Positions 1 through 64,000 of a stretch of DNA of 64,000 nucleotides are shown piece after piece. Each line of letters begins with the position of its first letter. Positions within the stretch are counted from its first letter, which is position 1. A program made the translations under genes and the position numbers. The notes below the pieces were generated by a model. The model ran no database searches. It worked only from the letters and a program-made list of their open reading frames with translations, and was not told the origin of the DNA. This DNA is from Mycolicibacterium rufum (GTDB taxonomy: Bacteria; Actinomycetota; Actinomycetes; Mycobacteriales; Mycobacteriaceae): NCBI RefSeq assembly GCF_022374875.2, contig NZ_CP092427.2:3968001-4032000 (forward strand). The letters are read 5' to 3'.

Positions 1-2
1 CG

Positions 3-515
3 TCGGCGTCGCGGGCCGCGGAGCTGACGGTGGAGCAGGTGATCGAGAGTGCGGAGACGGTCGCGGTGCTCGAAGGCGTCAACGATCACGAGAACCTCGG
101 GTCGATCTTCCGCAACGCCGCCGGTCTCGGCGTCGGTGCGGTGATCTTCGGCAGCGGCTGCGCCGACCCGCTGTACCGGCGTGCGGTGCGGGTCTCGATG
201 GGGCATGCGCTGCTGGTGCCGTTCGCGTGGGCGACTCAGTGGCCAGGGGAGTTGAACCTGTTGCGCGACAGAGGTTTCCATCTCGTCGCGATGACGCCTG
301 ATCCCGGCGCGCAGACACTCGCCGAGGCGATCGGCGAACTCGCCGGCCTGCGGGTGGCGATCCTGGTGGGCGCCGAGGGTCCCGGCCTCGCCGAGCACAC
401 GATGCGGGCGTGCGACGTGCGCGCACGCATCCCGATGTCGCGCGGCACCGACTCGCTCAACGTCGCCACCGCTGCAGCCCTGGCGTTCTACGAGCGGGAT
501 AGGCTCGCGCCGTGA
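3..515 (+). CDS. SpoU/TrmH-family RNA 2'-O-methyltransferase (5' end outside window)
   Basis: The reading frame is open from the window edge, so the N-terminal substrate-binding part is missing. The visible part is the SPOUT catalytic domain: motif 1 around NDHENLGSIFRNAAG (the conserved Asn/Arg), motif 2 ILVGAEGPGL and motif 3 IPMSRGTDSLNVATAAA, which form the SAM-binding knot. These enzymes methylate a ribose 2'-OH in rRNA or tRNA; the target cannot be read from the fragment. The stop overlaps the GTG of the next gene (GTGA). The order SpoU, DUF2537, sepH, serC matches M. tuberculosis Rv0881-Rv0884c, so this is probably the Rv0881 orthologue. Confidence 0.9.
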   Translation, partial: SASRAAELTVEQVIESAETVAVLEGVNDHENLGSIFRNAAGLGVGAVIFGSGCADPLYRRAVRVSMGHALLVPFAWATQWPGELNLLRDRGFHLVAMTPDPGAQTLAEAIGELAGLRVAILVGAEGPGLAEHTMRACDVRARIPMSRGTDSLNVATAAALAFYERDRLAP

Positions 516-796
516 GTGCCGACGAGCCGACGCCGTGGGGCACGGGGCTGACCGTGGCGGCGTTCGTCGCGGCCGTCCTGGGCGCGGCGATCGTCGTCCT
601 GAGCATCGGGTTGACCCGGGTGCACCCGATGCTCGCGGTCGGCCTCAATCTGGTCGCCGTCGGCGGTCTCGCCCCGACGGTGTGGGGGTGGCGACGGCTC
701 CCGGTGTGGCGGTGGTTCGTCCTCGGTGCCGGGATCGGCGTGGCCGGCGCGTGGATCGGGTTGCTAGCGCTGGCCGCCGGAGGAGCGCACGCCTAG
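512..796 (+). CDS. DUF2537-type small membrane protein (Rv0882-like)
   Basis: A 94-residue protein with about three hydrophobic segments (roughly residues 13-33, 38-58 and 68-90) and no catalytic motif. The GTG start overlaps the stop of the methyltransferase by 4 bp, so translation is probably coupled. Size, topology and position match the DUF2537 protein next to Rv0881 in M. tuberculosis. Its last 33 bp overlap the 3' end of the convergent sepH gene. Function unknown. Confidence 0.8.
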   Translation: MSADEPTPWGTGLTVAAFVAAVLGAAIVVLSIGLTRVHPMLAVGLNLVAVGGLAPTVWGWRRLPVWRWFVLGAGIGVAGAWIGLLALAAGGAHA

Positions 797-1564
797 CAGC
801 ACGTCCTCCCAGGCCGGTACCGTCGGCCGCTGCTTGCGGGGGCGGGCCGGCTTGGCCGGCGGCGCGGGCTGTTCGACGTCGACGGCCTCGGGTTCCGGCG
901 TGGAAACGGGTTCCGGTTCGGGAGCGGGCTCCTCGAGCGCCAGCTGCGCCACCGGGGCCAGCGGTCGCAGCGGCCGGGCGTAGTTGGGGTCGATGAGCTG
1001 GCAGGCTGCGTCGTCGAACGCGGTCACCGTGCCGCCGTGCGCGCCCGGCGCATACCGGAAGTGCGCGACGTTGTCCGACAGGCCGGCCTTCCACGCCATC
1101 TGCACCGTCCAGCGGCCGTCTTCGTTGCGCCAGGCGTCCCAGTTCGTCGCCTCCGGGTCCAGGCCGCGGGCGATGAGCACGGCCGTCACCGTCTCGAGCA
1201 GCGTCAGCACCGACGGTCCGTCGGCCAGCACCGGATGCGCCGCGGTGGCCAGCTCGGCCGCGCGGGAGCGTTCCAGCAGCACCGGGTGGGCGAACCGCTC
1301 GACTCGCCCGATGTCCGCACCCGCGGCGGCGGCCACCTGCTCCACCGAGGCTCCGGCGCGGATCTTGGCTTGAATATCCTTGGGGCGCAGCATGTTCGGC
1401 ACCTCGACATCGATCGTGGTCTGGTTCGAGGCGACCCGGTCGCCGCGCACGGCGGCCTTGAGTCGCTCATCGGAGCGCAGGACGAACTTCTCGTCGGAGT
1501 CGTCGGACTCGCAGATGATCCGCTTGCCGTCGACGTCGAGTCCGACGACCTTCAGTTCCCGCAT
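764..1564 (-). CDS. sepH: SepH-like cell division protein (DUF3071)
   Basis: 266 residues. The N-terminal half (MRELKVVGLD..., about residues 1-170) matches the DUF3071/SepH domain with its helix-turn-helix-like segment (KDIQAKIRAGASVEQVAAAAG). The C-terminal part is rich in Pro/Glu/Ala and ends in a short conserved-looking PAWEDVLLGVRSS tail. SepH is known in Streptomyces and mycobacteria to bind FtsZ and stimulate its assembly. The start at 1564 was chosen over an ATG 14 codons upstream because GGAGGAGG lies 5 bases before it and the domain begins there. The neighbouring serC is the same as in M. tuberculosis (Rv0883c). Confidence 0.88.
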   Translation of the reverse strand: MRELKVVGLDVDGKRIICESDDSDEKFVLRSDERLKAAVRGDRVASNQTTIDVEVPNMLRPKDIQAKIRAGASVEQVAAAAGADIGRVERFAHPVLLERSRAAELATAAHPVLADGPSVLTLLETVTAVLIARGLDPEATNWDAWRNEDGRWTVQMAWKAGLSDNVAHFRYAPGAHGGTVTAFDDAACQLIDPNYARPLRPLAPVAQLALEEPAPEPEPVSTPEPEAVDVEQPAPPAKPARPRKQRPTVPAWEDVLLGVRSSGGQR

Positions 1565-1640
1565 GGCGACCTCCTCCGGGCTGCGCCGAGCCCGATACGC
1601 GGTCACCCTACTGCGTTATCCGGCCGTTACCGCGGTGACA

Positions 1641-2831
<1,191 letters not shown>

Positions 2832-2884
2832 CTAGAACCGGGCCGTCGGATGGACCGAATCCGGCCGCCACCGGCCCACTGCGC

Positions 2885-2900
2885 AGTGATCTGGCTCACA
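2885..2900. promoter_or_regulatory. CRP-like operator between serC and the AurF-like gene
   Basis: The sequence AGTGATCTGGCTCACA matches the CRP consensus TGTGA-N6-TCACA at 9 of 10 positions. It overlaps a perfect palindrome TCACATGTGA at 2896-2905. It lies in the 205-bp divergent region. In M. tuberculosis, CRP (Rv3676) is reported to activate serC and Rv0885 from the equivalent place, so conservation here is expected. Confidence 0.7.
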
Positions 2901-3027
2901 TGTGACGCGGGTAACGTGGTTGGCGCACACCGCAGAATTGGCCCTGGTTAATTCCTGGGACCGCGGGTACTGTCACTGGACAGCGAGCATGTGAATGTAA
3001 ACCTCACGCGAGGCATGGAGGCTCACG

Positions 3028-4065
3028 ATGGCTGTCAAGGAAGCGCGCACGAAGTTGGTCCGGCGCTGGCGCAAGAACATGGAGATCGGCGACCGCCCGG
3101 ACGATCAGGAGTACGTCAACACGCTGCAGACCCTCTCCGAGGGCTCGGTGCGGCGCAATTTCAACCCCTACACCGACATCGACTGGAACTCCCCGGAGTT
3201 CGCGGTCACCCCGAACGACGAGCGCTGGATCCTGCCGGCCACCGACCCGATCGGCAAGCACGAGTGGTATCGGTCGCAGTCCCGGGAGCGGCAGATCGCG
3301 ATCGGCATGTGGCGGCAGGCCAATGTCGCCAAGGTCGGTCTGCACTTCGAGTCGATACTGATCCGCGGTCTGATGGAGTACGCGTTCTGGACGCCCAACG
3401 GCTCCCCGGAGTACCGCTACTGCCTGCACGAGGCGGTCGAGGAGTGCAACCACACGCTGATGTTCCAGGAGATGGTGAACCGCATCGGGGCCGACGTGCC
3501 CGGAATGCCCACGCTGCTGAAGTGGATCCAGCCCGCCATCCCGCTGGTCGCCGGCCCGCTGCCCATCCCGTTCTGGTTCGGCATCCTCGCCGGCGAGGAG
3601 CCCATCGACCACACGCAGAAGAACGTGTTGCGTGAGGGCAAGGCGCTGCACCCGATCATGGAGCGCGTCATGGCGATCCACGTCGCCGAGGAGGCGCGGC
3701 ACATCTCGTTCGCGCACGAGTATCTGCGCAAACGCGTTCCCCACCTCCCGCGCCGCAAGCGATTCTGGCTCTCGCTCTACGTGCCCGTCGTGATGCGGGT
3801 GCTGTGCTCGGCGATCATCGTTCCGCCCCGGGCGTTCTGGAAGGAGTTCGACATCCCGCGCTCGGTGCGCAAGGAGATCTTCTTCAAGTCCCCGGAGTCG
3901 CGCCAGATGCTGCGCGACATGTTCGGCGATGTGCGGATGCTGGCCCACGACACCGGTCTGATGAACCCGGTGGCCAAGCTGGTGTGGCGGATGTGCCGGA
4001 TCGGCGGGCGGCCCAGCCGGTACCGCAGCGAGCCCCAGCGCGAGCACCTGGCCTCGGTCGCGTAG
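3028..4065 (+). CDS. AurF-like diiron oxygenase (Rv0885-like)
   Basis: 345 residues resembling the p-aminobenzoate N-oxygenase AurF family (PF11583). Likely iron ligands are visible in the helical motifs HFESIL (about residue 107), EAVEECNHTLM (about 135) and HVAEEARHISFAHEY (about 215). Such enzymes use a carboxylate-bridged diiron centre to oxidise small substrates; the mycobacterial substrate is unknown. ATG is preceded by GGAGG 7 bases upstream. The next gene, the ferredoxin reductase fprB, starts only 4 bases after the stop and is an obvious candidate electron donor. Confidence 0.85.
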   Translation: MAVKEARTKLVRRWRKNMEIGDRPDDQEYVNTLQTLSEGSVRRNFNPYTDIDWNSPEFAVTPNDERWILPATDPIGKHEWYRSQSRERQIAIGMWRQANVAKVGLHFESILIRGLMEYAFWTPNGSPEYRYCLHEAVEECNHTLMFQEMVNRIGADVPGMPTLLKWIQPAIPLVAGPLPIPFWFGILAGEEPIDHTQKNVLREGKALHPIMERVMAIHVAEEARHISFAHEYLRKRVPHLPRRKRFWLSLYVPVVMRVLCSAIIVPPRAFWKEFDIPRSVRKEIFFKSPESRQMLRDMFGDVRMLAHDTGLMNPVAKLVWRMCRIGGRPSRYRSEPQREHLASVA

Positions 4066-4069
4066 GCGC

Positions 4070-5743
4070 ATGCCCCATGTGATCACCCAGTCGTGTTGCA
4101 GCGACGGGTCCTGTGTTTTCGCGTGTCCGGTCAACTGTATCCATCCGTCGCCGGATGAGCCGGGCTTCGCCACCGCCGAGATGCTCTACATCGATCCGGA
4201 GGCCTGCGTCGACTGCGGCGCATGTGTGTCGGCCTGCCCGGTGGGGGCGATCGCCCCGGACACCCGGCTGACCACCGAACAGCTGCCGTTCCTGTCGATC
4301 AATGCCGGCTTCTACCCCGAGCGGGAGGGCAAGCTGCCGCCGACGTCGAAGTTGGCGCCCGTGCCCGACGCGCCCGTCGTGGCGGGCCGCGGCGGCGGAC
4401 CGCTGCGGGTGGCGATCGTCGGCTCCGGGCCGGCGGCGATGTACGCCGCCGACGAACTGCTCACCCAGCGTGGCGTGCAGGTGAACGTGTTCGAGAAGCT
4501 GCCGACACCGTACGGGCTGGCGCGCGCCGGCGTCGCCCCCGACCATCAGGCCACCAAGCGGGTGACGACGTTGTTCGACACCATCGCCGCGCGCAAAGAC
4601 TTCCGGTTCTACCTCAACGTCGAGGTGGGATCGGACCTCACCCACGACGAGCTCCTCGAGCACCATCACGCGGTGCTGTACGCGGTCGGCGCGCCCACCG
4701 ACAAGCGCCTGGACGTCGACGGCATGGAGCTGCCGGGGACGGCCACCGCCACCGAGGTCGTCGCCTGGTACAACGGTCACCCCGACTTCGCGGACCTGTC
4801 GGTCGACCTCAGCGCGGAGCGGGTGGTGGTCGTCGGCAACGGCAACGTGGCCCTCGATGTCGCCCGTATCCTCACGACCGATCCGGATGCGTTGGCGCGC
4901 ACCGACATCGCCGATCACGCATTGGCCGCCTTGCGCGCCTCCCAGGTGCGGGAAGTGGTGATCGCCGCCCGGCGCGGACCCGCCGCCTCGGCGTTCACGC
5001 TGCCCGAACTGATCGGTCTGACCGCCCACTGCGAGGTGGTGCTCGACGCGGCGGACCACCAGCGGGTGCGCGAGGACCTCGCACAGACCACCGACGCATT
5101 GACCGGCAACAAACTGGAGATCCTCGCCAAGCTCGGCGACGCCGCCGCGCCGATCACCCGGCCCCGGATCCGGCTGGCCTACCAGCTCACGCCGCGGCGG
5201 GTGCTGGGACCGACGCGGGTGACGGGCCTCGAATTCGAGGTGACCGGCACCGGACAGACCGAGCAGATCTCGACGGGGCTGGTGCTGACGTCGATCGGCT
5301 ACCGCGGCATGCCGATTCGCGGCCTGCCGTTCGACGACGACGCCGCCGTGGTGCCCAACGACCGCGGCCGGGTGACCGATGCCGGCGCGCCGGTGCGGGG
5401 TAGCTACGTGGCGGGCTGGATCAAGCGCGGACCGACCGGGTTCATCGGCACCAACAAGTCCTGTGCCGCGCAGACGGTGCACACCCTGGTCGACGACTAC
5501 AACGCCGGACTGCTGGCCGACCCGGTGCACAAGCCGTCGGCGTTGTCGCGGTTCGTGCGCGGCCGGCAACCCGCCGTCGTCGACGCCGCCGGCTGGAAGG
5601 CGATCGACCGCGCCGAGGTGGCGCGCGGTCAGGGCGTGCGCCCACGGGCCAAGTTCACCTCGGTGGACGAGATGGTTCGCGTCGCCGCCGATGCGCCCGT
5701 CGAGCCGGTGCACCGACGGTTGCTGGCCGGCCTGGTGCGCTGA
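4070..5743 (+). CDS. fprB: Ferredoxin/ferredoxin-NADP reductase FprB
   Basis: 557 residues. The N-terminal 7Fe/8Fe-type ferredoxin domain has CCSDGSCVFACPVNCIHP and CVDCGACVSACPVG cysteine clusters. It is followed by a GltD/adrenodoxin-reductase-like flavoprotein with the FAD motif VAIVGSGPAAMYAADELL (about residue 112) and the NADP motif VVVVGNGNVALDVARIL (about 262). It moves electrons between NADPH and iron-sulfur proteins in the cytoplasm. The arrangement and length match Rv0886 FprB. It starts 4 bases after the AurF-like gene, implying an operon and a functional partnership. Confidence 0.95.
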   Translation: MPHVITQSCCSDGSCVFACPVNCIHPSPDEPGFATAEMLYIDPEACVDCGACVSACPVGAIAPDTRLTTEQLPFLSINAGFYPEREGKLPPTSKLAPVPDAPVVAGRGGGPLRVAIVGSGPAAMYAADELLTQRGVQVNVFEKLPTPYGLARAGVAPDHQATKRVTTLFDTIAARKDFRFYLNVEVGSDLTHDELLEHHHAVLYAVGAPTDKRLDVDGMELPGTATATEVVAWYNGHPDFADLSVDLSAERVVVVGNGNVALDVARILTTDPDALARTDIADHALAALRASQVREVVIAARRGPAASAFTLPELIGLTAHCEVVLDAADHQRVREDLAQTTDALTGNKLEILAKLGDAAAPITRPRIRLAYQLTPRRVLGPTRVTGLEFEVTGTGQTEQISTGLVLTSIGYRGMPIRGLPFDDDAAVVPNDRGRVTDAGAPVRGSYVAGWIKRGPTGFIGTNKSCAAQTVHTLVDDYNAGLLADPVHKPSALSRFVRGRQPAVVDAAGWKAIDRAEVARGQGVRPRAKFTSVDEMVRVAADAPVEPVHRRLLAGLVR

Positions 5744-5749
5744 GCCGAC

Positions 5750-6526
5750 CTAGGTGTTCCAGTCGGCCAGCACGTTGACGAACGGCGTGGGCTGCACCGA
5801 CAGTGCGCCGACATAGGGATGCTCGAGCGCGAAGATCAGATACATCACGAACGCCAGCAGCGACGCCGTCAACCCGACGGCGAGGCCGTGCACCAGCAGG
5901 TCCCGCGTACCGAACAGGTAGGTGAACACCATCAGCACGGCGCCGCCGCCGATGAGCAGCACCCACAGTTCGCCGGGCACCGAGGCGTCGCCCGTCGACA
6001 CCCGAAGCTTGCGGTTGGCGCTCAGATCGTTGAGCCGCACGATCGCGTGGTCGAAGAATGCGATCTCGTTGCGCGTCTCGGGCTGGACCTTGAGGTAGGC
6101 CTGCCAGACGTTGTTCAGCGCATCGGACTGTTCGGCGATCGTCTCGCCGTGCCGCATCCGCGGGAACTCGTTGTCGATGACGTCGCGGGAGTAGGCGACG
6201 AGGTTCTGCTGCACATCGGTGCGGTACGCCGACGGCAGCGCGGCGGAGTCGCGCAACAGATCGGCGACGGCCGAGGCCTCCATGCTGCTCGCGTCCTCGG
6301 CGTTGCCGAACTGCTCCCACACCACCACGACGACGAACGCGACCAACACCGCGTAGAGCACACCGGCGACCTGAAAGACCGCGCTGGACACCGGATTCGC
6401 CGATTCCAGCCGGGTGTGCGAGACCACCTTGCGGAACAGCACGAGGCCGCCGACGGAGATCCCGACGACGACCGCGATCCAGATCAGGCCGAGGACGGGG
6501 GCAGGGAACTGCAGCAGCCAGAGCAC
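5750..6526 (-). CDS. DUF4239 membrane protein
   Basis: 258 residues with GTG start. Two N-terminal membrane segments (about residues 10-30 and 50-70), a soluble helical middle (about 75-180), then two more membrane segments near 185-235. This is the DUF4239 pattern (bestrophin-like topology has been suggested for the family). No catalytic motif. It converges with fprB (6 bases apart). Confidence 0.75.
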   Translation of the reverse strand: MLWLLQFPAPVLGLIWIAVVVGISVGGLVLFRKVVSHTRLESANPVSSAVFQVAGVLYAVLVAFVVVVVWEQFGNAEDASSMEASAVADLLRDSAALPSAYRTDVQQNLVAYSRDVIDNEFPRMRHGETIAEQSDALNNVWQAYLKVQPETRNEIAFFDHAIVRLNDLSANRKLRVSTGDASVPGELWVLLIGGGAVLMVFTYLFGTRDLLVHGLAVGLTASLLAFVMYLIFALEHPYVGALSVQPTPFVNVLADWNT

Positions 6527-6581
6527 AGCCCAGTATCAACCGGCCTGAGGCCGGCGCCCGGCAAACACACCGGCGGGCGGG

Positions 6582-7034
6582 TCAACTCCCGCTGCTCATC
6601 TGGGCCGCGATGTCGTTGACGTCGACCTCGCGCACCGATTCGGCCAGCGCCCAGTGGTGACCGAACGGGTCGCGCACCACGCCGTAGCGGTCGCCCCAGA
6701 ACTGGTCTTCGAGCGGGTTGACCACTTCGGCGCCCGCATCGAGCGCGCGCTGGAAGCGGCCGTCGACGTCGGCGCCGTGCAGGTGCAGCGTGACGGGCGT
6801 GCCGCGGAGCGCCGTGGGGGTGCTGGACACGCCGTCGTTGTATTCGGGGAAGTCGTCGTTGAGGAACACCATCGAGCCGTTGATCCGCATGCACGCGTGC
6901 ATCAGCTTGCCGTCGGGCCCGGGCAGACGCACCATCTCCTCGGCGCCGAAAGCCTTGATGTAGAAGTCCAGCGCCGCGGCCGCATCGTCGACGACGAGGT
7001 GCGGAACCAGCATCGGGGTGTTGTCGATCGCCAT
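6582..7034 (-). CDS. VOC/glyoxalase-fold protein (Rv0887c-like)
   Basis: 150 residues with the paired beta-alpha-beta modules of the vicinal oxygen chelate fold. The segment VPHLVVDDAAAALDFYIKAFGAEE is typical, and VRDPFGHHWALAESVREV is the usual C-terminal end of the PhnB-like subgroup. Substrate unknown. The start at 7034 has AAGGAGA upstream and begins at the domain; an ATG 23 codons earlier gives an unlikely Arg/Pro-rich leader. Synteny points to Rv0887c. Confidence 0.88.
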   Translation of the reverse strand: MAIDNTPMLVPHLVVDDAAAALDFYIKAFGAEEMVRLPGPDGKLMHACMRINGSMVFLNDDFPEYNDGVSSTPTALRGTPVTLHLHGADVDGRFQRALDAGAEVVNPLEDQFWGDRYGVVRDPFGHHWALAESVREVDVNDIAAQMSSGS

Positions 7035-7110
7035 GGGGTCTCCTTCGCTGCGTGATGGCCGGGGTGGCTGTCGATGCTGACCCGGCCGCCACTGGAAACT
7101 CATCGGCGCG

Positions 7111-7725
7111 TCAGACCACCGAGAAGTCCGGGGGCAGCGCGCTTCGTCCGGTCAGCGCCATCAGCAGCGCGGGTCCGCGGTCCAGGTGCACCCCGATGCG
7201 GGCGGCCAGCGCGGCGGCGTCGGCCAGCACCTCCCGGGGCGGGTTGCCCGGTACGCCGAGCGCCGCGGCAATGTCGAGGCCGTGCACGGCGATCTCGAAG
7301 GTCCGCGTCGGCAGATAGGTGCTCAACCGCAGGCCAAGGCCGCCGATCACCTCGATGAGCGGGTCTCCGGCGGCGTCGATCTCGCCGAGCACGCGATCGA
7401 CGAGGCCGTCGATCGTCGCAGCGGGGTCCGGCCCGAGGTCGCGGCCTGCCTGGCGGCCGCGCTCGACGATCGCGGCGGCGCCCATGACGGCGGCGTAGTC
7501 CTTGATACGGACGTAGTAGTCGGCGGGCTCGGTGACGTCCTCGCGTGCCGCGGGTGCCGTCAGGTAGGTGCTCACCGTGATCAGTGAGCGTGAGGTGTGC
7601 CCGACCAGATCGCGAACCGACCACTCGCCCAGCCCGGGATCGTCCCAGCGGTGCGCGGGCACATCCCGCGCCAGAGCCGCGAAATACCGTGCGGCCGAAG
7701 CGAAGATGGTCCGCGGATCGGTCAT
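7111..7725 (-). CDS. Mycothiol-dependent maleylpyruvate isomerase/DinB-like protein
   Basis: 204 residues with the N-terminal metal-binding four-helix DinB/MDMPI fold: WSVRDLVGHTSRSLITV supplies one His and RTFEIAVHGLDIAAALG the other typical His. Members may be mycothiol S-transferases or isomerases; the substrate cannot be predicted. The ATG overlaps the citA stop (ATGA), so it is coupled to citA. Confidence 0.8.
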   Translation of the reverse strand: MTDPRTIFASAARYFAALARDVPAHRWDDPGLGEWSVRDLVGHTSRSLITVSTYLTAPAAREDVTEPADYYVRIKDYAAVMGAAAIVERGRQAGRDLGPDPAATIDGLVDRVLGEIDAAGDPLIEVIGGLGLRLSTYLPTRTFEIAVHGLDIAAALGVPGNPPREVLADAAALAARIGVHLDRGPALLMALTGRSALPPDFSVV

Positions 7726-8840
7726 CGTCGGGCCAGCTGGTCCCAGCCCTCGACCGACTCGGGGCTACGCGGCGCGGGGCCGACGTAGATCGCCGACGGC
7801 CGCACCAGCTTCCCCAGCCGCTTCTGCTCGAGGATGTGGGCGCACCAGCCGGCCGTGCGCCCACAGGTGAACATCGCGGGCATCATCGTCGGAGGCACCT
7901 GCGCGAAGTCGAGGATGACCGCCGCCCAGAACTCGACGTTGGTCTCGATCGCGCGGTCGGGCCGGCGTTCCCGCAGCTCGGCCAGGGCCGCCTGCTCGAG
8001 CGCGGCGGCGACCTCGAAGCGCGGCGCCTCGAGCCGCTTGGCGGTGGCCCGCAGCACCCGGGCCCGCGGATCCTCGGCGCGGTACACCCGGTGCCCGAAG
8101 CCCATCAGCTTCTCGTTGCGGTCCAGGATGCCGCGCACCACCGCGCGCGCGTCCCCGGTCCGCTCGGCCTCCTCGATCATCGGGATGACCCGCGCGGGCG
8201 CACCGCCGTGCAGCGGGCCGCTCATCGCGCCGATCGCGCCCGATAGGGCGGCCGCCACGTCGGCGCCCGTCGACGCGATCACCCGGGCGGTGAACGTCGA
8301 GGCGTTCATGCCGTGCTCGGCGGCGCTGACCCAGTACGCGTCGATGGCCTCGATGTGCCGCGGATCGGGGTCGCCCTGCCAGCGGGTCATGAATCGTGCT
8401 GTGACCGTGTCGCATTCGTCGACCCTGCGCTGCGGCACAGCGGGCTGATAGATGCCGCGGGCGGATTGGGCGACGTAGGACAGTGCCATCACCGAGGCCC
8501 GGGCCAGTTGGTCGCGCGCGGTCTGGTCGTCGATGTCCAGCAGCGGTGGGTAGCCCCAGATCGGCGCCAGCATCGCCAGCCCGGCTTGCACGTCGACGCG
8601 GACGTCGCCGCTGTGGATCGGCAGCGGGAACGGCTCGGCGGGCGGCAGACCCTGCCCGAACCGCCCGTCGACCAGCAGGCCCCACACGTCCCCGAAGGTG
8701 ACCCGATCGGCGACCAGGTCCTCGATGTCGACGCCGCGATAGCGCAGCGCGCCGCCGTCCTTGTCCGGCTCGGCGATCTCGGTTTCGAACGCCACCACCC
8801 CGGCCAGCCCGGGAGCGAAATCCTTCGGCACCGCTGTCAT
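7722..8840 (-). CDS. citA: Citrate synthase paralogue CitA
   Basis: 372 residues, close to Rv0889c CitA. Catalytic His motifs SGPLHGGAPARV and GFGHRVYRAEDPRARVL are present. At the third catalytic position, Asp in NVDFYSG/NVDYYTG of canonical enzymes, this protein has Glu303 (NVEFWAAVIL), so activity or specificity (2-methylcitrate versus citrate) may differ. The start MTAVPKDFAPGLAGVVAFET was chosen because residues upstream do not resemble a citrate synthase. Divergent from pdxH. Confidence 0.9.
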   Translation of the reverse strand: MTAVPKDFAPGLAGVVAFETEIAEPDKDGGALRYRGVDIEDLVADRVTFGDVWGLLVDGRFGQGLPPAEPFPLPIHSGDVRVDVQAGLAMLAPIWGYPPLLDIDDQTARDQLARASVMALSYVAQSARGIYQPAVPQRRVDECDTVTARFMTRWQGDPDPRHIEAIDAYWVSAAEHGMNASTFTARVIASTGADVAAALSGAIGAMSGPLHGGAPARVIPMIEEAERTGDARAVVRGILDRNEKLMGFGHRVYRAEDPRARVLRATAKRLEAPRFEVAAALEQAALAELRERRPDRAIETNVEFWAAVILDFAQVPPTMMPAMFTCGRTAGWCAHILEQKRLGKLVRPSAIYVGPAPRSPESVEGWDQLARR

Positions 8841-8895
8841 GCGGTGATTGTCGCACCACGCCTCGTCGCCGCCGCCGACAGTCGCGCTTCGGGCG

Positions 8896-8901
8896 TAGCG
8901 T
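8896..8901 (+). promoter_or_regulatory. Putative -10 for a leaderless pdxH transcript
   Basis: TAGCGT fits the mycobacterial TANNNT -10 pattern and ends 6 bases before the pdxH GTG, the spacing expected when transcription starts at the first base of the start codon. No clear -35 is seen. Confidence 0.45.
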
Positions 8902-8907
8902 GATCGC

Positions 8908-9564
8908 GTGGCTACCTCTGACGACCTCGCGCGGATGCGGGTGGAATACGGCTCGGTGGAGAAGGACGGCAGCTCCGACCTCGATGTGGACTGGCTCGAC
9001 GTCGGCTGGGTCGCGCTGCTGAACACCTGGTTGCGCGAGGCCGGGGAGGCCGGGGTGGCCGAGCCCAACGCGATGGTGGTCGGCACCGTGGACGCCGAGG
9101 GAAGACCCGTCACGCGGACGGTGTTGTGCAAGAGCGTGACCGAGTCGGGCATCACCTTCTACACCAACTACGCCTCCGCCAAGGGCGAGCACCTGGCCGC
9201 CACCCCCTACGCGTCGGTGACCTTTCCCTGGTTCGCGATGAGCCGTCAGGTCCATCTGCGCGGACCCGTGACCAAGGTCCCGGCCGCCGAGACCGCCGAC
9301 TACTGGGCCAAGCGGCCGCGCGGCTCCCAGCTCGGAGCGTGGGCGTCGGCGCAGAGCCAGCCGATCGCCTCGCGGGAGGCGCTGCGCGCCCAACTGGCCG
9401 AGGTGACCGAGCGATTCGCCGACAGCGAGACCGTCCCGGTCCCGCCGCACTGGGGCGGCTACCTGATCGCGCCCGACGAGGTCGAGTTCTGGCAGGGCCG
9501 GGAGAACCGGCTACACAACAGGATTCGGGTGCGCGGCGGATCCGTCGAGCGCCTCCAGCCGTAG
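8908..9564 (+). CDS. pdxH: Pyridoxamine/pyridoxine 5'-phosphate oxidase PdxH
   Basis: 218 residues, standard PdxH length. It oxidises PNP/PMP to pyridoxal phosphate with FMN and O2. Family motifs: [20 protein letters not shown] (FMN binding), [37 protein letters not shown], and the C-terminal [19 protein letters not shown] substrate-binding end. GTG start with a -10 hexamer directly upstream. It lies between citA and the MFS gene, which overlaps its stop (TAGTG). Confidence 0.95.
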
Positions 9565-10835
9565 TGGGGCGGCTCTTCGCCGACACCACACCCCTGCAGG
9601 CCCCCGACTTCCGGCGGTTGTGGCTGGCCGGGATCGTCACCGTGATCGGCGCGAACCTGACGATCTTCGCCGTCCCCGTCCAGCTCTACGCGCTCACCCA
9701 GAACTCGCTCTACGTCGGGCTGGCCGGGCTCTTCGCCCTGGTGCCGCTGGTGGTGTTCGGGCTGTGGGGCGGCGCCTGGGCCGACGCGATGGACCGGCGC
9801 CTGCTGCTCGTGATCACCTCGTGCGGGCTGGCGCTGTCCTCGGTGCTGCTGTGGCTGCAGTCGGCGCTGGGGCTGAACAACGTGTGGGTGGTGCTCAGCA
9901 TGCTCTCGGTGCAGCAGGCCTTCTACGCGGTGAACTCACCGACCCGCTCGGCGGCCATCCCCCGCATGCTGCCCGGCGGTCAGCTGCCCGCCGCGAACGC
10001 GCTGAACATGACCGTGATGCAGTTCGGGGCGATCGCCGGCCCGCTGCTGGCCGGGGTGATGCTGCGCTGGGTGGACCTGTCGGCGCTGTACCTCATCGAC
10101 GCGATCACCTGCCTGGCCGCGATCTGGGCGACTGTGCGGATGACCCCGATGCCGCCCACCGCGACCGGTGACAACGCCCCCGGCTACGGGCTGGCCGCGG
10201 TGTTCGACGGGTTCCGCTATCTGGCCGGCAATCGGGTGGTGCTGATGTCCTTCGTCGTCGACCTGATCGCGATGATCTTCGGCATGCCGCGGGCGCTATT
10301 CCCGCAGATGGCCCACGAGAGCTTCGGCGGTCCCGTCGAGGGCGGGACGACGATGGCGCTACTCGCCGCGGCGATGTCGGCCGGCGCGGTGGCCGGCGGC
10401 ATCTTCTCCGGCTGGCTGCCCCGGGTGCAGCGGCAGGGGTTGGCGGTCGTGGTGGCGATCGTCGCGTGGGGTCTCGCGATGGTCGGCTTCGGTGTCGCCA
10501 GTGGCGCGGCGCACGGGACCGCGGGCACGATGCTGTGGATCGCGCTGGCGTGCCTGGCCTTCGGCGGTGCCGCTGACATGGTGTCCGCGGCGTTCCGGTC
10601 GACGATCCTGCAGGAGGCGGCGTCCGACGAGTTGCGCGGACGGTTGCAGGGGGTGTTCACGGTCGTGGTCGCCGGCGGGCCCCGATTGGCCGACGCCGCG
10701 CACGGGGCGGTGGCCGCCGCGGTCGGAACGACGGTCGCGGCGGCCGGCGGCGGTGTGCTCGTCGTCGTCGGCGTGGTGCTCGCCGTGCTGGCCGTGCCCG
10801 CCTTCGTTCGCTACCGGGTGGCGCGGGTGCCCTGA
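9564..10835 (+). CDS. MFS exporter (EntS/MFS_3 type)
   Basis: 423 residues with about 12 hydrophobic segments. It has the N-terminal FRRLWLAGIVTVIGANLTIFAVPVQ helix and the loop GGAWADAMDRRLLL of the MFS_3/EntS-like efflux family. The GTG start shares a base with the pdxH stop (TAGTG). Upstream in-frame sequence overlaps pdxH and is not protein-like. Probably exports a small molecule; a TetR regulator follows and may control it. Confidence 0.85.
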   Translation: MGRLFADTTPLQAPDFRRLWLAGIVTVIGANLTIFAVPVQLYALTQNSLYVGLAGLFALVPLVVFGLWGGAWADAMDRRLLLVITSCGLALSSVLLWLQSALGLNNVWVVLSMLSVQQAFYAVNSPTRSAAIPRMLPGGQLPAANALNMTVMQFGAIAGPLLAGVMLRWVDLSALYLIDAITCLAAIWATVRMTPMPPTATGDNAPGYGLAAVFDGFRYLAGNRVVLMSFVVDLIAMIFGMPRALFPQMAHESFGGPVEGGTTMALLAAAMSAGAVAGGIFSGWLPRVQRQGLAVVVAIVAWGLAMVGFGVASGAAHGTAGTMLWIALACLAFGGAADMVSAAFRSTILQEAASDELRGRLQGVFTVVVAGGPRLADAAHGAVAAAVGTTVAAAGGGVLVVVGVVLAVLAVPAFVRYRVARVP

Positions 10836-10911
10836 TCGGGGGCCCTGGCAACGGTCGGGCGATGCCGGTTCCGCCCTCGTCGGGCGCCCCGACGGATTAC
10901 CATCCACCAGC

Positions 10912-11562
10912 GTGGACGAAGTCAGGGCGGAGCCCGTCCTCGGGTTGCGGGAGCGCAAGAAGCGCCGCACCCGCGCCACCCTGATCGACGCCGCGGTGGC
11001 CCTGTGCGAGAGCCAGGGCTTCGACGGCACGACCGTCGACCAGATCGCTGCGATCGCCGACGTCTCGCCCCGCACCTTCAGCCGCTACTTCAACACCAAG
11101 GACGCGATCGCGCTCGCGCTGATCGACGAGGTGCTCGACCGCGTGGCCGCCGAGTTGGCGGTCCAGCCGCCCGAGCTGTGCCACTTCGAGTCGCTGCGGC
11201 GCGCCTACATCGCGATGGCGCGGAACACGACCGCTGCGCAGGCCAGTGCGTTGTCGTCGGAACGGTTCATGCAGATCCTGCGGATCGTGATGTCGTCGGG
11301 CACCTTGCAGCAGGCGGCCATCGAGTTCCGGGGCAACCCGGTCGACGTCGCCGTCGCCGCCCGGATGGGCACCGCTGTCGATGATCGCCGGGTCAAGCTC
11401 GTCGCCGCGGTGTTCAACGGCATCCTGATGACGGCCCTGCGGGAGTTCGCACAATCGGTGCCGGGGCTCGTCGGTGTCGGCGTGGACGAGGCGATCGCCA
11501 CCTTCGAGTCGGTCTACGCCGACTTCATGGTTGAGATCGCGGGTCTCGGGCAACCCGTGTGA
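10912..11562 (+). CDS. TetR-family transcriptional regulator
   Basis: 216 residues. HTH in residues about 20-65 (RATLIDAAVALCESQGFDGTTVDQIAAIADVSPRTFSRYFNTKDAIALAL), with the typical T-V-D-Q-I-A...S-x-R-T-F-x-R-Y-F pattern. The remainder is an all-helical ligand/dimerisation domain. GTG start. The gene lies 76 bases downstream of the MFS exporter, a likely target, and upstream of gltA2. Ligand unknown. Confidence 0.88.
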   Translation: MDEVRAEPVLGLRERKKRRTRATLIDAAVALCESQGFDGTTVDQIAAIADVSPRTFSRYFNTKDAIALALIDEVLDRVAAELAVQPPELCHFESLRRAYIAMARNTTAAQASALSSERFMQILRIVMSSGTLQQAAIEFRGNPVDVAVAARMGTAVDDRRVKLVAAVFNGILMTALREFAQSVPGLVGVGVDEAIATFESVYADFMVEIAGLGQPV

Positions 11563-11598
11563 GGCCGCTGTCAGCGACCCCCGCGGGGCGTGCACACC

Positions 11599-11637
11599 GG
11601 AATGGGACTACCTTCTGTAGTCAGACTCCGCCATTCC
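11599..11637 (+). promoter_or_regulatory. Nested inverted repeats upstream of gltA2
   Basis: Outer arms GGAATGG (11599-11605) and CCATTCC (11631-11637) enclose a perfect hairpin GACTAC-CTTCT-GTAGTC (11606-11622). The element ends 31 bases before the gltA2 GTG. It may be an operator or a structured 5' leader. TGTAGT inside the hairpin also resembles a -10, so it could overlap the promoter. Confidence 0.5.
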
Positions 11638-11668
11638 CGATAGACCCGAGAACACCGAAGGGAACCCA

Positions 11669-12973
<1,305 letters not shown>

Positions 12974-13032
12974 CCGTTCGGCGCGCGTGCGTCGAGCGTC
13001 ACACAGCCGTCACTTGCGATCATGACAGTTGT

Positions 13033-13061
13033 AGTTTCACAATCGTTGTGTGAATGAAACT
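13033..13061. promoter_or_regulatory. Palindromic operator over the start codon of the MFS gene
   Basis: CACAA-TCG-TTGTG (13038-13050) is a perfect inverted repeat flanked by AGTTT on the left and, after a 6-base interruption, AAACT on the right. A second interleaved palindrome is TTCACA-N7-TGTGAA (13036-13054). The layout resembles MarR-family operators, and a marR gene ends this operon, so autoregulation is likely. Confidence 0.6.
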
Positions 13062-14504
13062 GTCGGCACATTGACGCCGCGGCGCAAGACCATCGTTCTG
13101 GTGTCCTGCTGCCTGAGCCTGCTCATCGTGTCGATGGACGCCACGATCGTCAACGTCGCGATCCCCGCCATCCGCACCGACCTGTCCGCGTCGCCCGCGC
13201 AGATGCAGTGGGTCGTCGACATCTACACCCTGGTGCTGGCCTCGCTGCTGATGCTGGCCGGCGCCACGGGTGACAGGTTCGGCCGCCGCCGGGTGTTCCA
13301 GACCGGGCTCGCGCTGTTCGCGGTGGGATCGCTGGCCTGCAGCCTGGCGCCCACGATCGACTTGCTCATCGGCGCGCGTCTGCTGCAGGGTATCGGCGGA
13401 TCGATGCTCAATCCCGTTGCGCTGTCCATCATCTCGCAGATCTTCGTGGGCAGGCAGGAGCGTGCGCGGGCGCTGGGGGTGTGGGGTGCGGTGGTCGGCA
13501 TCTCGATGGCGCTCGGGCCGATCGTCGGCGGTCTGCTCATCCAGACGGTGGGCTGGCGCTCGGTGTTCTGGATCAACCTGCCGATCTGCGCCGCAGCGCT
13601 GGTGCTCACCGCGATCTTCGTGCCCGAGACCAAGTCCGCGACCATGCGCAACGTCGACCCGATCGGTCAGCTGCTGGCGGTCGTCACGCTCTTCGGTGTC
13701 GTCTACGCGCTGATCGAGGGTCCGGTGCTGGGCTGGACGCACGCCCGGGTGGTCGGCGTCGCCGTGGTCGCGGCCGTCGCGCTCGCCGCGTTCCTGCGCT
13801 ACGAGTCCCGCCGCCACGACCCCTTCCTGGACCTACGGTTCTTCCGCAGCATCCCGTTCACCTCCGCGACCGTCTCGGCGGTCAGCGCGTTCGCCGCGTG
13901 GGGCGCATTCCTGTTCATGATGTCGCTGTACCTGCAGGGCGAGCGGGGCTATTCCGCCATGCACACCGGCCTGATCTACCTGCCGATCGCCGTGGGGGCG
14001 CTGGTGTTCTCGCCGCTGTCGGGCCGGCTGGTGGGCCGGTTCGGCGCCCGCCCGTCGCTGGTGGTGGCGGGTGTGCTCATCACCGCCGCATCGACGATGC
14101 TGACGTTCCTGACCGCCGCGACGCCGGTGTGGTCGCTGCTGGTGGTCTTCGCGGTGTTCGGCATCGGGTTCTCGATGGTCAACGCCCCGATCACCAACGC
14201 CGCGGTCGGCGGGATGCCGCTGGACCGAGCCGGCGCCGCGTCGGCGGTGACGTCGACGAGTCGTCAGGTCGGAGTCAGCATCGGTGTCGCGCTGTGCGGT
14301 TCGGTCGCCGGATCGGCGATGACGATGGCGGGCGCGGATTTCGCCGCGGCCGCGCGGCCGCTGTGGTTCGTGTGCGCCGCCCTCGGGGTGGTCATCCTCG
14401 TGCTCGGGGTGTTCTCGACGTCGCGACGGGCGATGCGCTCGGCCGAGCGGCTCGCGCCGCTGATCGCGGGTGCGCCGAACCGGGTGGACGCCCATGTCCG
14501 GTGA
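13050..14504 (+). CDS. DHA2-family (14-TMS) MFS drug exporter
   Basis: 484 residues, EmrB/QacA type. The start helix ends SLLIVSMDATIVNVAIPAI (the D-x-T-I-V-N-V-A motif of the DHA2 family), followed by motif A GATGDRFGRRRVF and motif C-like GIGGSMLNPVALSII/GVWGAVVGISMALGPIVGG. Proton-driven multidrug or lipid export at the plasma membrane is likely. GTG start lies inside a palindrome. It overlaps the marR gene by 11 bp, so exporter and regulator are co-transcribed. Confidence 0.9.
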   Translation: MNETVGTLTPRRKTIVLVSCCLSLLIVSMDATIVNVAIPAIRTDLSASPAQMQWVVDIYTLVLASLLMLAGATGDRFGRRRVFQTGLALFAVGSLACSLAPTIDLLIGARLLQGIGGSMLNPVALSIISQIFVGRQERARALGVWGAVVGISMALGPIVGGLLIQTVGWRSVFWINLPICAAALVLTAIFVPETKSATMRNVDPIGQLLAVVTLFGVVYALIEGPVLGWTHARVVGVAVVAAVALAAFLRYESRRHDPFLDLRFFRSIPFTSATVSAVSAFAAWGAFLFMMSLYLQGERGYSAMHTGLIYLPIAVGALVFSPLSGRLVGRFGARPSLVVAGVLITAASTMLTFLTAATPVWSLLVVFAVFGIGFSMVNAPITNAAVGGMPLDRAGAASAVTSTSRQVGVSIGVALCGSVAGSAMTMAGADFAAAARPLWFVCAALGVVILVLGVFSTSRRAMRSAERLAPLIAGAPNRVDAHVR

Positions 14505-14913
14505 CGCCCTGGCCGACGCGGTGTGGCGGGATCTGGCCGCGCTGGTGATGGATCACCGCGACGGCTGGAAGCGTGCCGTCGTGGACCAGTCCGGTCTGCC
14601 GTTCAGTCGCATCCGAATTCTCAAGCGGCTCAGCCGCACTCCGATGACGGTCAAGGAGATCGCGGCCGCGGCGACCGTCGATGCGCCGGCGGCGACAGTG
14701 GCGGTCAACGATCTGGAGGAGCGCGGGCTGGTGGTGCGGGAGGTCAACCCGCAGAACCGGCGGTGCAAGGTGGTGTCGCTGACCGACGCCGGCCGCGAGG
14801 TGGTGCGCCGGATCGACGCCGTGCGCGACCCGGCCCCTGACGTGCTCACCGCGCTCGACACCACGGATCTGATGGCGCTGCGCGCGCTGCTCGACAAGCT
14901 GGCCGGCGGCTAA
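14494..14913 (+). CDS. MarR-family regulator
   Basis: 139 residues with the winged helix RIRILKRLSRTPMTVKEIAAAATVDAPAATVAVNDLEERGLVVREVNPQNRRCKVVSLTDAGRE, the typical MarR recognition helix and wing (R-R-x-K-V-V-x-L-T). ATG at 14494 lies within the MFS gene end; an upstream alternative would lengthen the overlap. It probably represses the operon through the palindrome at 13033-13061. Its 3' end overlaps the convergent CrtI-like gene by 4 bases. Confidence 0.9.
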   Translation: MSGDALADAVWRDLAALVMDHRDGWKRAVVDQSGLPFSRIRILKRLSRTPMTVKEIAAAATVDAPAATVAVNDLEERGLVVREVNPQNRRCKVVSLTDAGREVVRRIDAVRDPAPDVLTALDTTDLMALRALLDKLAGG

Positions 14914-16472
14914 GCGTCGAGCACGGCCATCGCCGCGTTGTGCCCGCCGATCCCCGAGACGGCGCCACCGCGACGAGAACCGGATCCGCACAGCAGGATT
15001 CGCTCGTGGGCGGTCGCGACACCCCAGCGCTGCGCGGACGTGGCGAGGGGTTCGTCGTCCTCGGCGAACGGCCACGACAACGCCCCGTGGAAGATGTTGC
15101 CGTTCGTCATGCCCAGCGCAGCCTCGAGATCCGCGGTCGTCTTCGTCTCGATGCACAGCCGGCCGGCGGCGTCTTGCATCACGACATCCTGAATGGGTTC
15201 GGCCAGCACCGAATTCAGTGAGGTCAGCGCCGCGGAGGTGAGCGCGTCGCGCATCCGGTCGGGGACACCCGACGCCATCAACCGATGCGGGGTATGCAGT
15301 CCGAACACGGTCAGCGTCTGCGCGCCCGACGCCCGCAGTTCGTCGGACAGGATCGTCGGATCGGCCAGTGAGTGGCAGTAGATCTCACACGGAAGGGGTT
15401 CGGGCACAGAGCCTTCGGCGGCTGCCCGGTAGGCGGCGTCGAGCTGGGCGTAGCTCTCGTTGATGTGGAACGTGCCGCCGAACGCCTGCTCCGGGGCGAC
15501 GGTCTCGTCACGCAGCCGCGGTAGCCGGCGCAACATCAGGTTCACCTTCACCTGGGCCCCGGGCGCCACCTCGGGGGCGGTCTCGCCGAGCAGCCGGGCC
15601 AGCACGGCCGGCGTGACGTTGGCCAGGATCCGCTCGCCGACCACGCGGTGCTCGACGCCGTCGCGGCGGTAGCGCACCTCGCCGTCGGGGCTGATCGAGT
15701 CCACCTCGGCCCCGGTGACGAGGTCGGCGCCGAACCCGGCCGCGGCGGCGGCCAGGGCACCGGTGACGGCACCCATCCCGCCGATCGGCACGTCCCAGTC
15801 GCCGGTCCCGCCGCCGATCAGGTGGTAGAGAAAGCACACGTTCTGACGCAGCGACGGGTCGTCGAGGGAGGCGAACGTGCCGATCAGAGCGTCGGTGGCC
15901 ATCACTCCGCGCACGAGATCGCTGCCCACCGCCTCGGTGATCGCGTCGCCGATCGGGCGCTCGACGAGCGCCCGCCACGCCGACTCCTCGCCGCCGGCGG
16001 CGAGGACTTCGCGACGCATCTGGGAGCGGGTGCGCAGCGGCTCGATCAAGGTCGGCCAGACCTGCTCGGTGACCGTGCGGCAGCGTCGGTAGAACGCGTG
16101 GAACGCCGCCTCGTCGGCCGCGGCGCCGACCGCGCCGAACGTCGACTCCGGCCCCACCAGCAGGCCGGTCCGGCCGCTGGTGGTCGGATCCGGTGTGTAG
16201 GACGAGTACCGCCGGCGCACCAGCCGAATCCGCGCACCGAGGTCGTCGACGATGCGCTGCGGCAGCAGGCTCACCAGATAGGAGTACCGCGACAGCCGGG
16301 CGTCGACTCCGTCGAAGGCGTGAGCCGACACGGCGGCGCCGCCGACATGGTCGAGGCGCTCGAGTACCCGCACGCGACGGCCCGCCCGGGCCAGATAGCC
16401 CGCGGCCACCAGACCGTTGTGTCCACCGCCGACGATGACGACGTCGGCGCGGGTGTCGGTGCTGCCGCTCAG
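14910..16472 (-). CDS. CrtI-like FAD oxidoreductase with probable CTG start (Rv0897c-like)
   Basis: 520 residues from CTG. This is a phytoene-dehydrogenase/amine-oxidase-like flavoprotein: FAD motif DVVIVGGGHNGLVAAGYLARAG at residues about 10-30 and C-terminal GSRRGGAVSGIGGHNAAMAVLDA. The Rossmann motif lies upstream of the first in-frame ATG/GTG/TTG (GTG at 16409). Between that codon and the preceding in-frame stop the only plausible initiator is CTG at 16470-16472, which overlaps the TGA of the DUF2630 gene as CTGA. Starting at GTG would delete the dinucleotide-binding GGG. Substrate unknown. Confidence 0.8.
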   Translation of the reverse strand: MSGSTDTRADVVIVGGGHNGLVAAGYLARAGRRVRVLERLDHVGGAAVSAHAFDGVDARLSRYSYLVSLLPQRIVDDLGARIRLVRRRYSSYTPDPTTSGRTGLLVGPESTFGAVGAAADEAAFHAFYRRCRTVTEQVWPTLIEPLRTRSQMRREVLAAGGEESAWRALVERPIGDAITEAVGSDLVRGVMATDALIGTFASLDDPSLRQNVCFLYHLIGGGTGDWDVPIGGMGAVTGALAAAAAGFGADLVTGAEVDSISPDGEVRYRRDGVEHRVVGERILANVTPAVLARLLGETAPEVAPGAQVKVNLMLRRLPRLRDETVAPEQAFGGTFHINESYAQLDAAYRAAAEGSVPEPLPCEIYCHSLADPTILSDELRASGAQTLTVFGLHTPHRLMASGVPDRMRDALTSAALTSLNSVLAEPIQDVVMQDAAGRLCIETKTTADLEAALGMTNGNIFHGALSWPFAEDDEPLATSAQRWGVATAHERILLCGSGSRRGGAVSGIGGHNAAMAVLDA

Positions 16473-16717
16473 TTCAGGTAGCCCTCGACCTCATCAGCGG
16501 GACGCACCTGGGCGGCGCCGGGGTCGCCGCCGGTCTCCCGCAGCGCGCGGCGCTGGCGCAGCAGATCCCAGCACTGGTCGAGCTGGACCTCGACGGCGCG
16601 CAGCCGCTGGTGTTCTTCGGACTCGTCGATCTCGTGGTGCTGCAGCTTGTCGCGGAGTTCCTTCTCCTCTGCGACGAGCTGGTTCACCTGGGCGAGGATG
16701 TCTTCGTCTGTGGCCAC
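16469..16717 (-). CDS. DUF2630 small helical protein (Rv0898c-like)
   Basis: 82 residues, GTG start. Strongly helical and charged (LAQVNQLVAEEKELRDKL and EEHQRLRAVEVQLDQCWDLLRQRRALRE), with a short acidic tail. This is the DUF2630 family; function unknown. Its stop overlaps the CTG start of the CrtI-like flavoprotein, as expected for a two-gene operon (Rv0898c-Rv0897c). Confidence 0.85.
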   Translation of the reverse strand: MATDEDILAQVNQLVAEEKELRDKLQHHEIDESEEHQRLRAVEVQLDQCWDLLRQRRALRETGGDPGAAQVRPADEVEGYLN

Positions 16718-16852
16718 GCCCTACAGTGTGCCCTCCAGGTGTGATCGCACGGTAGGCAGAGGCTGCTGAGCTCGCGTCGCCGCGTCCGGATCCGCTCCAT
16801 CAGCGGGGCCCTTTCGCGTAGGCTCCCTTTTCTGTCACCGGCGATCGGACAC

Positions 16853-17362
16853 ATGATGCAGAAGCTGCTCCAATCTCTGAGCGAGGCGGACTTTCAGGTC
16901 GTACGGGCGACCGAGCCGAAGCAGATGTCTGGTCTCGACGAAGACGAGTTGCTCGAGCTGCACGCGCGCGTGCGGCGCGCCCGAAACAAGCACGTCACCA
17001 ATTATCGACGTGCCGGGGCCGGCAAGGTCGGGGTCAAGGGTTCGCGGGCGGCCGCGCGAAATGCCAACGAGCGCAACGCCGAACGGGCCGAGATCTTCGA
17101 GGACGCCTTGAGCCGGGTGAGCAGGCAGCTCGCCGTCGTCGCACGCCGCAGCGCGACCGAGCTCAAGGCCGAGCGTCTGGCGCGCGCGAGCGGGGAGACC
17201 GCCCCGGCGACCACTGCACCGCGCACGACCGCCGCCGCGCCGCGCAGCGGTCGCCGCGTCGAGGCGGCCCGGAAGTCGCCGGCACGCAAGAAGCGCGAAG
17301 CGGGATCACGGGCCGCGGGTGCGCGCCGACAAGCCAAACGCGACGGCAAGTCAGCGGTCTAG
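16853..17362 (+). CDS. Hypothetical protein with basic Ala/Arg/Lys-rich tail
   Basis: 169 residues (168 from the second Met). The N-terminal region to about residue 100 is charged and helical (FQVVRATEPKQMSGLDEDELLELHARVRRARNKHVTNYRR). The last 60 residues are a low-complexity Thr/Ala/Pro/Arg/Lys tail resembling histone-like tails, so nucleic-acid association is conceivable. I do not recognise a named family. It lies 135 bases from the divergent DUF2630 gene; a -10-like TAGGCT at about 16818 may serve it. Confidence 0.65.
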   Translation: MMQKLLQSLSEADFQVVRATEPKQMSGLDEDELLELHARVRRARNKHVTNYRRAGAGKVGVKGSRAAARNANERNAERAEIFEDALSRVSRQLAVVARRSATELKAERLARASGETAPATTAPRTTAAAPRSGRRVEAARKSPARKKREAGSRAAGARRQAKRDGKSAV

Positions 17363-17365
17363 GGT
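17360..17365 (+). promoter_or_regulatory. Putative -10 for leaderless FKBP mRNA, built on the upstream stop codon
   Basis: TAGGGT begins with the TAG stop of the preceding gene and ends 7 bases before the FKBP ATG. It fits TANNNT and leaderless spacing. No obvious -35. Confidence 0.45.
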
Positions 17366-17372
17366 GAGCGGC

Positions 17373-17735
17373 ATGGCTTCCAAACCCGAGATCGACTTCC
17401 CCGAAGGCCCGCCGCCCACCGAGCTGGTGATCGAAGACCTCGTCGTCGGCGACGGTCCGGAGGCGGTGCCCGGTGCCAATGTGGAGGTGCACTACCTCGG
17501 CGTCGAGTTCGACACCGGCGAGGAGTTCGACAGCTCCTGGAACCGCGGTGAGTCCATCGAGTTCCCGCTGCGCGGCCTGATCCAGGGGTGGCAGGACGGC
17601 ATTCCCGGCATGAAGGTCGGCGGCCGCCGCAAGCTGACCATCCCGCCGGAGCAGGCCTACGGTCCCGCCGGTGGCGGGCACCGGCTGTCGGGCAAGACGT
17701 TGATCTTCGTCATCGACCTTCTGGCTACCCGATGA
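17373..17735 (+). CDS. FKBP-type peptidyl-prolyl cis-trans isomerase
   Basis: 120 residues, a single cytoplasmic FKBP domain. Active-site elements are visible: VEVHYLGVEFDTGEEFDSSWNRGESIEFPL (Tyr, Phe, Asp), LIQGWQDGIPGMKVGGRRKLTIPPEQAYG (Val/Ile/Trp pocket) and LIFVIDLLATR as the last strand. ATG at 17373 was chosen because the domain begins there. The 3' end has a second, imperfect copy immediately after the stop. Confidence 0.93.
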   Translation: MASKPEIDFPEGPPPTELVIEDLVVGDGPEAVPGANVEVHYLGVEFDTGEEFDSSWNRGESIEFPLRGLIQGWQDGIPGMKVGGRRKLTIPPEQAYGPAGGGHRLSGKTLIFVIDLLATR

Positions 17736-17772
17736 CGTGATTTTCGTCATCGACCTTCTCGGCACCCGCTAG
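17703..17772 (+). repeat. Direct repeat: echo of the FKBP 3' end after its stop
   Basis: 33 bases encoding IFVIDLLATR plus TGA (17703-17735) are repeated at 17740-17772 as IFVIDLLGTR plus TAG, with four substitutions including third positions and the stop itself. Both copies keep an in-frame stop. The second copy overlaps the last codon region of convergent prrB. Confidence 0.85.
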
Positions 17773-19112
17773 CGCGGCCCGGGCAGGCGCAGCAGCAGCC
17801 GCGCCCCGCCGAGCGGACTGGCCTCCAACGAGGCGGTGCCGCCGTGCAGATCGGCCTGTTGCGCCACCAGGGCCAGCCCCAGTCCCGAGCCGGAGTGCGA
17901 CGCCGTGGAACCGCGGGAGAAGCGCTCGAACACGACCCGACGCTCCTCCTCGGGCACCCCGACGCCGTCGTCGTCGATCGCGATCTCCACCCCGGCGCGC
18001 GAACTGACCGCCGAGAGCTGCACGCGGGTGGCGCCGCCGTGCTTGACCGCGTTGGCGATCGCGTTGTCCACCGCCAGCCGCAGGCCCGCGGGCAGTCCGA
18101 CGATGATCACCGTCGGCGCCGGCACCAGCGACACCTCCAGATCCGGGTAGACGCGCATCGCGTCGTGAGCGGCCCGGTCGAGCAGTTCGGTGATGTCGAC
18201 GGGCACGTGGTCGTCCTCGGTGGACAGTTCGCCCTGGGCGAGCCGCTCCAGCGCTCCGAGCGTCGCCTCGATGCGCGTCTGGGTGCGGATGACGTCCCCG
18301 ACGACCTCCTTGCGCTGCTCCTCGCCCAGATCGAGCGTCGCCAGGACCTCGAGGTTGGTGCGCATCGCGGTCAGCGGCGTGCGCAGTTCGTGCGCCGACA
18401 CCGACGCGAAGTCGCGGGCCGAGGCCAGCGCCGCCTTGGTGCGACCCTGTTCCTCCCACACCCTCCCGACGAGCCCCTTGATGGCGTCGGCGATCTCGAC
18501 GGCCTCGGTCGCGCCGCGGATGTCGATGTCAGGCGCCTCGTCGCCGGCGTCGATCTGACGGGTCTGCTGGGCCAGCCTCTTGAACGGGCGCACCGCGAAC
18601 GCCGCGAGCAACCAGCCGCCGAACGTGGCCGCGCCGACGGCCAGCGTGCAGATGATCAGCACCCGCCGGTGCAGGTTGTTGGTGTCGGTGATCGTCGCGT
18701 CGTAGGTGGCGCCCACGGCGACGGACATCGGCTCAGGGGTCGACAGCTGCACCGTACGCACCCGGTAGCGCACCCCGTCGACGGAGGTGTCGGCGTAACC
18801 GGGCTCGAGCTCGGGCAGCACGACCTTGCTGTTCGACGTCACCTGCCCGTCGCCGCGTCGCACCGTGATGACGGCGTCCTGGTCGTTCGGCGACGGCGGG
18901 ATCTCATCGAGACCGCGCGGCAGGAACGGGATCGCAAACCCCGCCGCCTCGTCGAGACGACGGTCGAGCCGCTCCTTGCGGTCCTGGGTGATGCCGACCC
19001 ACACCACGGTCCCGACGATGCCGACGACGATCGCCGCGGCGATCGCGGTGGCGAACGCGACCCGCGTGCGCAGCGAGGGTGTGCGCCGGAAGATGCGGGA
19101 CAGGACGATCAC
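17769..19112 (-). CDS. prrB: Sensor histidine kinase PrrB
   Basis: 447 residues. Two membrane segments (about residues 17-40 and 150-172) flank an extracytoplasmic sensor region. Then HAMP, HisKA with H-box ASVSAHELRTPLTAMRTN, and HATPase_c with N-box AVDNAIANAVKHGG, G1 IDDDGVGVP, F-box VFERFSRG and G2 HSGSGLGLALV. It autophosphorylates the H-box His and passes phosphate to PrrA. Length and domain order match Rv0902c. GTG start lies 6 bases after the third mini-ORF of the upstream minisatellite. Confidence 0.95.
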   Translation of the reverse strand: MIVLSRIFRRTPSLRTRVAFATAIAAAIVVGIVGTVVWVGITQDRKERLDRRLDEAAGFAIPFLPRGLDEIPPSPNDQDAVITVRRGDGQVTSNSKVVLPELEPGYADTSVDGVRYRVRTVQLSTPEPMSVAVGATYDATITDTNNLHRRVLIICTLAVGAATFGGWLLAAFAVRPFKRLAQQTRQIDAGDEAPDIDIRGATEAVEIADAIKGLVGRVWEEQGRTKAALASARDFASVSAHELRTPLTAMRTNLEVLATLDLGEEQRKEVVGDVIRTQTRIEATLGALERLAQGELSTEDDHVPVDITELLDRAAHDAMRVYPDLEVSLVPAPTVIIVGLPAGLRLAVDNAIANAVKHGGATRVQLSAVSSRAGVEIAIDDDGVGVPEEERRVVFERFSRGSTASHSGSGLGLALVAQQADLHGGTASLEASPLGGARLLLRLPGPR

Positions 19113-19118
19113 GTCCGT

Positions 19119-19220
19119 CTACCGCTGCCGGTTCTTCGCGCAAGCGCTCATCAGTGTGCTCGGTTCTTCGCGCAAGCGCTCATCACTGTGCTCGGTTCTT
19201 CGCGCAAGCGCTCATCACTG
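19119..19220 (-). repeat. 32-bp minisatellite (3 units) of overlapping mini-ORFs linking prrA to prrB
   Basis: Three direct repeats with 32-bp period (plus-strand units begin at 19130, 19162 and 19194). On the coding (minus) strand the prrA stop forms TGATG with the first unit's ATG. The mini-ORFs [10 protein letters not shown] (19215-19183), [10 protein letters not shown] (19183-19151) and [10 protein letters not shown] (19151-19119) follow. Units 1-2 and 2-3 are also joined by TGATG, and unit 3 ends in TAG 6 bases before the prrB GTG. This resembles MIRU elements such as those in senX3-regX3 of M. tuberculosis, which keep translational coupling. Confidence 0.85.
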
Positions 19221-19916
19221 CTGCCGCAGGACGAATCCGACGCCGCGGACCGTGTGCAGCAGGCGCGGAGCGCCGTTGGCTTCCAGCTTGCGGCGCAGAT
19301 AACCGATGAAGACGTCGACGACATTGGTGTCGGCGGCGAAGTCGTAACCCCACACGAGCTCGAGGAGTTGTGCGCGGGAGAGCACCGCGGTCTTGTGTTC
19401 GGCCAGCACGGCCAGCAGATCGAATTCGCGTTTGGTCAGGTCGACGTCCACCCCGTCGACGCGGGCGCGCCGGCCCGGGATGTCGACCTCGAGCGGGCCG
19501 ACCGCGATGGTCTCCGACGAGAACGTGGCCGTGGATCCACGCCGACGCAGCAGGGCCTTCACCCGGGCCACCAGCTCGGCTAGCACGAACGGCTTGACCA
19601 GGTAGTCGTCGGCGCCGGCCTCCAGGCCCGCGACGCGGTCGTCGACCGACGACCGGGCCGAGAGCACGCACACCGGTACGTCGTTGTCCATCGCGCGCAG
19701 CGCGGTCACCACGGACACGCCGTCGAGCACCGGCATGTTGATGTCGAGCACGATCGCGTCGGGACGCGTCTCGGTGGCGCTGCGCAGCGCCTCGGCGCCG
19801 TCGACAGCGGTGAACACGTCGAAACCGGACAGCCGCAGCCCGCGCTCGAGGGAGGCGAGCACGTCGGGATCGTCGTCGACCACGAGCACCCGGGGCGAGC
19901 CCACTGCACTGTCCAT
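19215..19916 (-). CDS. prrA: Response regulator PrrA (OmpR/PhoB family)
   Basis: 233 residues. Receiver domain with acidic VVDDDPDV, phosphoacceptor Asp58 in [12 protein letters not shown], and DDYLVKPF lysine. The C-terminal winged helix has [34 protein letters not shown] and [14 protein letters not shown]. Essential in M. tuberculosis (Rv0903c), where it controls growth and adaptation genes. Start [16 protein letters not shown] was chosen over an ATG 10 codons upstream because it gives the usual length. Its stop initiates the TGATG mini-ORF chain towards prrB. Confidence 0.95.
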
Positions 19917-19965
19917 GCCCGCAATCTTGCCTGATGCGAGCTGCAAGCTGCGGGAAGCTGGCCTG

Positions 19966-20736
19966 TTACCGGTCCGGCTCGTCGCGGTGCGCCGAGCCGC
20001 CGCCGAGGCGGCGCACCTCGGCCCGCAGCTCCTGGATCTCGCTCACCAACGCGTCGATGTGCTCGGTGGTGACGACCCGCGCCGCGGTGTCCTCGTCGGC
20101 CACCCGCTGCACGATCCACGAGGCGAGCGTCGCGGTGATCGACCCCAGCAGGCTGATGCCGCCGATCATCAACAGCACCGCGATCACCCGTCCGGTCGGG
20201 CTCACCGGCGTCAGATCGCCGTAGCCGACCGTGGTGATCGTCGTCATCGCCCACCACACGGCTTGCCCGAAGTGCGTGATCTGCGCCCCGGGGTAGTCGC
20301 GTTCGTTCTGCAGTACGGCCAACGAGGCCACGTAGACCAGCAGCACCGCGCCGCCGACCGTGTACATCACCACCCGGCCCCGGATGGCGTGGCCGACGGC
20401 GCGGTTGAGCACCGTGATGAGCGTGATCAGGCGCAACAGGCGCAGATGCCGCAGCACGGGCAGGACCACGATCGCCAGGTCGAACAGGTGCCGGGACAAC
20501 CAGCGCCACCGGTGCTCGGCCAGACCGAGGCGAACGGCGTAGTCGACGACGAACATCAACCATGACGCGATGCTGACGATCCGGACCGCGACGGCGGCCG
20601 CTCCGGCGGGCGCGGCGAGCACCTCGACGCTGTAGGCGGCCAGGAACATCAGGGCCGCCAGCGCCAGCGGCCACTCGGTGCGCCGCTCCCAGGCCTGCAG
20701 TTTCGTCTCCACCACCGGGGGAATCGGAGTGGTCAT
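19966..20736 (-). CDS. Voltage-gated-like K+ channel subunit
   Basis: 256 residues. Six-helix ion transport fold: S1-S3 hydrophobic segments, a charged S4-like helix [16 protein letters not shown], the pore helix [19 protein letters not shown] with the K+ filter TVGYGD, then S6 and a cytoplasmic coiled C-terminus ([20 protein letters not shown]). It should form a tetrameric potassium channel in the plasma membrane. Start at MTTPIPP is a choice; a start 14 codons upstream is possible. Divergent from the ABC operon. Confidence 0.9.
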
Positions 20737-20789
20737 CACGGTCACATCGGGCACGGGTCCGCACCCTATCCCGGCCACCTGGGAAGGCT

Positions 20790-20820
20790 TTGACCTTACC
20801 TATTGTTGAGGTTCTACGGT
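20790..20820 (+). promoter_or_regulatory. MerR-family-type promoter/operator of the ABC operon
   Basis: TTGACC (20790-20795) and TACGGT (20815-20820) are separated by 19 bp, the long spacer typical of MerR-activated promoters. The 18-bp dyad CCTTACCTATTGTTGAGG (20794-20811) sits exactly as in soxS-type promoters: CCT at the end of the -35, AGG three bases before the -10. The -10 ends 6 bases before ATG at 20827, so the mRNA may be leaderless. No merR gene is in the window. Confidence 0.6.
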
Positions 20821-20826
20821 GATGAG

Positions 20827-22800
20827 ATGAGCTTGGAAACGGTTGCCCGGCAGTCGCTGTACCGGCAGACGCACGCGCGGGGCGGTGATCTGCGTTCGCT
20901 GGCGGACCGTCGGTTGATGGCGCGGATCTGGCGGTTCGCCGGCCGGCACCACCGCATGCTGTGGGTGTTCCTCCTGGTCAGCGTCTTCAGTGCGCTGCTG
21001 ACGGTGGCGACGCCGCTGCTCGCGGGACGCGTGGTGGATGAGATCACCGGGGGCGGCACGGTCACGGTGGTCGTCCTGCTGGCGGCAGTGATCGCCGCGG
21101 TCGCGCTCGCCGAGGCGGCGATGTCATTGCTGACGCGGTGGCTGTCGTCACGGATCGGTGAGGGTCTGATCCTGGATCTGCGCACCGCGGTGTTCGACCA
21201 CGTGCAGCGGATGCCGGTGGCGTTCTTCACCAGGACCCGCACGGGCGCGTTGGTGAGCCGGCTCGGCAATGACGTGATGGGCGCCCAGCGGGCGTTCTCC
21301 GACACCTTGTCCGGAGTGGTGTCCAACGTCGTGACGCTGACGCTCACGCTCGCGGTGATGATCAGCATCTCCTGGCAGGTGACGCTGGTGTCGTTGGCGC
21401 TGATGCCGTTGTTCCTGCTGCCGGCCCGGCGGATCGGCACGGCGATGGCCCGGCTGTCCCGCGAGGCCGCCGCCCACAACGCCACCATGAACACCCAGAT
21501 GACCGAGCGGTTCTCCGCGCCGGGCGCCACGCTGATCAAGCTGTTCGGGGACGCCGACGTCGAATCTCGCGAGTTCGCGGTCCGGGCCGGCAGGGTCCGC
21601 GACATCGGGGTGCGCACCGCGATGCTGCAGGCGACGTTCATGAACTCGTTGACTCTGATGTCCGCGCTGGCGCTGGCTCTGGTGTACGGGCTGGGCGGGG
21701 CACTGGCGCTGGGCGGCCAGATGCAGGCCGGCGCGATCGTGTCGCTGGCGCTGCTGCTGACCCGGCTGTACGCGCCGCTGACCGCGCTGGCCAACGCCCG
21801 CGTCGAGATCGCCACCGCGCTGGTCAGTTTCGAGCGTGTCTTCGAGGTGCTCGACCTGGTGCCGCTGATCCGCGAACGCCGCGGCGCCGTCGCGATCCCC
21901 GACGGTCCCGTCACTGTCGAGTTCGACGACGTCCACTTCTCCTACCCGGCCGCCGACAAGGTGTCGCTGGCGTCGCTGGAGGAGGTCGTCGAGTTGGACG
22001 ACCGCGGCGGAGACGAAGTGCTGCACGGTATCTCGTTCACCGCGCACCCGGGTCAGATGGTCGCACTGGTGGGGTCCTCCGGCGCCGGGAAGTCGACGAC
22101 GGCGTCGCTGCTGGCGCGCCTCTACGATGTCGACTCCGGGGCGGTCCGGCTCGGCGGCGTCGACGTGCGCGACGCGACGTTCGCGTCGCTGAAGGACACC
22201 GTCGGGATGGTGACCCAGGACGGGCACCTGTTCCACGAATCCATCCGGGCGAACCTGGCGCTCGCCGCGCCGGAGGCGACGGACGCCGAGATCTGGGAGG
22301 CGCTGCGGCGCGCCCGGCTCGACGACGTCGTCGCCGCCATGCCTGACGGGCTCGACACCGTCGTCGGCGAACGCGGATACCGGCTCTCGGGCGGGCAGCG
22401 TCAGCGGCTCACGATCGCGCGTCTGCTGCTGGCCGAGCCGCGCGTTGTCGTGCTCGACGAGGCGACGGCGTCACTGGATTCCGAATCGGAGGCCAAGGTG
22501 CAGCAGGCGCTGGCCGAGGCGCTGGCCGGCCGCACCTCGTTGGTCATCGCCCACCGTCTTTCGACCATCCGGGCCGCCGATCTCATCCTCGTCGTCGAGG
22601 ACGGCCGCATCGTGGAGCGCGGGACGCACGCCGAACTGCTGGCCCGCGGCGGCCGCTACGCGGAGCTGTACCGCACCCAGTTCGGAACCCAGCGGCGCAC
22701 CTGCGGCACGGCCGGTGCGCACGCCCATCTGCCCTGCACCGCTCATTCGGTAGACGGGTTAACCACTTGCCCGCAGTGGGAAGATGTCCTGAGTGGCTGA
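20827..22800 (+). CDS. ABC exporter half-transporter 1 (canonical, fused TMD-NBD)
   Basis: 657 residues: six-helix membrane domain (about 45-320) then NBD. Walker A VGSSGAGKST, signature LSGGQRQRL, Walker B VVVLDEATASLD, switch AHRLST, all intact. A charged insert (KVSLASLEEVVELDDRGGDEV) sits between the A-loop Tyr and the first NBD strands. A Cys/His-containing C-terminal tail of about 40 residues follows the NBD. Start at 20827 (MSLETVARQ) fits the promoter at 20790-20820. Likely a homodimer exporting a drug or lipid. The next gene overlaps by 8 bp. Confidence 0.9.
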   Translation: MSLETVARQSLYRQTHARGGDLRSLADRRLMARIWRFAGRHHRMLWVFLLVSVFSALLTVATPLLAGRVVDEITGGGTVTVVVLLAAVIAAVALAEAAMSLLTRWLSSRIGEGLILDLRTAVFDHVQRMPVAFFTRTRTGALVSRLGNDVMGAQRAFSDTLSGVVSNVVTLTLTLAVMISISWQVTLVSLALMPLFLLPARRIGTAMARLSREAAAHNATMNTQMTERFSAPGATLIKLFGDADVESREFAVRAGRVRDIGVRTAMLQATFMNSLTLMSALALALVYGLGGALALGGQMQAGAIVSLALLLTRLYAPLTALANARVEIATALVSFERVFEVLDLVPLIRERRGAVAIPDGPVTVEFDDVHFSYPAADKVSLASLEEVVELDDRGGDEVLHGISFTAHPGQMVALVGSSGAGKSTTASLLARLYDVDSGAVRLGGVDVRDATFASLKDTVGMVTQDGHLFHESIRANLALAAPEATDAEIWEALRRARLDDVVAAMPDGLDTVVGERGYRLSGGQRQRLTIARLLLAEPRVVVLDEATASLDSESEAKVQQALAEALAGRTSLVIAHRLSTIRAADLILVVEDGRIVERGTHAELLARGGRYAELYRTQFGTQRRTCGTAGAHAHLPCTAHSVDGLTTCPQWEDVLSG

Positions 22801-24688
22801 CTTCGGAGACAACGCGTTGCGCGCAGCGCCCGCGATCGCGCCGCCGCCCCGACGGGTGAGGCCGAGCTCGGACCTGTGGCGGATGCTGCCCTACCTGCTG
22901 CCGTACCGCGGCAGGTGGATCCTGATGTTCACCGTCGCCTTCGCCAGCCTCGCCGCGACTGTGGCGATCCCGCTGATGACCAAGGCTGTCATCGACGGGC
23001 CGGTGCGCCACCAGGACCAGCAGGGGCTGTGGACGCTCGGCGCCGCAGCGATGGGCGTCGGTATCGCCGAGGCGGTGCTGTGGTTCATCCGACGCTGGCT
23101 GGTCGCCCGCGCGACGATGGGTGTCGAGGCCGACATCCGCAAGGACCTCTATGCGCGGCTGCAGATCCTGCCGATGTCGTTTCACGGCCGCTGGCAGTCG
23201 GGCCAGCTGTTGTCGCGAATCATGAACGACCTCAGCACCATTCGACGCTTCATGTCTTTCGGCCTGACATTCCTGATCCTCAACGTCCTGCAGATCACCG
23301 TCGTCACCGCGATCCTGCTGGCGATGTACTGGCCGCTGGGTGTGGTGGTGCTCGTGTCGATCATTCCGATCACGCTCACCGTGCTGCACTTCCAGCAGGA
23401 GTACACCCGGCTGTCGCGGCAGGCGCAGGACCAGGCCGGCCACGTCGCGACCCACGTCGAGGAGGCCGCGCTCGGGCTGCGCGTGGTGAAGTCGTTCGGT
23501 CGCGAGGACTACGTCTACGACCGCTTCGACGAACAACTCACCGACCTCTACGAGACCCAGGTGAACAGGGTCACGGTGTCGGCCAAGTTCTGGACCCTAC
23601 TGGAGATCATCCCGAACCTGACGCTGATCCTGGTGCTCGGCTTCGGCGCCTACGCCGCCGGGCACGGGTACGTGACGATGGGGACGCTGGTCGCGTTCAT
23701 CACGATGATGCTGTCGCTGGTCTGGCCGATCGCGTCGCTGGGCTTCCTGCTCTCGATGACCCAGGAGTCGTTCACCGCCGCCAACCGCATCGCCGAGATC
23801 TTCGACGCGCCACGCGACATCACCGACGGTCCGCGCGAGCAGAGTCCGCGCGGTGGCCGCCTCGAACTCGTCGACGTCGGCTTCCGGTTCCCGGACTCCG
23901 ACGAGTGGGCACTGCGTCATGTCAGCGTGACCGTCGAGCCGGGGGAGACCCTGGCGCTGGTCGGCGCGACCGGATCGGGCAAGTCGGTGCTGGTGGGCCT
24001 GCTGTCACGGTTGTACGACGTGACCGAGGGCGAGATCCGCATCGACGCGCAGGACATTCGGGAGTTGAGCCTCGACGCGCTGCGCCAGGCGGTGGCCACG
24101 GCCTTCGAAGACCCCACGTTGTTTTCGATGTCGGTGGCGGAGAATCTGCGCCTCGGCAAACCGGACGCGTCTGAGGAGGAGCTGCGCCAGGCCGTCGAGG
24201 TGGCCGCCGCGCAGTTCGTCTACGACCTGCCCTACGGCCTGGACACCCGCATCGGCGAGCAGGGCATGAGCCTGTCCGGCGGTCAGCGGCAACGCCTTTC
24301 GCTGGCCCGGGCGATCCTGGCCGGGCCCCGCATCCTGGTTCTCGACGACACCCTGTCGGCGCTCGACGTCCACACCGAGGCCGTCGTCGAGGAAGCGCTG
24401 CGCCGCGTCCTGCACGCGGTCACCGGCGTGGTGGTGGCCCACCGCGCGTCGACCGTGCTGCTCGCCGACCGAGTCGCGCTGCTGCAGCACGGCACCATCA
24501 CCCACGTCGGCACCCACGCCGAACTGCTGGCCGGGGTGCCCGAGTACCGCTATCTGCTGGCCGCTGACGACGAACTCGACGACGGCTGCGAACGCGAGAC
24601 CGACTGGGCGGGTGAGTCCTTGCCGCTGCCCGACGACGAGGATCGCCGCCCGACGCTGGAGCGCGAGATCCTGGAGCGACGGCCGTGA
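22793..24688 (+). CDS. ABC exporter half-transporter 2 (degenerate Walker B)
   Basis: 631 residues, TMD-NBD fusion. Walker A VGATGSGKSV, signature LSGGQRQRL, Walker B ILVLDDTLSALD and AHRAST. The catalytic Glu after Walker B is Asp519, the substitution typical of the degenerate-site subunit of heterodimeric exporters (TM287/BmrC type). GTG start overlaps gene 1; gene 3 overlaps its end by 4 bp (GTGA). Best read as the partner of gene 3. Confidence 0.9.
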   Translation: MADFGDNALRAAPAIAPPPRRVRPSSDLWRMLPYLLPYRGRWILMFTVAFASLAATVAIPLMTKAVIDGPVRHQDQQGLWTLGAAAMGVGIAEAVLWFIRRWLVARATMGVEADIRKDLYARLQILPMSFHGRWQSGQLLSRIMNDLSTIRRFMSFGLTFLILNVLQITVVTAILLAMYWPLGVVVLVSIIPITLTVLHFQQEYTRLSRQAQDQAGHVATHVEEAALGLRVVKSFGREDYVYDRFDEQLTDLYETQVNRVTVSAKFWTLLEIIPNLTLILVLGFGAYAAGHGYVTMGTLVAFITMMLSLVWPIASLGFLLSMTQESFTAANRIAEIFDAPRDITDGPREQSPRGGRLELVDVGFRFPDSDEWALRHVSVTVEPGETLALVGATGSGKSVLVGLLSRLYDVTEGEIRIDAQDIRELSLDALRQAVATAFEDPTLFSMSVAENLRLGKPDASEEELRQAVEVAAAQFVYDLPYGLDTRIGEQGMSLSGGQRQRLSLARAILAGPRILVLDDTLSALDVHTEAVVEEALRRVLHAVTGVVVAHRASTVLLADRVALLQHGTITHVGTHAELLAGVPEYRYLLAADDELDDGCERETDWAGESLPLPDDEDRRPTLEREILERRP

Positions 24689-26505
24689 GCGTGGCACCGG
24701 ACTGGCGCGGCCGGTTCGACGAACACGACGACCTGCCCATCGACGAGTCGGTGCCGCGCCGCCGCGAGGCGCGGGCGCTGCTCGGCTCACTGCTGCGCCC
24801 GTACCGCTGGACGGTGCTGGCGCTGGCGATCGTCGTGGTGGTGGAAAACGTTGCGCGGCTGTCCGTTCCGCTGTTGGTGCAGAAGGGCATCGACAACGGG
24901 ATCCCCCCGTTGCTCGACGGCGGTTCGGCGCGCACGCTGATGGTGATCGTCGGCGTCCTGTGCGGCGTGGTGCTCGTGCAGGCCAGCGCCCGGATGTTCT
25001 TCCTGCGCCGGTCGGGCCGGATCGGCCAGCGGGTGCTGCGCGAACTGCGCAGGCGCGTGTTCCGGCATTTCGGCCGGCTCGACATCGCGTTCCACGACCG
25101 CTACACCTCGGGCCGCGTGGTGAGCCGGTCCACCAACGACGTCGAAGCGATCCAGGACATGCTGGAGACGGGTTTCGACTCTCTGATCACCGCGGTGCTG
25201 ACGCTGTTCGGCACCTCGGTGCTGCTGATCACGCTCGACGCCAAGCTGGGGTTGATGTGTCTGGCGGCTTTCCCCGTCCTGGTGGCGCTGGTGGCGTGGT
25301 TCCACCGGGAGTCGTCACGGATCTACCGCGAGGTGCGCGAGATCTCCGCGCTGGTGATCGTCCAGTTCGTCGAGACCATGACGGGCATCAAGGCGGTGCA
25401 GGCCTACCGCCGCGAGCCGCGCAACCAGCAGATCTTCGAAGACATCGCCGACCGCTACCGGGTGATCAACGAGAAGACCTTCAAACTTCTGGCGATCTTC
25501 ATGCCGGGGGTGAAGTTCGTCGGCAACATCACCACCGGCGTCGTGCTGCTCTACGGCGGATACCGGGTGCTGCACGGGCAGATGACCATCGGCACGCTCG
25601 CTGCGTTCCTGTTGTACCTGCGGATGTTCTTCGAACCGATGCAGGAGATCTCGCAGTTCTTCAACACCTTCCAGTCGGCATCGTCGGCGCTGGAGAAGCT
25701 GGCCGGGGTGCTCGCCGAGAAGCCGGGGATCGCCGATCCGGCCGAGCCGGTCGAACTCGACTCGGTGCGTGGGGAGATCGCCTTGCGCGACGTCCGCTTC
25801 GAATACGTCCCCCATCGGCCGGTGCTGCCGGATCTCGATCTGGTGGTGCCTGCGGGCCAGACCGTCGCACTGGTGGGCACGACGGGTGCGGGCAAGACCA
25901 CGATCGCCAAACTGGTCACCCGGTTCTACGACCCGGTGGCGGGCAGCGTCTCCCTCGACGGGGTGGACCTGCGCGATCTGCGGCAGACCGATCTGCGCCG
26001 GCACGTCGTGATGGTCACCCAGGAGAACTTCATGTTCGGCGGCACGGTCGCCGACAACATCCGCTTCGGGCGGCCCGGCGCCACCGACGAGGAGGTACGG
26101 GCGGCCGCCCGGGCCGTCGGCGCGGACGGGTTCATCGACGCGCTGCCGGAGGGCTATGACACCGATGTCGCCAAGCGCGGCGACCGGCTGTCGGCGGGGC
26201 AGCGACAGCTGGTCGCGTTCGCCCGGGCGTTCCTGGCCGACCCCGCGGTGCTGATCCTCGACGAGGCCACCTCCTCGCTCGACATCCCGAGCGAGCGGAT
26301 GGTGCAGCGGGCGTTGGAGACGGTGCTGGCCGAGCGGACCGCGATCGTGATCGCCCACCGGCTCTCGACCGTGCAGATCGCCGACCGGGTGCTGGTGCTC
26401 GAGCACGGCCGCATCGTCGAGGACGGCTCGCCGGAGGAGCTGACGGCGCGCGCCGACGGCCACTACGCGGCGCTGCACCGGTCGTGGGTGCAGTCGCTGG
26501 CCTGA
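24685..26505 (+). CDS. ABC exporter half-transporter 3 (consensus partner)
   Basis: 606 residues. TMD about 35-330, NBD with Walker A VGTTGAGKTT, Walker B VLILDEATSSLD (catalytic Glu present), AHRLST, and signature LSAGQRQL in which Gly is Ala504. In a heterodimer with gene 2, this altered signature would face gene 2's Asp-containing Walker B, together making one degenerate and one active ATP site. GTG start overlaps gene 2. End of the three-gene operon; a hairpin follows. Confidence 0.9.
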   Translation: MSVAPDWRGRFDEHDDLPIDESVPRRREARALLGSLLRPYRWTVLALAIVVVVENVARLSVPLLVQKGIDNGIPPLLDGGSARTLMVIVGVLCGVVLVQASARMFFLRRSGRIGQRVLRELRRRVFRHFGRLDIAFHDRYTSGRVVSRSTNDVEAIQDMLETGFDSLITAVLTLFGTSVLLITLDAKLGLMCLAAFPVLVALVAWFHRESSRIYREVREISALVIVQFVETMTGIKAVQAYRREPRNQQIFEDIADRYRVINEKTFKLLAIFMPGVKFVGNITTGVVLLYGGYRVLHGQMTIGTLAAFLLYLRMFFEPMQEISQFFNTFQSASSALEKLAGVLAEKPGIADPAEPVELDSVRGEIALRDVRFEYVPHRPVLPDLDLVVPAGQTVALVGTTGAGKTTIAKLVTRFYDPVAGSVSLDGVDLRDLRQTDLRRHVVMVTQENFMFGGTVADNIRFGRPGATDEEVRAAARAVGADGFIDALPEGYDTDVAKRGDRLSAGQRQLVAFARAFLADPAVLILDEATSSLDIPSERMVQRALETVLAERTAIVIAHRLSTVQIADRVLVLEHGRIVEDGSPEELTARADGHYAALHRSWVQSLA

Positions 26506-26519
26506 CGCATCTCTCGCGT

Positions 26520-26575
26520 CGAGACTGCACACAGATCGCATATTGTGCGCGGATCGCGATCTGTGCGCAGTCTCG
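26520..26575. terminator. Long hairpin after the ABC operon
   Basis: 20-base arms CGAGACTGCACACAGATCGC (26520-26539) and its complement at 26556-26575 pair with one mismatch around a 16-base loop. There is no T-tract, as is common for mycobacterial terminators. It sits between co-directional genes (stop at 26505, next ATG at 26602), so it may terminate or process the mRNA. Confidence 0.6.
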
Positions 26576-26601
26576 GCGGCTTTCGGGGCAGTATCGACCC
26601 C

Positions 26602-28296
26602 ATGGCGACCAACACCGATCTGTACCGCGCGGCCCGCGACCACCTGGTCGAGGTCATCGGCGATTACGACAAGGCCGTCGAGACGTTCGAGTGGCCCCGG
26701 ATGACCGGGCGGTTCAATTGGGCGACCGACTGGTTCGACGTCGTCGCCGGCACCCGGCCCGATGACGTCGCGCTGTGGATCGTCGAGCAGGATGGTCGCG
26801 AGGTGAAGGCCACCTTCGGGCAGATGGCCGCGCGGTCCGATCAGGTCGCGACATGGCTGCGGGGCCTCGGCGTCGGGAAGGGCGACCGGGTCATCCTGAT
26901 GCTCGGCAACCAGGTCGAGCTGTGGGAGTCGATGCTCGCGGTGGCCAAGCTCGGTGCGGTGATCATGCCGACCACCGCGGCGCTGGGACACGACGACATC
27001 GCCGACCGGTTGCGCCGCGGGCGAGCCGGATTCGTCGTCGCGAACGCCTCGGACGCCGCCAAGTTCACCGGCGTCGACGTGCCGTTCACCGGGATCGCCG
27101 TGGGCGGCGAGGCGACGGGTTGGCACAACTACGCCGACGCCACCGACGTCACGTCGGCCGGTCCGTTCGACCCCGGAACCACCCCGACGGATCCGCTGCT
27201 CATCTACTTCACCTCCGGAACCACGAGCAAGCCCAAGCTCGTGGAGCACTCCCAGATCAGCTATCCGGTCGGTCATCTGTCGACGATGGCGTGGCTGGGG
27301 GTGCGCCCCGGCGATGTGCACCTGGCGATCAGCTCGCCGGGCTGGGCCAAACACGCGTGGAGTTGCTTCTTCGCACCATGGATCGCCGAGGCGACGATCT
27401 TCGTCTACAACTACGCCCGGTTCGACGCGGCCGCCCTGCTCGAGCAGTTGCACCGCGGCGCGGTCAACACGTTCTGCGCTCCACCGACCGTGTGGCGCAT
27501 GCTGATCCAGGCCGATCTCGGTGAGCGCCCGCCCCATTTGCGCGAGATACTCGGGGCCGGGGAACCGTTGAACCCCGACGTCATCGCGCAGGTGGAACGG
27601 GCCTGGGGGCTCACCATCCGCGACGGCTTCGGGCAGACCGAGACCACGCTGGCCGTCGGCAACACCCCTGGCCAGCCCGTCAGGGCCGGCTCGATGGGCC
27701 GGCCGATGCCCGGCGTCCCGGTCGTGCTCGTCGACCCGCTCACCGGCGAGCGTGCTGAGGAGGGGGAGATCTGTCTGGACCTGAACGCGACGCCGCTGAA
27801 CCTGATGAGCGGCTACCTCGACGACGAGAAGCGCAACGCCCTGGTCATGCGGGACGGGCTGTACCACACCGGTGACGTCGCCACCCGCGACGACGACGGC
27901 TACATCACCTACGTCGGACGCACCGACGATGTGTTCAAGTCCTCCGACTACAAGGTGTCGCCGTTCGAACTCGAGAGCGTGCTCATCGAGCACCCGGCCG
28001 TCGTCGAGGCCGCAGTGGTACCGGCCCCCGACGACACCCGGCTGGCCGTCCCCAAGGCCTACATCGCCCTGGCCGACGGCTGGACCGCCGACGCCGAAAC
28101 CGCCCGGCAGATCCTGCAATACAGCCGCGACCACCTGGCGCCGTACTTGAAGGTGCGTCGCGTCGAGTTCGCGGAACTGCCCAAGACCATCTCGGGAAAG
28201 ATCCGCCGGGTCGATCTGCGCCGCAGGGAGCAGGACGCCCACAGCGCCGGCACGCCGATCGACACCGAGTTCCGCTACGAAGATCTGGTGGGGTGA
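26602..28296 (+). CDS. AMP-forming acyl-CoA synthetase (acetyl/medium-chain type)
   Basis: 564 residues of the ANL superfamily. P-loop YFTSGTTSKPKLVEHS, A5 motif DGFGQTETTL, A7 YHTGDVATRDDDGYITYVGRTDDVFKSSDYKVSPFELES (A8 hinge) and A10 lysine in PKTISGKIRRVDLR. Overall resembles medium-chain or acetyl-CoA-synthetase-like ligases. It activates a carboxylate to acyl-AMP then acyl-CoA. Substrate not predictable. The second ligase gene overlaps by 4 bp (GTGA), suggesting joint expression. Confidence 0.9.
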   Translation: MATNTDLYRAARDHLVEVIGDYDKAVETFEWPRMTGRFNWATDWFDVVAGTRPDDVALWIVEQDGREVKATFGQMAARSDQVATWLRGLGVGKGDRVILMLGNQVELWESMLAVAKLGAVIMPTTAALGHDDIADRLRRGRAGFVVANASDAAKFTGVDVPFTGIAVGGEATGWHNYADATDVTSAGPFDPGTTPTDPLLIYFTSGTTSKPKLVEHSQISYPVGHLSTMAWLGVRPGDVHLAISSPGWAKHAWSCFFAPWIAEATIFVYNYARFDAAALLEQLHRGAVNTFCAPPTVWRMLIQADLGERPPHLREILGAGEPLNPDVIAQVERAWGLTIRDGFGQTETTLAVGNTPGQPVRAGSMGRPMPGVPVVLVDPLTGERAEEGEICLDLNATPLNLMSGYLDDEKRNALVMRDGLYHTGDVATRDDDGYITYVGRTDDVFKSSDYKVSPFELESVLIEHPAVVEAAVVPAPDDTRLAVPKAYIALADGWTADAETARQILQYSRDHLAPYLKVRRVEFAELPKTISGKIRRVDLRRREQDAHSAGTPIDTEFRYEDLVG

Positions 28297-29924
28297 CGGC
28301 CGTGCTGTCCTACGACGCCGGGCCCACCGACGCGCCGATCCTGGAGGAGACCATCGGCGCGAACTTCGAACGCACCGCCGCCACCTTCCCCGGCACCGAC
28401 GCCCTGGTCGACATTCCCACCGGCCGCCGCTGGACCTACGCCGAGCTGGACACCGAGATCAACGTGGTGGCACGGGGTTTGATGGCACGTGGCATCGTCC
28501 CGGGGGACCGGGTGGGGATCTGGGCTCCCAACAGCGCCGAATGGGTGATCGTGCAGTACGCCACTGCCAAGATCGGCGCCATCCTGGTCAACGTCAACCC
28601 GGCCTATCGCACCCACGAGCTGGCCTATGTGCTCGAGCAGTCGGGGCTGCGCACCCTGTTCGCCGCGACGTCCTTCCGGTCCTCGGACTACGTCGCGATG
28701 GTCACCGAGGTGCGCCCCCAGGTGCCGACCGTCGAGGACGTGATCTTCCTCGGCACCGACGACTGGGCCCGCCTGTGCGGCGACGCCGATGCGATCGATG
28801 CCTCCGACCTGGCCGAGAGGCTGGCCGGTCTGTCGAACAACGATCCGATCAATATCCAGTACACCTCGGGGACAACGGGTTTCCCGAAGGGGGCGACGTT
28901 GTCGCACCGCAACATCCTCAACAACGGCTACTTCGTCACCGAGCTGATCCGGCTCGGGCCGGGCGACCGGTTGTGCATCCCGGTGCCCTTCTACCACTGC
29001 TTCGGCATGGTGATGGGAAACCTGGGCTGCACGACGCACGGCGCGACCATCGTCATCCCGGCCGCCGGATTCGATCCGGCGGCCACCCTGCGCGCCATCG
29101 CCGCCGAGCGGTGCGCCGGCGTGTACGGGGTGCCGACCATGTTCATCGCGATGCAGCACCACGCCGACTTCGCGGCAACGGATCTGACGTCACTGCGCAC
29201 CGGCATCATGGCCGGCGCCGTGTGTCCGGTCGAGGTGATGAAACGCTGCGTCGAGGAGATGAACATGAGCGAGGTCGCCATCGCCTACGGCATGACCGAG
29301 ACGTCGCCGGTGTCGTGTCAGACCCTCATCGACGACGATCTCGACCGGCGCACGTCGTCCATCGGGCGGGCCCACCCGCACGTCGAGATCAAGATCGTCG
29401 ACCCCGACACCGGCGAGACGGTGCCCCGCGGGGAACCGGGCGAATTCTGCACGCGCGGTTACTCACTGATGCTGGGCTACTGGCGCGACGACGAGAAGAC
29501 CAGGGAGGCCATCGATCCCGACGGCTGGATGCACACCGGCGACCTGGCGGTGATGCGGGAAGACGGGTACTGCAACGTCGTCGGGCGCATCAAGGACATG
29601 GTGATCCGCGGCGGGGAGAACATCTATCCGCGGGAGATCGAAGAGTTTCTGCACACCCATCCCGACGTGGAGGACGCCCAGGTCGTCGGGGTACCGGACG
29701 CGACGTACGGCGAGGAGATCTGCGCGTGGATCCGGATGAAGCCGGGCCGCCCCGCACTCGACGCCGCTGCGCTGCGCGATTTCGCGTCAGACAAGCTGGC
29801 GCACTACAAGATCCCGCGGTACGTCCACGTCGTCGACGAGTTCCCGATGACGGTGACGGGCAAGGTCCGCAAGGTCGACATGCGCAAGGACAGCATCGAC
29901 CTGCTCGGTCTGGGCCCGGCTTAG
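28293..29924 (+). CDS. Fatty-acyl-CoA synthetase (FadD35-like)
   Basis: 543 residues, ANL superfamily. P-loop IQYTSGTTGFPKGATLSHRN, VPFYHCFGMVMG, IAYGMTETSPVS, DGWMHTGDLAVMREDGYCNVVGRIKDMVIRGGENIYPREIEEF and MTVTGKVRKVDMR with the A10 lysine. Typical medium/long-chain FadD with NVNPAYRTHEL near residue 95. GTG start overlaps the stop of the preceding ligase. Its end overlaps the convergent epoxide hydrolase by 4 bases. FadD35 similarity is from pattern memory. Confidence 0.9.
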   Translation: MTAVLSYDAGPTDAPILEETIGANFERTAATFPGTDALVDIPTGRRWTYAELDTEINVVARGLMARGIVPGDRVGIWAPNSAEWVIVQYATAKIGAILVNVNPAYRTHELAYVLEQSGLRTLFAATSFRSSDYVAMVTEVRPQVPTVEDVIFLGTDDWARLCGDADAIDASDLAERLAGLSNNDPINIQYTSGTTGFPKGATLSHRNILNNGYFVTELIRLGPGDRLCIPVPFYHCFGMVMGNLGCTTHGATIVIPAAGFDPAATLRAIAAERCAGVYGVPTMFIAMQHHADFAATDLTSLRTGIMAGAVCPVEVMKRCVEEMNMSEVAIAYGMTETSPVSCQTLIDDDLDRRTSSIGRAHPHVEIKIVDPDTGETVPRGEPGEFCTRGYSLMLGYWRDDEKTREAIDPDGWMHTGDLAVMREDGYCNVVGRIKDMVIRGGENIYPREIEEFLHTHPDVEDAQVVGVPDATYGEEICAWIRMKPGRPALDAAALRDFASDKLAHYKIPRYVHVVDEFPMTVTGKVRKVDMRKDSIDLLGLGPA

Positions 29925-31024
29925 CGGAACTCGGCGAAGAAGGCGCTGACGTCGTCGACGTAGAGGTCAGGTTGCTCGAAGGCGGCGAAGTGGCCGCCGC
30001 GCGGCATGTCCGTCCACCGCGTGATGTTGTAGTGCGGTTCGCACCAGGCGCGCCGGGGCGGCACGATCTCTTTGGGGAACGCCGCGATGCCCGTGGGCAG
30101 CGTCACCGGCGCGCCGCCGCGGAAGCTGCCGAAGCTCTCCCAGTACAACCGTGCCGAGGAGGCCGCCGAGTTCGTCAGCCAGTAGAGCATCACGTTGCCG
30201 AGCATCTCGTCGCGGGTGAGGACGTTCTCCGGGTGCCCGTCGCTGTCTGTCCACGCCCAGAACTTCTCGACGATCCACGCCAGCTGACCGACGGGGGAGT
30301 CTGCCAGCCCGTAGCCGAGGGTCTGCGGTCGCGTGGCTTGCTGACCGGAATAGCCGGTACCCCAGCGGCGATGCTCGTCGCGGCGCTGCAGGGCGATCGC
30401 CTCATCGGGTGTCGGGTCGGACAGGCCCCGGGGCGGACCCGCCGTCGGCATGTTCAGATGGATGGCCACGCAACCGCCGCGATTGCGGCCGATCTGCGTC
30501 GTCACCGCCCCACCCCAGTCGCCGCCCTGCGCGCCGTAGCGCTCGTACCCCAGGCGGGACATCAGCTCGTTCCACGCCACGGCGATGCGCTCGATGTTCC
30601 ATCCGGTCCGCGCGGGCTTACCCGAGAACCCGTACCCGGGCAGCGACGGGCATACGACGTCGTATCCGGCGTCGGTGAGCGGACCGATCACCTTGTGGAA
30701 CTCGAGCACCGAGCCGGGCCAGCCGTGGGTGATCAGCAGCGGGAACGCATCGGCACGGCCGCTGCGGACATGCAGGAAGTGGATGGGCAGCCCGTCGAGC
30801 TCGGTGACGAACTGGTCGAACCCATTGAGCTCAGTTTCGGTTGTGCGCCAGTCGTATTCGTCAAGCCAGTAGTCGGCCAGCTCGCGCGTGTAGGCCAGCG
30901 GGATGCCTTGGCTCCAGTCGTCGACGCATTCGGGCTCCGGCCACCGGGTGCGGCGCAGTCGATCGGCGAGATCGGCCAGGTCGGTGTCGGGGACGGCGAT
31001 GCGGAAGGGCGTGATCTCGGCCAT
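29921..31024 (-). CDS. Epoxide hydrolase (alpha/beta hydrolase, EHN domain)
   Basis: 367 residues. N-terminal EHN region (ITPFRIAVPDTDLADLADRLRRTRWPEP) then alpha/beta hydrolase core: oxyanion HGWPGS, nucleophile Asp in GAQGGDWGG, catalytic His in MPRGGHFAAFEQP. Opens epoxides to diols through an ester intermediate on Asp. It resembles microsomal-type EphE/juvenile-hormone-type hydrolases. Start MAEITPF was preferred to an ATG 5 codons earlier. Convergent with fadD. Confidence 0.92.
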   Translation of the reverse strand: MAEITPFRIAVPDTDLADLADRLRRTRWPEPECVDDWSQGIPLAYTRELADYWLDEYDWRTTETELNGFDQFVTELDGLPIHFLHVRSGRADAFPLLITHGWPGSVLEFHKVIGPLTDAGYDVVCPSLPGYGFSGKPARTGWNIERIAVAWNELMSRLGYERYGAQGGDWGGAVTTQIGRNRGGCVAIHLNMPTAGPPRGLSDPTPDEAIALQRRDEHRRWGTGYSGQQATRPQTLGYGLADSPVGQLAWIVEKFWAWTDSDGHPENVLTRDEMLGNVMLYWLTNSAASSARLYWESFGSFRGGAPVTLPTGIAAFPKEIVPPRRAWCEPHYNITRWTDMPRGGHFAAFEQPDLYVDDVSAFFAEFR

Positions 31025-31044
31025 GGCCCATCCTGGCACTTGGA

Positions 31045-31050
31045 TACTCT
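31045..31050 (+). promoter_or_regulatory. Putative -10, leaderless spacing
   Basis: TACTCT ends 7 bases before the GTG at 31058, in the 33-bp gap between divergent genes. Fits TANNNT; no -35 seen. Confidence 0.4.
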
Positions 31051-31057
31051 CCGACCT

Positions 31058-31504
31058 GTGTCCACCCCGACGCTCGTCCTCCTCGCCGCCACCACGCTGG
31101 CGGCCTGCATCGCGCTCGGCGGCGCCCTCTACGAGGCGCTCGTCGTCGACCCGTACTGGCCCCGCCGGCCGGGCATCATCCAGTCCCGCAACGGCGGCAT
31201 CGCCCGGGTGCGGTTCTGGCTGCCCGCCCCGGTGATCTTCGAGGTCCTGCTCGTCGTCACGCTGATCGTCACGTGGGGCGACGCCCGGATCGGGCCGGCG
31301 CTACTGGTGGCGCTGGTCAGCCACGCCGTGATGCGGCTGTGGGCGCTGTTCGACCTGATCCCCGCGGCGGCCGAGTTCGAGCGGAAGGACCCGGCCGACG
31401 TCGACGAGGCGGCGGCCGTGCGGTGGACGCGGCGCAACCTGCTGCGGGTACCGCTGCTGCTGATCACCTCGGGCGCGATGCTCGCCGCGCTGGCTCTGGC
31501 CTGA
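31058..31504 (+). CDS. Small membrane protein, unknown function
   Basis: 148 residues with about four hydrophobic segments (residues 5-25, 50-68, 75-95, 125-147), the first beginning at the N-terminus. A Trp/Arg/Pro loop (DPYWPRRPGIIQSRNGG) follows the first helix. GTG chosen because the hydrophobic start is typical and a -10-like hexamer precedes it. Related in appearance to DUF1772-like integral membrane proteins, but I cannot assign a family with certainty. Convergent with the next gene, 4 bases apart. Confidence 0.7.
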   Translation: MSTPTLVLLAATTLAACIALGGALYEALVVDPYWPRRPGIIQSRNGGIARVRFWLPAPVIFEVLLVVTLIVTWGDARIGPALLVALVSHAVMRLWALFDLIPAAAEFERKDPADVDEAAAVRWTRRNLLRVPLLLITSGAMLAALALA

Positions 31505-31508
31505 CCGG

Positions 31509-31991
31509 TCACGCCTCCAACTCGCCGAGCACCCTGCTCTCGATCGCCGCGCGGGCAGCGGGCGGCAGCACGACCAACCCGGCGAGTTCCTTCTGCGCGC
31601 GGCCGTAGGCGTTCTGGCGTTCCTGCGGGGTGGCGCCCTCGTCGCCGGCCAGCCGCAGCAGGTGCTGGGCGCGGGCCAGCCGGTCCTGATCGTCGGCGGA
31701 GAAGTCGCTGCGCCGCCGCCGGATCGCCTCGGTCTCGGCAGCGTCGAACGCGGCGACGTACTCGCCGACCGCGTCGCGGTACTGCAGCTGGGCGGCGCGG
31801 TCGTCGCCGATGTCGTCGACGTGCGCGGGCCGCAGCAGGTCGGCGCGGCTCTTGGCGCGGTGGAACGCCAGCGTGAGCGGCTCCCGCATGTCGGTCATCA
31901 CCGGGAAGTCGAGCAGCTTGGCGACGTCGATCTCGTAGGACAGCCAGCGCTGGTCGGTGGCGTCATGGGTGGCCACCACCTTGGCCCTCAC
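31509..31991 (-). CDS. Hypothetical protein; possibly the 3' part of a frameshifted gene
   Basis: 160 residues from GTG at 31991. Soluble, charged and helical, with TDMREPLTLAFHRAKSRADLLRP and a Q-E-R-Q-N-A-Y-like C-terminal region. It overlaps the end of the upstream membrane-anchored reading frame (31963-32184) by 29 bases, in the +1 frame. Upstream in-frame sequence remains open, which fits either a coupled pair or a single gene split by a frameshift near 31965-31995. Confidence 0.6.
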   Translation of the reverse strand: MRAKVVATHDATDQRWLSYEIDVAKLLDFPVMTDMREPLTLAFHRAKSRADLLRPAHVDDIGDDRAAQLQYRDAVGEYVAAFDAAETEAIRRRRSDFSADDQDRLARAQHLLRLAGDEGATPQERQNAYGRAQKELAGLVVLPPAARAAIESRVLGELEA

Positions 31992-32184
31992 CGCGGAGCT
32001 GCCCCGATGCCTTCTCCCGCGCGAGCGCCACCTTGGTCTCCTGCTTGATCCGGTAGCGCTCCAGCCGCCGCTGTGCGCGGCGCTCGTTGGCCGCCGACAC
32101 TCCCCGCACCGCGCCGCCGATCACCCCGCTGAGCGGAAAGATCAGCCACCAGAAGTTCCCGGCGAAATGCAGGAGCGACTCCAC
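31963..32184 (-). CDS. Small membrane-anchored protein; possibly the 5' part of a frameshifted gene
   Basis: 73 residues from GTG: one hydrophobic helix (residues about 5-28, FAGNFWWLIFPLSGVIGGAV), then a basic helix RRAQRRLERYRIKQETKVALAREKASGQ, ending in a Gly-rich run (EGQGGGHP) that looks like out-of-frame translation. Joining it to the downstream frame would give a protein of about 230 residues with an N-terminal anchor and a cytoplasmic domain. Divergent from the ATPase-like gene, 40 bases away. Confidence 0.55.
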   Translation of the reverse strand: MESLLHFAGNFWWLIFPLSGVIGGAVRGVSAANERRAQRRLERYRIKQETKVALAREKASGQLRGEGQGGGHP

Positions 32185-32224
32185 ATGCCCAGAATGCCAC
32201 CGCCGGGTGTGGTGGGATTGCCGA

Positions 32225-32926
32225 GTGTCGGACGCTCCAGCTCCAGAGCCCGCGATCATCGCCCGCGGACTGACCATGCGCGGCCCGTGGGGACCGGTGT
32301 ACGGGCCCGTCGACCTGGAGGTCGCGGCGGGCGGGGTGACCGTGCTGGTCTGCCCCGCCGGGTCGGGCCGCACCGCGCTGACGATGACGCTGGCGGGCCG
32401 GATGCGCCCGAAGTCCGGGACGCTGTCGGTGTTCGGCCTCACCCGGGTGCAGGACATCTTCGCCGCGGCGGCGCTGGCCGGGATCGACGAACTCGACACC
32501 GTCGCCGAATCCGTCACCGTGCGCGACCTGATCACCGAGCAGCTGCGCTGGGATGCCGAGTGGTACAAGCTGATCCGACGGGCCGACGAAGCCGACCTGG
32601 TGCGGGTGTGCGGGCCGGTGTTCGGTGAGCTGCCGCTGCCGCCGCTCTCGGAGTACGTCGAGGAGCTGACCGAACTCGACGGCCTGCTGCTGCGCATCGC
32701 GCTGGCCAACACGGGCAGGCCGCCGCTGCTGGTGGTCGGCAACCTCGAGCAGGTGACCAGCGACCGCAACCGGGATCTGCTCATCGGCCGTCTCGTCGAC
32801 CTCGGCCACACGCAGACGGTGCTCACCGCCAGCGTCAACGGGGTCACCGGTCATCCGGTGCGGCAGGTTCCGGTCGCCAACGTCTCCCGCGCCGAACTCG
32901 CGGGGCAACAGAAGGGCGGTGCCTAG
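32225..32926 (+). CDS. Degenerate ABC-type ATPase subunit next to YhgE/Pip protein
   Basis: 233 residues from GTG. ABC-ATPase-like N-terminus (GLTMRGPWGPVYGPVDLEVAAGGVTVLV) with a Walker A CPAGSGRTALTM in which the Lys is Arg. No LSGGQ signature is visible (YVEELTELDGLLLRIALA in that place), and the Walker B region reads LLVVGNLEQV without the acidic pair. It probably binds nucleotide weakly or not at all. It is coupled to the large membrane protein that follows (TAGTG overlap), which suggests a two-component membrane assembly. Confidence 0.75.
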   Translation: MSDAPAPEPAIIARGLTMRGPWGPVYGPVDLEVAAGGVTVLVCPAGSGRTALTMTLAGRMRPKSGTLSVFGLTRVQDIFAAAALAGIDELDTVAESVTVRDLITEQLRWDAEWYKLIRRADEADLVRVCGPVFGELPLPPLSEYVEELTELDGLLLRIALANTGRPPLLVVGNLEQVTSDRNRDLLIGRLVDLGHTQTVLTASVNGVTGHPVRQVPVANVSRAELAGQQKGGA

Positions 32927-34932
32927 TGCTTGCCGGTATGTCGTTGGGCACCGACCTCAAGCGGTACTCCCGCGGTCTGATGCCGCGCATCGCACTCGTC
33001 ACGATCATCCTGATGCCGCTGCTGTACGGCGCGATGTACCTGTGGGCGTTCTGGAATCCGTTCGCCGAGGTGAGCAAGGTGCCGGTGGCACTGGTCAACG
33101 AGGACCGCGGCGCGCAGGCGCAGGGTCAGCCGGTGCGCGCCGGCGACGAGGTGGCCCGGGCGCTGATCGACTCCGGCCAGCTGGACCTGACCGAGGTGTC
33201 GGCCGCGGAGGCCGCCGACGGGGTGGCCGGGGGCCGCTACTACTTCTCGATCACGCTGCCGGAGGACTTCTCCGCGCGGGTGAGTTCCCCGGCGGGGTCG
33301 GATCCGCAGCAGGCGCAGATCCGGTTCACCTTCAACGATGCCAACAACTATCTGGGCACCGTCATCGGGCAGAACGCGTCCCGCGAGATCCTCAACCAGG
33401 TGAACACGACCATCGCCGAACGGGGGATCGGCACCGTCGTCAACGGGCTGTCCGACGCCGGTCGCGGGCTCGACCAGGCCGCCGACGGCGCGCAGCAACT
33501 CGCCGGCGGGCTCACCACCGCCGACCAGGGCGCGCGTAGCCTCGCCGGCGGCGCCGACACGCTGGAGTCGGGGCTGCGCAGCGCGCAGGCCGGGTCCGCG
33601 CAACTGGCGGCGGGCACACGGCGGCTGGCCGGCGCCGTCGACACCGCCACCGGGCCGCTGCTCGAATTCCTGGACCGGGTCGGCGGTCTGGGGCTGAACC
33701 CGGACGAGGTCGCCGGCGCCGCGCAACACCTGTCCGGCGCGGTGCGGTCGACGACCGACCGGATCGCCGCCCTCAATGTCAGCAGCGCCCAGGCGGCGGC
33801 GATCGTCGACCAGACCGTCGGGTTCCTGCAGTCCAACCCCGACCCGGCCGTCCGTGACGCCGGGCAGGCCCTGGCCGGGGCGCAGCGCCTGCTGCGCGCC
33901 CAGGGCATCGATCCGGCCACCGACGACGGTCTGGTTCGTCTGCGCGACAGCGCTTCCCGACTGGAGAACGAGCTCGGCGACCCGAACAGCAAGCTGCGCA
34001 CGTTCCTGACCCGATCGCTGAACGGTGGGCTGCGGGCCGACGTCGCCTCGCTGCGCGACGGCGTGGACCAACTGGATTCCGGGGCGCACCGCCTCGACGC
34101 CGGCCTGGTACAGCTCGCCGACGGGGGGGAGCAGCTGTCGTCCGGGGCGCACCAACTGGCCGACGGCACCGGCAAGCTCGCCGCCGGCGGCCAGGAGCTG
34201 GCCACCAAACTCCGCGACGGCGCGACCCAGATCCCGTCGTGGAACACCCAGCAGCGCACCGCGGTGGCGCGCACGCTGGCGGCGCCGACGGGCCTCGATC
34301 TGCGCAACACCCATCCGGCCGCCACCTTCGGCACCGGCTTCGCACCGTTCTTCATGCCCCTGGCGTTGTTCATCGGGGCGTTGATCGTGTGGATGTTGTT
34401 GACGCCGTTGCAGTCCCGGCCGATCGTCAACGGGCTCGGAGCGCTGCGCGTGGTGCTCGCGTCCTACTGGCCCGGCCTGCTGATCGTGGTGTGTCAGGTG
34501 GTGGTGATGTACGCCGTCGTCCACTTCGGGGTCGGTCTGCACGCCGTGTACCCGGTGGCCACCGTCGCGTTCCTCGTGCTCGTGGCCGGCGCCTTCCTGG
34601 CTCTGATCCAGGCGTTCAACGCGCTGTTCGGTGTCGCGGTGGGCCGGGTGCTGACCTTGGCGTTCCTGATGCTGCAACTGGTGTCGGCCGGGGGCATCTA
34701 TCCCGTCGAGACCACTGCCACACCGTTTCAGATCCTGCATCCGTTCGATCCGATGACCTACGCCGTCAACGGATTGCGGCAGCTGACGGTGGGCGGGGTG
34801 GACGCACGGCTGTGGACCGCCATCGCGGTGCTCTCCGGGGTGCTGCTGGCCTCACTGGCGGCCAGTTCGTGGGCGGCGCGGCGCAACCGGCAGTACACGA
34901 TGGAACAGCTGCACCCTCCGATCGAGGTGTGA
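32926..34932 (+). CDS. YhgE/Pip-family membrane protein
   Basis: 668 residues. One N-terminal membrane helix (about 22-44), a long extracytoplasmic region with many short Ala/Gly/Leu/Gln heptad-like repeats (LAGGLTTADQGARSLAGGAD and similar, about 170-235 and 375-430), then five C-terminal membrane helices (about 475-655). This is the YhgE/Pip (phage infection protein) architecture, related to ABC-2 permeases and ESX/MmpL-type scaffolds by topology only. Start alternatives: GTG 32926, or ATG 32938 giving MSLGTDLKRYSRG. The latter is equally plausible. Confidence 0.85.
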   Translation: MLAGMSLGTDLKRYSRGLMPRIALVTIILMPLLYGAMYLWAFWNPFAEVSKVPVALVNEDRGAQAQGQPVRAGDEVARALIDSGQLDLTEVSAAEAADGVAGGRYYFSITLPEDFSARVSSPAGSDPQQAQIRFTFNDANNYLGTVIGQNASREILNQVNTTIAERGIGTVVNGLSDAGRGLDQAADGAQQLAGGLTTADQGARSLAGGADTLESGLRSAQAGSAQLAAGTRRLAGAVDTATGPLLEFLDRVGGLGLNPDEVAGAAQHLSGAVRSTTDRIAALNVSSAQAAAIVDQTVGFLQSNPDPAVRDAGQALAGAQRLLRAQGIDPATDDGLVRLRDSASRLENELGDPNSKLRTFLTRSLNGGLRADVASLRDGVDQLDSGAHRLDAGLVQLADGGEQLSSGAHQLADGTGKLAAGGQELATKLRDGATQIPSWNTQQRTAVARTLAAPTGLDLRNTHPAATFGTGFAPFFMPLALFIGALIVWMLLTPLQSRPIVNGLGALRVVLASYWPGLLIVVCQVVVMYAVVHFGVGLHAVYPVATVAFLVLVAGAFLALIQAFNALFGVAVGRVLTLAFLMLQLVSAGGIYPVETTATPFQILHPFDPMTYAVNGLRQLTVGGVDARLWTAIAVLSGVLLASLAASSWAARRNRQYTMEQLHPPIEV

Positions 34933-34933
34933 G

Positions 34934-35197
34934 GTGACCCACGCCGAGGATCGCCGGCTCAAGGACTTCGCCGGCACCGTCGTTCTCCTGCTGCTGCAGG
35001 CGGCGGTCTGGCGGGCGGCCGTGTTCCTCGGTCACGGGGGCGGGCCGGTGCTGCGCTACGGCGGGTTCGCGCTGCTGATGCTGACCGTCGCGGCATGCGT
35101 GTGGCGGGTCGCCCGCACGCGTCCGGCCGCCTGGTTCGCCCTCGGCGGCGGCGCGCTGCAGCTGGGCGTGTCACTGGCCACGTTGACACTGCGCTGA
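34934..35197 (+). CDS. Small membrane protein downstream of YhgE/Pip
   Basis: 87 residues, GTG start 1 base after the preceding stop. About three hydrophobic segments separated by Arg-rich loops; no motif. Third gene of the YhgE/Pip operon, so possibly an accessory subunit. A 14-bp perfect inverted repeat begins inside its last codons. Confidence 0.65.
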   Translation: MTHAEDRRLKDFAGTVVLLLLQAAVWRAAVFLGHGGGPVLRYGGFALLMLTVAACVWRVARTRPAAWFALGGGALQLGVSLATLTLR

Positions 35198-35236
35198 CGG
35201 CGTGGATTCGGGGCGTTTCGCCGCCGTCAGCGCAGT
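35190..35236. terminator. Strong bidirectional hairpin between convergent operons
   Basis: CTGCGCTGACGGCG (35190-35203) and CGCCGTCAGCGCAG (35223-35236) form a perfect 14-bp stem with a 19-base loop. The left arm contains the stop codon of the preceding gene. It lies between convergent genes, so a bidirectional terminator role is likely. Confidence 0.75.
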
Positions 35237-35251
35237 CTCAACGAAGGGGGG

Positions 35252-36724
35252 TCAGGGCAAACCGATGCGGCGGTAGCGCTCGAAGCGGGCGGTCAATCGC
35301 TGCTCGGCGGGCACCGACCTCAGCGCATGCAGTTCCGCGGCGATGGTGGCCGACAGCCGCTCGATGAAGGCCCGGGGCTCGTCGGCCGCGTCCGGATGCT
35401 CGGGCACCACGACGTCGACGATGCCGTGTGCCAGCAGGTCCGCCGACCGAACGCCCTGTGCCGCAGCCAGTTCGGGGGCATGGGCGACATCGCGGTAGAC
35501 GATGGCGCTGGCCCCCTCGGGCGGCAGCGGCGCCAGCCAGCCGTGCGACGCGGCGAGCACCCGGTCGGCGGGCACCATCGCGAGTGCCGGGCCGCCGCTG
35601 CCCTGGCCGAGCAGCACCGACACCGTCGGGGTGTCGAGCGTGACGAGATCGGCCAGGCAGCGGGCGATCTCGCCGGCCAGCCCGTCCTGTTCCGCCTCGA
35701 CCGACAGCGCCGGGCCCGCGGTGTCGATGACGAGCACCAGCGGCAACTGCAGACCGGCCGCGAGTGCCATGCCGCGCTGCGCCTCCCGCAGGGCCGCAGG
35801 GCCCACGATGCCGCCGACCACCCGCTGCTGGCCGAGGACGACGGCGGGCTGGCCACCGAACCGGGCCAGCGCCAGCAGCGTCGTCGCCGCCTCGCCCTGA
35901 CCCGTCCCGGACAGCAGCACCCGCTCGGTGGAGCCGTGCCGCAGCAGCGCGCCCACCCCGGGCCGGTCCGGTCGGCGCGACGCCTCGACCGACTCCCAGG
36001 CGGGGATGTCGGGCACGGGCTCGGCCGGGGGAGCGGCCGGAGCCGGCCCAGGGGCATCGGCGACCACCGTGAGTGTCCGATCCAGGGTGGCCCGCAGGAC
36101 GTCGAGCGGCACGACCGCGTCGACGACGCCGTGGCGCTGCAGGTTCTCCGCGGTCTGGACGCCTGCCGGGAAGGGCTCGCCGTAGAGGTGTTCGTAGACG
36201 CGCGGGCCCAGGAAGCCGATCAGCGCTCCCGGTTCGGCCGCGGTGACGTGGCCCAGGGACCCCCAGGACGCGAACACCCCGCCCGTGGTCGGGTGGCGCA
36301 GATACACCAGGTAGGGCAGATGCGCCTGCTTGTGCACCTCGACCGCGGCCGTGATCTTGACCATCTGCAGGAACGCGACCGTCCCCTCCTGCATGCGGGT
36401 GCCGCCCGAACTCGGGGACGCCAACAGCGGCAGCCCTTCGGCGGTGGCCCGGCGCACGGCCGCGACGATGCGTTCGGCGGCGGCGACGCCGATCGATCCG
36501 GCCAGGAAGTCGAACTCGCAGGCCACCAGCGCGACCCTGCGGCCGAAGACCCGGCCCTCGCCCGTCAGCACCGCCTCGTCCAGGCCCGTCGTCGCGGCGG
36601 CGTCGGCCAGCTCCCGGCGGTAGGAGTCCGAGGCCGCGATCTGCAGGGGCGGATCGTCCCAGCTGACGAACGAACCGTCGTCGAGCAGCGCGTCGCGCAG
36701 CTCGAGGGCGCGGATCCGGCTCAC
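35252..36724 (-). CDS. accD3: Acyl-CoA carboxylase carboxyltransferase AccD3
   Basis: 490 residues, two crotonase-like carboxyltransferase halves in one chain. The N-half has ACEFDFLAGSIGVAAAERI, LLASPSSGGTRMQEGTVAFLQM and TTGGVFASWGSLGHVTAAEPGALIGFLGPRVYEHL. The C-half has VVGGIVGPAALREAQRG and LVLVIDTAGPALSVEAEQDGLAGEIA. It transfers carboxyl from biotin to an acyl-CoA. Homologous to Rv0904c AccD3, whose partner and substrate are unsettled. GTG start; divergent from echA6 with 25 bases between. Confidence 0.92.
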   Translation of the reverse strand: MSRIRALELRDALLDDGSFVSWDDPPLQIAASDSYRRELADAAATTGLDEAVLTGEGRVFGRRVALVACEFDFLAGSIGVAAAERIVAAVRRATAEGLPLLASPSSGGTRMQEGTVAFLQMVKITAAVEVHKQAHLPYLVYLRHPTTGGVFASWGSLGHVTAAEPGALIGFLGPRVYEHLYGEPFPAGVQTAENLQRHGVVDAVVPLDVLRATLDRTLTVVADAPGPAPAAPPAEPVPDIPAWESVEASRRPDRPGVGALLRHGSTERVLLSGTGQGEAATTLLALARFGGQPAVVLGQQRVVGGIVGPAALREAQRGMALAAGLQLPLVLVIDTAGPALSVEAEQDGLAGEIARCLADLVTLDTPTVSVLLGQGSGGPALAMVPADRVLAASHGWLAPLPPEGASAIVYRDVAHAPELAAAQGVRSADLLAHGIVDVVVPEHPDAADEPRAFIERLSATIAAELHALRSVPAEQRLTARFERYRRIGLP

Positions 36725-36737
36725 AGGGAAAGGCTAA

Positions 36738-36743
36738 TAGTGT
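36738..36743 (+). promoter_or_regulatory. Putative -10 for leaderless echA6
   Basis: TAGTGT ends 6 bases before the echA6 ATG; matches TANNNT and leaderless spacing in a 25-bp divergent gap. Confidence 0.5.
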
Positions 36744-36749
36744 GGGGTC

Positions 36750-37484
36750 ATGATTGAAGCCACCCGAGACGGCCATGTGCTGACCCTGGAGATGCAACGT
36801 CCCGAGCGGCGCAACGCGCTGAACTCCGAACTGGTCGACGGTCTGCGCGAGGCGATCGAGAAGGCGGCCGCCGACGACGTCCGCGCGATCGTGCTCACCG
36901 GCGGCGGGCACGTCTTCAGCTCGGGGGCGGACCTGTCGGGCGGTCAGGGCGTCGCCGATGAGCTGCCCGACAAGGCCAGGGCGCTCAACCTCGCGATCGA
37001 TCGCGCCCCCGTCCCGGTGATCGGAGCCGTCAACGGCCCCGCGATCGGCGCCGGGGTGATCCTGTCGATGATCTGCGACCTTCGGGTGGTGGCGCCCGAG
37101 GCGTACTTCCAGTTCCCCGTCGCCAAGTACGGCATCGCGCTGGACAACTGGAGCATCCGCCGGCTGACCTCGCTGGTGGGTGCGGGCCGGGCGCGCGGCA
37201 TGTTGCTGGCCGCCGAACGCCTCACCGCGGAGGCTGCCCTGCAGACCGGCATGGCCAACCGGATCGGCACACTCGCCGACGCCCAGGCGTGGGCGCAGGA
37301 GATCGCGGGCTACGCGCCGCTGGCGCTGCAGCACGCCAAGCGGGTGCTCAACGACGACGGCGCCTACGAGGATCCGTGGCCGGCGCACCAGGAGCTGTTC
37401 GACCGCGCGTGGAAGAGCCAGGACATCATCGAGGCGCAGGTCGCGCGCATCGAGAAGCGCGCGCCGAAGTTCCAGGGCGCCTGA
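36750..37484 (+). CDS. echA6: EchA6, catalytically dead crotonase-fold acyl-CoA binder
   Basis: 244 residues (Rv0905 is 243). Crotonase fold with oxyanion-hole segments [16 protein letters not shown] and [18 protein letters not shown]. The two catalytic Glu positions of enoyl-CoA hydratases are not Glu here (GAGVILSM in place of GGCELAM; FPVAKYG in place of GQPEILLG). In M. tuberculosis EchA6 is known to be non-catalytic, to bind fatty acyl-CoA for mycolic acid synthesis and to be the target of THPP inhibitors. The stop overlaps the next start (TGATG). Confidence 0.94.
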
Positions 37485-38590
37485 TGCTCGGCGCGGCGCT
37501 GCGGTTCGGGTTCGGGACGGCGTCCCTGCTGGCCGGCGGCTGGGTGCTGCGGGCGTTGCAGGGCACTCCGGAGTCGCTGGGGGCCACCCCGGCCGAGATC
37601 GCCCCGGTGGCGCGGCGCTCACCGCAGTACCGCGACGGGAAGTTCGTCAATCTCGAGGCCCCGTCGGGCATGACGGCCGATCGCGAGGCGCAGCGGATGC
37701 TGCTGCGCGATCTGGCCAATGCCGGGAACTCCGGCAAGCCGCCCCGCCCGATCCCGCTCGCCGATCCCCCGAAGGCCCATCCGGCGGCGGGGCCCGCCGC
37801 GGCCAGCTGGTACGGGCACTCCAGCGCGATGATCGAGGTCGACGGCTACCGGGTGCTCGCCGACCCGGTGTGGAGCCGGCGGTGTTCGCCGTCGCGGACG
37901 GTCGGACCCGCACGTATGCACGAGGTCCCGCTGCTGATCGAGGCCTTGCCCGCCGTCGACGCGGTGGTGATCAGCCACGACCACTACGACCACCTCGACA
38001 TCGACACCATCGTCGCGCTGGCGCACAGCCAGCGGGCGCCGTTCCTGGTGCCGCTGGGTATCGGCGCACACCTGCGCAAATGGGGCATCCCGGAGAGCAG
38101 GATCGTCGAGCTCGACTGGTACGAATCCCACCGGATCGGTGACCTGACGCTGGTGTGCACCCCGGCCCGGCACTTCTCCGGCCGGCTGTTCGTCCGCGAC
38201 ACCACGCTGTGGGCGTCGTGGGTGGTGAAGGGGCCGTCGCACCGCGCCTTCTTCGGCGGCGACACCGGCTACACCAAGAGCTTCGCCGAGATCGGCGCCG
38301 AGTTCGGTCCGTTCGACCTGACACTGCTGCCGATCGGGGCCTACCATCCGGCCTTCTCCGACATCCACATGAACCCCGAAGACGCGGTCCGCGCGCACCT
38401 GGACCTGACCGACGCCGGCCTGATGATGCCGATCCACTGGGCGACGTTCCGGCTCGCGCCGCACCCGTGGGCCGAGCCGGCCGAACGCCTGGCCGCCGCC
38501 GCCGACGCCGAGGGTGTGCGCATCTCCGTCCCGATCCCCGGGGGACGGGTGGACGGGGAATCGAGTTTCGACCCGTGGTGGCGCCGGTAG
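37484..38590 (+). CDS. Metallo-beta-lactamase-fold hydrolase, NAPE-PLD/UlaG-like (Rv0906-like)
   Basis: 368 residues. A short hydrophobic N-terminus (residues 1-20) may anchor it. Metal ligands: VISHDHYDHLDIDTI (HxHxDH), a His in CTPARHFSGR, GGDTGYTKSFAEI (bridging Asp), and MPIHWATFRLAPHPW. The segment ASWYGHSSAMIEVDGYRVLADPVW is typical of the N-acylphosphatidylethanolamine-hydrolysing phospholipase D-like group. Probably a phosphodiesterase or lipid hydrolase; substrate unknown. Overlaps echA6 by one base. Confidence 0.9.
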   Translation: MLGAALRFGFGTASLLAGGWVLRALQGTPESLGATPAEIAPVARRSPQYRDGKFVNLEAPSGMTADREAQRMLLRDLANAGNSGKPPRPIPLADPPKAHPAAGPAAASWYGHSSAMIEVDGYRVLADPVWSRRCSPSRTVGPARMHEVPLLIEALPAVDAVVISHDHYDHLDIDTIVALAHSQRAPFLVPLGIGAHLRKWGIPESRIVELDWYESHRIGDLTLVCTPARHFSGRLFVRDTTLWASWVVKGPSHRAFFGGDTGYTKSFAEIGAEFGPFDLTLLPIGAYHPAFSDIHMNPEDAVRAHLDLTDAGLMMPIHWATFRLAPHPWAEPAERLAAAADAEGVRISVPIPGGRVDGESSFDPWWRR

Positions 38591-38605
38591 ACGGTGCCGA
38601 CGGGT

Positions 38606-38611
38606 TACCGT
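38606..38611 (+). promoter_or_regulatory. Putative -10 upstream of the lipoprotein gene
   Basis: TACCGT ends 6 bases before ATG 38618, consistent with a leaderless start internal to the operon. Confidence 0.4.
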
Positions 38612-38617
38612 TCGATC

Positions 38618-40210
38618 ATGAAACCCCGGGTCGCCGCGTTGGCGATGCTCGCCGTGCTGGTCGCCGGCTGCGGCGCCGACGCTTCATCGACCCAGCCTTC
38701 CCCGCCGCCGCCGTCCACCGGTCAGGCCGGGGACACCCCGCCTCCGCTGGTGCCCGCGATGCCACTGCCCGACAACGCGGTCGATGCCGCGGTGGGCAGG
38801 CTCGACGAGCTCGCCGGGGACCTGATGCGCAAGTCGGGCATCCCGGGCATGGCGGTGGCCGTCGTCCACGCAGGAAAAACCGCCTACGCCAAGGGTTTCG
38901 GCGTCAAGAACGCGACGCTGCCCGATGATCCCGGTAACCGCGTCGATCCGGACACCGTCTTCCAGCTGGCATCGGTGTCCAAATCGCTGGCGGCCACCGT
39001 GGTGGCCCACCAGGTCGGTGTCAAGTCGGTGGACTGGAACACCCCGATCACCGCGAAGCTGCCGTGGTTCGCACTGTCCGATCCGGCCGTCACCCCGGTG
39101 GTGTCGATCGGGGACATGATGTCGCACCGCTCCGGACTGCCCGACCATGCCGGCGACCAGCTCGAGGACCTCGGCTACGACCGCAGGCAGGTGCTGGAGA
39201 AGCTGCGCGACTATCCGCTCGATCCCTTCCGGATCTCCTACGCCTACACCAACTTCGGCTTCACCGCCGGCGCGGAGGCGGCCGCGGTGGCCGCGGGCAA
39301 ACCGTGGGAGGACCTCGCCGCCGACGTCCTGTTCGGCCCGCTGGCGATGACGACGGCCAGCTACCGCTACGCCGACTACGCGCAGCGGCCCGACCGCGCC
39401 GTGGGCCACATCCGTATCGACGACTCCTATCAGCCGCGCTACATCCGCGATGCCGACGCCGAGGGGCCGGCCGGCGGGGCCAGCGCCTCGGTACAGGACA
39501 TGACTCACTGGCTGGCCATGATGCTGGCCGACGGCAGTTATCAGGGCAAGCAGGTCATCGACAGCGCCGCCCTGCTGCCTGCGGTCACCCCGCAGATCGT
39601 GTCGAGCCCGGCCACCGAGCCGGCGATGCGTTCGGGCTTCTACGGATTCGGCTTCAACGTCGGCACCACCTCGGCGGCGCGGACCGAGCTGAGTCACTCG
39701 GGAGCGTTCGAACTCGGCGCCGGAACGAACGTGCTGATCCTGCCGTCGGCCGACGTGGCGATCGTGGTGCTCACCAACGCCACGCCGATCGGTGTCCCCG
39801 AGACGTTGACCGCCGAGTTCGCCGACCTCGTGCAGTTCGGTGAGATCCGGCAGGACTGGTACGGCCTGTACCGCAAGGCTTTCGAGGCCATGGACGCCCC
39901 GGTCGGCTCGCTGGTGGGTAAGAGCCCGCCCGCCGACCCCGCGGCGCCGGCGCCCCTCGCGAGCTACGCGGGCACCTATCGCAACGATTTCTGGGGCGCG
40001 GCGACCGTCACCGAGCGCGACGGCAGGCTGCGCCTGAAGCTGGGCACCACGCTGGATGTGGAGCTGCGGCACTGGGACGGCAACGTCTTCACGTTCTCGT
40101 TCGTCACCGAGAACGCCCCACCGGGCACGGTGTCGACGGCGACGTTCGACGGTGACCGGTTGACGCTGGAGTACTACGACGCCGACGGCAAGGGGGTGTT
40201 CGTCCGGTGA
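38618..40210 (+). CDS. Beta-lactamase-like serine hydrolase lipoprotein (Rv0907-like)
   Basis: 530 residues. Signal peptide ends in lipobox LVAGC (Cys about residue 17), followed by a Ser/Pro linker, so it is probably anchored outside the membrane. Class C beta-lactamase/esterase fold: SVSK (S-x-x-K nucleophile), YTNFG (Y-x-N) and SHSGAFELG (HSG in place of KTG). A C-terminal lipocalin-like domain ([27 protein letters not shown]) begins about residue 450. Probably a D-aminopeptidase or esterase. Start chosen at the signal peptide Met. It overlaps ctpE by 4 bp. Confidence 0.92.
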
Positions 40211-42594
40211 CCACCGTGGTCTCCGTGGGCTTGACCGATGCCGAGGTCGCCCAGCGCGTCGCCGAGGGCGAGACCAACGACGTCCCGACCCGGGCGGCGC
40301 GCAGCACCTCGGAGATCGTCCGCGGCAACGTGTTCACCCGGATCAACGCGATTCTCGGCGTGCTGCTGATCATCGTGTTGTCCACCGGTTCGGTGATCAA
40401 CGGCGCCTTCGGGTTGCTCATCATCGCCAACAGCGCGATCGGCATCATCCAGGAGCTGCGCGCCAAGCGGACGCTCGACAAGCTCGCGATCGTCGGTCAG
40501 GCCAAACCGTTGGTACGCAGGCAGTCTCGCACCGAGCCGCTGCTTCCCAGTGAGGTCGTGCTCGACGATGTGATCGAGCTGGGGCCCGGCGACCAGATCG
40601 TCGTCGACGGCGACATCCTCGAGGCGGCCAACCTGGAGGTCGACGAGTCGCTACTGACGGGTGAGGCGGACCCGATCGCCAAGAGCGTGGGCGACCACGT
40701 GATGTCGGGCAGCTTCGTGGTGGCCGGCGGCGGCGCCTACCGGGCCACCAAGGTCGGCCGCGAGGCGTATGCCGCCAAGCTGGCCGAGGAGGCCAGCAAG
40801 TTCACGCTCGTGAAATCCGAACTGCGCAGCGGCATCAACCGGATCCTGCAGTTCATCACCTACCTGCTGGTTCCTGCGGGGGCGCTGACGATCTACACCC
40901 AGCTGTTCACCACCGACGCGGGATGGCAGGAGTCGGTGCTGCGCATGGTCGGCGCGCTGGTGCCGATGGTGCCCGAAGGGCTGGTGTTGATGACCTCGAT
41001 CGCGTTCGCGGTCGGGGTGGTACGGCTGGGCCGGCGGCAGTGCCTGGTCAACGAGCTCCCGGCGATCGAGGGCCTGGCCCGCGTGGACGTGGTGTGTGCC
41101 GACAAGACCGGCACCCTGACCGAGAACGGCATGCGCGTCAGCGACGTCACGACGCTCGACACGCCGGAGGTGGCCGACGTACTGGCCCAACTCGCCGCCG
41201 ACGACCCCCGGCCCAACGCCAGCATGGCCGCGATCGCCGAGGCCTACCGAATGCCGCCGGGCTGGACCGCGACGGCCACCGCGCCGTTCAAGTCGGCGAC
41301 CAAGTGGAGCGGCACCTCCTACGGCGAGCACGGCAACTGGGTGATCGGCGCGCCCGACGTGCTGCTGGATCCGGCGTCGTCGGTGGCCGAGGAGGCCGAG
41401 CGCATCGGTGCCCGCGGCCTGCGGGTGCTGCTGCTCGGCTCCAGTGACGTCGCGGTCGACGATCCGGGCGCACCGGGCACCGTCACCCCCGCCGCGCTGG
41501 TGGTGCTGGAGCAGCGCGTGCGTCCCGACGCCCGCGACACCCTCGATTACTTCGCCTCCCAGCGCGTGTCGGTCAAGGTGATCTCCGGGGACAACGCGGT
41601 CTCGGTCGGCGCGGTCGCCGGGTCCCTGGGGCTGACGGGGGAGACGATGGACGCGCGCCGGCTGCCATCCGAGCCGGACCGGCTGGCCGAGACCCTGGAG
41701 GAGTACACGACGTTCGGCCGGGTCCGGCCCGACCAGAAGCGGTCCATGGTGCACGCGCTGCAGTCGCGGGGTCACACCGTCGCGATGACGGGCGACGGCG
41801 TCAACGACGTGTTGGCGCTCAAGGACGCCGACATCGGTGTCGCGATGGGGTCGGGTAGTTCGGCCTCGCGGGCGGTGGCGCAGATCGTGTTGCTGGACAA
41901 CAAGTTCGCCACCCTGCCCTACGTGGTGGGGGAGGGCAGGCGGGTGATCGGCAACATCGAACGCGTCTCCAACCTGTTCCTCACCAAGACGGTGTACTCG
42001 GTGCTGCTCGCGGTGCTCGTCGGGCTGGCAGGCCTGTCGGCGAAGATCTTCGGCACCGATCCGCTGTTGTTTCCGTTCCAGCCGATCCACGTCACCATCG
42101 CGGCATGGTTCACCATCGGCATCCCCGCGTTCATCCTGTCGCTGGCGCCCAACGCCGAACGCGCCCACTCGGGTTTCGTGCGGCGCGTGATGACCTCGGC
42201 GCTGCCGTCGGGGCTGGCGGTCGGGACCGCGACGTTCGTCTCGTACCTGCTGGCCTATCAGGGCAGGGCGGCGAGCGAGGTCGAACAGACGCAGGCCTCG
42301 ACCGCGGCGCTGATCACCCTGCTGGTCTCGGCGCTGTGGGTGCTGGCGGTGGTCGCGCGGCCCTACGAGTGGTGGCGGGTGGCGCTGGTCGCGGCGTCCG
42401 CGCTGGCCTACGTGGTGATCTTCTCCCTGCCGCTCGCGCGTGATCTGTTCATGCTCGACCCGTCGAACGTCGCGACGACGTCGACGGCGCTGGGGGTCGG
42501 GGTGCTCGGCGCGGTCGCAGTGGAGGCGATCTGGTGGGCCCAGGGCGCCGTTCTGGGCGAAACCCGCAGGCTGTGGCGTTCGCCCGACCGGTAA
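40207..42594 (+). CDS. ctpE: P-type cation ATPase CtpE
   Basis: 795 residues. Actuator motif LTGEADPI, phosphorylation site [54 protein letters not shown] hinge, and membrane motif MVPEGLVLM (PEGL). About ten membrane helices, six of them after the catalytic domain. M. smegmatis/M. tuberculosis CtpE is reported to import Ca2+. It has no heavy-metal domain. GTG start overlaps the lipoprotein gene (GTGA); synteny Rv0908. Confidence 0.95.
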
Positions 42595-42597
42595 AGT
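42592..42597 (+). promoter_or_regulatory. Putative -10 made from the ctpE stop codon
   Basis: TAAAGT starts with the TAA stop of ctpE and ends 7 bases before the ATG of the Rv0909-like gene. TANNNT with leaderless spacing; would give this gene its own promoter. Confidence 0.45.
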
Positions 42598-42604
42598 CGG
42601 GCCC

Positions 42605-42871
42605 ATGGGATTTTTGGACAAGGCGAAGGATCTTCTTTCCAAGAACGCCGACAAAGTGGACACCGTGATCGACAAGGCCGGTGACCTCGTGGACAAGAAG
42701 ACGCAGGGCAAGTACGCGTCCACTGTCGACAAGGTGCAGGACGCCGCCAGGAAGGCCGTCGCCGACCAGACCGGCCCCCAGCAACCGCAGCAGCCGCAGC
42801 AGCCCCCGGTGCCACCGCCGCCCCCGGTGCCGCCGCAGCAGGAGCCCCCGACCGCGCCTCCGGTCTCCTAG
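42605..42871 (+). CDS. MT0933-type antitoxin-like protein (Rv0909-like) with Pro/Gln tail
   Basis: 88 residues. The first 58 (MGFLDKAKDLLSKNADKVDT...VQDAARKAVADQ) are an amphipathic helical repeat matching the Rv0909 antitoxin family. The rest is a low-complexity Gln/Pro tail (QQPQQPQQPPVPPPPPVPP) that makes it much longer than the 59-residue M. tuberculosis protein. Proposed to neutralise the downstream Rv0910-like protein. Six bases separate the two genes. Confidence 0.8.
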   Translation: MGFLDKAKDLLSKNADKVDTVIDKAGDLVDKKTQGKYASTVDKVQDAARKAVADQTGPQQPQQPQQPPVPPPPPVPPQQEPPTAPPVS

Positions 42872-42877
42872 CGGCGT

Positions 42878-43315
42878 ATGGCCAAGCTCTCGGTTTCGGT
42901 CGACGTGCCGCTACCTCCCGAACAGGCCTGGGAGAGCGCGTCGGACCTGTCCCGCTACAAGGAGTGGCTCTCCATCCACCGGGTGTGGAGATCCCCGCTG
43001 CCCGACACCATCGACAAGGGCACGACGCTCGACTCGATCGTCGAGGTCAAGGGCATGCTCAACCGCGTGCGCTGGACCGTCGTGCACTTCAAGCCGCCGG
43101 AGGCGATGACGCTCAACGGCGACGGCCGCGGTGGTGTGAAGGTCAAGCTGATCGGCAAGGTGAAGCCCGCCGGTCAGGGCTCCACGGTGCAGTTCGACGT
43201 CCACCTCGGCGGGCCGGCGCTGTTCGGTCCGATCGGCATGGTGGTCGCCGGCGCGCTGCGGAGCGACATCCAGGAGTCACTGAACCGCTTCAAGACGGTC
43301 TTCGCGCCCTCCTGA
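42878..43315 (+). CDS. SRPBCC-fold protein, Rv0910-like putative toxin
   Basis: 145 residues, START/Bet v1-like fold: N-terminal strand AKLSVSVDVPLPPEQAWESASDLSRYKEWLSIH, C-terminal long helix ALRSDIQESLNRFKTVF. Rv0909/Rv0910 are annotated as a toxin-antitoxin pair; the fold itself suggests binding of a hydrophobic ligand, so the toxin role should be treated with caution. Followed by a large hairpin. Confidence 0.82.
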   Translation: MAKLSVSVDVPLPPEQAWESASDLSRYKEWLSIHRVWRSPLPDTIDKGTTLDSIVEVKGMLNRVRWTVVHFKPPEAMTLNGDGRGGVKVKLIGKVKPAGQGSTVQFDVHLGGPALFGPIGMVVAGALRSDIQESLNRFKTVFAPS

Positions 43316-43321
43316 AGCCGC

Positions 43322-43381
43322 GCGAGCAGACAGGAACTCGTACTGATCGGGCCCGAAACGGCCGAGTTTGCGTCTGCTCGC
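43322..43381. terminator. Nested hairpin between convergent genes
   Basis: GCGAGCAGAC (43322-43331) pairs with GTCTGCTCGC (43372-43381). Inside, AACTCG (43335-43340) pairs with CGAGTT (43363-43368). The centre holds a palindrome TCGGGCCCGA (43347-43356). It lies between two converging genes; likely a bidirectional terminator or intergenic repeat. Confidence 0.6.
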
Positions 43382-43404
43382 AAGCGGGAGGTACCTGACG
43401 GCAG

Positions 43405-44055
43405 CTAGGCCAGCGCGTCGGCGATGGGGGTGTCGCCGGAGATCAGGTCGAAGGTGCGGCCCGCCGTGTGCGGCGCGTCGAGCACGCCGACGATCACCGC
43501 GGCGACATCGGCGCGCGGGACCGCGCCCCGTTCGGTGCGCTCGCCGATCGTCACCCGCCCGGTCGACGGATCGTCGGTGAGCCGTCCCGGCCGCACGATG
43601 GTGGTCGAAAGCGCTGCCCGGGAACGGATCTCGTCGTCCGCGGCGCCCTTGGCGCGCAGGTAGGCGACGAAGACCTCGTCGGCGGCGTCGTCGGGGGTGC
43701 CGGCATCGGCGCCCATGGCCGAGATCATCACGTAGCGGCGGACGCCGGCGGCCTCGGCGGCGTCGGCCAGCAGGATCGCCGCGTCGCGGTCCACGGTCAG
43801 CTTGCGGGCCGCTCCACTGCCCGGGCCTGCGCCCGCGGCGAAGACGACGGCATCGGCGCCGCGCAGATGCGTCGACACGTCGTCGACGCCGGCCTGCTCC
43901 AGGTCGAGCACGATGGGTTCGGCGCCCGCCGCGGCCAGGTCGGCCGCGTGCTCCGGGTTGCGGATCAGCCCGGCGACCGAGTCGCCCCGGGCGCTGAGCA
44001 ACGCCTCGGTGAGGAGCGCGATCTTGCCGTGTCCTCCCGCGATGACGACGCGCAC
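43405..44055 (-). CDS. NAD(P)-binding atypical SDR (NmrA/epimerase-like)
   Basis: 216 residues from GTG, with GGAGG 5 bases upstream. N-terminal Rossmann motif VVIAGGHGKIALLTEALL (G-x-x-G-x-I variant of the YwnB/SDR_a5 group), DAVVFAAGAG, RRYVMISAMGA and TTIVRPGRLTDDP. Probably a flavin- or quinone-type reductase or sugar-epimerase-like enzyme; substrate unknown. Upstream in-frame sequence is not protein-like and was excluded. Divergent from the esterase gene. Confidence 0.88.
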   Translation of the reverse strand: MRVVIAGGHGKIALLTEALLSARGDSVAGLIRNPEHAADLAAAGAEPIVLDLEQAGVDDVSTHLRGADAVVFAAGAGPGSGAARKLTVDRDAAILLADAAEAAGVRRYVMISAMGADAGTPDDAADEVFVAYLRAKGAADDEIRSRAALSTTIVRPGRLTDDPSTGRVTIGERTERGAVPRADVAAVIVGVLDAPHTAGRTFDLISGDTPIADALA

Positions 44056-44209
44056 GCGGACCTCCTTCTCGTCGACCGAGCAAGCACCCTCGTGTCTACC
44101 ACCGTCGGCGCGGGGTGAAGATGATGCGATGTCGCAGCCCGCCGGTGGACATCGCCGCGATGCCCGCCGTTTCGTTTCGGTCCACGGTGTTGTGTCAATA
44201 CTTGCGCCC

Positions 44210-45055
44210 GTGCCTCGGACCGCAGCTCGTTTCGTCGTCGTGATCGCCACGCTGCTCGGGATCGCCGCCGCCGCGGTGGGCCCCGCCTCCGCAGCCCCTG
44301 CCGCCGGGCAGGGCCTGCTCTCGATCGGCGGCATGCAGCGCACCTATCTCGTCCACGTACCGCCCGGGCCGGTCAACGGCCTGGTGATCAACCTGCACGG
44401 CGCCGGCCTCACCGGCCGCGACCAGCAGCTGACGACGAACTACGACGCCGCCGCCGACCGGTACGGCTTCGTCGTGGCCTACCCCGACGGCATCGACCTG
44501 AGCTGGGCCGACGGCCGGGGAGCCTCGGTGCCCGACCGGCAGGGCGTCGACGACGTCGGCTTCCTGTCCACACTGATCACCGAGCTCACCCGCCAGTACG
44601 CCGTCAACCCGGGCCGGGTGTTCGTGACCGGCATGTCGGCCGGTGCGTTCATGGCGCAGCGACTGGCCTGCGACCGCGCCGATCTGGTGGCGGCCGTGGT
44701 GCCCGTGGCCGGCACGCTCGGCGCGGCCGTTCCGTGCGCTCCGTCACGGCCGGTGTCGGTGCTCGAGGTGCACGGCGACGCCGACCCGGTGGTGCCGTTC
44801 GGCGGCGGTCCGATGGTCGGCCGGGGTGGCCCCAGCGTGATCGTGTCAGCGCCGGCGATGGCCGACCGGTGGCGTGCGGTCAACGGATGCCCGCCGCCCG
44901 CCGTCACGCCCGGCCGCACGGTGTCGACCGGATGCGCGGACGGCACCGTGGTCGACTTCGTCACGATTTCCGGCGGCGGGCACGTCTGGCCGACGTGGCC
45001 CGGCTTCGACGCCTCGGCGGCCGGCGCGGACTTCTTCGCCACGCACGGGCGCTGA
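44210..45055 (+). CDS. Secreted PHB-depolymerase/feruloyl-esterase-like hydrolase
   Basis: 281 residues. Signal peptide: RTAARFVVVIATLLGIAAAAV with a probable cleavage after ASA (about residue 28). Alpha/beta hydrolase core: oxyanion INLHGAGLTG, nucleophile GMSAGAFMAQRLAC, acid HGDADPVVPFGG and His in GGGHVWPTWP. Resembles LpqC/poly-3-hydroxybutyrate depolymerase-family esterases, which are extracellular. GTG at 44210 has AATACT ending 7 bases upstream, allowing a leaderless mRNA; a GTG at 44192 is an alternative. Convergent with the tetR gene. Confidence 0.87.
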   Translation: MPRTAARFVVVIATLLGIAAAAVGPASAAPAAGQGLLSIGGMQRTYLVHVPPGPVNGLVINLHGAGLTGRDQQLTTNYDAAADRYGFVVAYPDGIDLSWADGRGASVPDRQGVDDVGFLSTLITELTRQYAVNPGRVFVTGMSAGAFMAQRLACDRADLVAAVVPVAGTLGAAVPCAPSRPVSVLEVHGDADPVVPFGGGPMVGRGGPSVIVSAPAMADRWRAVNGCPPPAVTPGRTVSTGCADGTVVDFVTISGGGHVWPTWPGFDASAAGADFFATHGR

Positions 45056-45057
45056 CG

Positions 45058-45687
45058 TCAGACGCGGGTGCGCCGCAATCCGGGGAGCACCACCTCGTCG
45101 ACCAGGACGCGGACGGTCTCGTCGGTCGGCATCCGCTCGGAGATCAGACTGCGGAACACCAGGTAGCCGGGCAGCACGTCCCAGATCTCGGGGTCGATCG
45201 CCTCCGCGTCGATCTCACCACGGTCGACGGCGGCTGCCAGCACTTCCTCGATCATCGTATGACGGTGCCGAACGAACTTGTCCTGCATCGCCTTTCGCAG
45301 ATCGACGCTGTGCGACATCTCATTGAGCACCGCCCGCATCGTCATCGCGTGTTCCCGGGCCAGCGCGGCCACCCCGGTCCCGATCGCGATGAGGTCGTCA
45401 CGCAGGCTTCCGGTCTTCGGCGCGACCGCGGTCTCCCGGGTGCCCTCGATGAACGCCGCGAGCACCAGATCGGCCTTGGACGGCCAGCGCCGGTACACCG
45501 TGGCCTTGCTGGCCTTGGCCTCGGCGGCCACCGCGTCGACGGTCAGCCGGTCGTAGCCGTGTGACTGCAGCAGTCGCAGCGTCACGGTGAGCAGTTCGGC
45601 TTCCCGCTCGGTCCAGCAGCTCTGTCCGGGTTCGGCGGCGTCTTCCGTGGCGCTGGACGGCGACGAGTCGGGTACCACGGGCCTCAC
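45058..45687 (-). CDS. TetR-family repressor of the mmpS-mmpL locus
   Basis: 209 residues from GTG. N-terminal disordered leader ([22 protein letters not shown]), then [44 protein letters not shown] with the canonical [11 protein letters not shown] recognition helix. C-terminal domain TetR_C (AcrR type). Divergent from mmpS-mmpL, the common arrangement for TetR control of MmpS/MmpL export. The TACCG repeats at 45736 are a candidate operator. Confidence 0.9.
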
Positions 45688-45735
45688 CTTCTTCGCCGTC
45701 GGTGCGCCGGATCCGCCAGCGCTTGCAGGGGACAG

Positions 45736-45760
45736 TACCGTACCGTACCGTTTCGTTCCG
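45736..45760. promoter_or_regulatory. Pentamer repeat in the tetR/mmpS divergent region
   Basis: TACCG occurs three times in tandem (45736-45750), followed by TTTCG and TTCCG. Located 49 bases from the tetR start and 51 from mmpS; a plausible TetR binding region. Confidence 0.45.
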
Positions 45761-45810
45761 GCCGCCTGCCGGCGTGCCGGCTGTCGGGGCGATCGGAAGT
45801 GGGCTCGCGG

Positions 45811-46257
45811 ATGAGCAGGGTGTCGGTCGGAAGCGTGGTCAGGCGGCGGTGGACGGTGATCGTCACCGTGGTCGTCGTCGCGATCGTCGCGTTCAGCGTC
45901 TACCGCCTGCACGGCATCTTCGGCTCCACCAACACCGTGTCGCGGCCCAGTGCGGACACCCTGGAGAACACCGGCTACAACCCCAAGCGCGTGCTGTTCG
46001 AGGTGTTCGGCTCGCCCGGCACCGTAGCGACGATCAACTACCTCGACGCGAACGCTCAGCCCCAGCGGGCCGACGACGTCACGCTGCCGTGGTCGACGAC
46101 GTTGACCACCGACGACCCCACCCTGTTCGCCGACCTGCGCGCGCAGGGCGACGGCGCCCAGATCGGCTGCCGCATCACGGTCAACGGCATCGTCAAGGAC
46201 GAGAGGACCACGGACAACGTGAACGGATACATCTCGTGCCTGGACAAGTCCGCATGA
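45811..46257 (+). CDS. MmpS-family periplasmic accessory protein
   Basis: 148 residues. One membrane helix (about 14-35, [23 protein letters not shown]) followed by the MmpS beta-sandwich domain ([62 protein letters not shown]-terminal Cys). Partners with MmpL in lipid/siderophore export or azole-type efflux. ATG 45811 preferred; GTG 45799 would add four residues. Overlaps mmpL by 4 bp (ATGA). Confidence 0.92.
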
Positions 46258-49121
46258 GTGAGCACCGCGTCGACGGCGAACCGTCGCGGGTCGCGCACCT
46301 GATCCGGGTGCTGTGCGTGCCCATCCTGCTGGTGTGGGTGGCCGTCGCCGCGTTGACCAACATCGCCGCGCCGCAGCTCGAGGTCGTCGGCGCGGAACGC
46401 TCGGTGTCGATGAACGCCGCCGATTCGCCGTCGATCAAGGCGATGCGCCACATCGGCCAGACCTTCCAGGAGTTCGACTCCGACAGTGCGGCCATGATCG
46501 TGCTCGAGGGGGACCAGCCGCTGGGCGCCGACGCGCACCGCTACTACGACACCCTGGTCAAGCGGCTCGGCCAGGACACCACCCACGTTCAGCACATTCA
46601 GGACTTCTGGGGCGATCCGCTGACAGCGGGCGGTTCGCAGAGCAAGGACGGCAAGGCCGCGCTGGTGCAGGTCTACCTCGCCGGCAACCAGGGTGAGGCG
46701 CTGGCCAACGAGTCCGTCGACGCCGTTCGCGCCATCGTCGCCGAGGTGCCGCCGCCCCCGGGCGTCAAGGCCTACGTCACCGGCGCGGCACCGCTGATCA
46801 CCGACAACTTCCAAGTGGGCAGCGCGGGCACGCACAAGGTCACCGCCATCACGTTCCTCGTCATCGCGGTGATGCTGCTCATCGTCTACCGGTCGGTGGT
46901 GACGATGCTGATCGTGCTGGTGGCCGTAGCCATCGAGCTGGCAGCCGCGCGCGGGGTCGTCGCGGTGCTGGCGAACTCGGGGTTGATCGGCCTGTCCACC
47001 TACTCGACCAACCTGCTGACGCTGCTCGCCATCGCCGCAGGCACCGACTGGGCGATCTTCCTCGTCGGCCGCTACCACGAGGCACGCGGCGCCGGTGAGG
47101 ACCGAAAAGTCGCATATGACACCATGTTCCGGGGCACCGTCCACGTGATCGTCGGTTCCGGACTGACGATCGCCGGCGCGGTCGCCTGCCTGTACTTCAC
47201 CCGGCTGCCCTACTTCCAGACGCTCGGCGTGCCCGCGGCGATCGGAGTGCTGGTGACGCTGGCGGCCGCGCTCACGCTGGGTCCGGCGGTCATCGTGATG
47301 GCAGGCCGGTTCGGGTTGATGGAGCCCAAACGGGCGATGCGGACCCGGGGGTGGCGGCGCATCGGCACCGTGATCGTGCGCTGGCCCGGGCCGATCCTGG
47401 TGGTGACGTGCGCGATCGCCCTGATCGGATTGTTGGCGCTGCCCGGCTACAAAACGAGTTACGACGCGCGACCGTACCTGCCCGACACTGCCCCGGCCGT
47501 CGTCGGTTACGCCGCGGCCGAACGGCACTTCTCCGAGGCCCGGCTCAACCCCGAACTGCTGATGATCGAGACCGATCACGACATGCGCAACCCGGCGGAC
47601 ATGCTGATCCTCGAGCGCGTCGCCAAGGCCGTGTTGCACACCCCGGGTGTGGCGCTCGTGCAGTCGATCACGCGCCCGCTCGGCACACCGATCAAGCACA
47701 GCTCCATCCCCTTCCAGATCAGTGCGCAGAGTGCCAGCCAGATCATGAACCTGAGCTACCAGAAGGACCGCGCCGCCGACCTGATGAAGCAGGCAGCCGA
47801 GATCAGCAACACGATCGACATCCTCAAGCAGCAGCTCACCTTGCAGCAGGCCAGCGCGGCCGCGACGCACGAGCAGACCCAGGCCTTCCACGACACCGTC
47901 ACGATCGTCACCGACCTGCGCGACAAGCTCGCGAACTTCGACGACCAGTTCCGTCCGCTGCGCAACTACTTCTATTGGGAGCCACACTGTTTCGACATCC
48001 CGATGTGCGCGGCACTGCGATCGGTTTTCGATTCGCTCGACGGCATCAGTGCGCTCAGCGATCAGTTCACCAGCATCACGGCCAGCCTCGACAAGCTCGA
48101 CGCGCTGCAACCGCAACTGCTGGCGCTGCTGCCGCCGCAGATCGCCATTCAGGAGCGCAACCGCGACCTGACGCTGTCGAACTACGCGACCACCGGCGGC
48201 ACCAACGCGCAGAGCGAGGAGGCGCTGCGCAACGCGACGGCGATGGGACAGGCGTTCGACACCGCCAAGAACGATGACTCGTTCTATCTGCCGCCCGAGG
48301 CGTTCGACAACCCGGACTTCAAGCGCGGTCTGAAGCTGTTCCTCTCACCCGACGGCAAGGCCGCCAGGATGATCATCACCCACCAGGGCAATCCCGCGAC
48401 GCCCGAGGGCATCTCGCACATCGACGCGATCCGCGACTCCGCGTTCGACGCGATCAAGGCCACGCCCCTGTCGGACGCGAAGATCTACGTGGCGGGGGTC
48501 GCCGCCACGTACAAGGACGTCCAGGACGGCGCCAAGTACGACCTGCTGATCGTCGCGCTCGCCGCACTCGCGCTCATCCTGCTGATCATGATGTTCATCA
48601 CCCGCAGCCTGGTCGCGGCCGCCGTCATCGTCGGCACCGTGGTGCTCTCGCTCGGTGCGTCGTTCGGATTGTCGGTCCTGGTGTGGCAGTACATCTTCGG
48701 CATCCAGCTGTACTGGATCGTGCTGGCGCTGGCGGTGATCCTGCTGCTCGCCGTCGGCGCCGACTACAACCTGCTGCTGATCTCACGATTCAAAGAGGAG
48801 GTCGGAGCGGGTCTGAAGACCGGCAGCATCCGCGCGATGGCCGGCACCGGCGGGGTGGTCACCGCCGCCGGGCTGGTGTTCGCGGCCACGATGTCGTCGT
48901 TCATCTTCAGCGACCTGGTGGTGCTCGGCCAGATCGGCACCACCATCGGGTTGGGCCTGCTGTTCGACACCCTGATCGTGCGGTCCTTCATGACCCCGTC
49001 GATCGCGGTCCTGCTCGGCCGCTGGTTCTGGTGGCCGCAGATCGTGCGGACCCGACCGGCCAGTCAGATGCTGCGGCCCTACGGTCCGCGGAGGGCGGTG
49101 CGCGACCTGCTCGGCGGGTGA
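46254..49121 (+). CDS. MmpL-family RND transporter
   Basis: 955 residues, MmpL4/5-like length. Membrane helix 1 (about 22-42), periplasmic porter domain, helices 2-6 (about 200-345), and a second porter domain with a long helical hairpin insertion (about 520-650, [21 protein letters not shown]), characteristic of MmpL4/5-type proteins. Helices 8-12 end near 930. Proton-relay positions: Asp837-Tyr838 is standard, but the first pair is Asp265-Trp266 where Asp-Tyr is usual. Exports lipids, siderophores or drugs with MmpS. Confidence 0.93.
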
Positions 49122-49147
49122 GGCGGGGGTGATCCGCGAGACGGCAC

Positions 49148-49175
49148 GAAACACGGCGGAAACATGATCGCCGCG
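49148..49175. promoter_or_regulatory. GlnR-like box upstream of amt
   Basis: GAAAC-ACGGCG-GAAAC (49148-49163) has the two half-sites with N6 spacing of actinobacterial GlnR boxes. A third GAAAC is at 49171-49175. It lies 70-100 bases before the amt start, consistent with activation under nitrogen limitation. Confidence 0.6.
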
Positions 49176-49246
49176 TGCCCGAAACGCGGACCCGACATCC
49201 TCGGTCGGAACCGACTCCCCGGTTCACGACGGAAGGAGTGCCGACC

Positions 49247-50578
49247 GTGAACCAGCTCGATCCCGCCGCGACCGCATGGCTGTTGGCCAGCACCGCCCTG
49301 GTGCTCCTGATGACGCCGGGCCTCGCGATCTTCTACGGCGGCATGGTGCGCACCACCGGTGTGCTGAACATGATCATGATGAGCTTCATCGCGATCCCGC
49401 TGGTGACCGTGACGTGGCTGCTGCTCGGGTACAGCCTCGCGTTCTCCGGCTCGGGGGCGGGCGGGGTGATCGGCGATCTGGCGCACGCCGGATTGAGCGG
49501 TACCGCGCCGGACACGCTGCACGGACAGGTGCCGGAGCTGTTGTTCGTGACGTTCCAGCTCAGCTTCGCGATCATCACCGCGGCCCTGGTGAGCGGCGCG
49601 ATCGCCGACCGGGCCAAGTTCGCGGCGTGGGTGCTCTTCATCCCGGTGTGGGTCGTCGTGGTGTATGCCGTTGTGGCGCACTGGGTGTGGGCGCCCGGCG
49701 GATGGATGTTCCGGTGGGGTGTGCTCGATTACGCGGGCGGGCTGGTCGTCGAGATCGTCTCCGGTGCCTCGGCTCTGGCGCTGGCCCTGGTCCTCGGTCC
49801 GCGGATCGGCTTCAAGAAGGAGGCCATGCGCCCGCACAACCTGCCCTTCGTGCTGCTCGGTGTCGGGTTGCTGTGGTTCGGTTGGTTCGGGTTCAACGCC
49901 GGGTCGGCGCTGGCGGCCAACGGCACCGCGGCGGCGATCTTCCTCAACACGCTGGTGGCCGGCTGTCTGGGCATGCTGGGCTGGCTGGCGGTCGAGCGGC
50001 TGCGGGACGGGAAGCCGACCACGTTCGGCGCCGCCTCGGGCGTGGTGGCCGGGCTGGTGGCGATCACCCCGTCCTGCGGCACCGTCAACACTCTCGGCGC
50101 CGTCGTGGTCGGCCTGGTGGCCGGCGTGGTGTGCGCCTTCGCGATCGGCCTGAAATTCCGGTTCGGGTATGACGATTCGCTCGACGTCGTCGGCGTGCAC
50201 TTTGTCGGCGGCGTGGTCGGCGTGCTGCTCATCGGTCTGCTCGCCACCGACGTGATGACCGGCGGCGCCAACGGGCTGTTCTACGGCGGTGGGCTGGCCC
50301 AGCTCGGCAGGCAATCGGTGGCGGTGCTGGTGGTCGCCGCGTATGCGTTCGCGGCATCGTTCGTGATCGCCACGCTGATCGACCGGCTGATCGGCTTCCG
50401 GATCAGCGCCGAGGACGAGGTGTCGGGTGTCGACTTCTCCCAGCACGCCGAAACCGCCTACGCCGAGGGCGTTCACGGGCACGGGGCGCCGCCACGGTCG
50501 GGTCTGTTCGGGTCGGCCGGCGCGACGGCGCCGCGGCCCGCGGCAAACGACGATCGGCCCGCCGCACCCCCGGCCTGA
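49247..50578 (+). CDS. amt: Ammonium transporter AmtB
   Basis: 443 residues, 11 membrane helices. Amt signature segments: LLMTPGLAIFYGGMVR, VWVVVVYAVVAHWVWAPGGWM (pore His region), DYAGGLVVEIVSGASALALAL, WFGWFGFNAGSALAANG, ITPSCGTVNTLGAVVVG and DVVGVHFVGGVVG (second pore His). The C-terminal tail (FRISAEDEVSGVDFSQHAETAYAEG) is the standard PII-binding region, followed by an Ala/Pro-rich extension. GTG start with GGAAGGAG upstream. No glnK/glnD follows. Confidence 0.94.
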   Translation: MNQLDPAATAWLLASTALVLLMTPGLAIFYGGMVRTTGVLNMIMMSFIAIPLVTVTWLLLGYSLAFSGSGAGGVIGDLAHAGLSGTAPDTLHGQVPELLFVTFQLSFAIITAALVSGAIADRAKFAAWVLFIPVWVVVVYAVVAHWVWAPGGWMFRWGVLDYAGGLVVEIVSGASALALALVLGPRIGFKKEAMRPHNLPFVLLGVGLLWFGWFGFNAGSALAANGTAAAIFLNTLVAGCLGMLGWLAVERLRDGKPTTFGAASGVVAGLVAITPSCGTVNTLGAVVVGLVAGVVCAFAIGLKFRFGYDDSLDVVGVHFVGGVVGVLLIGLLATDVMTGGANGLFYGGGLAQLGRQSVAVLVVAAYAFAASFVIATLIDRLIGFRISAEDEVSGVDFSQHAETAYAEGVHGHGAPPRSGLFGSAGATAPRPAANDDRPAAPPA

Positions 50579-50759
50579 AGGAGCCCTGCGCCGCCGTCCC
50601 GCAGAGCACCGCGAGAATTTCGACGGTGCGGTAAGTTACAGTGCCTAAGAAGTTGAACCAAAGGTCAGCCTCACGGCGCGTCCGGTAATAGGGCCGGGAG
50701 CGGGTGGGCCGGATGTTGGGAGCGGTCGTGGGACTGACACCGACGGGGACGGTGCTGAA

Positions 50760-51659
50760 TTGACCGATCTGGCAACGTCGGTGGACGTGGACACCAGCCG
50801 AGCCATGCTGCGCCACATGCTCGTGGCGCGCGGCATCGACGACGAAGCCGTCCGCTTGCAGAATCAGGGCCGCGTCGATCTGTGGCTGTCGTGCCGCGGG
50901 CAGGAAGCGGCGCAGGTCGCCTCGGCGATGGCCATCGGGGACGCGGCGACGATCTTCCCCAGTTACCGGGACCACGCCGTCGCGGTCGTGCGCGGTATCG
51001 ACGGGGTGGCCCTGGTCGCGCAGTGGGCCGGCCGGACCTTCTGCGGGTGGAATCCGCGCAGACACCGGTTCTTCCCGTACACCCTCGTGGTCGCGGCGCA
51101 GACCCTGCACGCCGTCGGGTACGCCCTCGGACGCCGGCTGCAGGACCGCACCGAGACGGTCGTGGTGTACCTCGGCGACGGCGCCACCAGCGAGGGGGAT
51201 GTCTCGGAGGCGATGAACCTGGCCGCGGTCGAGTCGGCGCCGGTGCTGTTCGTGGTCCAGAACAACGGCTGGGCGATCTCCAAACCCAGTCACGAACAGA
51301 TGCGGACGTCGATCGCCACCCGCGCGCGCGGGTTCGGCATCACCGCCTGGTCGGTGACCGACGACGACCCCGACGACACCTACCGGCAGTGCCTGACGGC
51401 GCGCCGGCACGTCGAGAGCACCGGCACGCCCGCGCTGATCGAGCTGCACACCACCCGCACCGCGGGGCACAGCAGCTCCGACGCGCACACCGTCTACCGC
51501 GATCGCGAGGAGCTGGCCGCCGCGGCGTCGCGCGACCCGGTGGCGCGCTACCGGCAGCGGCTGCACGCCGCGGGTCTGGTCGACGAGCCGTGGCTCGACG
51601 ACGTCGCGCGGGACGTCGCGGCGCAGAGCCGGGCGATGGTGGAGGCCTACGGGCGATGA
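50760..51659 (+). CDS. Thiamine-diphosphate dehydrogenase E1 alpha subunit
   Basis: 299 residues from TTG; ATG at 50805 (MLRHMLVARGIDD) is an alternative. E1 alpha fold: MLRHMLVARGIDDEAVRLQNQG, then the ThDP motif GDGATSEGDVSEAMNLAAVESAPVLFVVQNNGWAIS (GDG...NN). Short for the family. With E1 beta it forms a decarboxylating heterotetramer acting on a 2-oxo acid or, as in some natural product pathways, an acyloin/ketose. ATGA overlap with the beta gene. A 181-bp upstream region may hold the promoter (TACAGT at 50637 is only a weak candidate). Confidence 0.88.
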   Translation: MTDLATSVDVDTSRAMLRHMLVARGIDDEAVRLQNQGRVDLWLSCRGQEAAQVASAMAIGDAATIFPSYRDHAVAVVRGIDGVALVAQWAGRTFCGWNPRRHRFFPYTLVVAAQTLHAVGYALGRRLQDRTETVVVYLGDGATSEGDVSEAMNLAAVESAPVLFVVQNNGWAISKPSHEQMRTSIATRARGFGITAWSVTDDDPDDTYRQCLTARRHVESTGTPALIELHTTRTAGHSSSDAHTVYRDREELAAAASRDPVARYRQRLHAAGLVDEPWLDDVARDVAAQSRAMVEAYGR

Positions 51660-52636
51660 CCATGACGCGGCCGCAGTGCCTGGCCGAATCCCTCAACGAC
51701 GCGCTGCGCGGGCTGATGGACGACGACGCGTCCGTCGTGCTGATCGGACAGGATATCGGCCGTCTCGGTGGGGTGTTCCGCGTGACCAGGGGCCTGCAGG
51801 AGCGTTTCGGCCCCGGCCGGGTCCGTGATGCGGTGCTGGCCGAGTCGTCGATCGTCGGACAGGCGATCGGCATGTCGATCGCGGGGCTCAAACCCATCTG
51901 CGAGATCCAGTTCGACGGCTTCGTCTACCTGGCGATGAACCAGATCGTCACGCAGGCCGCCAGGATGCCGGCCCGGTGGAACGGCGAGCTCGATCTGCAT
52001 CTGGTGGTCCGGGTTCCGGTGGGCGGAGGCATCCGCGCGGTCGAGCACCACAGCGAGTCCAACGAGGCGCTGTTCGCCCACACCCCGGGTCTGCACGTCG
52101 CCTACCCGTCGGACCCCGGGGACGCGGCCGCCATGCTCGAACAGGCCTGCCGTCTCGGGTCGCCGGTCGTCTTCTTCGAACCCAAGCGGCTGTACTGGAA
52201 CCGCAGGCGCCGGGCGCGTCTCGACGTGGAGCCGGCCTCGCCCTTCGGGGCGCGGGTCGCGCGCCACGGAAGTCACATCACCGTCGCCGGATACGGCGCG
52301 GTCCTCGAGGACGTGCTCGAGGCGGCCGACGCGCTCGCCGGCACCGTCGACGTCGAGGTGGTCGACCTGCGCTGGATCGCGCCGATGGACGTCGACACGG
52401 TGATCGCCTCCGTCGCCCGCACCCGCCGCCTGCTCGTGGTGCACGAGGCGGTCGGATTCTGCGGTGTCGGAGCCGAATTGGCCGCCACCGTCTCCGAACG
52501 CGCGTGGCATCACCTCAGCGGGCCGGTGCGTCGGCTGGCTCCGCGGCGCGCCACCTATCCGCCCGCCGACCGGGAGAACGACCATCTGATCGGGCCAGCG
52601 GAGATCATCCACGCGATCGAGGAGATGTGCGGGTGA
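51656..52636 (+). CDS. Thiamine-diphosphate dehydrogenase E1 beta subunit
   Basis: 326 residues. Transketolase pyrimidine domain (LAESLNDALRGLMDDDASVVLIGQDIGRLGGVFRVT, AESSIVGQAIGMSIAGLKPICEIQF with the E1 beta Glu), VRVPVGGGIRAVEHHSESNEALFAHTPGLHVAYPSDP, and C-terminal domain with DLRWIAPMDVDTVIASVARTRRLLVVHEAVGFCGVG. Typical of pyruvate/acetoin/branched-chain E1 beta. Its stop overlaps the lipoyl gene (GTGA). Substrate not predictable. Confidence 0.92.
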   Translation: MTMTRPQCLAESLNDALRGLMDDDASVVLIGQDIGRLGGVFRVTRGLQERFGPGRVRDAVLAESSIVGQAIGMSIAGLKPICEIQFDGFVYLAMNQIVTQAARMPARWNGELDLHLVVRVPVGGGIRAVEHHSESNEALFAHTPGLHVAYPSDPGDAAAMLEQACRLGSPVVFFEPKRLYWNRRRRARLDVEPASPFGARVARHGSHITVAGYGAVLEDVLEAADALAGTVDVEVVDLRWIAPMDVDTVIASVARTRRLLVVHEAVGFCGVGAELAATVSERAWHHLSGPVRRLAPRRATYPPADRENDHLIGPAEIIHAIEEMCG

Positions 52637-52890
52637 GCGCCGCGGAGAACAGCATCGACATCCATGTGCCCGACTTCGGCCATGGCCTCACCGACGCCCT
52701 CGTGGTCGAATGGCTGGTGTCGGTCGGCGATGTCGTCGAACGCGGGGACGTGGTCGCCGTGCTCGAGACGGACAAGAGCAGCGTCGACCTGATGGCCGAG
52801 AGGGCAGGCACGGTGGTGGAGATCGTCGTGGGCGCGCGGTCGATCACGACGTCAGGTTCGGTGTTGTACAAGCTCGACGAGCGACGGTGA
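52633..52890 (+). CDS. Free-standing lipoyl domain protein
   Basis: 85 residues only: a complete lipoyl/biotinyl beta barrel IDIHVPDFGHGLTDALVVEWLVSVGDVVERGDVVAVLETDKSSVDLMAE with the modified Lys48 in ETDKSSVD, and GSVLYKLDE as the last strand. It lacks the peripheral-subunit-binding and acyltransferase domains of E2. It probably accepts the hydroxyalkyl/acyl group from the E1 pair as a dithiolane adduct. GTG start overlaps E1 beta; the ACP gene follows 13 bases later. Confidence 0.9.
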   Translation: MSAAENSIDIHVPDFGHGLTDALVVEWLVSVGDVVERGDVVAVLETDKSSVDLMAERAGTVVEIVVGARSITTSGSVLYKLDERR

Positions 52891-52903
52891 AAGGTCGGAG
52901 ACG

Positions 52904-53152
52904 ATGGCATCCATCGATGAACGAATGAACACGATCATGCTCAAGATCGTGCGGCGGCGATCTCCCGAGGCGGGCGTGGAGGATTTCGGCACCGCGATCT
53001 GGGATCTCGATCTGGATTCGCTCGACGTCGCCGAACTCACCGAGCTGCTGGAGAAGGAGTTCGGTGTCGAGGCGGACCTCGAGCGGCTCGACGAGTGTGT
53101 CAGCCCCGCCGACATCAAGACGTACTTCCTGGGACTGATCGGCACTCCGTGA
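52904..53152 (+). CDS. Acyl carrier protein
   Basis: 82 residues. Helix 2 motif DLDLDSLDVAELTELLEKEFGVEAD with Ser39, the expected 4'-phosphopantetheine site (DSL). Start ATG 52904; a Met at residue 8 or 12 is less likely. Lies between the lipoyl and KAS III genes and overlaps the latter (GTGA), implying it receives the acyl group from the lipoyl domain and presents it to the synthase. Confidence 0.9.
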   Translation: MASIDERMNTIMLKIVRRRSPEAGVEDFGTAIWDLDLDSLDVAELTELLEKEFGVEADLERLDECVSPADIKTYFLGLIGTP

Positions 53153-54084
53153 ACGCCGGCATCGTCGACATCGTCACGGAGACAAGCGGAGAACACGTCC
53201 CCAACGCGTACTTCGACGGCATCGGTCTGACCGACGAGTGGATCCGCCGCCGCACGGGGGTGGGCGCGCGCTGGTGGATGGACGACTCCGAGCCTCTCGA
53301 CGAGGTGGCCGCGCGGGTGTGCGCCCCGCTGGTCGCCCGCCACGGTGAGGGCAGGATCTCCGCGCTGCTGGTGGTCAGCAGCTCCGCGGGCGGCGCCGTG
53401 CCCGGCATCGCGCAGCGCGTGGCGACGAAAGCCGGATTGCCCAACGACATCCTGGCTTTCGACATGTCCGCGGCCTGCAGTGGGTTCATCTACGGGCTCA
53501 TCTCGGGACTGTCGCTGTGCGAGGCCGGCGACGGCGCCGGGGTGATCGTGTGCTGTGTCGAGGCGATGTCGCGCATGCTGGACAAGACCGATCGCAACAC
53601 CGGGCCACTGTTCGGGGACGGCGCCGCGGCCGTGCTGCTCGAGCCTCGGTCCGGCTTCCGCAAGCACCGTTGGCATGCCGGATCGGACGGCGCCGGTGCC
53701 GACTTGATGCGCGGACAGATCGGCCAGGGCATCGCACTCGACGGCATCCGGGTCTACCACCGCGCGGTGCGCACGATGACCGAGACGGCGAAGATCCTGC
53801 AGGAGAACGACGTCGAGCCCTCGATCGTGATCGGTCATCAGGCCAACTCGCGGATCCTGCAACGGGTGCGCGACGAGGCCGACATCGGCTCGGCGGTGTT
53901 CGTGGACTGCGTCGAGAATTTCGGCAACACCTCGGCGGCCTCGATCCCGCTGGCGTTGGGCGCCTCGTTGGCCGAAGGCACGATTCCGGCGAGCGGCCGC
54001 GCGCTGCTCGTCGCCTACGGCGCGGGCGAGGCGTGGGGCGGTGTGATGGTCGACTACGACCTCACCGACACCCCGCATGGGTGA
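53149..54084 (+). CDS. Ketoacyl-ACP synthase III (FabH-like)
   Basis: 311 residues, thiolase fold. Triad by position: Cys110 in DMSAACSGFIYGL, His230 in IGHQANSRILQRV, Asn260 in ENFGNTSAASIPLAL. GDGAAAVLLEP and GAGEAWGGVMV are typical ends of FabH. It condenses an acyl starter with an ACP-bound extender; here the ACP of the cassette is the obvious partner. Housekeeping FabH is not in this genomic setting in mycobacteria, so this is a specialised paralogue. It overlaps ACP (4 bp) and the SDR (8 bp). Confidence 0.92.
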   Translation: MNAGIVDIVTETSGEHVPNAYFDGIGLTDEWIRRRTGVGARWWMDDSEPLDEVAARVCAPLVARHGEGRISALLVVSSSAGGAVPGIAQRVATKAGLPNDILAFDMSAACSGFIYGLISGLSLCEAGDGAGVIVCCVEAMSRMLDKTDRNTGPLFGDGAAAVLLEPRSGFRKHRWHAGSDGAGADLMRGQIGQGIALDGIRVYHRAVRTMTETAKILQENDVEPSIVIGHQANSRILQRVRDEADIGSAVFVDCVENFGNTSAASIPLALGASLAEGTIPASGRALLVAYGAGEAWGGVMVDYDLTDTPHG

Positions 54085-54802
54085 CCGGCCCCAGGTCGTC
54101 CTGATCACCGGCGCCTCCCGCGGCGTCGGCGCCGAGGTGGCCCGCGGTCTGGCGCGTCCGGGCCGGCACATCGTCGTCAACTACCGGGAGAAGGAGCGCC
54201 GGGCCGCCGAGGTCGTCGACGGCCTCCGCGCCGCGGGTGCCGGCGCGTCGGCAACGCGCGCGGACCTGTGCGACGAGGCCGCCGTCGCGGCGATGTTCGA
54301 TGACATCGATCGGCGATTCGGGGCCCTGGATGTCCTGGTGCTCAACGCCTCCGGCGGTCTGGAGCGCCATGCCGGCCCGGGCTACGCGATGCGGCTCAAC
54401 CGCGACGCGCAGGTGGCGGTGGCCCGGCGGGCGGTGGCGCTGATGAACGACGGTGGTCTGGTCGTCTTCGTCACGAGTCACCCGGCGCACTTCTTCGGGC
54501 GGGTGCCGGTGCCGATCGCCGGCTACGAACCCGTGGCGGAGAGCAAGCACGCCGGCGAGCAGGCGCTGCGCGCCGAACTGCATGCCGAAGGTGTTCGCCT
54601 GGTGGTGGTTTCGGGGGATCTGCTGGAGGGCAGCGTCATGGTGCGGCTGCTGGAGCGCGCTGACCGCGACGGTGTCGCGGCGCGGCGCGCGGCCGGACTG
54701 CCGAGCGTCGCTGAGTTCGCCTCCGCGATCGTCGCGGCGGTCGACGCCCCGCCTCCGCACGGCACCACCGTCTGTGTCGGCGGAGCCGGCTACGGAGACT
54801 GA
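54077..54802 (+). CDS. Atypical short-chain dehydrogenase of the KAS III cassette
   Basis: 241 residues, SDR fold: NADP motif ITGASRGVGAEVARGL, NAS in VLNASGG, Ser in FVTSHPAHFF. The expected Y-x3-K is instead Tyr150-x6-Lys157 in YEPVAESKHAGE, a variant of FabG-like SDRs that may change or abolish reduction. Probably acts on the beta-ketoacyl product made by the KAS III. Overlaps the KAS III gene by 8 bp; last gene of the six. Confidence 0.88.
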   Translation: MGDRPQVVLITGASRGVGAEVARGLARPGRHIVVNYREKERRAAEVVDGLRAAGAGASATRADLCDEAAVAAMFDDIDRRFGALDVLVLNASGGLERHAGPGYAMRLNRDAQVAVARRAVALMNDGGLVVFVTSHPAHFFGRVPVPIAGYEPVAESKHAGEQALRAELHAEGVRLVVVSGDLLEGSVMVRLLERADRDGVAARRAAGLPSVAEFASAIVAAVDAPPPHGTTVCVGGAGYGD

Positions 54803-55218
54803 GGCTTCGAGCGGGAGGAGCGTCGCCGCGGCGGCTTCTCCTCGCGGGTGGGCTCAGCTGCTCCGCGGTTGGTGAAACGGCCGAGCGTGGACACCCCCGG
54901 CATCGACGACACCGTGCGGTAGACGTCGTTGCCGGTCGCCACCAACGCCTCGAGTTGGGGGAGCAGCGCGTCCATCGTGCGCAGCATCGGGTCGGCGAGA
55001 GCGAGATAGCGCTCGGCACGATCGATGACCGCGTTCAACCGTGCTGTCGCGGTCGCCAGGTTTTCGATCAGCTCGGGCATCTCGGCGGCGAGCTGGATGG
55101 AGGCAGGCGGAATGCGCAGGGCGGTCGATGCCACCGTCTGGGCGGCATCGGCCGCTGCCTGCGCAGCCGCTCTGATCTCTTTAGCGCTGGGTATAGGGCC
55201 GGGAACCTTCTGTGTCAT
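54790..55218 (-). CDS. Hypothetical helical protein
   Basis: 142 residues, mostly predicted helix, Ala-rich N-terminal half (RAAAQAAADAAQTVASTALRIPPASIQLAAEMPELIENLATATARL) and a basic C-terminal tail (PPRRRSSRSKPQSP). No motif. Possibly a membrane-associated or phasin-like helical protein, but I do not recognise it. Converges on the SDR gene with 13 bp overlap. Confidence 0.6.
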   Translation of the reverse strand: MTQKVPGPIPSAKEIRAAAQAAADAAQTVASTALRIPPASIQLAAEMPELIENLATATARLNAVIDRAERYLALADPMLRTMDALLPQLEALVATGNDVYRTVSSMPGVSTLGRFTNRGAAEPTREEKPPRRRSSRSKPQSP

Positions 55219-55278
55219 GGATCAACGATGACGCACGACCGTGCGGCACCGGGGGCTTTGGCCGAACGTGTCGGCCGG

Positions 55279-55440
55279 TCAGAACCAGACTTTTCGGCCA
55301 CCGACCGGACGGCCGACCGCCCCGAGGATCCACAGCACGACTCCCACCACGACGAGGATCGCTCCGATCGTGTACAGGATCGACAGGCTGGTGAAGTAGC
55401 CGATCAACAGGAGGATGATGCCGAGCACAATCATGATCAT
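55279..55440 (-). CDS. DUF6131-like small membrane protein (53 aa)
   Basis: 53 residues, two membrane helices (MIMIVLGIILLLIGYF and ILYTIGAILVVVGVVLWILGAVG) and a C-terminal RPVGGRKVWF tail. The two-helix hairpin with the short basic end fits the DUF6131 family of small actinobacterial proteins. Two starts are possible (55440 or 55434). It fills the gap between the 142-residue protein and the acyl ligase. Confidence 0.75.
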   Translation of the reverse strand: MIMIVLGIILLLIGYFTSLSILYTIGAILVVVGVVLWILGAVGRPVGGRKVWF

Positions 55441-55509
55441 TCCGATCTTCAGATGTAGGAGCGTTCGTCTTCGGTGGGTGAATTACCCGTTCCGTCAAAA
55501 CCAAACCCG

Positions 55510-56991
55510 TCACCTCAACCGGGCGCGTAACTCCCGCTTGAGCACCTTGCCGTAGCTGTTCTTCGGCAACTCGTCGAGATAGACGTACCGCTTGGGGCGT
55601 TTGAAGCGCGCGATCCGCTCGAGCAGGTGGGCGTCGAGTTCGCCGGGAGACGCCCGCCCGACGACGAACGCCACCACCGTCTCGCCCCACTCCGGATCCG
55701 GCGCGCCGACCACACCGGCCTCGACGACGTCCGGATGCTCGAGAAGCACCTCTTCCACCTCGCGGGGATAGATGTTGCTGCCCCCGCTGATCACCACGTC
55801 CTTCGACCGGTCGCGCAGGGTCAGGTAGCCGGTGTCGTCGAACGAGCCCAGATCGCCGGTGTGCAGCCAGCCGTCGCGCAGCGTCGCCGCGGTCGCCTCC
55901 GGGTTGTTCCAGTAGCCCGCCATCACGACGTCCCCGCGGCAGACGATCTCGCCCACCTCGCCGACCGGGGCCGGTCGCCCGTCGGCCCCGACCACGGCGA
56001 CGTCGACGCCCGACCGTGCGTACCCGACCGACCCCAGCACAGCGTCCGCGGCCCATCCGTCGGTGGCGAGGTGGTCGGCCCGGCGCAGGCCGGTGATCGT
56101 CATCGGTGCTTCGCCCTGCCCGTAGAGCTGGACGAAGACGGGGCCGAACGCCGCCAGCGCCGCCTTCAGGCCGTCCACGTACATCGGCCCCCCGCCGTAC
56201 ACGATCGTGTGCAGGTTGGCCGGCCGGTCCCGCCCGGTCCGCACCAGCCGGGCCACCATCGTGGGCGCCAGGAAGGCACTGCACCCGGGATGGATGGCGC
56301 ACAGGTCGAGGAACTCCGTCGGGTCGAACGCCCCGGAGGCCGGCACCACCTGCCGCGCCCCGCGGGCGACGTAGGGCGGGACGTACAGACCCGAACCGTG
56401 CGACATTGGCGCCCCGTGCACGAGGGTTAAATGGCTGTCGGGGGAGTCGAAGTCGGCCAGGTGCGCCACCGTCATGGCCATCAGGTTGCGGTGCGAGAGC
56501 ATCGCACCCTTGGACCGTCCGGTGGTGCCGCTGGTGTAGAACAGCCACGCCAGCGCGGCGGGATCGGTGTTGCGGGGCGCGGTGGCCGCCGGCGCGGTGA
56601 GGCGCGACCGGTACTGCGGCCCGTCGAGGATCTCGATCGGCACCGTGGTCACCGGGGCGAGGTCGGCGCCGATCGACGGCGACGCGAACACCAGGGAGGC
56701 GCCGGCGTCGGCGAGGATCTGCCCCGTCTCCCGGGGATGCAGCTTCGCGTTGACCGGCACCAGCACGGCCTCGGCGGCCCAGATCGCGAACATCACCTCG
56801 ACGATCTCCGGGCGGTTCTCGCTGGCGACAGCGATCCGCGCGCCCGGGCCGAGCCCGCGCAGCGACGCCGCGATCCGCAGCGCACGCTCACGCAGCTGCG
56901 CCCAGGTGTGCACCAGCTTCTCGCCGCGATAGACGGCGCCGCGGTCGGCGTGCCGCGCGGCCGTCTGGTCGAGCAGCGCGAACAGGTTCAC
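55510..56991 (-). CDS. Acyl-CoA ligase (FadD-like) A
   Basis: 493 residues, ANL superfamily. P-loop WLFYTSGTTGRSKGAMLSHRN, APMSHGSGLYVPPYV, YGGGPMYV, QLYGQGEAPMTITGL (A5 with Gly-Glu-Ala instead of Thr-Glu), DGWLHTGDLGSFDDTGYLTLRDRSKDVVISGGSNIYPREVEEVL, PKNSYGKVLKREL (A10 Lys). Probably activates a cyclic or branched carboxylic acid intermediate. GTG start overlaps the SDR stop (GTGA). Last gene of the minus-strand operon. Confidence 0.9.
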   Translation of the reverse strand: MNLFALLDQTAARHADRGAVYRGEKLVHTWAQLRERALRIAASLRGLGPGARIAVASENRPEIVEVMFAIWAAEAVLVPVNAKLHPRETGQILADAGASLVFASPSIGADLAPVTTVPIEILDGPQYRSRLTAPAATAPRNTDPAALAWLFYTSGTTGRSKGAMLSHRNLMAMTVAHLADFDSPDSHLTLVHGAPMSHGSGLYVPPYVARGARQVVPASGAFDPTEFLDLCAIHPGCSAFLAPTMVARLVRTGRDRPANLHTIVYGGGPMYVDGLKAALAAFGPVFVQLYGQGEAPMTITGLRRADHLATDGWAADAVLGSVGYARSGVDVAVVGADGRPAPVGEVGEIVCRGDVVMAGYWNNPEATAATLRDGWLHTGDLGSFDDTGYLTLRDRSKDVVISGGSNIYPREVEEVLLEHPDVVEAGVVGAPDPEWGETVVAFVVGRASPGELDAHLLERIARFKRPKRYVYLDELPKNSYGKVLKRELRARLR

Positions 56992-57758
56992 GGGGCGGTC
57001 CAGCGGGACTCCAGAGCGAAGTCGGACAGATACTTCGTCGAGCTCCAGCCGCCGTCGACGACGATCGTCTGCCCGTTGATGAAACTGCCGCCGTCCGAGC
57101 ACAGGAACGCCACGGTGGCCGCGACGTCGTCGACACGTCCGAGCCGCTGGTGCGGCGTCATCTCGGTGTTGATCTTGCGGAACCGCTCGTCGTCGAGCCG
57201 CGCGGCGACCATGGGCGTCAGCGTGACGCCGGGCGCGACTGCGTTGCAGCGGATGCCCTGCGCGCCGTACTGGCATGCGATGTGGGTGGTCAGAGCCGTC
57301 AACCCGCCCTTGGCGGCCGAGTAGGCGCCGCCGCGCAAACCGCCCACCACGGCGAACGTGGAGGTGACATTGATGATCGCCGAGCCGGGCCCCATGTGCG
57401 TGATCGCGTCGCGGGCGAGCCGGAACGGCGCCCGCAGCATGAGGGCCAGGAAGCGGTCCAGCGTGTCGTCGTCGGTCTCGTGCAACGGTTTCGGGCTGCC
57501 GATCCCGGCGTTGTTGATCAGGTAGTCGATGCGGCCCCACCGCTGCAGGGCGGCCGTGACGATCCGTTGCGGTGCGTCGTCCTCGGTCAGGTCAACGGCG
57601 ACCGTCGCCAGGCGATCGCTGCCCACCGCCTCCTCGAGTGCGGCGAGCCGATCGGTGTCCCGTCCGGTGCCGAGCACCGCCATGCCCTGCGCGGCCAACG
57701 TTGTCGCACAGGCGAACCCGATGCCACTGCTGGCGCCGGTCACGATCGCGACCTGCAT
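56988..57758 (-). CDS. SDR oxidoreductase (FabG-like)
   Basis: 256 residues, classical SDR: NAD(P) motif VTGASSGIGFACATTL, NNAG in YLINNAGIGSP, Ser in INVTSTFAVVGG, Y-x3-K in GGAYSAAKGGLTAL, and SSTKYLSDFALESRW after INGQTIVVDGGW. Probably oxidises or reduces a hydroxy intermediate in the same catabolic route. SD GGAGG upstream; 1 base after the ligase stop. Confidence 0.93.
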   Translation of the reverse strand: MQVAIVTGASSGIGFACATTLAAQGMAVLGTGRDTDRLAALEEAVGSDRLATVAVDLTEDDAPQRIVTAALQRWGRIDYLINNAGIGSPKPLHETDDDTLDRFLALMLRAPFRLARDAITHMGPGSAIINVTSTFAVVGGLRGGAYSAAKGGLTALTTHIACQYGAQGIRCNAVAPGVTLTPMVAARLDDERFRKINTEMTPHQRLGRVDDVAATVAFLCSDGGSFINGQTIVVDGGWSSTKYLSDFALESRWTAP

Positions 57759-57759
57759 G

Positions 57760-59262
57760 TCACGCCTCCTCGGTCAGGTCGGTCCGGATGCGGTGCTTGA
57801 GCACCTTGCCCGCGTCGTTGCGCGGCAGCGCCTCGACGAGCACCACCTGCTCGGGAACCTTGAACTTCGCCACGCCGCGGCCGCTCAGGAACTCCGCGAG
57901 CGTGTCGACGTCGGGGCGGGCGTCGCCGGTGGGCACGATCACCGCGCATGCACGCTCACCGGTTCGGTCGTCGGGGACGCCCACGATCGCGATCTCCGCG
58001 ATCAGCGGATGGGTGACGAGCAGATCCTCGATCTCCTTGGGCGCGATGTTCTCCCCGTTGCGGATGATGAGGTCCTTGCGGCGTCCCGTCACCAGCAGAT
58101 GCCCGTCGTCGGTCCAGCGGCCCAGATCGCCGGTGCGGAAATACCCCGCGTCGTCGAAGGATTCGTCGTTGTCTTCGGGGTGCAGGTAACCGGTGAACAT
58201 CTGCGGGCCGCGCGCACGGATCTCCCCGTCGACGAGCACGACGTCGGCGATACCGGGACGACCGTCGGTGTCGGCGGCGCGATCGACGTCGTCCAGAGAG
58301 CCGACGGTGGTCACGGGCACCTCGGTCGACCCGTAGACCCGGCTGACCGCCGCCTTCTCGAAATAATCGGCGGCGCGGCGGATCAGGGACGGCGGCACCG
58401 AGGCGCCGCCGCAGATGAACACCTCGAGGTCGGGCAGTCGGGTGCCCGCGCGCTGCGCCGCGGTGAGGATCCCGTCGAGGAACGGTGTGGCGCCCGCGAT
58501 GTGCGTGCACCGGTGCTCGACCATCAGCGACACCGCGGCCTCGGGGTCCCAGCGCTCCATCAGGACCGCCTGGGTGCCCAGCAGCAACGGGCATTCGAAG
58601 GCGTAGATCGAGCCGCCGATGTGCGCAACAGGGGACGGCACCACAAAGGTGTCGCCGGGCTCGATGCGCCAGTGACTGCCCAGCTGGGTGATCAAGGCGT
58701 GCAGCGAGTCATGGCCGTGCAGAACACCTTTGGGACGGCCGGTGGTGCCGGAGGTGTAGAGGATCATCCGCGTGGCACCGGGTTCCGACGGCGGCAGAGC
58801 GGCGCCGGCGGGCTCGTCGAGCAGGTCGGCCAGTGCGGTGTGGTGGCCCGGTCCGCCGCGGACCACCACCACCTCCGGCGGGGCGGCGAGCCGCGCGGTC
58901 ACCCGGTCGAGCATCGCGGCGTAGTCGTGGCCCGCGAAACGGTGCGGGATGAACACCGCACGGCTGCCGGCGTCGGCCAGCAGAAACGACAACTCGTGGT
59001 CACGCAGCGACGGCAGAATCGGATTGACCACCATGCCCCCCAGCGTGGCGCCGAGGTAGATCACCGCGGCCTCCCACCAGTTCGGCACCATGAACGACAC
59101 CACGCTGCCGACGGGCATCCGGCGAACGAGCGCGTGCGCGAGGGCACTCGCCTGCTCGAGCAACGCCGCGCACTGCAGCGTGCGCTCGCCGTCGCGGATC
59201 AGGATGCGGTCCGGGGTGGCGTGTGCCGCCGTGCGCAGGCAGTCGGCCAGGGTCGGGTTCAC
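57760..59262 (-). CDS. Acyl-CoA ligase (cyclohexanecarboxylate/FadD3-like) B
   Basis: 500 residues. P-loop MILYTSGTTGRPKGVLHGHDS, SPVAHIGGSIYAFECPLLLG, ICGGASVPPSLIRRAADYF, VYGSTEVPVTT, GYFRTGDLGRWTDDGHLLVTGRRKDLIIRNGENIAPKEIEDLL, PRNDAGKVLKHRIR. Resembles cyclohexanecarboxylate-CoA or FadD3-like ligases. GTG start overlaps the GntR gene stop (GTGA). Activation of a cyclic acid would fit the nearby Rieske/BVMO genes. Confidence 0.9.
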   Translation of the reverse strand: MNPTLADCLRTAAHATPDRILIRDGERTLQCAALLEQASALAHALVRRMPVGSVVSFMVPNWWEAAVIYLGATLGGMVVNPILPSLRDHELSFLLADAGSRAVFIPHRFAGHDYAAMLDRVTARLAAPPEVVVVRGGPGHHTALADLLDEPAGAALPPSEPGATRMILYTSGTTGRPKGVLHGHDSLHALITQLGSHWRIEPGDTFVVPSPVAHIGGSIYAFECPLLLGTQAVLMERWDPEAAVSLMVEHRCTHIAGATPFLDGILTAAQRAGTRLPDLEVFICGGASVPPSLIRRAADYFEKAAVSRVYGSTEVPVTTVGSLDDVDRAADTDGRPGIADVVLVDGEIRARGPQMFTGYLHPEDNDESFDDAGYFRTGDLGRWTDDGHLLVTGRRKDLIIRNGENIAPKEIEDLLVTHPLIAEIAIVGVPDDRTGERACAVIVPTGDARPDVDTLAEFLSGRGVAKFKVPEQVVLVEALPRNDAGKVLKHRIRTDLTEEA

Positions 59263-60002
59263 GGGGTGTCCCGCACCCTGCGCATGGTCATGGAGTGCCG
59301 GAACCGGGACGACGGGTGCGTGTTGACGGTGACCTGGGCGATCTCGCCGTCGGAGGTGGTGTAGATGCGTTGCATCTGCAGCGCGGCCGATCCGGCCTCG
59401 GCCGCCAGTGCGCCGGCCAGCTCCGCGGGCATCACGATGGCCGAGATGTGCTGGTGCACCTCGACCACGCTGACGCCGAACAGGTCCTCGATCAACGGGA
59501 AGATCGGGCCGGTGTGGTGCTGCAGAAGCCGCCCCACCGCGGCGAAGCCGCGGTTGATGAAGTACTCGGTGCGGCAGATCGGCGCGCTGTGGTCGTCGAC
59601 GCGCCGATACCCGGTCACGACAAGCCATTCCGTGCCGGCGGTCAGTCCACTGCGGGCGGCCGGCTCGGCGTCGAGCGTGAGCATGGCGTTGGTCTCGATC
59701 ACGAACCGGGCGCCCTGGGCGAAGGCCAGCAGGTCGTCGATCGACATCACGTCCTGGACGTAGGAGCTGGTGCCCGGCCGCGGCACCACGAGGGTGCCCG
59801 CCCGGGGCCGCGACGCCACCAGGTTGTCCTCGCGGAGCCGCCGCAGCGCCTCGCGAATCGTGTAGCGGCTGACTGCGAACCGTTCACACAGTTCGTGCTC
59901 GGTGGGGAGCTGGGAGCCCACCGGGAACACGCCGTCCACGATTTCCTTGCGCAGGGTGCGCGCCACCTGCAGGTAGCGGTGATCACCGGTGGTCGCGGTC
60001 AT
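59259..60002 (-). CDS. GntR-family regulator with UTRA domain (HutC subfamily)
   Basis: 247 residues. N-terminal winged helix LRKEIVDGVFPVGSQLPTEHELCERFAVSRYTIREALRRLREDNLVASRPRAGTLV, then a UTRA ligand domain (EWLVVTGYRRVDDHSAPICRTEYFIN, AVGRLLQHHTGPIFPLIEDLFGVSVVEVHQHISAIVMP). A pathway metabolite is probably the inducer. Its ATG overlaps the stop of the propeller gene; likely binds the palindrome at 61693-61704. Confidence 0.93.
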   Translation of the reverse strand: MTATTGDHRYLQVARTLRKEIVDGVFPVGSQLPTEHELCERFAVSRYTIREALRRLREDNLVASRPRAGTLVVPRPGTSSYVQDVMSIDDLLAFAQGARFVIETNAMLTLDAEPAARSGLTAGTEWLVVTGYRRVDDHSAPICRTEYFINRGFAAVGRLLQHHTGPIFPLIEDLFGVSVVEVHQHISAIVMPAELAGALAAEAGSAALQMQRIYTTSDGEIAQVTVNTHPSSRFRHSMTMRRVRDTP

Positions 60003-61582
60003 GGGCGGCGCACCGCCAGCACGCTGCCGTCGCCGTCGGCGGACAGGTAGAGCGTGCCGTCCGGCGCCGCGGTGATGCCCGCGAACGGCCCCTGCGGCCC
60101 CGAGAACGGCGGCATGCCGCGCAGCGGTTTGGGCTGCACTCCGGGCGGAGGGCCGATGGGCAGATCACCCGCGATCGTCACGCGTGCCCCGGTGTCGAGG
60201 TCGACGTCGACGAGTTCCTTGGCGCCGGCGTCGACGATGTAGAGCCGGCCGTCTCGGACCTCGATGCCCTGCGGGCTCTGCAGTCCGTCGACGACGGTCT
60301 GCGCGCCCGCGCCGGTGAGCCGCACGATCCGGCCCGCGCCGGACTCCGCGACCAGCGGCGCACCGTCGCGGTCGACCGCGACGCCGACCGGCTCGCGCAG
60401 ACCGGTCGCGAGCGTGTCGACGGTGTCGCCGTGCAGGCGGTGCACGCGGCCGGTCCCGAGTTCGGCGAACACGACCCCGCCCTCGGTGTCGACGGCGACG
60501 CCGTAGAGTTGATCGAAACCAGTTGCCAGATAGTCGGTTTCGCCGGTGCCCGGCCGGTACCGGGCGACCTGACCGCCTGAAGTCGTGACGACGAACTCAT
60601 CGGCGCCGACGGCGGTGACCCCGCGGAGGAAGCCGGGATAGCCGGGGGAGAACAGCATGCCCACGGTCTCCAGCGCACCGGACGGCGTCACGGTGTAGAA
60701 GGAGGTGCCGTCGGCGATGTAGAGCCGGCCGTCGGCGACCGTGAGGTCCATCGGCCAGTTCAGCCCGCCGGGCAGCACCGTCGACGTCTCACCGTCTGCG
60801 CGGATCTCGGTGATCTCGCCGGTGAAGTTCGACACGAACAGCCGGCCGTCGACGAACGTGAGGTTGTCCAGGCCCGGATTCAACTGCGCCGCAACGGCAC
60901 TGGTTCCGGTGCGCGGATCGATGCGAAGAACCTGCCCGGTCGCCACCTGGGTGGACACCAGGGTTCCGTCGGCGTCGAACTTCACCGCGTCCGGAACGCC
61001 GAGGCCGGCCGCGACCCGCTGCGGCTCGCCGTGGCCGTCCGGGTCGATCCGCCAGATCTCGTTGGCGGTCATCAGCGGGTAGTAGAGCCATCCGTCCGGG
61101 CCGACCTCCATCGCGTTCGGGGAGGGCAGTCCGTCGACCAGGACCCGCGGTGTGCCGCCGTCGAGGGGGAGCTCCATCAACCTGCCGCCGTCGCGGCACT
61201 CACCGACGAACAGGCGGCCCCGGTGCACGGTGATGCCGTTGGCGCACGGCAGGTCGTCGCGCAGCACCCGGGTCCGCCCCGTGACGTCCCGGGCGCTGAC
61301 CCGGCCGTCCATCACCTCGGTGGCGTACAGGGTGCCGTCGTCACCGAACGCCACGTCGTCGGGCGCGATGATGTCGCCGCCCTTCGCGCTGACGGTGTCC
61401 AGCGCACCCGTCGCGACGTCCAGCGCGCTGATCTGACTGCCGGTGACCTGGGCGATGTAGACCCTGCCGTCGGGCCCGGTCCGCAGGCCGTTCGCGCCGA
61501 AGAGCCGGCTCGGTGCGGTCACACGCTCGACGAGCCATCCGTCCGCGCCGACCAGCGGCTGCGCGGCGTACCGGGCGTTCAT
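59999..61582 (-). CDS. SMP-30/NHL-like beta-propeller protein
   Basis: 527 residues composed of repeating blades (NGLRTGPDGRVYIAQV, DDVAFGDDGTLYATEV, NAMEVGPDGWLYYPLM, GVAVDRDGAPLVAES, QGIEVRDGRLYIVD), probably two propeller modules. No signal peptide from MNARYAAQPLVG. May be a lactonase of the gluconolactonase/SMP-30 group, which would fit ring-lactone opening after a Baeyer-Villiger reaction. Start 61582 chosen at the Met before the first blade. First gene of the minus-strand operon. Confidence 0.8.
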   Translation of the reverse strand: MNARYAAQPLVGADGWLVERVTAPSRLFGANGLRTGPDGRVYIAQVTGSQISALDVATGALDTVSAKGGDIIAPDDVAFGDDGTLYATEVMDGRVSARDVTGRTRVLRDDLPCANGITVHRGRLFVGECRDGGRLMELPLDGGTPRVLVDGLPSPNAMEVGPDGWLYYPLMTANEIWRIDPDGHGEPQRVAAGLGVPDAVKFDADGTLVSTQVATGQVLRIDPRTGTSAVAAQLNPGLDNLTFVDGRLFVSNFTGEITEIRADGETSTVLPGGLNWPMDLTVADGRLYIADGTSFYTVTPSGALETVGMLFSPGYPGFLRGVTAVGADEFVVTTSGGQVARYRPGTGETDYLATGFDQLYGVAVDTEGGVVFAELGTGRVHRLHGDTVDTLATGLREPVGVAVDRDGAPLVAESGAGRIVRLTGAGAQTVVDGLQSPQGIEVRDGRLYIVDAGAKELVDVDLDTGARVTIAGDLPIGPPPGVQPKPLRGMPPFSGPQGPFAGITAAPDGTLYLSADGDGSVLAVRRP

Positions 61583-61607
61583 GCGTCCGCACGTTAGCAA
61601 GCCGAAG

Positions 61608-61619
61608 TAGTCCAGACAA
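61608..61619. promoter_or_regulatory. Secondary operator-like site (2 mismatches)
   Basis: TAGTCCAGACAA differs from the perfect palindrome TTGTCCGGACAA at 61693-61704 in two positions. It lies close upstream of the propeller gene start and could repress the minus-strand operon. Confidence 0.45.
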
Positions 61620-61636
61620 CAGCGTCTTCCGTGCCC

Positions 61637-61665
61637 TTGACGCGGCATATGTGCTGCGGAATAGT
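61637..61665 (+). promoter_or_regulatory. Sigma-A-like promoter of the SDR/Rieske operon
   Basis: TTGACG (61637-61642), 17-base spacer, AATAGT (61660-61665). Drives the plus-strand operon; predicted start near 61672, 21 bases before the operator. Confidence 0.5.
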
Positions 61666-61692
61666 GTTCTCCGATATGCAGAGCATAATTAT

Positions 61693-61704
61693 TTGTCCGG
61701 ACAA
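61693..61704. promoter_or_regulatory. Perfect palindrome TTGTCCGGACAA, probable GntR operator
   Basis: A perfect 12-bp palindrome 9 bases before the GTG of the SDR gene, downstream of the promoter, so a bound regulator would block elongation. A second imperfect dyad TATGC-AGA-GCATA lies at 61675-61687. HutC-type GntR proteins bind short palindromes of this kind; the assignment to the 59259 regulator is inferred. Confidence 0.6.
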
Positions 61705-61713
61705 GAAGCGCTC

Positions 61714-62556
61714 GTGACGGCGCTTCGGCTCGACGGACGCATCGTCATCGTCTCCGGCGCCGGAGGCGGTGGTATCGGCACGACGGTGACCCGGATGGTG
61801 GCCGAGGCGGGCGCCACCGTGGTGGCGGTCAGCCGCTCGACGGACAACCTCGACCGCCACATCGCCCCGATCGCCGACGCCGGGCTGCGGGTCATTCCCG
61901 TCGCGGCCGACGCGTCGACCGACGACGGCGTCGCCGCGGTGCTCGACCACGCGTGCCGCGCCGGTGGCACGCTCTACGGACTGGTCAACGTCGCCGGCGG
62001 AGCCGCGCCCGCGACGTGGATGCCGGTCACCCGCGTCACGCGCTCGGACTGGCGCGCGCTGTTCACCGCCAACCTCGAGACGGCGTTCTTCATGAGCCAG
62101 GCCGTCAGCCGGGAACTGCACACCCGCGGCCTGCCGGGCTCGATCGTCTCGGTGTCGTCGATCAGCGGGATGAACACCGCCCCGTTCCACATCGCGTACG
62201 GCACCGCCAAAGCGGCGGTCACGGCGATGACACGGACGATGGCCGTGGAGCTCGCCGCCGACGGGATCCGGGTCAACGCCGTCGCGCCCGGGGTCACCCG
62301 CACGGCGGCGTCGGCCACCTACGTCGACGACGACCCCGAACGTGATCGCACCGCGATCGCCATGGGACGCCGGGGAACCCCCGAGGAACAGGCCGGCGCG
62401 ATCCTGTTCCTGCTGTCCGACCTGTCGAGCTACATCACCGGCCAGACGCTGCTCGTCGACGGCGGCCTGAACCTGAAGTGGACGCATCTGGGGGCGGACA
62501 ACACCTCGCTGTTCCTCGCCGACCAGTCCTTCCGAGACACCATCAGGAGCATGTGA
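61714..62556 (+). CDS. SDR oxidoreductase
   Basis: 280 residues from GTG. NAD motif VSGAGGGGIGTTVTRM, NVAGG, Ser in VSVSSISGMNTAPF, Y-x3-K in AYGTAKAAVTAMTRTM, C-terminal GQTLLVDGGLNLKW and an extra tail WTHLGADNTSLFLADQSF. Probably oxidises an alcohol of the pathway to a ketone, which a Baeyer-Villiger enzyme could then use. TGATG overlap with the Rieske gene. Confidence 0.92.
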   Translation: MTALRLDGRIVIVSGAGGGGIGTTVTRMVAEAGATVVAVSRSTDNLDRHIAPIADAGLRVIPVAADASTDDGVAAVLDHACRAGGTLYGLVNVAGGAAPATWMPVTRVTRSDWRALFTANLETAFFMSQAVSRELHTRGLPGSIVSVSSISGMNTAPFHIAYGTAKAAVTAMTRTMAVELAADGIRVNAVAPGVTRTAASATYVDDDPERDRTAIAMGRRGTPEEQAGAILFLLSDLSSYITGQTLLVDGGLNLKWTHLGADNTSLFLADQSFRDTIRSM

Positions 62557-63905
62557 TGACCGACGCCGCCGAGGAGCTGTCCGAACCGATGACGATCGGG
62601 GTCGACGCCTACATCTCCGAGGACTACGCCCGCGCCGAACGGGATCGCCTGTGGCGCAGAGTGTGGCTGCAGGTGGGCCGCGTCGAGGAGCTCCCGGAGG
62701 TGGGCAGCTACCTCACCTACGACATCCTCGACGACTCGATCATCGTCGTCCGGACCGGCCCGGCGGAGTTTGCGGCGCACCACAACGTGTGCATGCACCG
62801 CGGCCGGCGTCTGATCGACACCCCCAACGGTGCCAGGAACGCGGTCGGGCGGGCCCGCAAGTCGTTCGTGTGCGGCTTCCACGGCTGGACCTACGGTTTG
62901 GACGGCGCCTGCACCCACATCCGCGAACAGGACGACTGGAAGGGCGCGCTCACACCGCGCAACACCCACCTCGCCCCGGTGCGGGTGGACACCTGGGGCG
63001 GCTGGCTGTTCGTCAGCATGGACCCCGACATCGAACCGCTGGCTGACTACCTCTTCCCGGCCGCGAAGATCCTCGACCCGTTCGGGCTGGAGAACATGCG
63101 CTACAAGTGGCGCAAATGGCTGTACTTCGACTGCAACTGGAAGGTCGCGTTGGAGGCCTTCAACGAGACCTACCACGTGTTCACCACCCATCCGGAGTTC
63201 AACAGGTTCGGCGAATTCAAGGGGTGGGCGAAAGCGCAAGGGCGGCACAGCAACATCGGCTACGACGCCCCCAAGGGCATGGACGAGACCAAGTCCAAGA
63301 TCCGGCTCGGCACCGGGGACCCCCGCATCTCGACCGCGGAGATGCAGGTCTACACCATGGAGGAGACCAACGCGACCACCACGCAGACGCTGGTGAACGC
63401 CGCGAAGCGGCTCGTCGACGAATTGCCCGAGGGCACGCCCGCCGACAAGGTGCTCGAGCACTGGCTCGCCTCGGCCCGCCGGGACGACGAGGCCCGCGGC
63501 GTGATCTGGCCGACCATCCCCGCCGACGTGCTGGGGCAGAGCGGCACGGCGTGGCAGATCTTCCCGAACTTCCAGATCGGCCAGGGCCTGACGAGCGCGC
63601 TGTGCTACAGCGCCCGCCCCGATCCCGGCTACGACCCGAACCGGTGCATCTTCGAGGTCGCCGTGTTCGAGCTGTACCCGGCGGGCCAGGAGCCCGCGAC
63701 GGAATGGGTGTACACGCCTCAGGATTCGCCGAACTGGCTGTCGGTGCTGCCGCAGGACTTCTCGAACATGGCCGCCGTGCAGCAGGGCATGAAGTCCGCC
63801 GGTTTCCCCGGCACGCTTCCGAACCCCTACCGCGAACGCAGCACCGTGAACCTGCACCACCAGCTGGCGAAGTACATGGGCACCGGCGAGCCCCGCGCCC
63901 TGTGA
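62556..63905 (+). CDS. Rieske non-heme iron oxygenase, alpha subunit
   Basis: 449 residues. Rieske cluster CMHRGR...CGFHGWTYG (C-x-H and C-x2-H). Catalytic domain with iron His residues in FNETYHVFTTHPEF (N-x3-H-x4-H type) and a later acidic ligand not certain from sequence alone. Aromatic-ring-hydroxylating/ steroid KshA-like fold. No reductase or ferredoxin gene is visible in the window. ATG 62556, not the frame upstream, gives the usual start. Confidence 0.92.
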   Translation: MTDAAEELSEPMTIGVDAYISEDYARAERDRLWRRVWLQVGRVEELPEVGSYLTYDILDDSIIVVRTGPAEFAAHHNVCMHRGRRLIDTPNGARNAVGRARKSFVCGFHGWTYGLDGACTHIREQDDWKGALTPRNTHLAPVRVDTWGGWLFVSMDPDIEPLADYLFPAAKILDPFGLENMRYKWRKWLYFDCNWKVALEAFNETYHVFTTHPEFNRFGEFKGWAKAQGRHSNIGYDAPKGMDETKSKIRLGTGDPRISTAEMQVYTMEETNATTTQTLVNAAKRLVDELPEGTPADKVLEHWLASARRDDEARGVIWPTIPADVLGQSGTAWQIFPNFQIGQGLTSALCYSARPDPGYDPNRCIFEVAVFELYPAGQEPATEWVYTPQDSPNWLSVLPQDFSNMAAVQQGMKSAGFPGTLPNPYRERSTVNLHHQLAKYMGTGEPRAL

Positions 63906-63916
63906 GGAGGAACCTG

Positions 63917-64000
63917 ATGCCCTGCGGGCCCACCGACACCCCCGACGACATCGACATCGACGCGCTGCGGGACAGGTACGCGAAGGAGCGGGCCAAGCGC
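63917..64000 (+). CDS. Start of a probable Baeyer-Villiger monooxygenase (truncated by window end)
   Basis: 28 residues visible: MPCGPTDTPDDIDIDALRDR followed by a Lys/Glu/Arg-rich stretch. The IDIDALRDRYAKERAKR pattern is typical of the N-terminus of flavin monooxygenases of the cyclohexanone monooxygenase type. AGGAGG lies 6 bases before the ATG. The identity is only a guess from a short segment. Confidence 0.5.
   Translation, partial: MPCGPTDTPDDIDIDALRDRYAKERAKR

What the first reader, a model, noticed from the sequence alone, without database searches (positions are those of the whole stretch)
50760..54802. Self-contained E1-lipoyl-ACP-KAS III-SDR cassette without E2 or E3
Six genes with 4-bp or longer overlaps, or a 13-base gap, encode E1 alpha, E1 beta, an 85-residue lipoyl domain (Lys48), an ACP (Ser39), a KAS III with intact Cys110-His230-Asn260, and an SDR with a Tyr-x6-Lys active site. 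No E2 catalytic domain and no dihydrolipoamide dehydrogenase is nearby. The order suggests decarboxylation of a 2-oxo acid or acyloin, transfer of the two-carbon or longer unit to lipoyl, then to ACP, then condensation and reduction. A precedent for E1/E2-like loading of a carrier protein exists in naphthyridinomycin-type biosynthesis (NapB/NapD), but I know of no mycobacterial system like this. The product could be an acyloin- or hydroxyketide-type small molecule.
Basis: partly seen in the sequence, partly recalled or inferred. Interest (0 to 1): 0.82.

Follow-up and report, generated by a model that had tools for sequence, protein, structure and literature searches.

The report
Six-gene lipoyl-to-ketosynthase acyl cassette
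A compact six-gene set, found in a few mycobacteria at several unrelated genome sites, looks able to strip carbon dioxide from a keto acid and hand the remaining acyl group to its own carrier protein through a chain-building enzyme instead of the usual transfer enzyme; it is a new variation on a theme known from antibiotic biosynthesis.

Summary
In detail: window 50760-54802 encodes E1 alpha, E1 beta, an 85-aa lipoyl protein, an ACP, a KAS III with intact Cys-His-Asn and an SDR in one operon. It is a conserved, portable unit: 12 mycobacterial genomes carry the same six genes in order, with four unrelated upstream flanks; dN/dS is at most 0.30 for each gene in four pairs. Eight cousins in Streptomyces and Micromonospora carry the first five genes plus an MDR reductase, seven of them beside NRPS or PKS domains. 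No E2 catalytic domain lies beside 20 of 20 cassettes; six of nine independent control loci have one. Absence of a linked E3 says nothing: the controls lack it too. E1-lipoyl-carrier loading is known (NapBCDE, QncLMN, SclQ, pepteridine). New are the missing E2 acyltransferase and the reductase slot. Best reading: a 2-oxo acid is decarboxylated onto lipoyl, KAS III takes the acyl group and condenses it with malonyl-ACP, and the reductase finishes it. Anatomy is shown; substrate, acyl path and product are inferred. New variant of a known kind.

The parts
50760..51659 (+). E1 alpha subunit (ThDP-binding half), 299 aa; loop His237 conserved
   Evidence: PF00676 198 bits; TIGR03181 284 bits, below its equivalog cut-off of 411; 119 of 119 aligned relatives keep His237, Trp42 and Tyr69 (two of 121 left out as short)
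51656..52636 (+). E1 beta subunit, 326 aa
   Evidence: PF02779 and PF02780; best solved relatives are PDH and BCKDH beta subunits
52633..52890 (+). Free-standing lipoyl domain, 85 aa; lipoyl-lysine motif ETDKS, Lys48 at 52774-52776
   Evidence: PF00364 62.7 bits; best NCBIfam matches, below cut-off, are lipoyl domains of E2 proteins; 82-91 aa in the 12 further cassettes measured
52904..53152 (+). Acyl carrier protein, 82 aa; phosphopantetheine Ser39 at 53018-53020
   Evidence: PF00550 34.4 bits
53149..54084 (+). KAS III (FabH-like), 311 aa; Cys110 53476-53478, His230 53836-53838, Asn260 53926-53928
   Evidence: PF08545 and PF08541; PRK09352 208 bits, below its cut-off of 249; catalytic residues conserved in relatives
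54077..54802 (+). SDR reductase, 241 aa, PRK07806 subfamily; Tyr150 54524-54526, x6, Lys157 54545-54547
   Evidence: NF005868 281 bits over cut-off 162; B. subtilis FabL is first by sequence and by fold (3oid, TM 0.80, 27% identity; model mean pLDDT 86)

Best explanation
A self-contained acyl-ACP-making module. E1 alpha/beta decarboxylates a 2-oxo acid with ThDP and reductively acylates the free lipoyl protein, which works as a soluble shuttle (as the glycine-cleavage H protein does) rather than as a domain of an E2 core. KAS III takes the acyl group from the dihydrolipoyl arm onto its Cys and condenses it with malonyl carried by the cassette's own ACP. The reductase (SDR in mycobacteria, MDR in Streptomyces and Micromonospora) reduces the ACP-bound product, possibly at C=C after host dehydration steps. 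The host supplies lipoylation, phosphopantetheine, malonyl transfer and lipoamide dehydrogenase for re-oxidation. In Streptomyces and Micromonospora the acyl-ACP probably feeds a neighbouring NRPS/PKS; in mycobacteria it feeds an unlinked acceptor. Shown: gene content, order, conserved catalytic residues, several insertion sites, selection, no linked E2, constant reductase slot. Inferred: the acyl group, the direct lipoyl-to-KAS transfer, the condensation, the host's part and the product.
For: Six genes with intact catalytic residues in one overlapping operon. The same unit in 12 mycobacterial genomes with four unrelated groups of upstream flanks. Purifying selection on all six genes in four pairs (dN/dS at most 0.30). 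No E2 catalytic domain in the stretches held for 20 of 20 cassettes, against 6 of 9 independent control loci. Reductase slot filled in 20 of 20: SDR in 12, MDR in 8. The nine cassettes put in the trees form one clade for each E1 subunit (E1 alpha 100/99, E1 beta 100/100), and cassette E1 beta groups with E1 beta of five ordinary actinobacterial loci at 87/86. Cys-His-Asn is the decarboxylative-condensation triad (family knowledge). Carrier priming from an alpha-keto acid by an E1 and an E2-carrier fusion, with E3 from the host, is proposed for pepteridine; E1-type glycolicacyl-ACP loading for scleric acid and quinocarcin.
Against: No reaction is measured. The positions that hold CoA in FabH (recalled: Trp32, Arg36, Arg151, Arg249 in E. 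coli) are kept here (Trp31, Arg35, Arg149, Arg235, 118 of 118 rows), so KAS III may still use acyl-CoA. None of the six genes is a dehydratase, a ketoreductase of the usual Tyr-x3-Lys type, a malonyl transferase or a thioesterase. The host has four E2 catalytic domains elsewhere that could act in trans. KAS III was proposed as an acyl loader, not a condenser, for DinQ, the NapE homologue. The E1 alpha tree leaves the cassette's neighbours unresolved and 87/86 for E1 beta is moderate. One control E1 pair, L165, also has no linked E2, so a missing E2 is not unique to cassettes.
Confidence: 0.45

Rival explanations
1. KAS III acts only as an acyltransferase: it moves the acyl group from lipoyl (replacing the E2 acyltransferase) to the ACP without condensation, and the reductase acts later or elsewhere, as proposed for DinQ.
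For: DinQ, a KAS III homologous to NapE, is proposed to tether the unit to the DinT ACP in dnacin biosynthesis. The cassette brings its own ACP but no malonyl transferase.
Against: Asn260 and His230, needed for decarboxylative condensation, are kept in 117 and 118 of 118 rows, although a pure acyltransferase could lose them.
Confidence: 0.22
2. CoA-dependent supply: E1 loads the lipoyl protein, a host E2 in trans makes acyl-CoA, and KAS III uses the acyl-CoA as FabH does, giving a branched or short primer on a dedicated ACP.
For: CoA-site residues are conserved and four E2 catalytic domains are encoded elsewhere in the genome.
Against: E2 has lipoyl domains of its own; if host E2 did the transfer, a private lipoyl protein kept in 20 of 20 cassettes would have little point.
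Confidence: 0.18
3. Ketose route: E1 is a two-component transketolase of NapB/NapD or QncN/QncL type and delivers a glycolyl (C2) unit from a ketose phosphate to the ACP.
For: The gene set matches NapB/C/D/E and SclQ1-4 in kind.
Against: E1 matches dehydrogenase E1 subunits far better than split transketolases (best E 2e-39 against 3e-5 for alpha, 1e-71 against 5e-7 for beta), and E1 beta groups with those of ordinary loci. A glycolyl unit does not need a reductase. NapB/QncN sequences could not be fetched, and they are themselves dehydrogenase-like in annotation, so this is not excluded.
Confidence: 0.12
4. A decaying or misplaced set of dehydrogenase genes without a joint function.
For: Sparse: 11 of 248 genomes of the genus.
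Against: dN/dS at most 0.30 for all six genes in four pairs, fixed order, short overlaps, several sites, active residues conserved.
Confidence: 0.03

Closest known systems
NapB/NapC/NapD/NapE and DinU/DinT/DinS/DinQ (naphthyridinomycin and dnacin; small hydroxyacyl unit onto ACP)
   Same: E1-like pair, small ACP and a KAS III working around a carrier protein (passages of PMC7570522).
   Different: The NapD-type protein is large (DinS 754 aa), the genes lie in an NRPS cluster, and the proposed source is a ketose phosphate. Ours has a separate 85-aa lipoyl protein, a reductase, and no NRPS or PKS domain beside the mycobacterial copies.
QncN/QncL/QncM and SclQ1-SclQ4 (quinocarcin, scleric acid; glycolicacyl-ACP)
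   Same: ThDP protein, transketolase-type beta protein, lipoyl attachment domain, ACP (passages of PMC6335953).
   Different: QncL and SclQ4 carry an acyltransferase catalytic domain with the lipoyl domain; the cassette has none, and has KAS III and a reductase. In scleric acid a deletion of sclQ1-4 left residual product.
Pepteridine locus (plu2796: E2-like protein fused to carrier and condensation domains, with an E1-like partner)
   Same: Carrier protein proposed to be primed in place of CoA from an alpha-keto acid; E3 from the host (passages of PMC5384830).
   Different: E2-like domain kept and fused to NRPS-like domains; the passages seen name no KAS III and no free lipoyl protein.
Branched-chain / pyruvate dehydrogenase complexes (E1-E1-E2)
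   Same: E1 alpha 37-41% and E1 beta 45-50% identical to those of five ordinary actinobacterial loci, 31% and 38% for a sixth (L112).
   Different: No E2 catalytic domain; ACP, KAS III and reductase added.
Streptomyces locus L118 (KAS III-E1-E1-E2-ACP-KS)
   Same: KAS III, E1 pair, lipoyl, ACP in one cluster (names from sequence likeness, not scanned with Pfam).
   Different: E1 only 30-31% identical; E2 with catalytic domain kept.

Membership tests
2-oxo acid dehydrogenase complex | E1 alpha and beta with ThDP and loop His | tested here: met
2-oxo acid dehydrogenase complex | E2 with catalytic acyltransferase domain (PF00198) in the set | tested here: not met
   0 of 20 cassettes; 6 of 9 independent control loci positive (misses: L107 3.8 kb, L143 cut at contig end, L165), plus the three loci that gave the queries; genome copies lie elsewhere
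2-oxo acid dehydrogenase complex | E3 encoded with the set | tested here: inconclusive
   0 of 20 cassettes, but also 0 of 12 ordinary control loci; genome Lpd at G000:C1:2331531-2332913
NapBCDE / QncLMN / SclQ carrier-loading set | E1 pair plus lipoyl plus discrete ACP in one operon | tested here: met
NapBCDE / QncLMN / SclQ carrier-loading set | lipoyl domain with acyltransferase catalytic domain (QncL, SclQ4) | tested here: not met
   lipoyl protein is 85 aa and nothing like E2 lies beside it
NapBCDE / QncLMN / SclQ carrier-loading set | ketose-derived C2 unit | not testable with these tools
   needs an enzyme assay; reference sequences not available here
NapBCDE / QncLMN / SclQ carrier-loading set | next to NRPS genes | tested here: inconclusive
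   condensation or PKS-KS domain in the stretches of 7 of 8 Streptomyces/Micromonospora cassettes, 0 of 12 mycobacterial ones
KAS III (FabH) | Cys-His-Asn triad | tested here: met
KAS III (FabH) | acyl-CoA as donor | not testable with these tools
   CoA-site residues (recalled) are kept; donor unknown
SDR enoyl reductase (FabL type) | Tyr-x6-Lys (spacing recalled as the family's) | tested here: met
SDR enoyl reductase (FabL type) | enoyl reduction | not testable with these tools
   only 27% identity to FabL

The most novel reading that the evidence does not exclude
A ketosynthase fed directly from a lipoyl arm: KAS III has taken the place of the E2 acyltransferase, so a 2-oxo acid enters carbon-carbon bond formation as acyl-dihydrolipoyl with no CoA thioester, in a portable six-gene module that moves between actinobacteria and swaps its final reductase.
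Probability: 0.38. Interest if true: 0.75.

Novelty: new variant of a known kind. Interest (0 to 1): 0.56.

Why it matters
If right, it is a minimal route from a 2-oxo acid to an extended acyl-ACP that avoids CoA and the large E2 core, with soluble parts that could be rebuilt in vitro. It would show a third way of emptying an acyl-lipoyl arm, beside E2-to-CoA and E2-to-carrier. It marks a small-molecule or lipid building block of a few mycobacteria that has no neighbouring synthetase domain and that was not seen in the listings of nine searches of an open-access library, of which only the top rows were shown when many papers matched.

Tried and rejected
Class-wide KAS search at 1e-90: 2 of 394; a strict threshold with five candidates scored per genome, so not used as a prevalence. 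MDR structure: mean pLDDT 49, no fold search made. Profile of the MDR: weak hits to PKS enoyl-reductase (PpsC) and quinone oxidoreductases and to crotonyl-CoA reductase, suggestive only; Pfam ADH_zinc_N is over its cut-off for L004 and just under it for L002. Passages on KAS III starters in the mycoplanecin and bolagladin papers, and on carriers in the chalkophomycin and Synteruptor papers, show no E1/lipoyl module. Search for the two named strains: five papers listed, titles not on this cluster, none opened. Acyloin product: rejected for lack of any ligating step in the gene content. Biotin instead of lipoyl: rejected on the ETDKS motif (recalled as lipoyl type) and E2-type matches. Seven Streptomyces hits (L138-L144) and four mycobacterial hits (L155-L158) at 40-47% identity were looked at and left out of the cassette count: E1-E1 with, in 10 of 11, a lipoyl match behind (not L156, whose stretch is 3.8 kb), and no KAS or ACP match in the stretch held. 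L165 is an E1 pair with neither E2 nor cassette genes. G1137 has the same coordinates as L004's genome and was counted once.
Full report
What is there. Window 50760-54802 holds six genes on the + strand: E1 alpha, E1 beta, an 85-aa lipoyl protein, an ACP, a KAS III and an SDR, joined by overlaps of 4, 4, 4 and 8 bases and one gap of 13 bases. Pfam supports each identity; of the NCBIfam matches only that of the SDR passes its cut-off. Ten neighbouring frames were scanned: upstream an ammonium transporter and an MMPL transporter; downstream, on the other strand, a short unassigned frame, an SDR and an AMP-binding enzyme. None is an obvious partner. The only tRNA is at 997-1093.

It is a unit. 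The KAS III occurs in 11 of 248 genomes of the genus at 1e-60, and an E1 alpha at 69-100% identity in the same 11; four more of the 248 have an E1 alpha at 44-47% that belongs to ordinary loci. All six genes lie together in the 11. The order-wide scan (6 of 397 at 1e-76) added one more mycobacterial genome, G1238, also with all six. Of these 12 cassettes the upstream flanks fall into four groups without shared DNA (800 bp at E 1e-20 as the bar) and the downstream flanks into five. In seven of the ten relatives aligned, DNA similarity to the window ends at or very near the cassette edges (L097 has one further patch of 183 bp); in L092, L093 and L094 it runs on because they share the window's upstream site. 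So the set moves as a whole. Pairwise dN/dS of the window against four of the relatives is at most 0.30 for every gene; against the nearest relative the lowest values are those of the ACP, lipoyl and KAS genes. Nine of the 20 cassettes were put in E1 trees; they form one clade each, at 100/99 and 100/100.

Cousins. Around L002 (Streptomyces by its record title) 13 of 343 genomes of the same genus had an E1 alpha hit at 1e-66. Six of the 13 are E1a-E1b-lipoyl-ACP-KAS followed by an MDR-type reductase in place of the SDR; the other seven are ordinary E1-E1 loci. Two Micromonospora genomes (L004 by title, L164 by genus label) have the MDR form too; their ACPs are too distant for the window's ACP to find but match PF00550. 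Thus 12 of 12 mycobacterial cassettes end in an SDR (in L101 partly masked) and 8 of 8 others in an MDR. Two unrelated reductase families in the same place argue for a needed NAD(P)H reduction. A condensation or PKS-KS domain is in the stretch of 7 of the 8 non-mycobacterial cassettes (not L134) and of 0 of 12 mycobacterial ones. Pfam shows NRPS or PKS domains in L002, L004, L137 and L164 and an adenylation domain in L135.

No E2. tblastn with three E2 catalytic domains finds none in the stretches of 20 of 20 cassettes (17.5-64 kb each). Of nine control E1 loci that did not give the queries, six have one; the three misses are L107 (3.8 kb held), L143 (contig end) and L165 (a full stretch, so an E1 pair without a linked E2 does occur otherwise). 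The genome has four E2 catalytic domains and one lipoamide dehydrogenase above cut-off, all outside the window, and 11 biotin/lipoyl domains including this one. By family knowledge the nearest functional likeness of a free lipoyl protein is the glycine-cleavage H protein.

Which acyl group. Solved relatives of the E1 pair are pyruvate and branched-chain dehydrogenases; split transketolases come far behind. In the E1 beta tree the cassettes group with E1 beta of five actinobacterial loci of ordinary E1-E1-lipoyl type at 87/86, moderate support; the E1 alpha tree leaves this open. The motif EHHSES is shared with three of those five. This points to a 2-oxo acid, perhaps branched. It is inference; the trees have 18 rows and lack NapB/QncN, which could not be fetched.

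KAS III. Cys110 and His230 are kept in 118 of 118 rows and Asn260 in 117, so decarboxylative condensation is possible. Residues that hold CoA in FabH (recalled positions) are kept too, which speaks against a strictly CoA-free route; this is the main evidence against my favoured mechanism.

SDR. The Tyr-x6-Lys spacing (recalled as the enoyl-reductase spacing) and FabL as first hit by sequence and by fold (model mean pLDDT 86) suggest an enoyl reductase, but identity is 27%, ketoreductases follow closely in the fold list, and the subfamily model is named only SDR oxidoreductase. The MDR shows weak likeness to crotonyl-CoA reductase and PKS enoyl reductases. Both slots leaning to C=C reduction is suggestive, not shown.

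Known kinds. In the dnacin and naphthyridinomycin clusters an E1-like pair, an ACP and a KAS III are proposed to put a small hydroxyacyl unit on the ACP (passages of PMC7570522). In scleric acid and quinocarcin the lipoyl domain comes with an acyltransferase domain (passages of PMC6335953). In pepteridine an E1 and an E2-carrier fusion are proposed to prime a carrier in place of CoA, with host E3 (passages of PMC5384830). The original NapB/NapD paper is not held and was not read. Nine literature searches on the module or its precedents listed no description of this cassette; only top rows were seen where many papers matched, and subscription papers are mostly absent from the library.

Verdict. 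The finding is real and stronger than stated as to conservation and mobility, less new than stated as to kind. It works like the Nap/Qnc/Scl loading sets but fails one defining feature of Qnc and Scl, the E2-type acyltransferase, so it is filed as a new variant. The bold reading, a ketosynthase that empties a lipoyl arm, is open and testable.

Noticed in passing
L120 (G000:C1:1815000-1826500), ORF 5971-6234 (-): In the same genome an E1-E1-E2 locus has an 87-aa ACP-like frame beside it, with an alcohol-dehydrogenase-like and a sensor-like frame (judged from the sequence, not scanned): perhaps a second E1/E2-to-ACP locus.
   Followed up: no
L118 (G616:C54:1030000-1048000), 6291-12113 (+): A Streptomyces cluster KAS III-E1-E1-E2 (with catalytic domain)-ACP-KS, E1 only 30-31% identical: an E2-keeping cousin.
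   Followed up: partly
window 49175-50578 and 45702-49121: Ammonium transporter and MMPL transporter upstream; upstream DNA is shared only by relatives at the same site, so these are not part of the cassette.
   Followed up: yes
L002, L133, L135, L137: These Streptomyces cassettes sit by an NRPS set with a stand-alone adenylation domain, a small carrier protein and, in L002, L133 and L137, a FAD oxidoreductase of 395 aa; product unknown (frames of L133 judged from sequence only).
   Followed up: partly
L003 211-1158 (+): A Propionibacteriaceae contig has an ACP (33%) and a KAS III (45% identical) at its cut end, with no SDR, MDR or E2 match in its 4.6 kb.
   Followed up: partly
L165 (G1114:C2:4575500-4595400), 8366-10446 (-): An E1 pair (49% and 47% identical to the cassette's) with no linked lipoyl, E2, ACP or KAS III match: an orphan E1 pair.
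   Followed up: no
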